Shown in pieces: positions 1 to 37,179 of a stretch of 37,179 nt of DNA (position 1 is its first letter; every line of letters begins with the position of its first letter). Made by a program: the position numbers and the translations under genes. Under the pieces are notes generated by a model. That model made no database searches. It was not told the DNA's origin and saw nothing but the letters and a program-made list of their open reading frames with translations. Source of the DNA: Elusimicrobiota bacterium (lineage in GTDB: Bacteria; Elusimicrobiota; Elusimicrobia; UBA1565; UBA9628); contig JAHFCE010000030.1 of assembly GCA_023249675.1 (NCBI GenBank), positions 1 through 37,179 of the forward strand, written 5' to 3'.

Positions 1-833
1 CGGGCGGGCCGCACCTGGCCGCCGCCTTCACGAAGCAGTTCCAGACGCGCTTCGACCGGAGTCAGAGCAACACGTTCGTGGACGCCAACGACGGCTCCAC
101 CGTCATCACGCTGGCCCCCCATGCCCTTCCCAGCGACGGCTACATCGTCATCAACACGGACCCGGTTCACAAGCCCGACCATGTCAACCCCAGCGTCATC
201 GCCGAGGCCAACGCCAAGATGGCGGCGAGCCTTGGGTCCCTCCAAACCCCGGTCGCCATCCGTGAGATCAACGCCTACGATCTGTCCGGCAACTCTATTG
301 AGATCGCGCGCTCGGCCCCGGCGTCCATCGCGGTCAAATACGAGGCGGACTCGAAAGGTTACGTGACGAGCAGCTTTTCGCCGATACGCTCCTCCACGCT
401 GGAGCTGTGGACCCTCGACGAACAGAAGCGTCTTTGGGTGAAGGTCCCTGGAGCGTTCAACGATCCCGCGGCCAAGATCGTGATCGCGTCGATCCCGCAC
501 TTCTCGGTCTATGCACTCATCGGCGGCAATGACACGAACGTGTCCGCGGTCTATGCCTTCCCGGTGCCCTGGAAGCCGCGCTCCAGCGACACGGCGCACT
601 ACGGCAATCTCTCGGGCGGGATTACCTTCACCAGTCTCCCCACGCAGGGGACGATTCGGATCTACACGCTTTTGGGCGAACTGGTCACTTCCATCGACAT
701 CCCGGCCGGATCGACGACGGTTTCGTGGCTTGGGACGAACGGCCGCGGGGAAAACGTCGCCAGCGGTGTCTATCTGTGGAAAATCGAGTCGGGAAGCAAT
801 CATAAGACGGGCAAGTTGATGGTGGTCTGGTGA
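1..833 (+). CDS. Secreted/surface protein with FlgD-like C-terminal domain (5' partial)
   Basis: The frame is open from base 3 to the TGA at 831-833 with no stop upstream, so the gene starts outside the window; the GTG at 78 is just an internal valine. The visible ~277 residues are beta-rich. The last ~85 have the FlgD-Ig / type IX-sorting-domain pattern: a proline-rich entry, 'IRIYTLLGELV', a Trp-x-Gly turn (SWLGTNGRGENV), then 'SGVYLWKI' and a basic strand 'KTGKLMVVW'. In other bacteria such domains end large secreted proteins and act as an Ig-like fold or an outer-membrane secretion/attachment signal. It overlaps the downstream PorV/PorQ-like gene by GTGA, so the two are probably co-translated, which fits a surface-protein/porin pair. 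The function of the N-terminal part is unknown. Confidence 0.8.
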   Translation, partial: GGPHLAAAFTKQFQTRFDRSQSNTFVDANDGSTVITLAPHALPSDGYIVINTDPVHKPDHVNPSVIAEANAKMAASLGSLQTPVAIREINAYDLSGNSIEIARSAPASIAVKYEADSKGYVTSSFSPIRSSTLELWTLDEQKRLWVKVPGAFNDPAAKIVIASIPHFSVYALIGGNDTNVSAVYAFPVPWKPRSSDTAHYGNLSGGITFTSLPTQGTIRIYTLLGELVTSIDIPAGSTTVSWLGTNGRGENVASGVYLWKIESGSNHKTGKLMVVW

Positions 834-1999
834 GGGTCCTACGGCGATTTCTTTTCGTCCCGGTGCTGGGTTTTGGTCTATGCCTGCCCGCCTCTTTTTC
901 CGCAGCCGTCGGCCCCGGAACAACCGGCGCCAATTTCCTGAAGTTCGCGGTCGGTCCCCGGCAGATCGCCATGGGAGATCAGGGCGTCGCGCTGCCGGAC
1001 GACGCCTTCAGCCTTTCCTACAACCCGGCCAATATCGCGCTGCTCAACTATCAAGAAGTTTCGTTCATGCATAATCAGTGGACGGAAGGGGTCAGCCAGG
1101 ACTATGCCGCGTACGTCTACCCCGGACATTCCCTCGGCAGTTTCGGCGCCAGCCTGAACCTATTCCAGGTGGGTGCTTTCCCGGGCTACGACAACTCAGG
1201 CGGGCGGACAGGCGACGTGAACGCCCAGGATTTTGCGGCGACCTTCGGCTACGCCAGACACGTGCTGGGCCACGCGGAGCCCGCGGATGGACCAGGCTTG
1301 TTCGCGGGCGTGAGCGCGACCGCTCTTCGGGAGCGCCTGGAGAATGAATCGGCCTCCACGATCGCCGGGGACGCGGGCCTGCTCTACCACTGCGCCGCCC
1401 ACGATATCGCTTGGCGTTTCGGCCTGGCGGCGCGCAACCTGGGCCCGGGGTTTTCGTATTACGGCGCCCGGGCATCGCTGCCGCGGACTTATGCGGCGGC
1501 GGCCAGCGCCTCGACCCGCCGCCTCTGGGGAGACCTGGTCACGGTGTCCCTCGAAGCCCGCAAGCCGGTGGACAAGAGCGTCGCGCTCAGCCTCGGCGGC
1601 GAATACTGGATCAATTCCATGCTGGCTTTGCGCGGTGGCTACGTGACCAACGAGGACCTGGGGCCCGGAGTGCGGGCCGGCCTTGGACTCAAAATCAAGG
1701 TCATCGAGTTTGACTACGCGATGTCGCTTCTGGGCGACTTCGGCCTGACCCACCGGGTGGGAGTGACCTTCCGTTTCGGGGCTCCCGTTTTCAGGACCCC
1801 GCCGCCGAGCCCGCGATCCCAGGCCGCCGTCAAAGCCGTGCGGCAGGCGAAGGCTCTCATGAACGAGAATCGCCCCCTTGACGCCTTGTTGAAGATCAAC
1901 AATGCCCTTGAGCTCGACGCGAACCTGCCGGAGGCCCTCGAAGTCCTGGACCAGGTGCAGGTCAAACTCAAGGAAATCGAGCGCAATAAAACCCCATGA
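830..1999 (+). CDS. PorV/PorQ-family outer-membrane protein with C-terminal TPR-like tail
   Basis: 389 residues. A signal peptide (basic start, hydrophobic core, cleavage near 'SFSAAVGPG') precedes the family signature 'GTTGANFLKFAVGPRQIAMG' and 'DDAFSLSYNPANIALL', typical of PorV/PorQ (UPF0164) FadL-like barrels. Alternating hydrophobic strands continue to about residue 315 and end in 'THRVGVTFRFG'. Residues ~330-385 form two helices resembling a TPR ('ALLKINNALELDANLPEALEVL'). The GTG start overlaps the upstream TGA (GTGA), and the stop overlaps the next ATG (ATGA), so this is the middle gene of a tight operon. In Bacteroidota, PorV shuttles type IX cargo; a similar role for the upstream FlgD-domain protein is inference. 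The helical tail is an addition compared with plain PorQ proteins. Confidence 0.85.
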   Translation: MRVLRRFLFVPVLGFGLCLPASFSAAVGPGTTGANFLKFAVGPRQIAMGDQGVALPDDAFSLSYNPANIALLNYQEVSFMHNQWTEGVSQDYAAYVYPGHSLGSFGASLNLFQVGAFPGYDNSGGRTGDVNAQDFAATFGYARHVLGHAEPADGPGLFAGVSATALRERLENESASTIAGDAGLLYHCAAHDIAWRFGLAARNLGPGFSYYGARASLPRTYAAAASASTRRLWGDLVTVSLEARKPVDKSVALSLGGEYWINSMLALRGGYVTNEDLGPGVRAGLGLKIKVIEFDYAMSLLGDFGLTHRVGVTFRFGAPVFRTPPPSPRSQAAVKAVRQAKALMNENRPLDALLKINNALELDANLPEALEVLDQVQVKLKEIERNKTP

Positions 2000-2643
2000 C
2001 CAAACTTAAGTTCCTGTGCATTCTTTCTCTTCTCTCGGGTCTGGCCGCGGCGGCGTCGGCCGCGTCGCCAAGCGACACAACGGGGTTGAGTGTCCTCATC
2101 GAGCGGATCAAGGCCGATCCCAAGGATTCTGAGGCCCGCCTCCTCCTCCAGCAGGCAGTTCAGGGCCGGCTCCTGATCCAGCAAGAAGAGACGCGCAGGA
2201 AAAGGGCCGAGGTGCTGGCGCAAGCGCTGCGAGTCAGCGGGCAGGCCGGCGGCACCGCTCAGACCAACGTGGAGTTGGCGCTCGCCCTCAACGCGATTAC
2301 GCCGGCAGTCGAGTCCATCGCGCAGTCGTCTGCTCCGACGCTCAAACCCGAACAGACGGTCGCGGTTGGACCGTCCCAGCTTCCCATCCCCGAAACCGTT
2401 GAGCCTGCGCGCGCGATCGCGCAAGCCCAGCCCAAGCCTCGCGGGACGCTCGGCGCGGCCGATGATCGCAGCGTCCTGATCGACGCCGTCCGCGACACCC
2501 GTGCGCGGGCGGTTATGCCGCCGGCGCGTCCGAGCCGGACGTTCCCGATCTTCCCGGTGGCCGCCTTGCTCTTGGGGTGCGCGCTGGCCGTGGCCGTGTT
2601 CCGCTTCCGCCGCATGACGGCGATCTTTCCCGGATCAAAATAG
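1996..2643 (+). CDS. Hypothetical secreted/membrane-anchored helical protein
   Basis: 215 residues of no recognised family. The N-terminus is a clear signal peptide (MTKLKFLCILSLLSGLAAAA, cleavage near ASA-ASP). Residues ~30-85 form a helical TPR-like segment ('IERIKADPKDSEARLLLQQA'). A low-complexity Pro/Ala/Gln region follows, then one transmembrane segment near the C-terminus ('IFPVAALLLGCALAVAVF') with a basic tail, suggesting a periplasmic domain anchored by its C-terminus. The ATG overlaps the PorV/PorQ-like stop (ATGA), which places it in the same operon; an accessory role in the same envelope function is inferred from position only. Confidence 0.75.
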   Translation: MTKLKFLCILSLLSGLAAAASAASPSDTTGLSVLIERIKADPKDSEARLLLQQAVQGRLLIQQEETRRKRAEVLAQALRVSGQAGGTAQTNVELALALNAITPAVESIAQSSAPTLKPEQTVAVGPSQLPIPETVEPARAIAQAQPKPRGTLGAADDRSVLIDAVRDTRARAVMPPARPSRTFPIFPVAALLLGCALAVAVFRFRRMTAIFPGSK

Positions 2644-2653
2644 TTTCCATGTC

Positions 2654-2659
2654 TAATAT
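2654..2659 (+). promoter_or_regulatory. Possible -10 box (TAATAT) for the collagen-like gene
   Basis: TAATAT lies 21 nt before the ATG at 2681, and an AAAGGTGG ribosome-binding site sits between them. No convincing -35 hexamer is visible at 16-18 nt upstream. The gene could also be read through from the upstream operon, since the gap is only 37 nt. Confidence 0.3.
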
Positions 2660-2680
2660 CAGCCGTTCCAAAGGTGGTTT

Positions 2681-4255
2681 ATGAAAAACGTTCGACAGAG
2701 ACTTGCCCTTGCATTCAGTCTGAGCCTGTGCGCTTTCACCGGAGCTCAAGGCGCGGTGCCCGCGGACATCACCTACCAGGGTTCGCTCACGGACGGCGGA
2801 GTCTCCGTCAACGCGACCAGGACGATGTCGTTTCGCCTCACCAATCAGGACGGCACGGTCGAGTATTGGAACAGCGGAGCCAAGAGCGTGGCCGTGGCCA
2901 ACGGCGTCTTCCATGTGAAGCTGACCCCGACCGGGGTGGCTTGGCACGACATCGCCCCGTACATCGAGGTGACGATCGCCGGCCAGCTCTTGCTCCCGCG
3001 CGATCCCGTCCTCACCACTCCCTACTCGCTCGTCGCCAACCGGGTGGCGGATTCCGGCGTCACCGCGAGCCAGATCGCTTCCGGCCAGATCAGCGACGCA
3101 CATATCGCGGCCAACGCCGGCATCGCCCTCTCCAAGCTCGCGAAAGACCCGTCCGCGCCGGGCACGATCAATACCTCGACGAACCCGATTCACTGGACGC
3201 AGCTCAAGGGGGTCCCCGACTTGGTTCTCACCGGGGGCGTTGGTCCTAAAGGCGATAAGGGCGACACGGGTGCTGTGGGTCTGCAAGGCGTCCAAGGTTC
3301 GACCGGCCCCGCTGGTGCTGATGGCGCGGCTGGCGCCACTGGAGCGACTGGTCCCAAGGGCGACACGGGTGCTGTGGGTCTGCAAGGCGTCCAAGGTTCG
3401 ACCGGTACAACTGGGGCGACCGGCGCCACGGGCGCCACCGGACCCGTGGGCCCCACGGCTTTGGTCGGCGATGTCACCGCCACGGGATCAGGGTCCGAGG
3501 TCGTGACCGCGACCGTGGCCTACGTCGGCGGCGTGAGCGCCGCGAACGTGGCGGCGGGGGCGACCTTGGCCAATGCGGCGACGAACTCGAATACCGCCTC
3601 GGCCATCGTCAAGCGCGACGCCTCCGGCAATTTTACGGCCGGGACGGTCACGGCGTCCGCATTCTCCGGCGACGGAGCCGGTCTCTCGAACCTCAATGCC
3701 GGCAATCTCTCATCGGGACTGGTCGCGACCAGCTTGGGTGGGACCGGGGCGAATCTTTCCGGCGCCGCCGCGGGAGGAATTTCTTACTTCGTCGCGGGGG
3801 GAACGACAGCCGCTTCAGCGGCCGGCTCCTCGGGAAACGTTCTCACCTCCGGCGGCGCGGGCGCTCCCTCATGGACGGCCGCCGACAGCGCGAACACGAA
3901 CAACACGATCGTCAAGAGAGACGGCGCCGGAAGCATCAGCGTCAGCACGATCACGGTCGCCAGCAATGCCAAGGTCTTGTTCGGCTACACCATCAACGTC
4001 AATACGCTGGCGAGCAACGGGGCGAGCGTCAGGGCGGGCTGCGGTGGAGGATCGTTGGTCGCTATTGGAGGGGGATGCTCCAGTCCGAGCGCTAAAAACG
4101 TGCAAAGATCTTATCCTTCGACTCAAACGGACAACAGCACCTCGGTCGGGACCGCCGTTTCAAACGGGGCCACGACGGCCGGCTCCTGGAGCTGCCTCCT
4201 GAGCGGCAACGACGTGCATTCCGCCTACGTCATCTGCGCGCGCGTGGGCAACTAA
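2681..4255 (+). CDS. Secreted collagen-like (Gly-X-Y) repeat protein
   Basis: 524 residues. A signal peptide (cleavage near 'AQG-AVPAD') is followed by a ~150-residue beta domain ('ITYQGSLTDGGVSVN') found at the start of many phage-tail-like or surface fibre proteins. A triple-helix region of Gly-X-Y triplets (about residues 187-264, rich in GPKGDKGDTG and GATGATG) comes next. Then come Ala/Gly/Ser/Thr/Asn-rich fibre repeats ('AIVKRDASGNF', 'TIVKRDGAGSI'), and a C-terminal domain with four cysteines (CGGG, GGCS, SCLL, ICAR). AAAGGTGG precedes the ATG. It is probably an exported trimeric fibre or adhesin. The stop overlaps the convergent ABC ATPase stop by 4 nt, leaving no terminator between them. 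Confidence 0.85.
   Translation: MKNVRQRLALAFSLSLCAFTGAQGAVPADITYQGSLTDGGVSVNATRTMSFRLTNQDGTVEYWNSGAKSVAVANGVFHVKLTPTGVAWHDIAPYIEVTIAGQLLLPRDPVLTTPYSLVANRVADSGVTASQIASGQISDAHIAANAGIALSKLAKDPSAPGTINTSTNPIHWTQLKGVPDLVLTGGVGPKGDKGDTGAVGLQGVQGSTGPAGADGAAGATGATGPKGDTGAVGLQGVQGSTGTTGATGATGATGPVGPTALVGDVTATGSGSEVVTATVAYVGGVSAANVAAGATLANAATNSNTASAIVKRDASGNFTAGTVTASAFSGDGAGLSNLNAGNLSSGLVATSLGGTGANLSGAAAGGISYFVAGGTTAASAAGSSGNVLTSGGAGAPSWTAADSANTNNTIVKRDGAGSISVSTITVASNAKVLFGYTINVNTLASNGASVRAGCGGGSLVAIGGGCSSPSAKNVQRSYPSTQTDNSTSVGTAVSNGATTAGSWSCLLSGNDVHSAYVICARVGN
3257..3405 (+). repeat. Two identical 50-bp direct repeats in the collagen-like region
   Basis: Bases 3257-3306 and 3356-3405 are identical. 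The 99-bp offset equals 33 codons or 11 Gly-X-Y triplets, so the duplication keeps both frame and triplet register. It probably arose by recent slippage or recombination and could change in length. Confidence 0.9.
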
Positions 4256-5313
4256 GCGATGCGGCGGCCGTCGGCCGCCGCGAACAGGTGCAGCCGGTCC
4301 TGCCGGAACCGAAGCCCCACCGTCGAGCCCGGCGCGCCGTTGAACGCCGCCTCCACCACGGCGAGAAGCTTCGCGCCGCCCGACTTGAGGTAAAGATTCT
4401 TCCGGTGGCCGAGAAGCTCGGCCACCTCCAGCTCCGCCGCAAACGAGCCCGGCGCGCCGCTGTCCACCGCCTCGATGTCGTCTGGCCTAACCCCCAGCAC
4501 CGCCGCGCCCGGCCGGCCATGGTTGCCGGGGAACTTCATCGAGACGACGGGGCTGGTGAAGGAGCCTTCCGCCGTCAGCTGGCCTTCGATGAAGTTCATC
4601 GTCGGGCTGCCGATGAAGCCCGCCACGAACATGTTCGCGGGCTTTGAGAACACCTCCGCCGGCGAGCCCACCTGCTGGATGCGCCCGCCGCTCATCACCG
4701 CGATACGCGTGGCCAAGGTCATCGCCTCGACCTGATCGTGGGTCACGTAGATGACCGTCGCATCGATGCGCTGATGAAGCTTCGCGATCTCAACGCGCAT
4801 CTCCTCGCGCAGCTTCGCGTCCAGGTTGCTCAGCGGCTCGTCGAAGAGGAAGACCTGCGGCTTGCGCACGATGGCGCGGCCGATGGCGACGCGCTGGCGC
4901 TGGCCGCCGGAGAGCTGGCGCGGCATGCGCTCAAGCAGGGGCTCGAGATGAAGTATGGCCGCGGCGTCCAAGACGCGCGAGGAGATCTCGGCCGCGGGCA
5001 GCCCGCGCAGGCGCAGGCCGAAGCTCATGTTGTCGGCGACGTTCATGTGCGGATACAGCGCGTAGTCCTGGAACACCATCGCGATCTCGCGCTCCCGCGG
5101 CGGGAGCGCGTTGACCGCCCTGCCCCCGATGACGACCTCGCCTTCGGTCGTTTCCTCGAGCCCCGCGATCATGCGCAGGAGGGTGCTCTTCCCGCAGCCC
5201 GAGGGCCCCACCAGCACCATGAACTCCCGCTCCGCGACCTCGAGGTCGATGCCGCGCAGGACCGCCGCGGTCTCGTAGCTTTTTTGGATGCCCCGCAAAG
5301 TCACTGAAGCCAT
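4252..5313 (-). CDS. ABC transporter ATP-binding protein, MalK/UgpC/MsmX type
   Basis: 353 residues with all nucleotide-binding motifs: Walker A 'GPSGCGKST' near residue 37, Q-loop 'VFQDYALYPHMNV', signature 'LSGGQRQRVAIGRA', Walker B 'VFLFDEPLSNLD' and switch His 'VTHDQ'. A C-terminal TOBE/MalK regulatory domain follows ('GSPTMNFIEG', 'VLGVRPDDIE'). This family energises CUT1 carbohydrate importers from the cytoplasmic face. AAGGA stands 7 nt before the ATG. The gene is last in the binding protein-permease-permease-ATPase operon, only 4 nt after the permease stop. The substrate is not readable from sequence; maltodextrin or another oligosaccharide is inferred from the type and from the GH13 enzyme nearby. 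Confidence 0.95.
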   Translation of the reverse strand: MASVTLRGIQKSYETAAVLRGIDLEVAEREFMVLVGPSGCGKSTLLRMIAGLEETTEGEVVIGGRAVNALPPREREIAMVFQDYALYPHMNVADNMSFGLRLRGLPAAEISSRVLDAAAILHLEPLLERMPRQLSGGQRQRVAIGRAIVRKPQVFLFDEPLSNLDAKLREEMRVEIAKLHQRIDATVIYVTHDQVEAMTLATRIAVMSGGRIQQVGSPAEVFSKPANMFVAGFIGSPTMNFIEGQLTAEGSFTSPVVSMKFPGNHGRPGAAVLGVRPDDIEAVDSGAPGSFAAELEVAELLGHRKNLYLKSGGAKLLAVVEAAFNGAPGSTVGLRFRQDRLHLFAAADGRRIA

Positions 5314-5317
5314 AGAT

Positions 5318-6154
5318 TTATCCTTTTACTCCGCCCAAGGTGAGGCCCGAGACCAGCCATTTCGACGTGTAGAGAAAGATGCACAGCACCGGGATCGTCA
5401 CCAGCAAAGAGCCCGCTGCGAACATCCCCCATTGCGTCAGGTATTGACCTTGGAGCTCGAAGAGCCCCAAGGTCCAGGTGTACATTCTCGAGTCGGACAG
5501 CACCACTCGTGCGACCAGATACTCGTTCCAGGCCGTCGTGAAGTTAAAGAGGAAGGCGATGGCTAGGGCCGGCGTGGAAAGAGGAAGGACGATCCGGTAG
5601 AAGGCCCCGAAGCGCGTCGTCCCGTCGACCAAGGCCGCCTCTTCCAGCGAGCGCGGGATGGTGTCGTAGTAGCCCTTGAGCAGCCAGATGCTGAAGGGCA
5701 GGGAGGAGACCGAGTAGGCGATGATCATGCCGAGATACGTGTTGATCAGCCCCAGCCGCACGATCATGAGAAAGAGGGGCAGGAGCAGCATCGAGGCCGG
5801 AATCATCTGGGTGCCGAGCAGGAGCAGCAGGCCCAGCTTGCTTCCCGGGAAGCGGAAGCGCGAGAAGGCGTAGGCCGCCGTCGAGGCGAGGCTCACTCCC
5901 ACCAAGGAGGTCGCGCAGGTGATGACCAGCGAGTTCCACAGCCAGCTCAAGAAGCCCGTCTTGCCCAGCACGTTGCGGTAGGCGTCGAGGGACGCCCCCG
6001 GCGGGATAAAGGAAAGGTCGGTCGAGATCAGGCGGTCGCCGGGACGCAAGGAGACGGAGATGATGCGCAGCAGCGGGTAAGCGCAGGCCGCGCAGCACAG
6101 AATGAGCGCCAGGTGGACGAGGGCGGTGAGCAGGCGGCGGCGTTTAGTGGACAG
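5318..6154 (-). CDS. ABC sugar transporter permease, MalG type (apparent CTG start)
   Basis: 278 residues from the proposed start. It has six predicted membrane spans and the EAA loop contacting the ATPase ('EEAALVDGTTRFGAFYRIVLP'-like segment), with the usual C-terminus 'GLTLGGVKG'. MalG proteins begin with a membrane helix, encoded here by codons for 'LLTALVHLALILCCAACAY'. An in-frame TGA lies just upstream, and no ATG, GTG or TTG occurs until the TTG at 6049, which would remove helix 1. The best start is CTG at 6154-6152, preceded at 6 nt by AAGGGGG. It overlaps the MalF-like gene by 11 nt. The start is inference; the family is secure. Confidence 0.88.
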   Translation of the reverse strand: MSTKRRRLLTALVHLALILCCAACAYPLLRIISVSLRPGDRLISTDLSFIPPGASLDAYRNVLGKTGFLSWLWNSLVITCATSLVGVSLASTAAYAFSRFRFPGSKLGLLLLLGTQMIPASMLLLPLFLMIVRLGLINTYLGMIIAYSVSSLPFSIWLLKGYYDTIPRSLEEAALVDGTTRFGAFYRIVLPLSTPALAIAFLFNFTTAWNEYLVARVVLSDSRMYTWTLGLFELQGQYLTQWGMFAAGSLLVTIPVLCIFLYTSKWLVSGLTLGGVKG

Positions 6155-7139
6155 AGTCGGCCCCCTTGGTGGCTTTCATCCAGACCGTCGAGAAGGCGAA
6201 GAGCAGGGCGAAGATGACGAGCGCCAAAGCGGCGCTGTAGCTGTAGCGGTAGTAGGTGAAGGCGGACTTGTAGAGGGCGGAGACCAGTATGTCCGCGTCC
6301 TCGGTGCCGCCCGCCTGGCCGGTCACGAGGTAGATGACGTTGATGTTGTTGAAGGTCCACACCGCGCCCAAGGTCACCGCCGGGGCCAGGACGGGCCGGA
6401 TCAGCGGCACAGTGATCAGGCGGAACTGCTGGAAGGCCGAGGCCCCGTCGATGGCCGCCGCGTCGTAGTAATGCTGGGAAATGGATTGCAGGCCGCCCAA
6501 GATGACGACCATCATGAAGGGGATGCCGAGCCAAATGTTGATGAGCGAACAAGTGAGGAAGGGATGCGCGCTCAGCCATTGCACGGGTGCCAGACCCAGA
6601 CGCCCCAGGACGATGTTGATGAAGCCGTACTGGGAGTGGAACTCGCCGCGCAGGGCCAGCACGGCCACCACCTGCGGCATGGCCCAGGGTATGACCAAGA
6701 ACGTGCGGTACGCGCCGCGGCCCCACTTGACGCGGTTGAGGAGCAGGGCCAGGGCCATGCCTCCTGCCACGTGGAAGGAGACGTTGAGGATCGTCCAGCC
6801 GATGGTGCGGAGGAGCAGGCGCCAGAACGTCACGCCCGACAAGGGCGAGGAGGTGAAGACCGCAATGAAATGCTTGAACCCCACGAAAGGCAGATGGCCG
6901 GTTCGACGCCAGTCCATGATGGTGGTGAGCTTTAGGTCGTGGAAGGCGAGATAAACCTCGTAGGCCAGGGGATAGAGGATGAGGATGGCCAGGCCCGCGA
7001 AGGCGGGGGCCAGGAGCATGTAGGCCAGGGAATGCTTCGTGCGCGTGAGCTTGAAGACCCCGGCCAGGACCAGTTCGAGCGCCGCGACGGCCAGAGCGAT
7101 GAGGGCGAGGAAGCCCGCCACTGGACCCAGGGCGCTCAT
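6144..7139 (-). CDS. ABC sugar transporter permease, MalF type
   Basis: 331 residues, starting at the ATG that overlaps the binding-protein stop (ATGA). The open frame continues ~175 codons upstream, but that part is the binding-protein gene in another frame. About seven or eight membrane spans are visible ('SLAYMLLAPAFAGLAILILY', 'NVSFHVAGGMALALLL' and others). The EAA motif is 'YYDAAAIDGASAFQQFRLITVP', followed by the typical 'TFNNINVIYLVTGQAGG' segment of CUT1 permeases. With the MalG-like subunit it forms the membrane channel. It resembles classical MalF but lacks the large periplasmic P2 loop of the enteric protein, as expected for non-enteric CUT1 systems. Confidence 0.93.
   Translation of the reverse strand: MSALGPVAGFLALIALAVAALELVLAGVFKLTRTKHSLAYMLLAPAFAGLAILILYPLAYEVYLAFHDLKLTTIMDWRRTGHLPFVGFKHFIAVFTSSPLSGVTFWRLLLRTIGWTILNVSFHVAGGMALALLLNRVKWGRGAYRTFLVIPWAMPQVVAVLALRGEFHSQYGFINIVLGRLGLAPVQWLSAHPFLTCSLINIWLGIPFMMVVILGGLQSISQHYYDAAAIDGASAFQQFRLITVPLIRPVLAPAVTLGAVWTFNNINVIYLVTGQAGGTEDADILVSALYKSAFTYYRYSYSAALALVIFALLFAFSTVWMKATKGADSVH
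6152..6167 (-). promoter_or_regulatory. RBS plus CTG start of the MalG-like permease
   Basis: On the minus strand AAGGGGG (6167-6161) is followed by 6 nt and CTG (6154-6152). It is the only well-placed ribosome-binding site between the upstream in-frame stop and the first membrane helix, so it decides the start. Confidence 0.55.
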
Positions 7140-8356
7140 TCGTTCATCTCCGCGATCTTGCCGAGCGCGTCCTTCTGCATCAGGCGGGCGGCGTCGGCGG
7201 GGGAGACCCGGCGCGTCAACACCTTGGCGTAGACGGGACGCAGCGCGTCCCAGACGGCGCGCATCTCGGTGGCCATCGGCATGGGCTTGCCCGCTAGGAC
7301 CTGCTCCATGGACGCCCGCAGAAGGGGGTCGCCTCGGACGGCTTGAGATCTCGCCGCTTTCGTCAGGGCGGGCAGCCGGCGCAGCTGCCGCACTTGGGCG
7401 ATTTGCATCTTTTCGGAGGTCGCGAATTCGACGAACCGGCGGACGAGGTCGAGTTTGTGGCCGGAGAGGGCCGAGCTCAGCATGAGATACTTGCCGCTGA
7501 CCATGGGAGTCGGCCAGCGGCCCGTGGCGGAGAGTTTCGGGATCTTCGCCACGCCCAGGTCCTTGCCCAGTTGGCGTTCGTAAACGGGCAGGGCCCAGTC
7601 GCCGTTGATGGCGAAGGCCGCCTGGGATTCCTTGAACAGGGAGTCCATGCAGTTGTAATCGCACTCGGCCGGGGTGATGTGGTCGTCGCGCATCTTGAGG
7701 ACGAATTCGAGGGCTGCGCTCATGGCCGGGGTGTCCAGCGTGGGCGCGCGGCCTTCCATCGGCCAGCCGCCGAAGGCGCCCAGCCAGGGCATGAGCCAGA
7801 ACGGCTCGCCCTGGTTGAAGGCCAGGCAGTGGGGAAGCTTTAACTCCCGGGCGCGCGTAACGCAGAAGCGCTTGAGCTCATCGGTGGTCGCGGGAGGAGT
7901 TGGGCTCAGGCGCTTGTTGTAGTAGAGCAGCAGGTGATTGCCGTTTGACATCGGTATTCCCCAGGTCTTGCCCCCGTCGGCGACGGCCTCGACGACGGGT
8001 TTGTTGTAGAGCCCGAGATCGAAGAGCTCGTCGACCGGGAGGAGGAAGCCCGAGACCGAATAGACCCCGGCCGCGTCCGAGGGGCTCAAGAGGAGGTCCG
8101 GCGGCTTGCCCGCGATGGAGGCGGTCTGGAACTGCTGGCGCAGGTCCTCGTTCTGGTAATGCGCCCGGGAGAAGACGACGTCGGCGTTGCCCGGAATTTT
8201 TTTAAATTCCGCGAACAGGCCGTCGAGGAAGGGGGCGACCGCCGCGTCTTCCTGCTCCCAGAGAACGATGGTCCTTGCGGCGCTTGAGTCCGCGGCGTCG
8301 CGGCAACCGGCCGCAGCGAGCAGGAGCAATGCCGCTAGGGCGCGTTTGACCAACAT
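7136..8356 (-). CDS. ABC transporter sugar-binding lipoprotein
   Basis: 406 residues from the ATG at 8356. A lipoprotein signal (basic start, 'ALAALLLLAAAGC' lipobox, Cys near 18) leads into a family-1 solute-binding fold: 'TIVLWEQED', 'PDLLLSPSDAAGVYSVSG', 'GIPMSNGNHLLLYYNKRL', 'FKESQAAFAINGDWALP' and a C-terminal helical part. It should capture the carbohydrate outside the inner membrane and deliver it to the permeases. A TTG at 8374 is possible, but the signal peptide begins naturally at the ATG. There is no Shine-Dalgarno; a TAGCAT box sits 8 nt upstream. It is the first gene of the four-gene import operon. Confidence 0.92.
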   Translation of the reverse strand: MLVKRALAALLLLAAAGCRDAADSSAARTIVLWEQEDAAVAPFLDGLFAEFKKIPGNADVVFSRAHYQNEDLRQQFQTASIAGKPPDLLLSPSDAAGVYSVSGFLLPVDELFDLGLYNKPVVEAVADGGKTWGIPMSNGNHLLLYYNKRLSPTPPATTDELKRFCVTRARELKLPHCLAFNQGEPFWLMPWLGAFGGWPMEGRAPTLDTPAMSAALEFVLKMRDDHITPAECDYNCMDSLFKESQAAFAINGDWALPVYERQLGKDLGVAKIPKLSATGRWPTPMVSGKYLMLSSALSGHKLDLVRRFVEFATSEKMQIAQVRQLRRLPALTKAARSQAVRGDPLLRASMEQVLAGKPMPMATEMRAVWDALRPVYAKVLTRRVSPADAARLMQKDALGKIAEMNE

Positions 8357-8364
8357 GCGGGGGG

Positions 8365-8370
8365 ATGCTA
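8365..8370 (-). promoter_or_regulatory. -10 box (TAGCAT) of the sugar-importer operon
   Basis: TAGCAT on the minus strand lies 8 nt before the ATG at 8356, and no ribosome-binding site is visible. Transcription would start within a base or two of the ATG, giving a leaderless mRNA. There is no good -35. Confidence 0.4.
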
Positions 8371-8461
8371 CCAATTTAACGACGGCGGGTCCTGATCTCG
8401 GCGGCGAGCAGACCTAGAGTGGAGGGACCTTTCGGCCCAGGCACGTAAGACGTCGGGGCGC

Positions 8462-8467
8462 TACACT
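8462..8467 (+). promoter_or_regulatory. -10 box (TACACT) of the secreted-protein gene
   Basis: TACACT is 6 nt before the ATG at 8474 with no Shine-Dalgarno, consistent with a leaderless transcript. It is divergent from the importer promoter about 90 nt away. Confidence 0.4.
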
Positions 8468-8473
8468 ACGTCC

Positions 8474-10264
8474 ATGGCCTCATTCTGGATTATTGCGCTT
8501 GTCCTCGCGGCGGGATCCGTCGATTCCCGTGCCGCCTCCCCGGTGCGTTCTCCTCTGACCCCCGTTCTTGCCCCCCTCGATCCGGTGATGAGCGTCTATC
8601 GCGGGGCTCTACAGGCCGCCGTGCTGCAGCCGACAGCGGTTCCGACCCTCGCTCCGGAGAATCTGGCGAAGATGTCGCTCCTGAGCGGCGTCCTACCGGA
8701 GGTCCACGCCGCGGTACCCGCTCCGGGAGCCGACCCGCGCGTCGTCCTCCAGGTCTTCGACCGCGTGCTCGGCGGCATCCCTAAAGAAGATCTTTCGAAT
8801 CCCGCAGAGTTGGCGAATGCAGCCTGGTCGCTTTGGGACGGGCTTCGCGCCTCCTCTCCCGATGGCGCGCCGCCTGCCTTCTCGGATCCGCTCGCGGGCA
8901 TAAGCCTGTTCCATCATGTGGACGCGGAGCCTTGGAAATGGTTCCAAGATGGCGTGCGGGGAAAGCCGGGCTATCGCAAGGGACAGTATTGGCCCCGCAC
9001 GCAGGAGTACCGTTACGAGGAATACGACGCCCGCGCCGAAAGGGATGGCTTCGTGCGGAGCTGGACCTTCGACGCGCGGCACGGTCAGCCCCGGATACAG
9101 CCGGGATTCGGCATGTTTCTCGAGACAATTCCCGAGACCCGCGAGGATTGGGCTATGCTGCGGGCCGACATGAAGACCTTGGCGCGGCGCTTGAAGATTG
9201 TGGCCATCGATCCTCGCAGTCAGCTTGGTTATCCGGGCGTCGAAGAGGCCCTCTTGAGAATCAGGGCTCGCCCCTCCGACGATATCGAGACGCTTCAGCC
9301 AGGCGAGTTAGTCCTCATGGAGGATTATGGGGACGGAGTGTCCTTGTTTCGTGTCGGTCGGATCGAGAAGATCGAGGACGGGCAGATCTATTACCGCTTG
9401 TATTCAGACGAGCCGTTGGACTCGCGCGGAGCTGACAAGTTGGACTTCGCGAAGGATTTCTGGGGACATCGCTATATCTCGCAGAACAGCGCTCGTTCGG
9501 ATGGATTCATCGCCGTGATTAGACCGCCAGCGCGTCTCTGGCGTGTTGGCGAGCGAGAGCGGCAGACGCTCCTTCGTTATCATCCAAGGATCGCCGAACC
9601 GGCTCCCGATGCCCTTGGGAAGCGCGCCGGCCTGACGCTCTATCTGGCGCTTTCCAGCATGCAGTACGAGCGCTGGGGCGTCGATGAGATCGACGCGATC
9701 TCAGCGGGTGAGCGCAAAAAGAGTCTTCTCGAAGGCCGCTACGCCCGCGTGACGCCCGAGAACTATGCGCGCGCCTTGGACGTGCTGCTGGCGCGTTTTG
9801 GCGAGGAGGAGTTTTATCGCACCGCGTCATCCGTCTTCGACGCCCACCTCAAGCATCTGCACACTTCCCTGCACACGCCCGGACTGCCTTTCGGCGCCCA
9901 CTCGGACATGGGTCCCCTGGATCCTCTCTACACGCGGCTGGCCTCGGAGGCGATCCTCGACGCGCACCCCGTCCCCAAGAACATGAGCGAGTCGGGCTAC
10001 CTCATCAACGTGAAGAGCCTGTTTGGCGATTATGATTTCTGGGAGCACCTCTCCAAGAGCAGGCGGCCTCTCTTCGATCGCCTGGTCGACCACCTGCTCT
10101 CCTTGCCCCGCGAATATCCGCAGCAGAGCGTCTACGCCCAAGCTGTTCTCGACCCAGTCGCCGTGGTCACGCGGCATTTCCCGAGGACGTTCGCCCTTAT
10201 CCACAGCCTGCGTCCGGAGTTCGACTCTCCCACGGAAGAGCCCATTCGGCTGATCGGACGGTAG
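8474..10264 (+). CDS. Large secreted protein of unknown function
   Basis: 596 residues. A signal peptide ('FWIIALVLAAGSVDSRAA') is followed by a Pro/Ala/Leu-rich segment ('SPLTPVLAPLDPV') that loosely recalls the N-terminal module of the three-gene operon at 11203-17248. The rest is a folded domain without a motif I recognise. Features include the aromatic-rich 'EPWKWFQDGV' and 'GQYWPRTQEYRYEEYDA', a beta-rich segment near residues 275-310 ('PGELVLMEDYGDGVSLFRVG', resembling a small SH3-like barrel), and a helical C-terminal third. It stands alone between the divergent importer operon and the convergent hicA. An export role is supported; enzymatic function is not visible. Confidence 0.8.
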   Translation: MASFWIIALVLAAGSVDSRAASPVRSPLTPVLAPLDPVMSVYRGALQAAVLQPTAVPTLAPENLAKMSLLSGVLPEVHAAVPAPGADPRVVLQVFDRVLGGIPKEDLSNPAELANAAWSLWDGLRASSPDGAPPAFSDPLAGISLFHHVDAEPWKWFQDGVRGKPGYRKGQYWPRTQEYRYEEYDARAERDGFVRSWTFDARHGQPRIQPGFGMFLETIPETREDWAMLRADMKTLARRLKIVAIDPRSQLGYPGVEEALLRIRARPSDDIETLQPGELVLMEDYGDGVSLFRVGRIEKIEDGQIYYRLYSDEPLDSRGADKLDFAKDFWGHRYISQNSARSDGFIAVIRPPARLWRVGERERQTLLRYHPRIAEPAPDALGKRAGLTLYLALSSMQYERWGVDEIDAISAGERKKSLLEGRYARVTPENYARALDVLLARFGEEEFYRTASSVFDAHLKHLHTSLHTPGLPFGAHSDMGPLDPLYTRLASEAILDAHPVPKNMSESGYLINVKSLFGDYDFWEHLSKSRRPLFDRLVDHLLSLPREYPQQSVYAQAVLDPVAVVTRHFPRTFALIHSLRPEFDSPTEEPIRLIGR

Positions 10265-10328
10265 AATTCTCGGAGTCGGAGCGCTCCTGCGAAATCTGGG
10301 CCGCACGTCGCGCGCAGCCCGGAGCATG

Positions 10329-10562
10329 TCAGAGGAGAGCGACGAACTCCTCCTTGCTTAGGCCCGATTGATCAAGGATGGCGAGGAGTGTCCCGCGCGG
10401 GATGTCCTTGCCCTGGGGAACGATCACGAGCCGGACGCGATCGCTCGCGTCTTTCTTGACGAAAGCACGGTGGCTTCCCTTGCCTCTGTCAGGAGCCTCG
10501 ATAAATCCTGAAGCCCGAAGAGCCCGTATGATCTGTTTTGACGAGAGGGACGGCAGCCGCAT
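10329..10562 (-). CDS. hicA: HicA-family mRNA interferase toxin
   Basis: 77 residues. The dsRBD-like HicA fold is recognisable: 'LSSKQIIRALRASGFIEAPD' (helix), 'GKGSHRAFVKK' with the catalytic His about residue 31, then 'VRLVIVPQGKDIPRGTLLAILDQSGLSKEEF'. Such toxins cleave mRNA independently of translation and are neutralised by HicB. The ATG overlaps the hicB stop by one base (TGATG), so antitoxin is translated first and toxin is coupled to it. The open frame extends upstream through hicB, but the start within the overlap gives the family's normal length. Confidence 0.88.
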   Translation of the reverse strand: MRLPSLSSKQIIRALRASGFIEAPDRGKGSHRAFVKKDASDRVRLVIVPQGKDIPRGTLLAILDQSGLSKEEFVALL

Positions 10563-10801
10563 CAGAGCGCGGCGACTTCGAGGGGAGTTGTGAAGCGGGC
10601 TGAAGAGGCGAGCGCGGGCTCGACGTCCTGGAGAAGTCCGAGCCGCTTGGCGTTTGACATAAAGAGTTCCACGGCTTCTTCGAGGGCACTCCGAGCCTTC
10701 TCCGGCGTTGCTCCGTAAGAGGCGACGCCGAGTTCGGGGCACTTGGAGACATAGCTCTTCCCTTCTTTCCAAATGACGGCGGTCAAGTGATAGGACTTCA
10801 T
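10562..10801 (-). CDS. hicB: HicB-family antitoxin
   Basis: 79 residues. It shows the short HicB-type beta-alpha fold: 'YHLTAVIWKEGKSYVSKCPELGVASYGATPEKARSALEEAVELFM'. It ends without a recognisable C-terminal helix-turn-helix or ribbon-helix-helix, so DNA-binding autoregulation may be weak or need another factor. It should bind and inhibit HicA. The ATG at 10801 is preceded by a TATACT box at 9 nt and no Shine-Dalgarno. The gene order (antitoxin then toxin) is the less common hicBA arrangement. Confidence 0.85.
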   Translation of the reverse strand: MKSYHLTAVIWKEGKSYVSKCPELGVASYGATPEKARSALEEAVELFMSNAKRLGLLQDVEPALASSARFTTPLEVAAL

Positions 10802-10810
10802 CTGGTCGAT

Positions 10811-10816
10811 AGTATA
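10811..10816 (-). promoter_or_regulatory. -10 box (TATACT) of hicBA
   Basis: TATACT on the minus strand ends 9 nt before the hicB ATG. The transcript would have almost no leader. No clear -35 is visible at 16-18 nt. Confidence 0.45.
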
Positions 10817-10838
10817 GCAGGCGCTGGGCGATGGTGCC

Positions 10839-11084
10839 ATGGCTGGGCCCCGTCGCCCCTGCGGCGCCACGACCTGCAAATGCGCCAAAGCCAAGCGGTA
10901 TTGGCACAAGTCGTGGTCTATCAGTCAGAGCCACAAGGGGAAACTGCGCCGGAAATCAATTCCCAGCCGCCTGCGCGAGGAGGTAGACCTCTGGCTCAAG
11001 AACTACTGGGAAGCCCGCGAGTTGCTGGACCAAGTTTCCGAGGAGTATTGGGCCCGGCTCGAAAAGAAGCCCCAACGGAAATGA
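10839..11084 (+). CDS. Small DUF6788-like protein
   Basis: 81 residues, divergent from hicBA. It has a Cys pair near the start (CGATTCKC) and a 'W...S.....GKLRRKSIPSRL' strand. A helix 'REEVDLWLKNYWEARELLDQVSEEYW' follows. Together these resemble the DUF6788 pattern of a cysteine-containing turn, a beta hairpin and a long helix. An in-frame TAG at 10815 limits the gene to this short form, so it may be intact or a trimmed copy lacking the usual N-terminal helix. No ribosome-binding site is visible. Function is unknown; the family often appears in accessory DNA (recollection, not checked). Confidence 0.5.
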   Translation: MAGPRRPCGATTCKCAKAKRYWHKSWSISQSHKGKLRRKSIPSRLREEVDLWLKNYWEARELLDQVSEEYWARLEKKPQRK

Positions 11085-11175
11085 TCGGACGTTTTGCTCG
11101 TTACGCAGAGAAGCGGTGGAGCTTTCTGGACATGCAACAGCGGCGGCCTCTCCTGGGGATAAGAGGGCGCGGAAA

Positions 11176-11197
11176 GCCCCCTGCTTATTTTGGGGGC
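11176..11197 (-). terminator. Possible terminator after the PQ-loop gene
   Basis: Downstream of the minus-strand stop at 11203, GCCCCC and GGGGGC form a six-pair stem with a 10-nt A-rich loop, followed by only TTT. It is a weak intrinsic terminator or an mRNA 3'-end stem. Confidence 0.35.
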
Positions 11198-11202
11198 ACC
11201 CC

Positions 11203-12633
11203 TCAATATTGGGGGAACTTCCGGTTCATCCGATGTGCCGCGTAGAGCAGCGCCGGGACGGCGATTGCGGTTGCCCAGAAGAGCGGGAGTGGGACGAACC
11301 CGTAGAGCACCATCCAACTCATCGTGCCTAGAGTGCCGACGACGACGGCCCACACATTGCCCGCGGTGCCGATCGTGTTCTTGGTCAGCATCATGCGCGG
11401 CAGGAGCAGCATGTTCCCGGCCAACCCGAGGAACATCGAGGCCAGCGATATGCCGCGAAGACCCTGGGGATTAAGGAAAGTATAGACGTGGCCGATCACG
11501 GCACCATAGCCGAATAAGGCCGTGGCGGTCCAGGCGCCGACCGCATTCCAGAATTGACTCAGCCACTTCGGGGCGCGGGTCGTATGGCGGACGTAATAAT
11601 CGATCAAGATGGCGGCGGCGACCCCGATCGCCAAAGGAAGAATTGTTCCAGACAACGCCGGAGCGGCCAGTTGGGCCGCGGCCGACCAGACGTTCTGCGT
11701 CAGGACGCCTACGCCCAGCAAGCTCGTGGCCCGAGACCAGCGGTCCCAGACATTGTCGCTGATCTTTTTTGTCTGGTGGAGCCAGTTGAACGCGAAGCCG
11801 ATGGAGACGGCGGACATCACCGCCGCCAAGGCGGGCAGCGGCATGAAACCGGCCATGAAGATCTGGACGAGCACGACGGAGCTGGTGAGCACCCCCATGA
11901 TTTGGGCGCCGGCTGTGGCCTTCTCGCCCAGGCACCGGAAGTAGGCGAGCAGCATCATGTTGGCCAATATGCCCGATGAATATCCCGCCCAAGGCAGGAT
12001 GGCAAGATCAGTGAGATGGCCGGCCGCGAGATTCTCGTAGTTCTTAAGGATCTGGGGGAATTGCATCACGGAGAAAATAACGCCGGAGGATAAGACCATG
12101 GACTTGGTCGCCTTCTGCCAGAGAGCGGACGCCGGCTTCGGGGCCTTGGAGAGAGGAGCGACCGCCTGGGAGCGGTTTTCCGGCACGGTCGTGTCGGCCG
12201 ACGCGGTCTTCTTGCTCCCATCGTAAAGACCGGGCAGGTCGCCTTCGAGACCAAGCGCAAGTTCGTGGACGGCTCCGACGCCGGGGGCGGCGGCCGGCGT
12301 CGCGGCGGCGGTCGGCAGCGAGGAAGGCCGCGGGTCTATCGGCGACGACGCGGGCATCGCGACCGCTACGGAGACGCGGGGTGCGCCGACCGCGGCGGAC
12401 ATCGGCGTATTCGTCAAGCCCGGAGCCGGCGTGAGCGGCGCGGCCAGAGAAGCGGACAAAGTCAGGGGAGTTGTAGTTCCCAGGGCGCTGGGAACGATCT
12501 GTATTGTTGCGGATGCTCCCGACATCTCGGATTGGGTTGGGACGATGGAGCGGGAAGCCGCGTAGTTTTGGGAAAAAGCGCTGGTTGGAAGGGTCGCAGC
12601 GAGGATGACGGCGATGATGGAGGACAATGTCAC
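11203..12633 (-). CDS. PQ-loop (SemiSWEET/SWEET-like) membrane protein with secreted-type N-terminal module
   Basis: 476 residues. The first ~130 are a signal peptide (cleavage near AFSQ) plus an Ala/Pro/Thr/Ser-rich region containing 'IQIVPSALG', 'PLTLSASLAAPLTPAPG', shared with the next two genes. From ~175 onward there are about nine or ten hydrophobic segments with two PQ-loop-like motifs, 'QFPQILKNYENLAAGHLTDL' and 'NPQGLRGISLASMFLGLAGN'. PQ-loop proteins include SWEET/SemiSWEET sugar carriers and lysosomal amino-acid carriers. A sugar role next to a GH13 enzyme is inference. The GTG start overlaps the amylase stop (GTGA) and has GAGGT 6 nt upstream, so translation is coupled. Confidence 0.75.
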   Translation of the reverse strand: MTLSSIIAVILAATLPTSAFSQNYAASRSIVPTQSEMSGASATIQIVPSALGTTTPLTLSASLAAPLTPAPGLTNTPMSAAVGAPRVSVAVAMPASSPIDPRPSSLPTAAATPAAAPGVGAVHELALGLEGDLPGLYDGSKKTASADTTVPENRSQAVAPLSKAPKPASALWQKATKSMVLSSGVIFSVMQFPQILKNYENLAAGHLTDLAILPWAGYSSGILANMMLLAYFRCLGEKATAGAQIMGVLTSSVVLVQIFMAGFMPLPALAAVMSAVSIGFAFNWLHQTKKISDNVWDRWSRATSLLGVGVLTQNVWSAAAQLAAPALSGTILPLAIGVAAAILIDYYVRHTTRAPKWLSQFWNAVGAWTATALFGYGAVIGHVYTFLNPQGLRGISLASMFLGLAGNMLLLPRMMLTKNTIGTAGNVWAVVVGTLGTMSWMVLYGFVPLPLFWATAIAVPALLYAAHRMNRKFPQY

Positions 12634-15065
12634 CAGACGACCTCAAAGAGATGGACGCCGCCGCCGGCGAGTTCGATGCTGAGGCCATTCTCGAGCAGGT
12701 CCTTGCCGTCGCGCCGATACTCGACCGGTCGGCCGTCGGCGTCAAGATGAGCGAGATCGCGCAGGGTGTAGCGGCGGTCCGCCTTCGGCACGAAGGCGCC
12801 CAGGCCGCCCAGGACCGGCTTGTCGAGGCGGAAGATTCCGTGGGCGCGCTCCTGCGACCAGTTGGCCGCCATCAGGAAGGTCTTGCCCTTGTGGGAGACG
12901 GTCCACGCCGCGATCGGCGTGCCCGGAGCCGTTTCGAGCACCTCCATCACTCCCCGGTCGAAGAGTTCCTGGTTCTCCGCGCCAATGCCGAGCACGAGCT
13001 TGAGGAAGGACTGCCTCTCCCGGTCAGTCTTGGCCCAGTCGATCAGGACGGGGATGTCATAGGGGATGGCCTTGGCCGTGTCCACGGACTTCGAGAGGTC
13101 TCCGATCAGATTTTCGCGCTGGCCGACGCCCTGCTCGACGCCGTTGTAGAGCAGGATCGGCCGAAGCGTCAGGGCGGTCAGGGCCGCCGCCTTGTAGCGG
13201 CGGCCGAACTTGTCGACGGGGTTGCCTTCGCCGCCGTCGTGCGTGCCGATGAAGTTGACCAACGCCGCGCCGCCTCTTTGCCAGCGGCGGAAGGCGGCGT
13301 GCCGCTGGGCCCGGCGGATTCGATCCGCGTCGCCGCCTTGCATCGCGTCGTAGAGGCCGATCTGGCCTTCCTCGTCGTCATGATCGTTCTTGTTGTATAT
13401 CCCATCCGAGCCGGCGCGCGAGAGTTCGTCGGTCTGGCCGTAGGCTTCGTCGATGAGCACCGCGCGCGGGTCCAATGCCTTGGCGGCGTCGGTCGCCTCC
13501 TCTATGAACTCGGCGCCGCCCAACGCCGCCCAGCGCGCCTTTAAGCCCTCGATGGTTTTAAGGTGCCCATCGCGCATCCAGCCCGCGGGAATGGCGGTGA
13601 GCTCATTGTCCAGGATGCGGACCCAGCGATGGTAGAAGCGGGCGTTGAGGACCTCGTAGGCCATGTCTCGCCGCACCGAGTCCACGCCGAACTCGGTGAA
13701 GAGGCGCGACAACTGCCGCGTCTGCCAGGTCCGTGCCTCAGGGCGGGAGTAGTCGATCTGCGCCATGTCGATCCACATCGCGTCCCCGTAGTCCGTGCGC
13801 GGGTGGTGGACGAGGATGCGCGCCGGGCGGCGCGTGCCGTCGGGCATCGGGTAGGAGGCGGTTCGCACGAGCTGGTAGCTCGGCGTGATCGCGGCCATGA
13901 TCTGCTCGTCGGTGAGGCCTTGGGGCGGCAGGATGTGGAGGAGGCCCTCAGGCAGGCTTTCGATCATGTCGCTGTCAAGGGAGGTGTGGTTCGGGACGAA
14001 GTCGAGCTTGACGCGCAGGCCCGCGGCGTGCGCGCGGCGCACGAAGGCTTTGAGCCCCTCGTCGCCGCCCAACTCGGACTTCACGCGGTAGCCCTTGATC
14101 GAGTAGGAGGATCCGCCGCCCGTGCCCCAGCGGTTGATGCCGCCGATCTCGAAGACGTCCATGAGCCAGACCTCGTCGGCGTGCGTCTGGCTCCTGATGC
14201 GGGCGAGTTCTGCGTCGTCCAGGGAGTCGAGGAAGTTCTTGCCGGGCCGCAGGCGGTTATAGGCGCGCGCGAAGATCATGTAGGTGGCGCTGCGACGGCC
14301 CCAGGAGGCGGCGTCGGCCCGGCTCAAGCGCTCCTGGATCTCGCCGACGGCCGCGGCGACGGCCTGGTCGAAGAGTTTTTCTTTTCTGGCGGCGGGCAGG
14401 GCCGCAGCGCCCAGGCGCGAGAACTTCGCGCGCAGGGAGGCGGCCTCGGGCGCGCCGGCGAGAAGGGCGTCCACGTAGGCGAATTGGTCGTCGAGCTGGC
14501 CGAGGGTGGAAACGCCGTCGCGCGCGAGTTCACGCTTGGTGTAAAAGAAACCCTCGAGGCCGGCCGAGCGCGCCCGGCGCCAGCCATTCGGAGTGAGAAA
14601 GCCGAAGGGCCGTATCTGGGTGTTCCCGCTTCCGGTGCCGTCGGCGAGCACGCGCTTGTACGATTTGAGCATCTCTCGCTCGGCGCTGGGCGCGGGCACG
14701 GCGTCATGCGCCGGCTTCTCCATCATGCCGTCGAAGAGCGCGGCGAGGCGCCCAGTCGAGAGTTCTCTTGCGGGCTCCCCGGGGAGCTTTGCAACAGCGG
14801 GGATTTTCGCGGCGGTCGGCAACGTCGTCGGGAGGGCCGGAATCATCGCGACGTTGAGCCGCGCGGAGGGGATGGCCGTCGGCGTGAGCGACGCAGCTAG
14901 GGGAACTGGCGGGGTCAGTGGAGCGCTGGCTCCCAGGCCGCCGGGAACGAGCGGTATTGCTCCCGGCACGCCCGCGAACGCGGATTCGGCGGCGAAACTT
15001 TGGGCAAAAGAACCGCTCGGGATTAGGACGGACAGGCAGACGGCGAGAATCCCGGACGGTTTCAT
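12630..15065 (-). CDS. Secreted GH13 alpha-amylase-family glycoside hydrolase
   Basis: 811 residues. Signal peptide (cleavage after SFAQ) and the shared Pro/Ala-rich module ('LVPGGLG', 'PLTPPVPLAASLTP') fill residues 1-110; a helical domain runs to ~255, then a (beta/alpha)8 barrel. GH13 signatures are clear: region I 'DFVPNH' (355-360); region II 'VDSVRRD' with nucleophile Asp467 and Arg465; region III 'VLIDE' with acid/base Glu540; region IV 'GTHD' with His609 and Asp610. The catalytic triad is complete. It should hydrolyse or rearrange alpha-glucans outside the cytoplasm. Its start overlaps the S41 peptidase stop by one base (TGATG). Exact specificity is not readable. Confidence 0.9.
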   Translation of the reverse strand: MKPSGILAVCLSVLIPSGSFAQSFAAESAFAGVPGAIPLVPGGLGASAPLTPPVPLAASLTPTAIPSARLNVAMIPALPTTLPTAAKIPAVAKLPGEPARELSTGRLAALFDGMMEKPAHDAVPAPSAEREMLKSYKRVLADGTGSGNTQIRPFGFLTPNGWRRARSAGLEGFFYTKRELARDGVSTLGQLDDQFAYVDALLAGAPEAASLRAKFSRLGAAALPAARKEKLFDQAVAAAVGEIQERLSRADAASWGRRSATYMIFARAYNRLRPGKNFLDSLDDAELARIRSQTHADEVWLMDVFEIGGINRWGTGGGSSYSIKGYRVKSELGGDEGLKAFVRRAHAAGLRVKLDFVPNHTSLDSDMIESLPEGLLHILPPQGLTDEQIMAAITPSYQLVRTASYPMPDGTRRPARILVHHPRTDYGDAMWIDMAQIDYSRPEARTWQTRQLSRLFTEFGVDSVRRDMAYEVLNARFYHRWVRILDNELTAIPAGWMRDGHLKTIEGLKARWAALGGAEFIEEATDAAKALDPRAVLIDEAYGQTDELSRAGSDGIYNKNDHDDEEGQIGLYDAMQGGDADRIRRAQRHAAFRRWQRGGAALVNFIGTHDGGEGNPVDKFGRRYKAAALTALTLRPILLYNGVEQGVGQRENLIGDLSKSVDTAKAIPYDIPVLIDWAKTDRERQSFLKLVLGIGAENQELFDRGVMEVLETAPGTPIAAWTVSHKGKTFLMAANWSQERAHGIFRLDKPVLGGLGAFVPKADRRYTLRDLAHLDADGRPVEYRRDGKDLLENGLSIELAGGGVHLFEVVW

Positions 15066-17248
15066 CAGTGAGGTGTCTGTTCGTTGGCGATCAGGCTGGT
15101 CAAAGCTTTCAAGATGGCGTGGCGGTACTCCGCGAAGCCCGTGCGCAGGTCCTTCGCCGTGAAGTCATAAGCGATGTCGGGCGTCACACCCAGGTTCTCG
15201 ATGGGCTGACCGTCGGCGCGCAGGGCGATGGTCCAGGTGGCGGACAGGCGCTCGATGCCGAACTGGTTGGGCAGGGAGTAGGGCTTGACCGCCCCGCCGG
15301 CGCCGGACGTGCGCACGCCCATGACGGTGGCGCGCGTGTTGTCCTGCAGGATGGCCGGGAAGAAGTCTCCTCCCGAGAAATCGAGCGCATTGGTCAAGAG
15401 CAGGATGGGCTTGGTGTAGCGCTCCTCCGCCCTCGGCGCGGGGTCGATATCATCGACGCCCCACAGATGGGTCGGGGGGGTGAAGCGATGGCCGGCTTCA
15501 AGCTGCGCGAGGATGAACTGCGCGAAGCGGAGCATGAGCAATATGAACTTCGGCGTGACGGGATAGCCGGTCCACTCGTCCGCTTCTTCGGACGATGCTT
15601 TCGCCGCAGCGCGGTCCTTCTGCGGCCGCGCCAACTCGAGCAGGAGATCGGCGGCCCATTGCGCGTCGCTCTCGCCGATGATGACCCGGTGGCGGGGAGT
15701 CAGCAAGGTCTTGTCCGTCAGGTGCGAGGCCAGGGCGTAGAGGTAGAAGATGGCGCCGCCCGGGTTGCTGACCTGGTCGATGACCAAGGCGGAGGTTTCC
15801 TTCTGGAACTTGGCCATGATTTTGGCGAAGCGCGCCACTTCCGCGGCGCCTCCTTCATAAGAGGGGATACGGATAAAGCCGACCTTGCGGCCATCCGGGG
15901 TCTTGAAGATATAGGCGTGGAACGCGTCGTCCTCTTTGGTCTCCCAGAGGATAGTCCCGAGACGGGGCACGAAGCTTTTTCGCGCGCCCATCATGAATGG
16001 GTTGCTGGAATCGTCGGAGCGCATATCCGCGAAAAGTCGGGCCAGGGGATGACTCGCGTCGGTGAAGGCGCGGTCGAGGAGGCTCTTGAGCTTTGCGGCG
16101 GGGAGCCGGGGCGCGGTCTCAGCGCCCTCCTCCCAGGTTTCGGTCCCGAGAGCCCCTGGTTCGAGGAGTCCCGCGTCTCGCACGGGGACGTCCTGTGGAA
16201 TCAGCTCCGGGGTGTAGTCCCAAGGCATGCGGATCTTGTAGAGCTTGCCGTCCCGGCCGCGGATGCCCAGCACGACGTTGCCGTTCGGGATGTCCGTGTC
16301 GCCGCGGCTCCGGCGCCGGTTGGTGAGGAAGATCTCGGCTAAGCGCAGGTCCGTTGCGGCGGTATTGCCGCCCAGTTGGGCGGCAAGATTGTTCACGGCT
16401 TCGGCCGTGGGTTTGCCATCGAAGGCGACGACCTCGTCGCCCACGCGGAAAGGGAAGAGCTTCAAGGGGAGCTTCTCCCGGTCGATATAGGCCAGGAAGT
16501 GCTTGCCCTCGGCTCCGATGACGAGGAAGGGAAGGCGCGCGCGTTCCGTGGAATTGTAGGAGATGCTCACATGGTAATCGTGCATGCCGGCCACGAAGGC
16601 GGTGAGCAGGTCCTGGAACTCGCGGGTGGTGATTTGCGGATGAGCAAGGATGGCCGCCTGGACCTTGTCGTATTCGCGCTTCAGGTCGACGGAGAAGCGC
16701 TCTCTTTTCCAGTCGATGGGGGCGTATTGCTCGGAGAAGATGGCGGCCACCTGATAGAGGGCGCGGATCATCTTCTGCTGGGTGAGAGTCCCGCGCGGCG
16801 CGGCGGGGGCTTCGCGGCCCGGGACTTCGGCGGGAACGCCCTCGGTCGCGGCCTGTCCGCCGGTCAGGGCCCCGAAGACCTGAGAGGCCAAGGACTGCGA
16901 GGATTCAGGCGAGGCGTTGCCCGCGGTCTCAGCGGCTTTGAAGAACGTTCCGACTTTTCCGGTCATCTTCTCGATCTGGAGAGACGCGACGGTCGGCGGT
17001 TGGGCGGCGGCCGGGATGGCTACCGGCGTGACCCCGGGGGCGGGCGTCAGGCTCGGGGTGATCGACGCGGCCGAAAGGGAGAGCGGGGCCAAAGCTCCCA
17101 AACCGGAGGGAACGGTCTGAACCGCTCCGGATGCGACCGAGCCCTGCGGCGAGGCCGCCGGACCAACGGCCCCGGCAAGATTCTGGGCGAAAGCCCCGCC
17201 CGGGATCGAGGCCGACAGGGAGACGGCAAGAACCCCGGACAGTTTCAT
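15065..17248 (-). CDS. Secreted S41-family (C-terminal-processing/tricorn-like) peptidase
   Basis: 727 residues. Signal peptide (cleavage after AFAQ) and the shared module ('VQTVPSGLGALAPLSLSAA', 'SLTPAPGV') occupy ~110 residues. A PDZ-like segment ('FRVGDEVVAFDGKPTAEAVN') precedes the S41 core: 'GFIRIPSY', 'ALVIDQVSNPGG' and 'LLTNALDFSGGDFF', with catalytic Ser at about 625, then 'GVRTSGAGG' and 'PIENLGVTPDIAYDFTAKDL', which matches the family's usual C-terminal end. The substrate is unknown; S41 enzymes trim protein C-termini or peptides in the periplasm. It is first in the operon with the amylase and PQ-loop genes. A TACACT box lies 11 nt before the ATG. Confidence 0.87.
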   Translation of the reverse strand: MKLSGVLAVSLSASIPGGAFAQNLAGAVGPAASPQGSVASGAVQTVPSGLGALAPLSLSAASITPSLTPAPGVTPVAIPAAAQPPTVASLQIEKMTGKVGTFFKAAETAGNASPESSQSLASQVFGALTGGQAATEGVPAEVPGREAPAAPRGTLTQQKMIRALYQVAAIFSEQYAPIDWKRERFSVDLKREYDKVQAAILAHPQITTREFQDLLTAFVAGMHDYHVSISYNSTERARLPFLVIGAEGKHFLAYIDREKLPLKLFPFRVGDEVVAFDGKPTAEAVNNLAAQLGGNTAATDLRLAEIFLTNRRRSRGDTDIPNGNVVLGIRGRDGKLYKIRMPWDYTPELIPQDVPVRDAGLLEPGALGTETWEEGAETAPRLPAAKLKSLLDRAFTDASHPLARLFADMRSDDSSNPFMMGARKSFVPRLGTILWETKEDDAFHAYIFKTPDGRKVGFIRIPSYEGGAAEVARFAKIMAKFQKETSALVIDQVSNPGGAIFYLYALASHLTDKTLLTPRHRVIIGESDAQWAADLLLELARPQKDRAAAKASSEEADEWTGYPVTPKFILLMLRFAQFILAQLEAGHRFTPPTHLWGVDDIDPAPRAEERYTKPILLLTNALDFSGGDFFPAILQDNTRATVMGVRTSGAGGAVKPYSLPNQFGIERLSATWTIALRADGQPIENLGVTPDIAYDFTAKDLRTGFAEYRHAILKALTSLIANEQTPH

Positions 17249-17259
17249 AACCTACGAAG

Positions 17260-17265
17260 AGTGTA
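17260..17265 (-). promoter_or_regulatory. -10 box (TACACT) of the peptidase-amylase-PQ-loop operon
   Basis: TACACT on the minus strand ends 11 nt before the ATG at 17248. A weak GTAGG lies between. No clear -35. Confidence 0.4.
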
Positions 17266-17336
17266 GCCATGGAGAAGTCGAAATCACAGGGACCATGGAC
17301 CCATAAGGAAGTGGGCCTTGGGCCTATATCTGTTGC

Positions 17337-17342
17337 TACAAT
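17337..17342 (+). promoter_or_regulatory. -10 box (TACAAT) of the tRNA-Thr gene
   Basis: TACAAT ends 8 nt before the first tRNA base. No good -35 is visible, as with most other promoters in this window. Its position helps calibrate how close -10 boxes sit to transcript starts here. Confidence 0.5.
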
Positions 17343-17350
17343 AGCCGGGG

Positions 17351-17421
17351 GCCCCCTTAGCTCAGTGGCAGAGCACCAGTTTTGTAAACTGGCTACCCCA
17401 GTTCGATTCTGGGAGGGGGCT
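17351..17421 (+). tRNA. tRNA-Thr (anticodon UGU)
   Basis: A full cloverleaf can be drawn. The acceptor stem is GCCCCCT pairing with AGGGGGC. The D stem is GCTC/GAGC. The anticodon stem CCAGT/ACTGG holds loop TTTGTAA (anticodon TGT at 17383-17385). The variable loop has 4 nt, and the T stem CCCAG/CTGGG holds loop TTCGATT. The discriminator is T17421. The 3' CCA is not encoded (the next bases are CCG), so it must be added after transcription. A TTTTT run at 17426-17430 may help termination. Confidence 0.95.
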
Positions 17422-17444
17422 CCGGTTTTTCCAGGCGGCCTGGC

Positions 17445-17744
17445 CTAAGGTTTGCGGGGCGCGACGGTGAAGCGCCGCGGCGTGGAGCCGATGGGCGAGC
17501 CGTCGCGGTTCTGGCCGCGCGCGACGAGCGTGTGCTCGCCGTTTTTGTAGCCGGACCAGTCGTACCACCAGTAGCCGCACGCGCGCCGGCAGGCCTGCCA
17601 GGGCCCGCGGTCGACCGCGACCTCAAGCGACGCGAGCGTCTCCGGCCCATCGATGCGGAACGTGTAGGTCGGCGAGGTCACGATCTGGTCCTGCTGGGGA
17701 TGGTCGATGTCGAGTTTGGCTACGGGCAGGGAGAGCGTGTTCAT
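17445..17744 (-). CDS. Small Ig-like beta-sandwich protein
   Basis: 99 residues, no signal peptide. The pattern is that of a single Ig-like/fibronectin-like domain: 'LDIDHPQQDQIVTSPTYTFRI', 'ASLEVAVDRGPWQACRRACGYWWYDWSGYKNGEHTL' and 'ARGQNRDGSPIGSTPRRFTV'. Its two cysteines (CRRAC) are only four residues apart. Similar domains bind carbohydrate or act as extracellular modules, but here the protein is free-standing. AGGGA is 1 nt before the ATG, and a TTGTGG-17-TATTGT promoter lies upstream. It converges on the tRNA gene. Function unknown. Confidence 0.7.
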   Translation of the reverse strand: MNTLSLPVAKLDIDHPQQDQIVTSPTYTFRIDGPETLASLEVAVDRGPWQACRRACGYWWYDWSGYKNGEHTLVARGQNRDGSPIGSTPRRFTVAPRKP

Positions 17745-17755
17745 TCCCTAGTCTT

Positions 17756-17784
17756 ACAATATTTTGCAGTTCGATGGACCACAA
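17756..17784 (-). promoter_or_regulatory. Promoter of the Ig-like gene (TTGTGG-17-TATTGT)
   Basis: On the minus strand the -35 TTGTGG (17784-17779) and -10 TATTGT (17761-17756) are separated by exactly 17 nt. The start codon lies 11 nt downstream of the -10. The 18-bp palindrome at 17800-17817 lies just upstream. Confidence 0.45.
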
Positions 17785-17799
17785 GGGGAAAAATCGCCG

Positions 17800-17817
17800 A
17801 CTGTTTCCGGAAACAGT
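17800..17817. promoter_or_regulatory. 18-bp perfect palindrome, possible operator
   Basis: ACTGTTTCCGGAAACAGT is a perfect inverted repeat with no spacer, 15 nt upstream of the -35 of the Ig-like gene and about 50 nt downstream of the acyl-CoA dehydrogenase stop. The position suits a dimeric regulator's site. No T-run follows on either strand, so a terminator is less likely. Confidence 0.45.
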
Positions 17818-17868
17818 TCGCGTGCGTTCGGGAATCGCGAGAGCAAGGCGGCGCGATGAGCGCGCGGC

Positions 17869-19020
17869 TCAGCATCCGATGGCGCGGGAGATCACGAGGC
17901 GCTGGATCTCGGAGGTGCCTTCGCCGATCTGGAGCAGGCGCTGGTCCCGGTAGAAGCGTTCGACGTCGAATTCCTTCATCAGGCCGTAGCCGCCGTGAAT
18001 CTGGACGGCTTCGTTGGCCACCCACTGCGCGACTTCCGAACAGTAAAGCTTGGCCATCGCGGACTCTTTGCCGAACGGCTTTTTTTGATCTCTCAGCCAA
18101 CACGCCTTATATAGGAATACGCGCGCGTGCTCGATCTTCATCGCCATGTCGGCGAGCTTGAAGGCGACCGCCTGGAAACGCGAGAGCGGCTTGCCGAACT
18201 GGACGCGCTTCTGCGCGTAGGAGAGCGCGAGCTCGTAGGCGCCCTGCGCGCAGCCGAGGCCCATCGCCGCGATGGACAGCCGGCCGCTGTCGAGCGTTTT
18301 GAGCATCTGGCGCGAGCCGGTGCCGCGCTTACCCAGGATCGCCGAGTCGGGGACCTTGACCTTGTTGAAGTACAGTTCGGCGGTGTCGGAGGCGCGCCAC
18401 ATCAGCTTCTTGTGCATGCGTTTTGAGGTGAAGCCGGGCGTGCCCTTCGGCACGATGAAGCAAGTGAATTCGGGATCGCCATTTTCGTTGCGGTCGCTGA
18501 CGGCCTGAACGATCACGCCGGCGGTCAGCTCGTTGGAGCCGTTGGTGATGAAGATCTTCGAGCCGTCGATCGTCCATGTGCCATCGGCGTTCTTGACCGC
18601 CTTCGTGCGCGAGCCGCGTGAGTCGCTTCCGGCGTCGGGCTCGGTGAGGCCGAACGCGAAGAGGGTTTCCCCGGCCGCCAGACTGGGGAGATATTTCTTT
18701 TTCTGTTCTTCCGTTCCGAAATAAAGGATGGGGGCGACGCCGAGCGAGACGCCGGCGGCGACGGTTGCGGCCTGCGAGCCGTCCACGCGCGCGAGCTCCT
18801 CGACGGCGATGCAGTAGGAGGTGTAGTCGAGGCCCGAGCCGCCGAATTCCTCGGGGACGATCAGGCCGAACACGCCGAGCGCGCCGAGTTGACGCGTCAA
18901 CTCGGCTGAAAATTCTTCTTTTTCATCGAGCTCGTGGGCGAGCGGCTTGATCTTGGCTTCCGCGAACTTGCGGACCGTGTCGCGGATGTCTTTTTGGGCG
19001 TCGCTCAATTCGAAATCCAT
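17869..19020 (-). CDS. Acyl-CoA dehydrogenase
   Basis: 383 residues, the standard length. The N-terminal helical domain begins 'MDFELSDAQKDIRDTVRKFA'. Signature 1 follows ('FAFGLTEPDAGSDSRG', FAD/acyl binding), then signature 2 near the C-terminus ('VQIHGGYGLMKEFDVERFYRD') and 'QIGEGTSEIQRL' with catalytic Glu about 367, as in butyryl/medium-chain enzymes. It oxidises acyl-CoA to enoyl-CoA, passing electrons through FAD to ETF; no ETF gene is nearby. GGAG stands 7 nt before the ATG. The open frame extends ~590 codons further upstream, but that part is antisense to the membrane-protein gene. A TACAAT box at 19041-19046 fits the promoter. Confidence 0.95.
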   Translation of the reverse strand: MDFELSDAQKDIRDTVRKFAEAKIKPLAHELDEKEEFSAELTRQLGALGVFGLIVPEEFGGSGLDYTSYCIAVEELARVDGSQAATVAAGVSLGVAPILYFGTEEQKKKYLPSLAAGETLFAFGLTEPDAGSDSRGSRTKAVKNADGTWTIDGSKIFITNGSNELTAGVIVQAVSDRNENGDPEFTCFIVPKGTPGFTSKRMHKKLMWRASDTAELYFNKVKVPDSAILGKRGTGSRQMLKTLDSGRLSIAAMGLGCAQGAYELALSYAQKRVQFGKPLSRFQAVAFKLADMAMKIEHARVFLYKACWLRDQKKPFGKESAMAKLYCSEVAQWVANEAVQIHGGYGLMKEFDVERFYRDQRLLQIGEGTSEIQRLVISRAIGC

Positions 19021-19040
19021 GTTATTTCTCCGTGAAGCGC

Positions 19041-19062
19041 ATTGTAGCCGATTTTGTAGGAT
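19041..19062. promoter_or_regulatory. Divergent promoter pair between acyl-CoA dehydrogenase and GT-C/TPR gene
   Basis: The minus-strand -10 TACAAT (19046-19041) serves the dehydrogenase and the plus-strand -10 TAGGAT (19057-19062) the membrane protein; their near edges are only 10 nt apart. The two polymerases would compete for the same ground. The plus gene has no Shine-Dalgarno and its ATG is 9 nt from the -10. Confidence 0.4.
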
Positions 19063-19071
19063 AGCCGCTCC

Positions 19072-20946
19072 ATGAAGCATGTCGCGCACCCGCACGAAAA
19101 GCCCCACCACCCCCACTGGCCGCTCGAGACCCTGCTCTTCGCGCTCGTCTTTGCGTTGGGCTGGCGTTCGGTGCATGTGCCCGAGACCTGGATTCACCTG
19201 AAGACCGGCGCTAAAATCCTCACCGAGCATCGTCTGCCTCAGACGGATCCGTTCGGCTACGGCTCGGCGGGCGGCGCGTGGACGACGGACTCCTGGCTGT
19301 TCGACGTCGCCGCGTCCAAGCTCGATGCCATCGGCGGCGTGAAGGCCGTCGTGCTTGTGAAGAGCCTCGCGGCCGCCGCCGCCTTCGCGCTCCTGCTGCC
19401 GATCAACCACGGCAGCCCGCTCGCGGCGGCGTCGCTGCTCGCACTCGGCGCGTGCGCGGGCTGGACGGGACTCGTTGAGACGCCGGCGGTCTTCGACCTG
19501 TTGTTTTTCGCGCTGTTCATCCGTTTGCTGCGCCCACGCCACCGTTTCCGCTGGTGGCAGGGGGTGGCCGCGGCGGCGCTCACTGCGCTGTGGGCGAACA
19601 CGCACGGGGCGTCCTCGCTGCTGGCGCTTTGGCTCGTGGGCCTGAAGGTGTTCAAAGCGTCTTTGCGCACAGCGGCGAGCGAGCGCCTCGGCTATTGGGG
19701 GACGTTCGGCGCCTGCGCGTTGACCATCGCCTGGAATCCGCTTGGCTGGGGGGTGCTGGGCCGCACGTTCGTGGACGCGGCCGGGGTCGTCGGCGGCTGG
19801 CCGGCGGAGTGGCTTTCCCTTTACACGCTGTTCGCGGCTGCGGGCTTGGCTTCGTGCTGGCACACGCTGCAGCAGGAGTTCGTCACGACCTTGGCCGCGA
19901 CGACCGTGATTGCCCTCTCGTTTGTCCTGCCGGGCCTGCGCCCGCTTGCGATCTTGGCCGCCTGCCCGGTCATCGCGCTGGCGCTTGGGCATTGGCTGAA
20001 GGCTCGAGCCGACACCTGGCCGCGCGTGCTGCGTTGGAGCGTGTTCGCCGGCCTCTTGCTCGCGGGCTACCAGAATTTCGTGGCGGCGCCATTGTCGCGC
20101 GCGCGCGGCTATGGCTCGCCCGTCCTTTCGGGTGCCGTGCACTATCTCAAGTCCAACGCGGCCCGAGGCCGCATGTTTAATGAGATCGACATAGGCGCCG
20201 AGCTTATCGGCTTGTCCGAGCGCCCCGTCTTCGTCGATGCGCGCCCGGGCGTCTATCCCGCGACATTTGTGCGTGAGGCCGCGGCCTGGTCGCGCCTGTT
20301 CCGCCAGCTCGACATGGTGTACCGGTTCGATTACGCGGTGGTGCTCAACCGCCGCGCCGGCGAGCCGGCGCGGATCATCGATGAAGATCCCGCGTGGGCG
20401 CTCGCTTATGCCGACGACCGCGCGTTGGTCTACCTCAAGCGCGCGGGCGCAAACGCCTGGCTGCTCAAGCCGCCGGTCTTGCGCCTCGTCGCGCCGAACC
20501 GGATGTGGCCAGACGCGCTCGACTCCTTGCTCGCCGACAAGCGCAAGGCCGGGCCGCTTCTCGAGGAGCTCGATCGCTGGCTCGTGCAGGCGCCCGACAG
20601 CGTGCAGGCTCTGATCTGGAAGGCGTACGTGCTCGGGCGCCTTGGATTTTTTGAAAAGGCCGATCGGCACCTCGAGCTCGCGCGTGAGCGCCCGCGCCTG
20701 CGCCGCGACTCGGAGCTGCAAGCCGCCTACGCGTTCGTGCTCGAGGCGCGCGGTCGCGAGCAGGAGGCGAAGGGCGCTTATCATGAGGCCCTTCGTTCGG
20801 CTCAGCGGCTCGGGCAGACGCGCGTCGAGGCTGAGATCCTGCCGCGCCTAGCCGCCCTGCACCGCCGGCTCGGCGATGAGGCCGGCGCCCACGAGGCCGA
20901 GGTCCGGGCTAAGGTCGTTGCGTCTCCGTCCGACGAGGAGGAGTGA
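19072..20946 (+). CDS. GT-C-like polytopic membrane protein with C-terminal TPR
   Basis: 624 residues. The His-rich N-terminus (HVAHPHEKPHHPHW) is unusual. About ten membrane spans follow to residue ~350, with the first-loop signature 'WIHLKTGAKILTEHRLPQTD' seen in many uncharacterised GT-C-type proteins ('W.HL..G..I.....P..DPF'). The first acidic residue here is Glu (VPETW) rather than the usual Asp. After the membrane part comes 'GRMFNEIDIGAELIGLSERPVFVDARPGVY', also typical of this family, and then TPR-like helices to the end. It may transfer a sugar from a polyprenyl-phosphate donor on the periplasmic side, but catalysis is unproven. Confidence 0.7.
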   Translation: MKHVAHPHEKPHHPHWPLETLLFALVFALGWRSVHVPETWIHLKTGAKILTEHRLPQTDPFGYGSAGGAWTTDSWLFDVAASKLDAIGGVKAVVLVKSLAAAAAFALLLPINHGSPLAAASLLALGACAGWTGLVETPAVFDLLFFALFIRLLRPRHRFRWWQGVAAAALTALWANTHGASSLLALWLVGLKVFKASLRTAASERLGYWGTFGACALTIAWNPLGWGVLGRTFVDAAGVVGGWPAEWLSLYTLFAAAGLASCWHTLQQEFVTTLAATTVIALSFVLPGLRPLAILAACPVIALALGHWLKARADTWPRVLRWSVFAGLLLAGYQNFVAAPLSRARGYGSPVLSGAVHYLKSNAARGRMFNEIDIGAELIGLSERPVFVDARPGVYPATFVREAAAWSRLFRQLDMVYRFDYAVVLNRRAGEPARIIDEDPAWALAYADDRALVYLKRAGANAWLLKPPVLRLVAPNRMWPDALDSLLADKRKAGPLLEELDRWLVQAPDSVQALIWKAYVLGRLGFFEKADRHLELARERPRLRRDSELQAAYAFVLEARGREQEAKGAYHEALRSAQRLGQTRVEAEILPRLAALHRRLGDEAGAHEAEVRAKVVASPSDEEE

Positions 20947-20952
20947 TGGGAA

Positions 20953-20981
20953 TGGACAACCCCCCTCGGTCCTGGTATACT
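20953..20981 (+). promoter_or_regulatory. Promoter of the lipoprotein-SRPBCC-rmuC operon (TGGACA-17-TATACT)
   Basis: TGGACA (20953-20958) and TATACT (20976-20981) are separated by exactly 17 nt, each one base from consensus. The predicted start is near 20988, giving a ~12-nt leader before the ATG at 21000. Confidence 0.6.
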
Positions 20982-20999
20982 CGGAGCTCGTCTCAGAGG

Positions 21000-21719
21000 A
21001 TGAAAAACACGCTCGCGCGACGCCTTTCCGCTGTCCTTGTGTTGGCGCTTATCGCCGGCTGCAAGCCGCCCAAGTACGCCGCCTACGAGTCGATCAATAA
21101 GGACTTCACCGCGTCCGTGCCGTGGGGCTGGCAGGTGATGACCGACCAGCAGGACAACGATTTCGCGCAGGCGACCTTTATCGGCCCCTTCGATCCCGAT
21201 TTTTACCTCGGCGCGCCGAGCCTCAGCGTGCGCTGGTTTCGCCGCTACCGCCCGCACCGCCTGAGCGACGGCCGCCTCGAGATGTACGGCGGAGCCGACG
21301 ACTTCATTCATCAGATGCTCAAGCAGGTGTACGCTCCTCAATACGTGCTGACAGCGCTCGATGGCAAGCTCTCGTACAAGCGCGGTCCCAACGACGAAGC
21401 CGTCGAGGTCATTCCCGAGATCACGCTCAAGGCTTCCGGCTTGAAGGCGAAGGCGTTTACCGTCGAGTCCGCCGTGCCGGCCCCCGAGGCCAACAAGTGG
21501 GGCATCAGCGCCCAGTCCGGCACGAACAAGCCCTTCGTCCTGCGCAAGCACGCCTACGCCGTCGTTTCCATCGCGGACGGCTTCTATGTTTTGACCTATC
21601 CCGCCACGGAGCGGGGGTATGGGAAATTCCTGGACAAATTCGCCGGTCTGATGGGCTCGTTTCTGCCGAGCACCGCCGGTCCCGCCGGCCCGAAGATTCG
21701 AGTCCCCGGCTCCCATTAA
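21000..21719 (+). CDS. Lipoprotein of unknown function
   Basis: 239 residues from the ATG at 21000. An ATG 57 nt upstream exists, but the promoter lies downstream of it, so it is not used. The signal is 'LARRLSAVLVLALIAGC', a good lipobox with Cys at about residue 20. The mature part is a compact alpha/beta domain ('FTASVPWGWQVMTDQQDND', 'YAVVSIADGFYVLTYPATE'), similar in outline to PsbP-like or DUF1795-type domains that describe a protein's 'tolerance to surface stress'; the resemblance is weak. It is the first gene of an operon with the SRPBCC gene, 3 nt downstream. Confidence 0.75.
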   Translation: MKNTLARRLSAVLVLALIAGCKPPKYAAYESINKDFTASVPWGWQVMTDQQDNDFAQATFIGPFDPDFYLGAPSLSVRWFRRYRPHRLSDGRLEMYGGADDFIHQMLKQVYAPQYVLTALDGKLSYKRGPNDEAVEVIPEITLKASGLKAKAFTVESAVPAPEANKWGISAQSGTNKPFVLRKHAYAVVSIADGFYVLTYPATERGYGKFLDKFAGLMGSFLPSTAGPAGPKIRVPGSH

Positions 21720-21722
21720 AAG

Positions 21723-22235
21723 ATGTCGTCCGCTGAAAAGCCCCGCCTTTCCACCCGCGACATCCGCCTTGTCGCGACGATCCGCGCCAAGCCGGAGCTC
21801 GTTTACCGCAGCCTGACCTCGGCGCGCGAGCTGACGCGCTGGTGGCTGCAGGGCGCTGAGACCGACGCGCGCAACGCGGGCCGCCTGCGCATGATCTGGC
21901 CGCACCGAAAATCCTCGGACGGTGCGTGTGGCCCCGGCTTTGGCGAGCGCGAGGGCGTCTTCGTGGACTTGGAGCCCGCGCGCAAGGTCGCTTGGCTGTG
22001 GAAGCCGGTCCGCGGCGAGAAGCGCGTGCCAGCACTCACTTCGATCTTCATCCTGCCCGCCCGTGGCGGCAGCGAGGTGACGGTGCTCCACTCGGGTTTC
22101 CCCTCGGCGGCGAGCGCTGACGCGCTCTACGATGGCTACGCGCGCGGCTGGGAAGACGGCCTTGCCAAGCTCAAGCTCTACCTGGAGACGGGGCGCACGT
22201 GTAAGCGGCCATCCATGACAAGGTCCAGACGATGA
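21723..22235 (+). CDS. SRPBCC/AHSA1-domain protein
   Basis: 170 residues with the START-like helix-grip pattern: 'IRLVATIRAKPELVYRSLTSARELTRWWLQG' at the start, a beta sheet in the middle ('GVFVDLEPARKVAWLWKP', 'TSIFILPARGGSEVTVLHSG'), and the closing helix 'DGYARGWEDGLAKLKLYLE'. AHSA1-like members bind hydrophobic ligands or stimulate Hsp90; the ligand here is unknown. Its TGA overlaps the rmuC ATG (ATGA), so the two are translationally coupled. Confidence 0.85.
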   Translation: MSSAEKPRLSTRDIRLVATIRAKPELVYRSLTSARELTRWWLQGAETDARNAGRLRMIWPHRKSSDGACGPGFGEREGVFVDLEPARKVAWLWKPVRGEKRVPALTSIFILPARGGSEVTVLHSGFPSAASADALYDGYARGWEDGLAKLKLYLETGRTCKRPSMTRSRR

Positions 22236-23326
22236 GCGGATTGACGGTTCTGTTGGCGGTCTTTTCCGGGGCGGCCGTCGCGGCCGTGATTTTCTATCTC
22301 GTCTTTTTCTCTTCACGCAAGAACGAGGACGCCGGCCGCGTCCAGCTACGCGAGGACTTCCGCGCGCTTCTCGAGCTGGCCGAGCAGAAATTCGAGACGG
22401 AACGGGTTCGGCAGAGAAGCGAGCTCGAGGAGAAGAAGGCCGCCGTTGAGAACTCGGTGGACAGGCTATCCGAGCGTCTGAAAACCTATGAAGACATGGT
22501 GCGGCGCTTTGAGGCCGACCGCACCCAGAAGTACGGGTCTCTCGAGAAGGGCCTCAAGGACGCGGCTGAGCAGACGGCTAAGCTCGCCTCGTCCACCGAG
22601 GGCCTGCGCGCCCTGATGGACAACTCGCGCGCCCGCGGCCAGTGGGGAGAGCGCATGGCCGACGACATCTTGCGCGCCTCCGGCCTGCAGGAGGGCGTTC
22701 AGTACCGCAAGAACCGCGCGCTTGACACTGCCGCGACGCGTCCCGACTTTACTTTCCTGCTTCCCGAGGGCAAGAAGCTCAACATGGACGTGAAGTTCCC
22801 GCTCGACAACTGGCTGCGCCTGCTCCACGCGCACGCCGACGAGGAGCGCGCCAAGTTCAAGAAGGATTTTGAGCGCGACGTGAAGAACCGGATCAAGGAG
22901 CTCCAGGGCCGCGGCTACATCAGCGTCGAGGAAGACACGCTCGACTATGTTCTGCTCTTCATCCCGAACGAGCAGGTGTACGGCTTCATTCAGGAAAATT
23001 TCCCGGGTCTCGTCGATGAGGCGCTCAAGCAGAAGGTGGTGCTGTGTTCGCCCTTCACGCTTTACGCCGTCCTGGGCGTCATCCGCCAATCATTCGACAA
23101 CTTCCACTTCGCCCGGGCGACCCAGGAAGTCCTCAATCTGATCTCGCACTTCTCCGCCACCTACGAGACTTTCAAGGCGCGCTTCCAGAAGCTCGGCGAG
23201 CAGGTCGGCAAGGTCAGCGAACTGTACAACGACATCGAACAGACCTCCTTCAAGCGCTTGGATGCCTCTGTCGCGAAGATCGACCGCGTGCGCAAGGGCG
23301 AGGATTCCGGGGCCGCGCTGAGTTAG
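22232..23326 (+). CDS. rmuC: RmuC-family DNA recombination protein
   Basis: 364 residues. An N-terminal membrane anchor ('[20 protein letters not shown]') precedes a coiled coil (about residues 35-115). The RmuC nuclease-like core follows: '[21 protein letters not shown]', '[25 protein letters not shown]', '[13 protein letters not shown]' and '[14 protein letters not shown]'. RmuC limits inversion at short inverted repeats in E. coli, and the PD-(D/E)XK-like core suggests DNA cleavage. It is last in the operon starting at 21000. Its stop overlaps the convergent cold-shock gene's stop by 4 nt. Confidence 0.93.
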
Positions 23327-23523
23327 AGCTTGACGACGCCGGCAGCCTTCGGGCCCTTATCGGTCTGAAGGAGATCGTACTGGACCGCCTGGTTCTCGGT
23401 CAGGGAGCGGAAGCCGTCGGACTGGATCGCGCTATGGTGCACGAACACGTCCGCGCTGCCGTCATCGGGGGTGATGAACCCGAAGCCCTTCTGATCGTTG
23501 AACCACTTCACTTTGCCTTGCAT
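23323..23523 (-). CDS. Cold-shock protein (CspA family)
   Basis: 66 residues, the exact family length. RNP1 'KGFGFI' and RNP2 'VFVHHSAI' are present in a single OB fold starting '[15 protein letters not shown]'. It binds single-stranded RNA and DNA and melts RNA secondary structure. The start is the ATG with GAGGT 7 nt upstream; 37 extra open codons further upstream are leader. A consensus-like promoter lies ~75 nt upstream, leaving a leader of about 69 nt, shorter than the E. coli cspA leader. Confidence 0.95.
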
Positions 23524-23599
23524 GATCTTACCTCGAAGTACGACTGTCTGGGCCTCTCGGCGAGGCCCTCTCGACGACGAATCGGCGAGAACTGATAAA

Positions 23600-23627
23600 A
23601 TTATAGCACGAGGCATTCGTCCGTCAA
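23600..23627 (-). promoter_or_regulatory. Promoter of the cold-shock gene (TTGACG-16-TATAAT)
   Basis: On the minus strand the -35 TTGACG (23627-23622) and the perfect -10 TATAAT (23605-23600) are 16 nt apart. This is one of the two strongest promoters in the window. Confidence 0.75.
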
Positions 23628-23690
23628 GTGTCATTTATTGCTGATTGACGGGTTTATTTTTGCGCTCTGCGGACCCCTTGCGGCGGGGGT

Positions 23691-24173
23691 TTAAGAGGAT
23701 TGCAAGCGGCGCAGGCGCCGTTTTTCGGCGGCGGCCCAGAGCTTCTTGTCTTCCGGGGTCTCGAGAGCGAGGCCTGGAACGGGGGCCGGCCGGCCCGCGG
23801 AGTCGACCGCGACCATGGTGACGAGGCAGGAATTGGTGTGGACGCGCCGGCCGCCGGGCATGTCCTCGGCGTAAACCTCGACGCCGATCTCCATGGAGGA
23901 GCGGCCCGTGTAGTTGACCCGGGCGTGGGCGATCAGGAAGGTGCCCACGCGGATCGGGACGAGGAACTCAACGCGCTCCATGGCGACCGTGACGACCGGC
24001 TTGCCGGAGTGGCGCATCGCGCACACCGAGGCGGCTTTGTCCACCATCTGAAGGACCTTGCCGCCGAAGACGGTGCCGTGCATGTTAGCGTCCGGAGGGA
24101 ACATGAGGTCGGCCACGTCCGAGATCGAGTCGCGAACGGGCTTGGGAGGCATATCCTTTCTAGGTTCGGTCAT
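23691..24173 (-). CDS. Acyl-CoA thioesterase, hotdog fold (YciA/BACH type)
   Basis: 160 residues. The hotdog signature is 'DANMHGTVFGGKVLQMVDKAASVCA' (abbreviated: NMHGTVFGG then MVDKAA), with His and Asp positions typical of BACH/YciA enzymes that hydrolyse acyl-CoA to free fatty acid and CoA. 'VTVAMERVEFLVPIRVGTFL' and 'YTGRSSMEIGVEVYAED' follow. The start is the ATG at 24173, overlapping the nitrilase gene by 14 nt; a TTG at 24197 is in frame but lies further inside that gene. No clear Shine-Dalgarno is seen, so coupling with the upstream gene is likely. Confidence 0.92.
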   Translation of the reverse strand: MTEPRKDMPPKPVRDSISDVADLMFPPDANMHGTVFGGKVLQMVDKAASVCAMRHSGKPVVTVAMERVEFLVPIRVGTFLIAHARVNYTGRSSMEIGVEVYAEDMPGGRRVHTNSCLVTMVAVDSAGRPAPVPGLALETPEDKKLWAAAEKRRLRRLQSS

Positions 24174-24939
24174 AATAGCGGGGGCGGCGATCTTCAAATA
24201 GGTCGCAGGCGGGGTGCACTTTCTTGTCCTTGGCGGTCCAGGCGTCGATCGTCACGACCGCGGCGGCGGGCTGTTCGGGGCCGAGGCGGACGAGCACGGT
24301 CCCGTTCGGAGAGACCATCTGGGATTGTCCGATGTAGCGCAGGCCGCGTTCGACTCCGACGCGGTTGGCGGTGGCCGAGAACACGCGGTTCTCCAGCGAG
24401 CGGATCTTCATGCCCTCAGGCGCCCAGGGCAGGACGAGGTTTGAGGGGTGCGCGACGATTTGAGCCCCTTGAAGGGCGAGCGTCCGGGCGGCCTCGGGGA
24501 AGAACCAATCGAAGCAGATCATCACGCCGACCGACACGCCCTTGACCTTTTCCGTCCAGAAGCCGGTGTTTCCAGGAGAGAAAAATTTCTTTTCTCCGCC
24601 GAACAGGTGCGTCTTGCGGTAGACGCGGCTTTTGGCGCCGCTGGCCAGGACGGCGGAGTTGAACAGCTTGGCCCCCGCTTTTTCCGGGAAGCCGGCGACG
24701 ATGGCGCAGTCGTTCCGCGCGGCATAGGCGCGCAGCAAGGCGATCAGCGGGCCGTCGGCCGTCTCCGCGCACCGGGCCGCTTCCGTGCGCGTCTTGAAAT
24801 TGTATCCGGAGGCGAAAAATTCAGGGAGGACCCAGAGGTCGGCGTCCTGTCTGTCCATCAGCTCAAAGCATGCCTTGAGGTTCTGCGGCGCTTTGAGGAA
24901 TTTCGGCGAATTTTGGACGATGCCGAGGCGTAATTCCAT
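24160..24939 (-). CDS. Carbon-nitrogen hydrolase (nitrilase superfamily amidase)
   Basis: 259 residues. The catalytic triad is complete: Glu40 ('VLPEFF'), Lys109 ('YRKTHLF') and Cys142 ('MICFDWFFPEAAR'). The fold markers 'RLGIVQNSPKF' at the N-terminus and 'HPSNLVLPWAPEGMKIRSLENRVF' fit amidases such as ω-amidase or N-carbamoylputrescine-type enzymes; the specific substrate cannot be told. It is the first gene of a two-gene operon with the thioesterase. The ATG has no Shine-Dalgarno and a TACGAT box 7 nt upstream. Confidence 0.92.
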   Translation of the reverse strand: MELRLGIVQNSPKFLKAPQNLKACFELMDRQDADLWVLPEFFASGYNFKTRTEAARCAETADGPLIALLRAYAARNDCAIVAGFPEKAGAKLFNSAVLASGAKSRVYRKTHLFGGEKKFFSPGNTGFWTEKVKGVSVGVMICFDWFFPEAARTLALQGAQIVAHPSNLVLPWAPEGMKIRSLENRVFSATANRVGVERGLRYIGQSQMVSPNGTVLVRLGPEQPAAAVVTIDAWTAKDKKVHPACDLFEDRRPRYYDRT

Positions 24940-24946
24940 GCGGGCG

Positions 24947-24952
24947 ATCGTA
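24947..24952 (-). promoter_or_regulatory. -10 box (TACGAT) of the amidase-thioesterase operon
   Basis: TACGAT on the minus strand is 7 nt before the ATG at 24939 with no Shine-Dalgarno, consistent with a leaderless mRNA. Confidence 0.4.
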
Positions 24953-25025
24953 CCAAAAAAGGAAGAAGTCCGTCTCTCGGGGGGAATAGGTCCAAAGCCC
25001 TATATCCGGCGAGGGCTTTCCTTCA

Positions 25026-25031
25026 TAGAAT
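25026..25031 (+). promoter_or_regulatory. -10 box (TAGAAT) of the methyltransferase gene
   Basis: TAGAAT ends 10 nt before the ATG at 25042; GAAGG sits between and could act as a ribosome-binding site. No clear -35. Confidence 0.4.
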
Positions 25032-25041
25032 CCGAAGGCCC

Positions 25042-25722
25042 ATGACCAAGAAAGAGATTAAGATGCAGATCGACGGTGTCGAGCGCTTTATGGGCCTGGA
25101 ACCCCGTTCGCGCGTGCTCGATCTCGGCTGCGGCTCGGGGCGGCGCACGATCGAGCTTGCCCGTCGCGGCCACCGCGTTCTGGGCATGGATCCCGACGCA
25201 GGCGCCCTCGCGGATGCGCGCGCCTTGGCCCAGGGCGAGAAGCTGAACATCCATTTCATGAAGGCGGACACGCGCGGGGTCCCCTACCGCAGCGAGATCG
25301 ACGCCGTGGTCAGTCTCGAGGGCGCCTTCGGCCGGCTGCCGAGCGATCGCGACGACCAAAGCTGCCTCGAGTCGGCGCGCAAGGCGTTGAAGCCCGGCGG
25401 GCTTCTGCTCATCGACACGCTCAACAAAGAGCGGCTCATGCGCGGCTTCGCGCCCAGCGAGACTGGCTTTGACTTCGAGCGCGGGCGCCTCGACAACCGC
25501 CGCGTGTACGCGCTGACGGAACTCAAGACCCAGCTTGAGCGCGCGGGCCTCGTCTACCGGCGGAGCTGGGGCGGCTTTGACGGCTGCGCTTACGGCATGG
25601 ACAGCGCGCGCATGATCGTCCTGGCTGAGCGGCCGCGCGACGAGCGGGGGTTCGCGCGGCGGGCAGGGGCGGACAACAATTTTCCGACAGCGATCCGCAT
25701 CAAAGGAAGGAGGAAGAAGTGA
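25042..25722 (+). CDS. Class I SAM-dependent methyltransferase
   Basis: 226 residues. Motif I is 'VLDLGCGSG' (25-33), with the acidic end of beta-2 in 'VLGMDPDAGAL', 'FMKADTRGVPY' (motif II) and 'ALKPGGLLLIDTL' (motif IV/V region). The C-terminal ~30 residues are basic (GRRKK end), perhaps for RNA binding. The acceptor substrate is unknown. A second ATG at 25063 is possible. The gene is convergent with the M50-fusion gene and has its own promoter, so it is not part of the peptide cassette operon, although a role there cannot be excluded. Confidence 0.88.
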   Translation: MTKKEIKMQIDGVERFMGLEPRSRVLDLGCGSGRRTIELARRGHRVLGMDPDAGALADARALAQGEKLNIHFMKADTRGVPYRSEIDAVVSLEGAFGRLPSDRDDQSCLESARKALKPGGLLLIDTLNKERLMRGFAPSETGFDFERGRLDNRRVYALTELKTQLERAGLVYRRSWGGFDGCAYGMDSARMIVLAERPRDERGFARRAGADNNFPTAIRIKGRRKK

Positions 25723-25748
25723 GAGCGCTCTCGAAGAAAAGCGCGCTT
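25721..25748. other. Two short palindromes between convergent genes
   Basis: GAGAGCGCTCTC (25721-25732) and AAGCGCGCTT (25739-25748) overlap the stops of the methyltransferase and the M50-fusion gene respectively. On the minus strand the second is followed by TTCTT. They may serve as a weak two-way terminator. Confidence 0.3.
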
Positions 25749-27744
25749 AACCGGCGAGTTCCTGGGCCAGGGACAGCAGGCTGATGAACGCGACGCCGGC
25801 GACCACGGCCCAGCCCAGCGCGTCGGCAGCCCGGAAGGACAGGACTTGGGACAGCGGCCCCAACGCAAACATACGATAGAGCATCCCCGCCAGCGCCGAG
25901 GCGGCGGCCGTGTATGTCAGAGCCAGCAGCCCATAAGCGAGCTCCGCTCCGTGGCCGTCCAGACGGCCGGCGCGCAGGGCCCGCGGCAGGTCGCGCGCCA
26001 GCCAGCGCACGCTGCGGCGGCGCAGGTTGGGGCGCTCGAGCAGATCCTCGAGGGCGTAGTAGCCGTCGTACTCGAGCAGCGGATTCAGGTTGAACAGCGC
26101 CGTCGCGTAAAGACCGAGGGCGAATATCCATGAGGCGGCGGCGAGCAGGGAGGCGGGCGGCAGCAGCCGGCAGGCCAGGGCCGCGAGGCCGGCCAGGATC
26201 GCCTGGGCGTAAAGCCCCGCCAGGCTGACCGCGATCCTCGGTCCGCGCCCGGCCAGCCACATGTCGGAGGTGTCGACGAAAGCGATCGGCCCGAACCAAT
26301 ACCAGCCCACGCCTCCGGAAGGCACCTCGCGGCCGAAAGCTTTCACGGTGAAGGCATGTCCGGATTCGTGGATCAGCACGCCCGCGATGGCCGCCGGGAT
26401 CAGGATGAACCACAGCGTAGGATTGCTCCAGTGTCCGGCGAGGGCCGCCCGCGCGGAGGAAGCGCCGGCGGCGAAGACGAGGAGTCCCGCCGCCGCGATC
26501 ACCGCGAGCGCCGCCTGCCCGGTCCTCGTGTACAGACGACATACGCCATCGCGATAGAGACGTGTGAGGACGGGGTCCAGGCCATGCAGGGACAGGCGCC
26601 ATTCCATGACGCGTCGGACCCGGATCAAGGCGGCCTGCCACCATGAGGCGCGCGAGAGGCTATGCAGGATGTCGCCGCGCAGGCGCCCGCCGTCGAGAAA
26701 GCCCGCTTCTGAGAGGCTGATGAGCACGTCGGAGACCGTCTGCGGGGCGAAGACCTTGAAGGCGGCCATGAACTCGAGGGTCAGCTCGCGCAAAGTCCGC
26801 CGGCCGTCGAGCTTCTGCCAGAGGAACCAGCCCTGCCGGGACAGGCGGAAATACGCCGGCCGCGCGGGGTCCTTGAGCGTGACGATGACGTCGTGGTCGG
26901 CGGTGGCGCGCTCCTGGGCGACGACGCCGGGCTTCCTTGCGGGGCGCTCGCGCAGGCGCAGCAGGCCGACCATCCGGCTGCCCACGTCGGTTCCAGACCC
27001 CATCGCCTCGAGCAGGTCCCGGCGCCGCATGACCAGCAGCTCGCAGGGTTCCAAAGCGCGCACCGTCGCGTTGCGGGGTGCTTCGGTCAAGAGGGCCGCC
27101 TCGCCGAAGACAGCGCCTGCCTCCAAGGCGGCCAAGGTCCGTCCTTCCGCCGCGACCTCCACGCGGCCGCGGCGCAGAAGATAGCAGGCGTCCCCCGCCT
27201 GGCCCTCGGTAACGATCGCAGCACCCGCCTCGGCCTGGAGGCGCTGGAGGCGCGCGGCGAGCCGCCGGGCTGGGGCGGCGTCCAGGGCGGTGAACGGGGT
27301 CGCCTGCTTGAGGAACTTCGCGATCCTCAGGATTTCCGCGTTCTCTTCGAGCGCCGCCTTGAGGTTCGGGTTGGACGCCAGCAGGCGGTCGAAGGCCGCG
27401 GCATTCAGCGTGAGCGTCACCAGCGTTGTGGTCGCCGTCACCGTCGCCTGGCGCCGGCGGGAAGAGTCGAGCAGGGCCAGCTCGCCGAAGAGCTCTCCCT
27501 CGCTGAGCGACGCCAGAAGGATGCGCCCGGAGGGGCCCGTCGTCGTCGCTTCGGCGCGGCCTGCGGCCAGGAGATAGAGCCCGTCGGCGAGCTGGCCTTC
27601 CTCCGTGACTAGAGCGCCCGCCGGGAAGCGCTCTTCGCCGAAAGACTCCGCGAGCTTTTCGATGACCGGCGCCGGCAGCGCCGCGAAGGCCGGCGTCCTG
27701 GCCGCAAGGAGCCGGCGACGTGCGAGGGGGATCGAGGCGCTTAT
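25747..27744 (-). CDS. Fusion: 2x cNMP-binding domain, PqqD-like domain, M50 intramembrane metallopeptidase
   Basis: 665 residues from the proposed AUA start. Domains: first cyclic-nucleotide-binding domain (~10-140; cassette 'FGELALLDSSRRRQATV'); second (~150-245; 'FGEAALLTEAPRNATV'); a PqqD-like winged-helix/RRE domain (~285-352; 'YFRLSRQGWFLWQKLDGRRT', 'VSDVLISLSEAGFLD'); then an M50/S2P-type membrane peptidase with zinc site His459-Glu-x-x-His463 (HESGH) and second motif 'NLNPLLEYDG' (Asp560). About eight membrane spans. B. subtilis YydH, an M50 protease in a peptide (YydF) system, is the nearest functional parallel I know. The RRE should bind the precursors encoded upstream; the M50 core would cleave or export them; the paired sensor domains suggest nucleotide control. 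Last gene of the cassette. Confidence 0.87.
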   Translation of the reverse strand: MSASIPLARRRLLAARTPAFAALPAPVIEKLAESFGEERFPAGALVTEEGQLADGLYLLAAGRAEATTTGPSGRILLASLSEGELFGELALLDSSRRRQATVTATTTLVTLTLNAAAFDRLLASNPNLKAALEENAEILRIAKFLKQATPFTALDAAPARRLAARLQRLQAEAGAAIVTEGQAGDACYLLRRGRVEVAAEGRTLAALEAGAVFGEAALLTEAPRNATVRALEPCELLVMRRRDLLEAMGSGTDVGSRMVGLLRLRERPARKPGVVAQERATADHDVIVTLKDPARPAYFRLSRQGWFLWQKLDGRRTLRELTLEFMAAFKVFAPQTVSDVLISLSEAGFLDGGRLRGDILHSLSRASWWQAALIRVRRVMEWRLSLHGLDPVLTRLYRDGVCRLYTRTGQAALAVIAAAGLLVFAAGASSARAALAGHWSNPTLWFILIPAAIAGVLIHESGHAFTVKAFGREVPSGGVGWYWFGPIAFVDTSDMWLAGRGPRIAVSLAGLYAQAILAGLAALACRLLPPASLLAAASWIFALGLYATALFNLNPLLEYDGYYALEDLLERPNLRRRSVRWLARDLPRALRAGRLDGHGAELAYGLLALTYTAAASALAGMLYRMFALGPLSQVLSFRAADALGWAVVAGVAFISLLSLAQELAG

Positions 27745-28748
27745 GGGGCCGTCTCCTGGCGCTTGGGAAAGAAGGAAGAAGCGTCGATCAGCGCCGCCAG
27801 CTCGCCTTGGGCGGGTTCTCGTGCGCCGGCGCGCGCAAGCGCGGCCTGGGCCCTGCGGCAGTGCAGCTCGACGATGATCGCGCACCTTCGGAGCTCTCCG
27901 GCCGCCAGCAGGCGCTTGCGCACGGCCTTACGGGCCGACTCGCTGCGCCGGGCCTTGTCCAATAACGCTAAGAAAGCGCGGCGGCCGGTCCGGGACTGAT
28001 TTTCGAGATGCAACGCAATCGGCAAAGTCCGCGTCCCGTTGGCGAGATCGCTGCTGCGGCGGGCCTGGAAAAGGTCGTGAAAGTCGGAGGCAAGCTGACC
28101 CGCCGTTCCCAAGGACCTGCCCATGGAAGCGTAGGCCTCCACGGCCGCCGTGGAGGCGCCCGCCAATCGCGAGGCCAGCGCGGCGAAGAGAGCCAATTCC
28201 TCGCCGCTTTTGCGGGCGACCGAAGACTCCACCTCGGCGGCGGAGACGCGCGTGGCACCGGCCGTGGCCAGGTCGCGCTGCTGGCCGGCACTCATGGTCA
28301 ACAGGCCATCGGCCAGGATCCGCTGAAGGTCGGCGATCGTCTCCGGCGGGGCGTCGAGCTCCGAGAGGGCGAGTTGGGGCAACGCGGAGATCAAGGTGAC
28401 GGCGGCGAGATTGATCTCGGACTCCTTGCGTCCCTTCCAATGCCGGGGAAGGTCCCCGTCGGCCAGGTCATCAAGGATGTCGATACCCAAATAAAGGATG
28501 GTTGTGGCGACAGTCAAGGGCAGCGCGGGCTTATTCTCGCCGCGCACGGCGGCGTAGACCAAGAGGGGCAAAGCCATGAACGGCGGGGGAAAGTCCATCT
28601 CGCGCAGTTGCGGGCGCAGCCCGCGCAAGGCGAGGGCCAGCAACGCGCGCTGCTGCCCATCCCGGGACCGCTCGGAAGCGAAAGCTTCGGCGCGCCGCAA
28701 GAGCTCCTCGGCGCGTTCCGCGGACCAGAATGGCCTTGGTTCGGTCAC
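27741..28748 (-). CDS. Polyprenyl-synthase-like protein, ComQ-type candidate peptide prenyltransferase
   Basis: 335 residues, all-helical trans-isoprenyl-synthase fold. The first Asp-rich motif DDLAD (93-97) is intact. The second is SDFHD (221-225), with the first Asp replaced by Ser. Other family marks are present: 'GQQRDL' (~155-160), 'KSGEELALFAALASRLAG' (~180) and 'DLANGTRTLPIAL' (~234-245). Canonical synthases make farnesyl/geranylgeranyl diphosphate; ComQ, with a degenerate second motif, instead prenylates the ComX peptide on Trp. The gene starts at GTG five bases after the last peptide gene's stop and has no Shine-Dalgarno, so translation is coupled. Placement between three peptide genes and an RRE-peptidase favours a ComQ-like role, but plain prenyl-diphosphate synthesis is the alternative. 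Confidence 0.8.
   Translation of the reverse strand: MTEPRPFWSAERAEELLRRAEAFASERSRDGQQRALLALALRGLRPQLREMDFPPPFMALPLLVYAAVRGENKPALPLTVATTILYLGIDILDDLADGDLPRHWKGRKESEINLAAVTLISALPQLALSELDAPPETIADLQRILADGLLTMSAGQQRDLATAGATRVSAAEVESSVARKSGEELALFAALASRLAGASTAAVEAYASMGRSLGTAGQLASDFHDLFQARRSSDLANGTRTLPIALHLENQSRTGRRAFLALLDKARRSESARKAVRKRLLAAGELRRCAIIVELHCRRAQAALARAGAREPAQGELAALIDASSFFPKRQETAP
27742..27757 (-). promoter_or_regulatory. RBS and AUA start of the M50-fusion gene
   Basis: On the minus strand AGGAG (27757-27753) is followed by 8 nt and ATA (27744-27742). This ATA overlaps the upstream TAA as ATAA, the geometry of a normal ATGA coupling. No ATG, GTG or TTG lies in frame near the start of the first domain, so either AUA is used or the base at 27742 differs from the ancestral one. 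Confidence 0.5.
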
Positions 28749-28753
28749 TCGAA

Positions 28754-28957
28754 CTAAGAGAAAAACTTGCTGATGCGCGCCTGGAGCTGCTCATCCGACA
28801 GGCTTAAATCGACGCTGCTCAGGGCGGTCAGTTCCTCATCATTGAGCTCGACGCCCGCTTTGCGCGCCGCGGCCCTCGGGTCCTTCTTAGCCTGCGCGCG
28901 GAAACCCGGATCGCTCATCCACAAATCAACCAGCTTCCCGACCGCTTCGTAGCTCAT
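28754..28957 (-). CDS. Candidate RiPP precursor peptide 1 (NHLP/Os1348-like leader)
   Basis: 67 residues, third in transcription order. It begins 'MSYEAVGKLVDLWMSDPGFR' and continues with 'KKDPRAAARKAGVELNDEE', the helical pattern of LigA-fold/NHLP-clan leaders ('F......P..A....G..L...E...L'). The C-terminus is 'ARISKFFS'. There is no cysteine. Trp13 is kept, but the second Trp of its paralogues is Leu51. AAGGAG stands 6 nt before the ATG. An upstream in-frame ATG at 29008 would add 17 residues inside the neighbouring gene and is rejected. The gene lies 16 nt after peptide 2. Confidence 0.85.
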   Translation of the reverse strand: MSYEAVGKLVDLWMSDPGFRAQAKKDPRAAARKAGVELNDEELTALSSVDLSLSDEQLQARISKFFS

Positions 28958-28973
28958 GGTCTTCTCCTTGGAA

Positions 28974-29171
28974 CTACATCTTGCTGACGCGCGCCTGCAA
29001 CTGTTCATCGGGCAGGCTCCAGTCGATGCCGCTCAGGGCGGCCAGCTCTTCGCTGTTGAGTTCGACGCCCGCCTTTCGCGCCGCGGCCTTTGGGTCCTTC
29101 TTGGCCTGCGCGCGGAAGCCCGGATCGCTCATCCACAGGTCCACCAACTTTCCGACCGCTTCGTAGCTCAT
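28974..29171 (-). CDS. Candidate RiPP precursor peptide 2 (NHLP/Os1348-like leader)
   Basis: 65 residues. Residues 1-22 are identical to its two paralogues, with high identity to ~37; differences cluster at 36-50 and at the end ('ARVSKM'). Two Trp residues (13 and 51, the latter in 'GIDWSLPDEQ'), no Cys. GGGAGG lies 4 nt before the ATG. It is separated by 10 nt from peptide 3 and 16 nt from peptide 1. Likely a leader-like substrate for the downstream RRE/M50 and prenyl-synthase-like proteins. Confidence 0.85.
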   Translation of the reverse strand: MSYEAVGKLVDLWMSDPGFRAQAKKDPKAAARKAGVELNSEELAALSGIDWSLPDEQLQARVSKM

Positions 29172-29181
29172 GCAACCTCCC

Positions 29182-29382
29182 TTAGGGAATCTTGCTGATG
29201 CGCGTCTGCAACTGCTCGTCCGGCAGATTCCAGTCGATGCTGTTCAGGGCGTCCAACTCCTCGCCCTTGAGCTCAATGCCCGCCTTGCGCGCCGCGGCTT
29301 TCGGGTCCTTCTTGACCTGCGCTCGAAAGCCCGGATCGCTCATCCACAAGTCAACCAGCTTCCCAACCGCTTCGTAGCTCAT
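29182..29382 (-). CDS. Candidate RiPP precursor peptide 3 (NHLP/Os1348-like leader)
   Basis: 66 residues, first gene after the promoter. Same start as the paralogues; ends 'TRISKIP'. Trp13 and Trp51 ('SIDWNLPDEQ') present, no Cys. GAGGGGG lies 8-9 nt before the ATG. Being first behind the strongest promoter, with a good ribosome-binding site, it should be the most abundant product. A recognisable core with Gly-Gly cleavage is absent, so the mature product, if any, comes from the divergent C-terminal part or from a modified Trp region. Confidence 0.85.
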   Translation of the reverse strand: MSYEAVGKLVDLWMSDPGFRAQVKKDPKAAARKAGIELKGEELDALNSIDWNLPDEQLQTRISKIP

Positions 29383-29404
29383 GGATAAAACCCCCTCGGC
29401 TCAT

Positions 29405-29433
29405 AGTCTAACAGGGGTCCCTGGTCCTGTCAA
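29405..29433 (-). promoter_or_regulatory. Promoter of the peptide cassette (TTGACA-17-TAGACT)
   Basis: Perfect -35 TTGACA (29433-29428), 17-nt spacer, -10 TAGACT (29410-29405) on the minus strand; the leader before the peptide 3 ATG is about 15-16 nt and contains GAGGGGG. It has the only perfect TTGACA-plus-17 arrangement I found in the window. Confidence 0.7.
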
Positions 29434-29463
29434 TCGGACCTAAGTCACAGGCCCCAAAATGGC

Positions 29464-29469
29464 TATACT
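29464..29469 (+). promoter_or_regulatory. -10 box (TATACT) of the small secreted-protein gene
   Basis: TATACT is 7 nt before the ATG at 29477, with no Shine-Dalgarno, consistent with a leaderless mRNA. It also argues against the ATG at 29459, which lies upstream of the box. It is divergent from the peptide-cassette promoter about 30 nt away. Confidence 0.45.
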
Positions 29470-29476
29470 TGCCGCC

Positions 29477-29842
29477 ATGCTCGTCAAGATTGCGCGGCGT
29501 GGCGCGTGGAGGAGACGCCTTTTGTTCTTGGCGTCATTTTTTGCCGCGCTCTGGCTGGGCGGCCCGTGGGTCGAGGCCGGCGAGACGGTCGCGGGGAAAT
29601 ATCGCTGTTGGATGATGAATGTCGGCGGCCGCGGCGGCCGCTGCACGAGCCCGCCGATCATCCTGCGTCCCAATGGCACTTACGAGATGTCGAAGGAGCA
29701 GGGGACCTACACGGTGAAGGGCGACCGGCTCACGTTGTCCGAGTCCAAGATCCGGGGTGCTGGACGGTTGGAGGGAAACCGGATTGTCTTTCAGTACAAG
29801 CACGGCGGCTTGGACACGACGGTGACTTACCTGCGTCCCTGA
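29477..29842 (+). CDS. Small secreted beta-barrel-like protein
   Basis: 121 residues from the ATG at 29477. Signal peptide (RRRLLFLASFFAALWLGGPW, cleavage near VEAG). The mature part has the strands of a small lipocalin-like/META-like domain: 'GKYRCWMMNVGGRGGRC' with a Cys pair, 'ILRPNGTYEMSKEQGTYTVK', 'GDRLTLSESKIRGAGRLEGN', 'RIVFQYKHGGLDTTVTYLRP'. Function unknown. It is only 4 nt before the GT2 gene, so it probably starts the glycosylation operon. Confidence 0.75.
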   Translation: MLVKIARRGAWRRRLLFLASFFAALWLGGPWVEAGETVAGKYRCWMMNVGGRGGRCTSPPIILRPNGTYEMSKEQGTYTVKGDRLTLSESKIRGAGRLEGNRIVFQYKHGGLDTTVTYLRP

Positions 29843-29846
29843 GCCC

Positions 29847-30857
29847 ATGTTCTCGCTGATCGTCCTCAATTACAACGGCGACGAGCTTCTTCGGGAATGC
29901 CTCGAGTCGATCGCGGCCCAATCCGACCGCGATTTCGAGCTGCTGCTCATCGACAACGCTTCCACCATCCCTTGGCGCCATGCGTTGCCCGCGAGTCTTC
30001 AGAACCAGACGGTCGTTCTTGAGAATGAGTCCAACCTCGGCTACGCCGAGGGTAATAACGTGGCGATTCGCCGGGCCCGCGGGACGTGGGTGGTCCTGCT
30101 CAACAACGACGCGGCTTTGGAGCCCGACTTCCTCGCGCAGGCGCGGCGGATGATCTCGGAACATCCGGGATACCGGATGTTCGCTCCCCAGATCGTGGTG
30201 CGCGACGCCCGGGAGATCATCGACTCCGCCGGGGTGGGGGTGTTTTTAGACGGGACCTCTCGCTGCCGCGGCTGGCAGGAGTCCCGACGGGCCTATCAGC
30301 AGCCGGCGGAAGTGCTGGGGCCGGTGGGTTCCGTCGCGATCTATCACCGCGAGATCTTCTCCGAAGTGGGCTTATTGGATCCGGATTTTTTCTGCTACCT
30401 GGAAGACAGCGATCTGCTTTTGCGGGCGCAGTGGATGGGCTATCGCGCGCTGTACTGCCCCGTCTTGCGGGCCTTTCATTCCAAATCGAGCACGTTGGGC
30501 GTGGCGACTCCGCAAAAGGCCTATTTGGTCGAGCGCAACCGAATCTGGGTGGCGGTCAAAAATTTTCCGCTCTCGCTCCTTCTTCTCAGCCCCCTGATCA
30601 CCTTTTTTCGCTACGCCTTGCAGGCGTGCGCGGCCGCCTTCGACATGGGCATCGCCGGGCGTTTCGTGCGCAGTTACGCCTGGTTCCAGCTGCCGGGCAT
30701 ACTGTTTCACGCCTATCGGGACGCCGGGGTCCTTTTGCCCAGCATGATCCGCAAAAGACGGGAGATCCACCGGACGCGGCGCGTCAGTCGTCTGCGGTAT
30801 CTGGCGATGCTTTGGCGGTTCCGGCTCACGTGGAGAGACTTTGCGCTTAAAGAATAA
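29847..30857 (+). CDS. Family 2 glycosyltransferase (rhamnosyl/galactosyl type)
   Basis: 336 residues with a GT-A fold: 'LIVLNYNGDELLRECLESI', 'DNAS', 'NLGYAEGNNVAIRRARG' and the DXD-type 'LLNNDAALEPDF'. The acceptor-side motif 'FFCYLEDSDLLLRAQWMGYR' follows. A hydrophobic C-terminal segment ('SLLLLSPLITFFRYALQACA') suggests membrane association. Members of this WbbL-like branch add a sugar to lipid-linked glycans in the cytoplasm. No clear Shine-Dalgarno. The gene overlaps the next by 17 nt and likely builds the glycan transferred by the downstream GT-C proteins (inference). Confidence 0.9.
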   Translation: MFSLIVLNYNGDELLRECLESIAAQSDRDFELLLIDNASTIPWRHALPASLQNQTVVLENESNLGYAEGNNVAIRRARGTWVVLLNNDAALEPDFLAQARRMISEHPGYRMFAPQIVVRDAREIIDSAGVGVFLDGTSRCRGWQESRRAYQQPAEVLGPVGSVAIYHREIFSEVGLLDPDFFCYLEDSDLLLRAQWMGYRALYCPVLRAFHSKSSTLGVATPQKAYLVERNRIWVAVKNFPLSLLLLSPLITFFRYALQACAAAFDMGIAGRFVRSYAWFQLPGILFHAYRDAGVLLPSMIRKRREIHRTRRVSRLRYLAMLWRFRLTWRDFALKE

Positions 30858-32556
30858 GCTGGCCATCTTTTCCATTTTGGCGGCCTGTTTCGTCGGCTAC
30901 GGCAACTCGCTGACCAACGGCTTTGTCCTGGACGATCGCCTTGTGATCGTCTCGAATGGAAAAGTGACGGCTTTCAAGGTCGGCGAGATTCTCAGCCGTC
31001 CCGCCTGGCTCGCGCTCAAGGACGACAAGGGCTGGCGGCCCTTGTCGACTTTGAGCTTCGCGCTCGACTGGAAGTGGCACGGGTCCGAGGCTTTCTGGCC
31101 CCGATTTGAGAACATCGTGCTGCATGCCGGGGTTTGCGTTCTTATCCTTATGCTGGCGCTCGAGCTCGGATTTTCCCCTTGGGCGGGGCTGTTCGCGGCG
31201 CTGCTTTTCGCGCTGCATCCGATCCATACCGAAGTCTTAAATCCCATCGTGGGCCGCAGTGATCTTCTGGCCGCGTTGCTGGGCTTGCTGACGGTTCTCG
31301 GCTTTCTGCGCGAAAGTTTTCCCGCGACGCTTCTGCCGTTTGTCCTCGGTCTGTTTGCCAAGGAGAGCATACTCGCGCTCGGTTTTTTCTTCCCACTGAT
31401 TATTCACTGGAGGACTTCACGAGGATGCGATCGGGGGAAGCGCCTGACCCTTTTGGCCGCGCTCGGGGGCGTCTTCATCCTCTATATGATCCTGCGCAGG
31501 CAGGTCACGGGGATCTGGCTGCCTGGATCTGGGGACACTTCATTTTTGGACAACCCCCTGATCGCGGCCGGGGCTTTGCGCCGGGTTTCCAATGCCGTTT
31601 TCGTCCTCTTTCGATATGGACTGCTTCTGTTGGTTCCGTGGCCGTTGTCCTCGGACTATTCCTATGACGCGATCGCCGTCCTTCCGGCGTTGTCCGCGCG
31701 CAATGTCGCCGCGGCAGGGGCGTTGGTTCTTGCGGGTTTCGGCTTATGGCAATGGGCGCTCAAAGACAAGCGTGTCGGCTTTGCCGCCGCTTTTTTTTCC
31801 GCCACACTGTTCTTGGTCTCCAATATCCCTTTTCCCATCGGCACGATCATGGGCGAGCGCCTGCTGTATCTTCCCTCGGTCAGTTTCTGTCTGCTGGCCG
31901 CCCTGGGTCTTGAGCGCGCGCCGCGAAGAGCACGCGCCGTCGCGGCGACGGTGATTCTCAGCGGCTACGGCGTTCTGTGCTGGAATCGCAATCGAGATTG
32001 GGCAGACGACTCATCGGTGTTTCTGGCCGCGCTGCGCTCAAGCCCCGGCTCCATCAAGGCGATGACCAACGCCGGCTACGCATATCTCGCGCTCGGCCGC
32101 CCCAAGGAGGCTCGGCGCGAGCTGCTGCGCGCCGTCGCCAAGGACGGGCGCTACGCCTTGACCCACAGCACCTTGGCGCTCGCCTATCGAAAATTAGGCG
32201 AACCCGCGAAGGCGGAGGCGGAACTCAAGACAGCCTTGAGCTTTGAGCCTGAATTCATGGACTGCTGGGTCAATCTCGGCATTATCTACGGCGAGACCGG
32301 ACGGCTCGATGCCTCCTTGGATGCGTTCGGCAAGGCCCTGGCCTTGGAGCCGGACAATGCCGAGGTGCACAGCAATATGGGAGTCACGTATAAACGCAGG
32401 GGGATGCAGGCGCTCGCGTCCGGCCGGAAAAGCCAGGCGGCCGACGATTTCAGCCGGGCGTTAGCGCAGTATCAGCGGGCTTTGGATCTGAACCCCGGCT
32501 ATCAGCAGGCGATCAAGAATCTGGAAGCGTTGCGTGCCGTGATGACCATAAGATAA
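30841..32556 (+). CDS. TMTC-like GT-C membrane protein with TPR repeats
   Basis: 571 residues. TTG start with GGAGAG about 4 nt upstream, inside the GT2 gene. The N-terminal half has ~10 membrane spans with TMTC-type marks: the first-loop acidic pair 'FVLDDRLVI' (Asp31-Asp32), 'GWRPLSTLSFALDWKWHG', and 'ALHPIHTEVLNPIVGRSDLL' (~125-142). From ~395 to the end are four to five TPRs. TMTC proteins O-mannosylate cadherins in animals, using dolichol-phosphate mannose; bacterial homologues are uncharacterised. The conserved acidic pair suggests an active glycosyltransferase using a polyprenyl-phosphate sugar, perhaps from the DPM1-like enzyme at 35425. Confidence 0.85.
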   Translation: MRLKNKLAIFSILAACFVGYGNSLTNGFVLDDRLVIVSNGKVTAFKVGEILSRPAWLALKDDKGWRPLSTLSFALDWKWHGSEAFWPRFENIVLHAGVCVLILMLALELGFSPWAGLFAALLFALHPIHTEVLNPIVGRSDLLAALLGLLTVLGFLRESFPATLLPFVLGLFAKESILALGFFFPLIIHWRTSRGCDRGKRLTLLAALGGVFILYMILRRQVTGIWLPGSGDTSFLDNPLIAAGALRRVSNAVFVLFRYGLLLLVPWPLSSDYSYDAIAVLPALSARNVAAAGALVLAGFGLWQWALKDKRVGFAAAFFSATLFLVSNIPFPIGTIMGERLLYLPSVSFCLLAALGLERAPRRARAVAATVILSGYGVLCWNRNRDWADDSSVFLAALRSSPGSIKAMTNAGYAYLALGRPKEARRELLRAVAKDGRYALTHSTLALAYRKLGEPAKAEAELKTALSFEPEFMDCWVNLGIIYGETGRLDASLDAFGKALALEPDNAEVHSNMGVTYKRRGMQALASGRKSQAADDFSRALAQYQRALDLNPGYQQAIKNLEALRAVMTIR

Positions 32557-32563
32557 ACTCGCG

Positions 32564-35416
32564 ATGATGCGCCTTTGGGGACGGTTGGCCTTCCTCTTTT
32601 TTCTGGGACTCGGCGTGCGCAGCCTCTCCCTTCCGCAGGCTTTCCGGGGCGGGAACGTCCATTTTCTGGGCAATGACGGCTGGTACCAGATGCGCCGCAT
32701 CGAGTTCGCCGCCCGGCACAACTTGGCGCTGCCTGATCCGGACCCCTACTTAAACTATCCGGAAGGCGGGCGCAGTCATTGGGGCCCTCTCTTCAGCCAA
32801 GGCATCGCGCTGACCTCGACCCTGTTGGGGGTCGACCCGCAGAACCGCCATGCTCTTGAGACTTTCGCAGCCTGGGTTCCCGCGGTCCTGGGGGCTCTGT
32901 GCGTCTTGGTCGCCTATGGCATCGGCGCGTTGCTTCTGGGCCCTCCGATCGGCCTGGCCGCGGGGATATTGGTGGCGATCCTGCCGGCCCACGTGGAATA
33001 CTCGCTGCTGGGAAATTTAGATCACCATGTCGCCGAGTCCTTGTTGTTCGGCCTCGCCAGTCTTTTAATCTTGAGGCTGCGCGGACTCAAAAAGTCTGCT
33101 GGGACCTGGCTTTGGAGCCGAGAGGAGTTTGTCTGGACGGCGGCGGGGGGTGCGGTGCTGTGGCTGCTGTTTCTGCTGCTGCCTTCGGTGGCGGCCATGT
33201 ACGCCGGCCTGCTCTGGGTGGTCTGTCTGGGGGAAACTGTGCGCGGCGGCCGGCTGTGGCCGATCTTCGCCTTGCCCGCTCTGTTGTTGATTCCAAGCGC
33301 ACTCTCCTCTTTGCAGGCGGCGGGGGAGGTCCAGCGGTTCAGCGCCGTGCCGCGCTGGCTTATGTTCGAGCAGTTCTCCTTTTTTCAGCCGCTGCTCCTG
33401 GCTTTCTGCGCCGTCGCGCTGAAATTGATCGAGGAGCTTGAGGCCACTCGGCGGGCGGACGCGCCAGCGGCGTCCGGGCCGCGCCTGGCGCGTTTGAGCG
33501 TCTATGCTGTCGGCTGCGGAGCGCTGGCCGTCCTGCTCGCGTGGCCCGTCGCGGCCGGTCTTCAGGGCGTCTTGAGGGGCTCTCTCTGGATCAAATACAT
33601 CGGGGAATACCATCCCCTACTGATGCCTTACGCCGATCCCGTCTTGAATTTCTCGTTCGCTTTCAAGATGTGCTCTTACCTATTCCCGGCATTTCCGTTC
33701 CTTTACTACTGGATCGGCGTCAAAGAGAAAGATCCCTTTGTGTGGATCTGGCCGCTGCTGCTTTTCGTTCTTGTGATGCTGCAGCTGCGCTACATCTATC
33801 TCTTCGCCTATCCCCTGGCTCTTTTGATCGCGGCCGCGGCCGTTCGCCTCTCGCGGGAGAGGCCCGGCTGGAAGGCGTTGATCGCCATTGCGCTCCTGAT
33901 CGTGCTTTGGCCCTGCGGGCGTTGGCTGTGGAGCCTTTCCGCGGGCAGCCCTTTTCGCTACCCGACCCTCTCCGATCAGGATTACGCGATGCTTCAGACT
34001 CTCGGTCAGAAAAGTCCGCCGACCGTGGGCTACGACAACGCTTCGGAGCGTCCGGAATACGGAGTCTTGGCGCCTTGGGGGCTCGGCCATGCCGTCGTTT
34101 ATTTGGCCCGCCGCCCCGTCGTTGCCGATCCGTTCGGACATGGCGTGGAAAAGGAGGCCCGCTACTACACCGCCCAAACGCCCGCGCAGGCTCTTGCCGT
34201 TCTCCGGGAGAACCGCGCGCGTTACGTGGTCGGCGAGGATGTCAGCAATCCGTTCTTAGGCCGCATCTACGCAGACGTGCTGGCGTTGCCTGAGACTCAT
34301 CCGCTGAGGCGCGGTCAATGGGACCGGCTCTTCCAGATGCGGCTTCTGGCGAGCCTCCCTGTCTTGGGGCCCGACGGCAAGCCCTCGGCGTGGGGGCATA
34401 AGCTCCTCTATCGTTCGCCGGAGGGGCAGGCGAGCCTCTACGAGTTCACAGATCTTGGTGCGTTGCCGGCGGCCACGCCGTCTAAGCCCAAGGCTTCTTC
34501 ATTCCGCCCCAGCCGCATCCCATCTCCTGCCCAGCCGGCTCGGCCTGTCCCTCAACCGGTCAAGCCCGTGCCGCCGACGAGCCCGATCGTGGCTTCCATC
34601 GGCGACAAAGGCCGCGTCAGCGAGAAAGACCTCGCCGACTTTATCGCCGCGGAGAGCTGCTATGGGTCGGATGCCCTGAACTCCCGCAAGGCGGGCTTCA
34701 TGAGAATGCTCGAGACGGCGATCATGGAGGAGGTCATGCGCCGCGAGGCCGGCCTCGAGTTGACCAAGGCCGACTATGAAAAAGAGGGCCAGCGTATCGA
34801 TCGGGAAACCCGCGCGCCCGAGATCCTGGAGTGCGTCAAGAAATACTTCACCGAGGACGGCCGCGGGCGCTACGAGCGCGTCTTTCTCCGCAAGAACATG
34901 ATCGCGGGTCCTTTCCACCGCTTTCTCCAATTCGATCCCAAGGTGCAGAAGCAGGCCTACAATATTCGGGACCAGGTCCTGGCCAAGTCCCGGCAGGGGG
35001 AGTCCTTTGTGGACCTGGCCGCGGAATTGAAGATCGGCTACTCAACGCGGACCTATACCCTTGAGGAGCCCAGGGAAGACAAAAAAGAGTATATTAAGGA
35101 AAGAGCTGCAGCGCCTTCTCCCACGCTGCGCTGGTCGCCCTTTGAGAAGCAGTTCATCGAGGATCACCTGAAGGCCCTCGCGCCCGGACAAATGAAGCCC
35201 GAGCCCGTCGACTCCTACGACATTCAGTTTTTCCGCCTTTTGAGCAACGACGACGGGAGATACCGTTTCGAGTCCCTTCGGATCGACAAGAAAAACATCA
35301 GGGATTATTTCTCGTCCATCCCGAAGCTGCGCTGCGCGATCAAGGATCCGGAGCTGAAGGAGTGGATCCGAGGCATTCCCGGCAATCCGATGCTGTCCGC
35401 GCTCGACCTGGAGTAG
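32564..35416 (+). CDS. STT3/AglB/PglB-type oligosaccharyltransferase fused to SurA/parvulin-like domain
   Basis: 950 residues. Residues 1-460 are polytopic membrane with STT3 marks: metal-site 'DGWYQMRR' (Asp38), 'LGNLDHHVAESLLFG' (Asp153-His-His) and 'YIGEYHPLL' (Glu348, TIXE-like). Residues ~460-635 are periplasmic, with 'APWGLGH' (503-509) in the place of the WWDxG peptide-binding motif. A Pro-rich linker (638-674) leads to ~275 residues resembling a SurA N-terminal domain ('IVASIGDKGRVSEKDLADFI') and a degenerate parvulin domain ('SFVDLAAELKIGY', 'FEKQFIEDHLKALAPGQMKP'). It would transfer a lipid-linked glycan to protein while a chaperone-like domain holds the substrate. The fusion looks unusual. 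No clear Shine-Dalgarno; ATG 32567 is an alternative start. Confidence 0.85.
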   Translation: MMRLWGRLAFLFFLGLGVRSLSLPQAFRGGNVHFLGNDGWYQMRRIEFAARHNLALPDPDPYLNYPEGGRSHWGPLFSQGIALTSTLLGVDPQNRHALETFAAWVPAVLGALCVLVAYGIGALLLGPPIGLAAGILVAILPAHVEYSLLGNLDHHVAESLLFGLASLLILRLRGLKKSAGTWLWSREEFVWTAAGGAVLWLLFLLLPSVAAMYAGLLWVVCLGETVRGGRLWPIFALPALLLIPSALSSLQAAGEVQRFSAVPRWLMFEQFSFFQPLLLAFCAVALKLIEELEATRRADAPAASGPRLARLSVYAVGCGALAVLLAWPVAAGLQGVLRGSLWIKYIGEYHPLLMPYADPVLNFSFAFKMCSYLFPAFPFLYYWIGVKEKDPFVWIWPLLLFVLVMLQLRYIYLFAYPLALLIAAAAVRLSRERPGWKALIAIALLIVLWPCGRWLWSLSAGSPFRYPTLSDQDYAMLQTLGQKSPPTVGYDNASERPEYGVLAPWGLGHAVVYLARRPVVADPFGHGVEKEARYYTAQTPAQALAVLRENRARYVVGEDVSNPFLGRIYADVLALPETHPLRRGQWDRLFQMRLLASLPVLGPDGKPSAWGHKLLYRSPEGQASLYEFTDLGALPAATPSKPKASSFRPSRIPSPAQPARPVPQPVKPVPPTSPIVASIGDKGRVSEKDLADFIAAESCYGSDALNSRKAGFMRMLETAIMEEVMRREAGLELTKADYEKEGQRIDRETRAPEILECVKKYFTEDGRGRYERVFLRKNMIAGPFHRFLQFDPKVQKQAYNIRDQVLAKSRQGESFVDLAAELKIGYSTRTYTLEEPREDKKEYIKERAAAPSPTLRWSPFEKQFIEDHLKALAPGQMKPEPVDSYDIQFFRLLSNDDGRYRFESLRIDKKNIRDYFSSIPKLRCAIKDPELKEWIRGIPGNPMLSALDLE

Positions 35417-35424
35417 GCGGGCCC

Positions 35425-36153
35425 TTAGTCGAAGCGCGACTTGACGATGGACCAGAGGATGCCGACCCCGTCTTTCCAGGTGATCTTCTTTCCCTCCGCA
35501 TAGGATCGCGGTACGTAGGCGATGGGGACTTCCATGATGCGCCATTCCCTTCTCAGGATTTTGCAGAGCAGCTCGTTATCGTAGTTGAAACCATCGCTGT
35601 CCACGGTAATAGAGTCGATGACTGATTTCTTGAAGACTTTATAGCCGCCGTAATAGTCCGTGGCATTGTGGCCGTAGAGAAGGTTGGTGAGGCCCGTGAT
35701 CGCGAGATTGCCGATGTAGTGGGAGAAGAAGGGGGAGCGGCTTTTTCCCCAAAAGAAGGTCGGTCTTTCGGAAGCAAATCGCGAACCCATCACCACGTCC
35801 GTGCGGTCATCCAGAATAGGACGCAGCAAGGCCGCGTAATCCGAGGGGCTGTATTCCAGATCCGCGTCTTGAATGAGCAGTATCTCCCCGGTCGCTGCCG
35901 CGAAGCCTGTTTTAAGAGCGGCTCCTTTGCCGCGATTGCTCGCGTGAAAGAGAGCCTTGATCCCCGGGAGGCCTTGAAGAATGGCCGCGGTCCAGTCCGT
36001 GGAGCCGTCGTCCACGACGATGATCTCGCGCTCCAGGCCTGGGAGAGGAGTTTGGCGGACTCTCTCAATGACCTCCCGGATCGTTGCTTCTTCGTTGTAG
36101 GCGGGGATGACGATGGAGAGCTTGCGCACGTTGATGTTGACAGCCCCCTTCAT
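35425..36153 (-). CDS. DPM1-like polyprenyl-phosphate glycosyltransferase (GT2)
   Basis: 242 residues. Marks: 'LSIVIPAYNEEATIREVIE', 'EIIVVDDGSTDWT', 'ASNRGKGAALKTGF', the DXD 'LIQDADLEYSP', then 'VMGSRF' and 'DYYGGYKVFKKSVI'. No C-terminal membrane helix, as in single-domain DPM1. It should make polyprenyl-phosphate mannose or glucose from a nucleotide sugar, the donor used by GT-C enzymes such as the TMTC-like protein. The ATG at 36153 has no Shine-Dalgarno; a GTG at 36126 (before 'RKLSIV') is possible. It is convergent with the oligosaccharyltransferase, 8 nt apart. Confidence 0.9.
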   Translation of the reverse strand: MKGAVNINVRKLSIVIPAYNEEATIREVIERVRQTPLPGLEREIIVVDDGSTDWTAAILQGLPGIKALFHASNRGKGAALKTGFAAATGEILLIQDADLEYSPSDYAALLRPILDDRTDVVMGSRFASERPTFFWGKSRSPFFSHYIGNLAITGLTNLLYGHNATDYYGGYKVFKKSVIDSITVDSDGFNYDNELLCKILRREWRIMEVPIAYVPRSYAEGKKITWKDGVGILWSIVKSRFD

Positions 36154-36231
36154 TTATACATAGTCTCTGCAGCGACTCCGATCGTTTGCCGAGTTGACCG
36201 TTACTTAACAAAATGAGAGCACCCTCCCTCA

Positions 36232-37179
36232 ATGAATAAGATATTGGCGATTCTCCTCGTGATCAGCATGGCTCCCGGCGTTTTTGCCCAAGATGCGCAG
36301 AGACAGAGGGAAGAGGAGCTCAAGCAGAAGCTCCAGACTCAGGAGCAAGTTGGTAAGGCCGCCGAAGAGGCCAAGAAAACGATCGTGAGCGAGCCCTTCG
36401 AGGCGGTGACCTACGAAGATGTGATGAAAGATCCCGACAACATCGATCTCAATTTCCGCTACGCCCGAACCCAGGTGACGAAAGGCGACATCCTCAAGGC
36501 CGCGGGCACCCTCGAGCGGATCCTGATGGTCAACCCGGAGCTGCCGCGCGTCCGCCTGTTTTACCTCTCTGTCTTGTTCCGTCTCGACAATCTTGACGAC
36601 GCGGAGAAGGAGCTCAAGATCCTGACGAAACAGCAGCTGACGAAGCCCATGCGCGAGGAGCTCGAGGGCTACGTGGCGCAGATCAAGCAGCGGCGCCGAA
36701 AGACCCACGTTGGGTTGACCTTGGTCTCTGGGTTCGACTTCGACGAGAACCGCAATTCCGCTCCGTCTTCCGGGCTCCGGCTGGCGGCCAACGTCCCCGC
36801 CATCTTGGATGAGGGTTCCACCCGCAAGAACGACACCACCAAGACCATGACTGCCTCGGTCAACGTCAATCATGATCTGGGTTATCAGGCCGGGCACTCC
36901 CTGTTCGCTTCCTTAAGTTACTATCGAGCGGAGCAAACCATCATTCGGACGCTCAACCTGCAAAGCTACAATGCGTCGCTTGGCGGGACCTTCAAATCGC
37001 CGGTGGTGGACGTGACGCCGAGCATGAGTTTCGGTCACCTGCTTCTGGCTGAAACGACCTATCAGCGCAGCTACGGACCGAGCCTGCGTCTTGACAAGAA
37101 GCTTAGCCCGCGTCTGAGCGTCTTCGGCACGGCCGGCCACCAGCGCCAGGAGTACGCGCGGACCCAGGTCGTTCCCACC
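36232..37179 (+). CDS. TPR plus beta-barrel outer-membrane protein, Slam/DUF560-like (3' partial)
   Basis: 316 residues visible; the frame is still open at the window end. Signal peptide (cleavage near 'GVFAQ-DAQ') and a charged coiled segment precede two TPR-like repeats ('NIDLNFRYARTQVTKGDILK', 'RVRLFYLSVLFRLDNLDDAE'), then a beta-rich part starting 'VGLTLVSGFDFDENRNSAPS', matching the 'D.N.N.AP' entry of the Slam/DUF560 barrel. Strands continue ('SVNVNHDLGY', 'HSLFASLSYYRAEQT', 'SMSFGHLLLAETTYQRSYGP'). Slam proteins move lipoproteins to the cell surface; other DUF560 barrels are of unknown role. No Shine-Dalgarno. The complete C-terminal barrel is outside the window. Confidence 0.85.
   Translation, partial: MNKILAILLVISMAPGVFAQDAQRQREEELKQKLQTQEQVGKAAEEAKKTIVSEPFEAVTYEDVMKDPDNIDLNFRYARTQVTKGDILKAAGTLERILMVNPELPRVRLFYLSVLFRLDNLDDAEKELKILTKQQLTKPMREELEGYVAQIKQRRRKTHVGLTLVSGFDFDENRNSAPSSGLRLAANVPAILDEGSTRKNDTTKTMTASVNVNHDLGYQAGHSLFASLSYYRAEQTIIRTLNLQSYNASLGGTFKSPVVDVTPSMSFGHLLLAETTYQRSYGPSLRLDKKLSPRLSVFGTAGHQRQEYARTQVVPT

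Follow-up and report, generated by a model that had tools for sequence, protein, structure and literature searches.

Protein glycosylation and protein folding compete with each other. In bacteria, Campylobacter PglB is a single-subunit STT3-type enzyme, for which we know of no described chaperone tail. As a rule, proteins with SurA, PrsA or LIC12922-type folds act as chaperones, and they can do so without PPIase activity. In eukaryotes, the Ost3/Ost6 subunits of OST modulate folding, leading to better site accessibility (PMC8518210). For the bacterial pathway, the same 2021 paper states that no folding modulator had been described (PMC8518210).

The stretch of DNA analyzed here (the window; 37,179 nucleotides) belongs to an Elusimicrobiota genome of 2.6 Mb that is 98.6% complete (G000). 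It harbors a gene, single-copy in this genome, whose product joins an STT3-type oligosaccharyltransferase to a predicted SurA-like domain. The initial annotation of the window knew of no described example of such a protein and, in line with this, our literature search, which had incomplete coverage, found no paper that deals with Elusimicrobia glycosylation or describes an STT3-SurA fusion.

Results

The STT3 part and its acceptor pocket

The fusion gene runs from an ATG start to a TAG stop in a single frame of 950 codons, uninterrupted by stops. Its features are:

32564..35416, + strand: whole gene, STT3-type oligosaccharyltransferase with a SurA-like, putatively periplasmic domain (950 aa; layout recurs in G039 and G041)
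32564..34450, + strand: residues 1-629, STT3/AglB-type membrane part and AglB-like globular core (PF02516 and PF22627 above cut-off; colinearity with Archaeoglobus fulgidus AglB)
32675..32677, + strand: D38, first DXD motif, GND (alignment with A. fulgidus AglB; motif definition, PMC8342417)
33020..33028, + strand: D153-H154-H155, second DXD motif, DHH (same alignment; PMC8342417)
33605..33607, + strand: E348 in a TIXE-like motif, Y-I-G-E, equivalent to A. fulgidus AglB Glu360 (alignment; PMC8342417)
34073..34087, + strand: PWGLG at the WWDYG position, residues 504-508, preceded by A503 (alignment; motif role, PMC8342417)
34451..34585, + strand: Pro/Ala-rich linker, residues 630-674, 45 aa (composition)
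34586..34933, + strand: SurA N-domain-like helical part, residues 675-790 (AlphaFold2 model, fold matches)
34658..34660, + strand: Cys699 (domain Cys27), invariant in 22 relatives (alignment)
34832..34834, + strand: Cys757 (domain Cys85), invariant in 22 relatives (alignment)
34949..35287, + strand: degenerate parvulin-like part lacking the catalytic His positions, residues 796-908 (model, fold matches, hhalign, alignment)
35297..35413, + strand: C-terminal strand/helix segment, conserved in the family, residues 912-950 (alignment, model)

In a Pfam profile search, residues 1-629 matched PF02516 with 36.2 bits (cut-off, 24.5) and the AglB core PF22627 with 41.1 bits (cut-off, 27); the NCBIfam model TIGR04154 gave the fusion protein a score of 232, which is under its cut-off of 450. 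A profile of four relatives was colinear with the solved A. fulgidus AglB over residues 15-612 (E value, 3e-21), with an alignment that fades past residue 558. The profile matches thus extend over both the membrane part and the globular core. Eight clear transmembrane segments were detected by simple hydropathy, and the STT3 superfamily has 13 helices. Both DXD motifs and the TIXE/SVSE Glu of the superfamily are present: D38, D153/H155 and E348 align with Asp47, Asp161/His163 and Glu360 of A. fulgidus AglB, the metal ligands and the TIXE Glu, and all four residues are retained in six of six members of the STT3 clade to which the fusion belongs. The marks named in the initial annotation (Asp38, Asp153-His-His, Glu348 and APWGLG) were therefore confirmed at their residues. 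By profile and catalytic motifs, we assign the fusion protein to the STT3 superfamily, and its STT3 part looks catalytically competent.

The WWDYG motif of canonical N-X-S/T oligosaccharyltransferases, part of the Ser/Thr pocket (PMC8342417), is replaced by PWGLG, which is without the first Trp and the Asp, and therefore the fusion is not classed as an N-X-S/T-specific enzyme. N-X-S/T cannot be taken for granted as its acceptor rule and, judging from the motif, the enzyme could even be inactive on such sites. The other two fused proteins described below have PWSLG and PWSMG, whereas the unfused STT3s of the clade retain the pocket Asp (PWDFG and QWDSG). Since more distant Elusimicrobiota STT3s are also degraded at this position (LHDYG, LHDVG, DSNAG and PPEFG), we rejected the lost Asp as a hallmark of fusion.

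Fold and sequence of the tail

The STT3 part is followed by the Pro-rich linker that had been predicted for this protein (44% Pro+Ala) and by 276 residues (675-950), which were said to look like SurA_N plus a degenerate rotamase. These residues had no sequence match in Pfam, NCBIfam or the PDB, and neither SurA_N nor Rotamase of Pfam matched the tail above the curated cut-off; CHMP2A (0.063) in the PDB sequence search was judged a chance match. However, the predicted structure spoke for the annotation. The AlphaFold2 model of the tail, built from a 22-sequence alignment, has a mean pLDDT of 90.9. With this model, the top three Foldseek rows were all of the SurA/PrsA/PPIase type, the best being PPIase chains 8hm3/8hm4 (8hm3: E value, 4.9e-4; probability, 0.98). 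By structural re-alignment (VIA), the first 11 rows were all PPIase, SurA, PrsA or LIC12922-type proteins, with Z values from 10.0 to 4.8, among them the following:

SurA 8pzv: Z 8.3, 157 residues, rmsd 5.5
PrsA 6vj2: Z 8.2, 130 residues, rmsd 4.5
SurA 2pv3: Z 7.4, 126 residues, rmsd 3.8
SurA-like LIC12922 3nrk: Z 7.4, 133 residues, rmsd 5.0

Row 7, 9a7d (YRVJ-YACD model), was counted among the SurA/PrsA-type rows because we take YacD to be a PrsA-like protein. The Z values of the tail are 7 to 10, the longest matches have a large rmsd (multidomain flexibility), and a Z value below 8 can be chance for any single row; the argument for the fold is that the top rows are all of one kind. From rank 12 downward, the rows (PAS, GAF and chemoreceptor domains, with Z values of roughly 3-4) are unrelated and were taken as background.

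At the sequence level, Rotamase_3 was found weakly in 3 of the 22 tail relatives (best E value, 0.017). Using hhalign, the tail family was compared with individual SurA/PrsA-type proteins encoded in the same genome, of which one gave a partial in-register match, one a weak match and one nothing. The in-register match, to a PpiC-type protein (P = 0.0067), pairs GADFSALA with GESFVDLA and LKPGEIK with LAPGQMK. No His is conserved across the 22 members, and therefore the catalytic parvulin His pair (HIL in the first strand, G-x-H-I in the last strand) is gone. CYG and TRAP motifs are strongly conserved across the 22 members, and the invariant Cys699 and Cys757 may form a disulfide. We conclude that the tail, as modeled, has a SurA/PrsA-type parvulin chaperone fold, yet it is not classed as SurA or as an active parvulin. 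The full-length model (four sequences; pLDDT, 43.7) was too poor to place the tail relative to the active site.

The fusion in other Elusimicrobiota

The layout of STT3, linker and SurA-like domain was found in three genomes of one family, G000 (950 aa), G039 (1042 aa) and G041 (985 aa), with linkers of 45, 101 and 80 aa, respectively. Thus, the survey of STT3 proteins for this architecture was positive, and the suspicion that two genes had been joined by a sequencing error in the linker is ruled out by its recurrence in three genomes with differing linkers: the fusion is genuine. It is rare (3 of the 341 genomes of the phylum examined). Identity among the fusions is alike in both halves (STT3, 54%; domain, 55-57%), and the three fused STT3s form one clade (support 95/99).

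In G038, the layout is split. Here, a 100-aa Pro/Ala linker joins the domain to a single transmembrane (TM) helix, and its gene is directly followed by a GT2-TMEM260-TPR gene and then by that for a 799-aa STT3 (L010:9765-12164, + strand). The last 150 residues of this STT3 (about 640-799) run colinear with the beginning of the domain (97 columns; P = 5e-4), and we read this C-terminal stub as a probable decayed, shortened copy of the SurA-like domain. With a full copy of the domain two genes upstream of the stub-bearing STT3, the fusion is apparently being undone or duplicated in this genome, in which a second, tailless STT3 is found 3 kb beyond. G200 encodes the TM-anchored form of the domain directly upstream of a GT2-TMEM260-TPR gene. 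Together with the domain of G201, the fused and TM-anchored ones make up one domain clade (support 99/98), and five of its six members are tied to genes for membrane protein-glycosyltransferases. All four genomes that carry the STT3 clade of the fusions have the domain.

Stand-alone relatives of the tail

Relatives of the tail were detected in 23 of the 341 genomes, all of one class, and a scan of GTDB genome contigs, which was pattern-based and reaches close relatives only, returned Elusimicrobia/Elusimicrobiota MAGs only. Most genomes with the domain have no STT3 of this clade, showing that the domain can do without the transferase. Where it is neither fused nor of the TM-anchored form, the domain is exported and starts with a signal peptide or an N-terminal TM segment. 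Since the genome of the window also encodes several ordinary SurA/PrsA-type PPIases, the tail would be an extra, dedicated one.

Neighbors were counted at 13 domain loci with wide flanks. Eight of them had, on the same strand, a gene whose product belongs to a single cluster of large surface proteins rich in beta structure (Kelch, fn3, beta-helix), and three more had Lcl_C-type proteins. A chaperone serving large secreted proteins would be expected to have such neighbors. They suggest that the clients of the stand-alone copies are large secreted beta-proteins rather than outer-membrane barrels.

Two observations were made alongside. At L041, L042 and L043, tandem Lcl_C (Legionella collagen-like C-terminal) genes lie downstream of the domain gene. 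In the window's own genome, an open frame of 6673 aa contains over 40 Kelch motifs (G000:C49:36400-50211, - strand).

Gene neighborhood in the window

The genes around the fusion gene make up a plausible protein-glycosylation cluster:

27741..28748, - strand: polyprenyl synthetase, possible lipid carrier supply, 4 kb upstream of the fusion gene (PF00348)
29847..30857, + strand: GT2 glycosyltransferase (PF00535)
30841..32556, + strand: 571-aa TPR membrane protein, weakly TMTC/PMT O-mannosyltransferase-like (GT-C; TMTC_DUF1736 and PMT below cut-off, TPRs strong), ending 8 bases ahead of the fusion gene
35425..36153, - strand: GT2 glycosyltransferase, downstream of the fusion gene (PF00535, 133 bits)

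Elsewhere in the window, a protein with a terminal FlgD_ig/Por_Secre_tail-like sorting domain (78-833, + strand) is directly followed by a PorV/UPF0164-like outer-membrane protein (830-1999, + strand). This pair suggests T9SS-like secretion in the source organism; L008, L036 and L049 also have relatives of the PorV-like protein close to the domain gene. The window further contains a 524-aa protein with collagen-like repeats (2681-4255, + strand; PF01391) and a 712-aa open reading frame (25747-27885, - strand) that unusually combines a pair of cyclic-nucleotide-binding domains with a PqqD-like domain and a weakly matching M50 peptidase domain.

Discussion

On balance, we lean toward a model in which a tethered SurA-like chaperone, devoid of parvulin catalysis, holds exported chains in an unfolded state close to the STT3 active site. 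The STT3 part would move a lipid-linked glycan onto exported proteins at the outer face of the inner membrane, and its flexible Pro/Ala linker would carry the SurA-like domain at the C terminus. Because of the STT3 topology, the tail should lie outside the cytoplasm. There, it would bind unfolded, newly exported chains, probably of large secreted beta-rich proteins, and keep them unfolded and near the active site, so that sites otherwise buried by folding would be glycosylated. Chaperone activity, substrate class, the coupling of folding to glycosylation and the activity of the STT3 part are all properties that we infer from sequences, models and gene order. The initial annotation had proposed that a chaperone tethered to the transferase presents unfolded outer-membrane proteins for glycosylation; taken as a whole, this reading is partly supported.

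The loss of parvulin catalysis, the strong conservation of CYG, TRAP and like motifs across the 22 members, and the fact that stand-alone copies are closely linked to genes for one class of secreted protein would also fit a docking module. Derived from a SurA fold, such a module would bind an acceptor or a partner such as the export machinery or a single giant secreted protein, and would position the transferase with no effect on folding. We regard this as possible but clearly the less probable case, since folds of this type are generally known as chaperones even when they have no PPIase activity, and since neighbors as varied as Kelch giants, Lcl_C proteins and GT-C enzymes better fit a general client binder. 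Alternatively, the tail could act as a chaperone independently of glycosylation, with the STT3 serving as a mere membrane anchor after a chance fusion. Related copies do sit on a plain TM helix with a like linker, and most domain copies are unlinked to any STT3. However, the fusion was retained in three lineages with similarly identical halves, and the unfused TM form shares a cluster with STT3 and a TMEM260-like enzyme in G038 and adjoins a TMEM260-like enzyme in G200, which makes a mere anchor unlikely.

Two further readings concern the pocket. The STT3 part may no longer glycosylate peptides and may instead use another acceptor or hydrolyze the lipid-linked glycan, in which case the role of the tail would differ. 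The contrast at the pocket between the three fused proteins and their Asp-retaining unfused relatives could be taken in this sense, but D38, D153, H155 and E348 are present in all six clade members, and degraded WWDYG motifs in other Elusimicrobiota STT3s show that such loss also occurs outside the fusion; we consider this very improbable. Because the motif that recognizes the sequon Ser/Thr has lost its first Trp and its Asp in the fused enzymes, it is also conceivable, albeit a long way from probable, that acceptors are now chosen by chaperone binding in place of sequon reading, with the SurA-like domain selecting whole clients and site specificity relaxed.

The fusion of a transferase with a SurA-like domain suggests that, in some uncultured Elusimicrobiota, folding control is coupled to glycosylation. 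Eukaryotes handle the conflict between folding and glycosylation with separate OST subunits, and an STT3-SurA-like fusion would be a bacterial answer to it. The linker would offer a simple genetic test, and an STT3-chaperone fusion is a potentially useful part for bacterial glycoprotein production.

Compared with known systems, the fusion protein is like A. fulgidus AglB and archaeal AglB generally (TIGR04154, PF02516, PF22627) in its membrane part, GND and DHH motifs, TIXE Glu and globular core, but it has PWGLG for WWDYG, and a linker and SurA-like domain after the core. With Campylobacter PglB, likened here by description, it shares being a single-subunit STT3-type protein in bacteria and differs in its chaperone-like tail. 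The predicted fold of residues 675-950 is that of SurA, PrsA, LIC12922 and kindred periplasmic chaperones of the parvulin type; unlike these, the tail has no above-cut-off Pfam match or conserved catalytic His, contains two invariant Cys and is joined to a glycosyltransferase. In principle, the arrangement resembles Ost3/Ost6 (N33/Tusc3) of eukaryotic OST, accessory domains modulating acceptor folding near STT3 (PMC8518210). However, Ost3/Ost6 are thioredoxin-fold oxidoreductases and separate subunits, whereas the fusion carries a SurA-like fold within the same chain.
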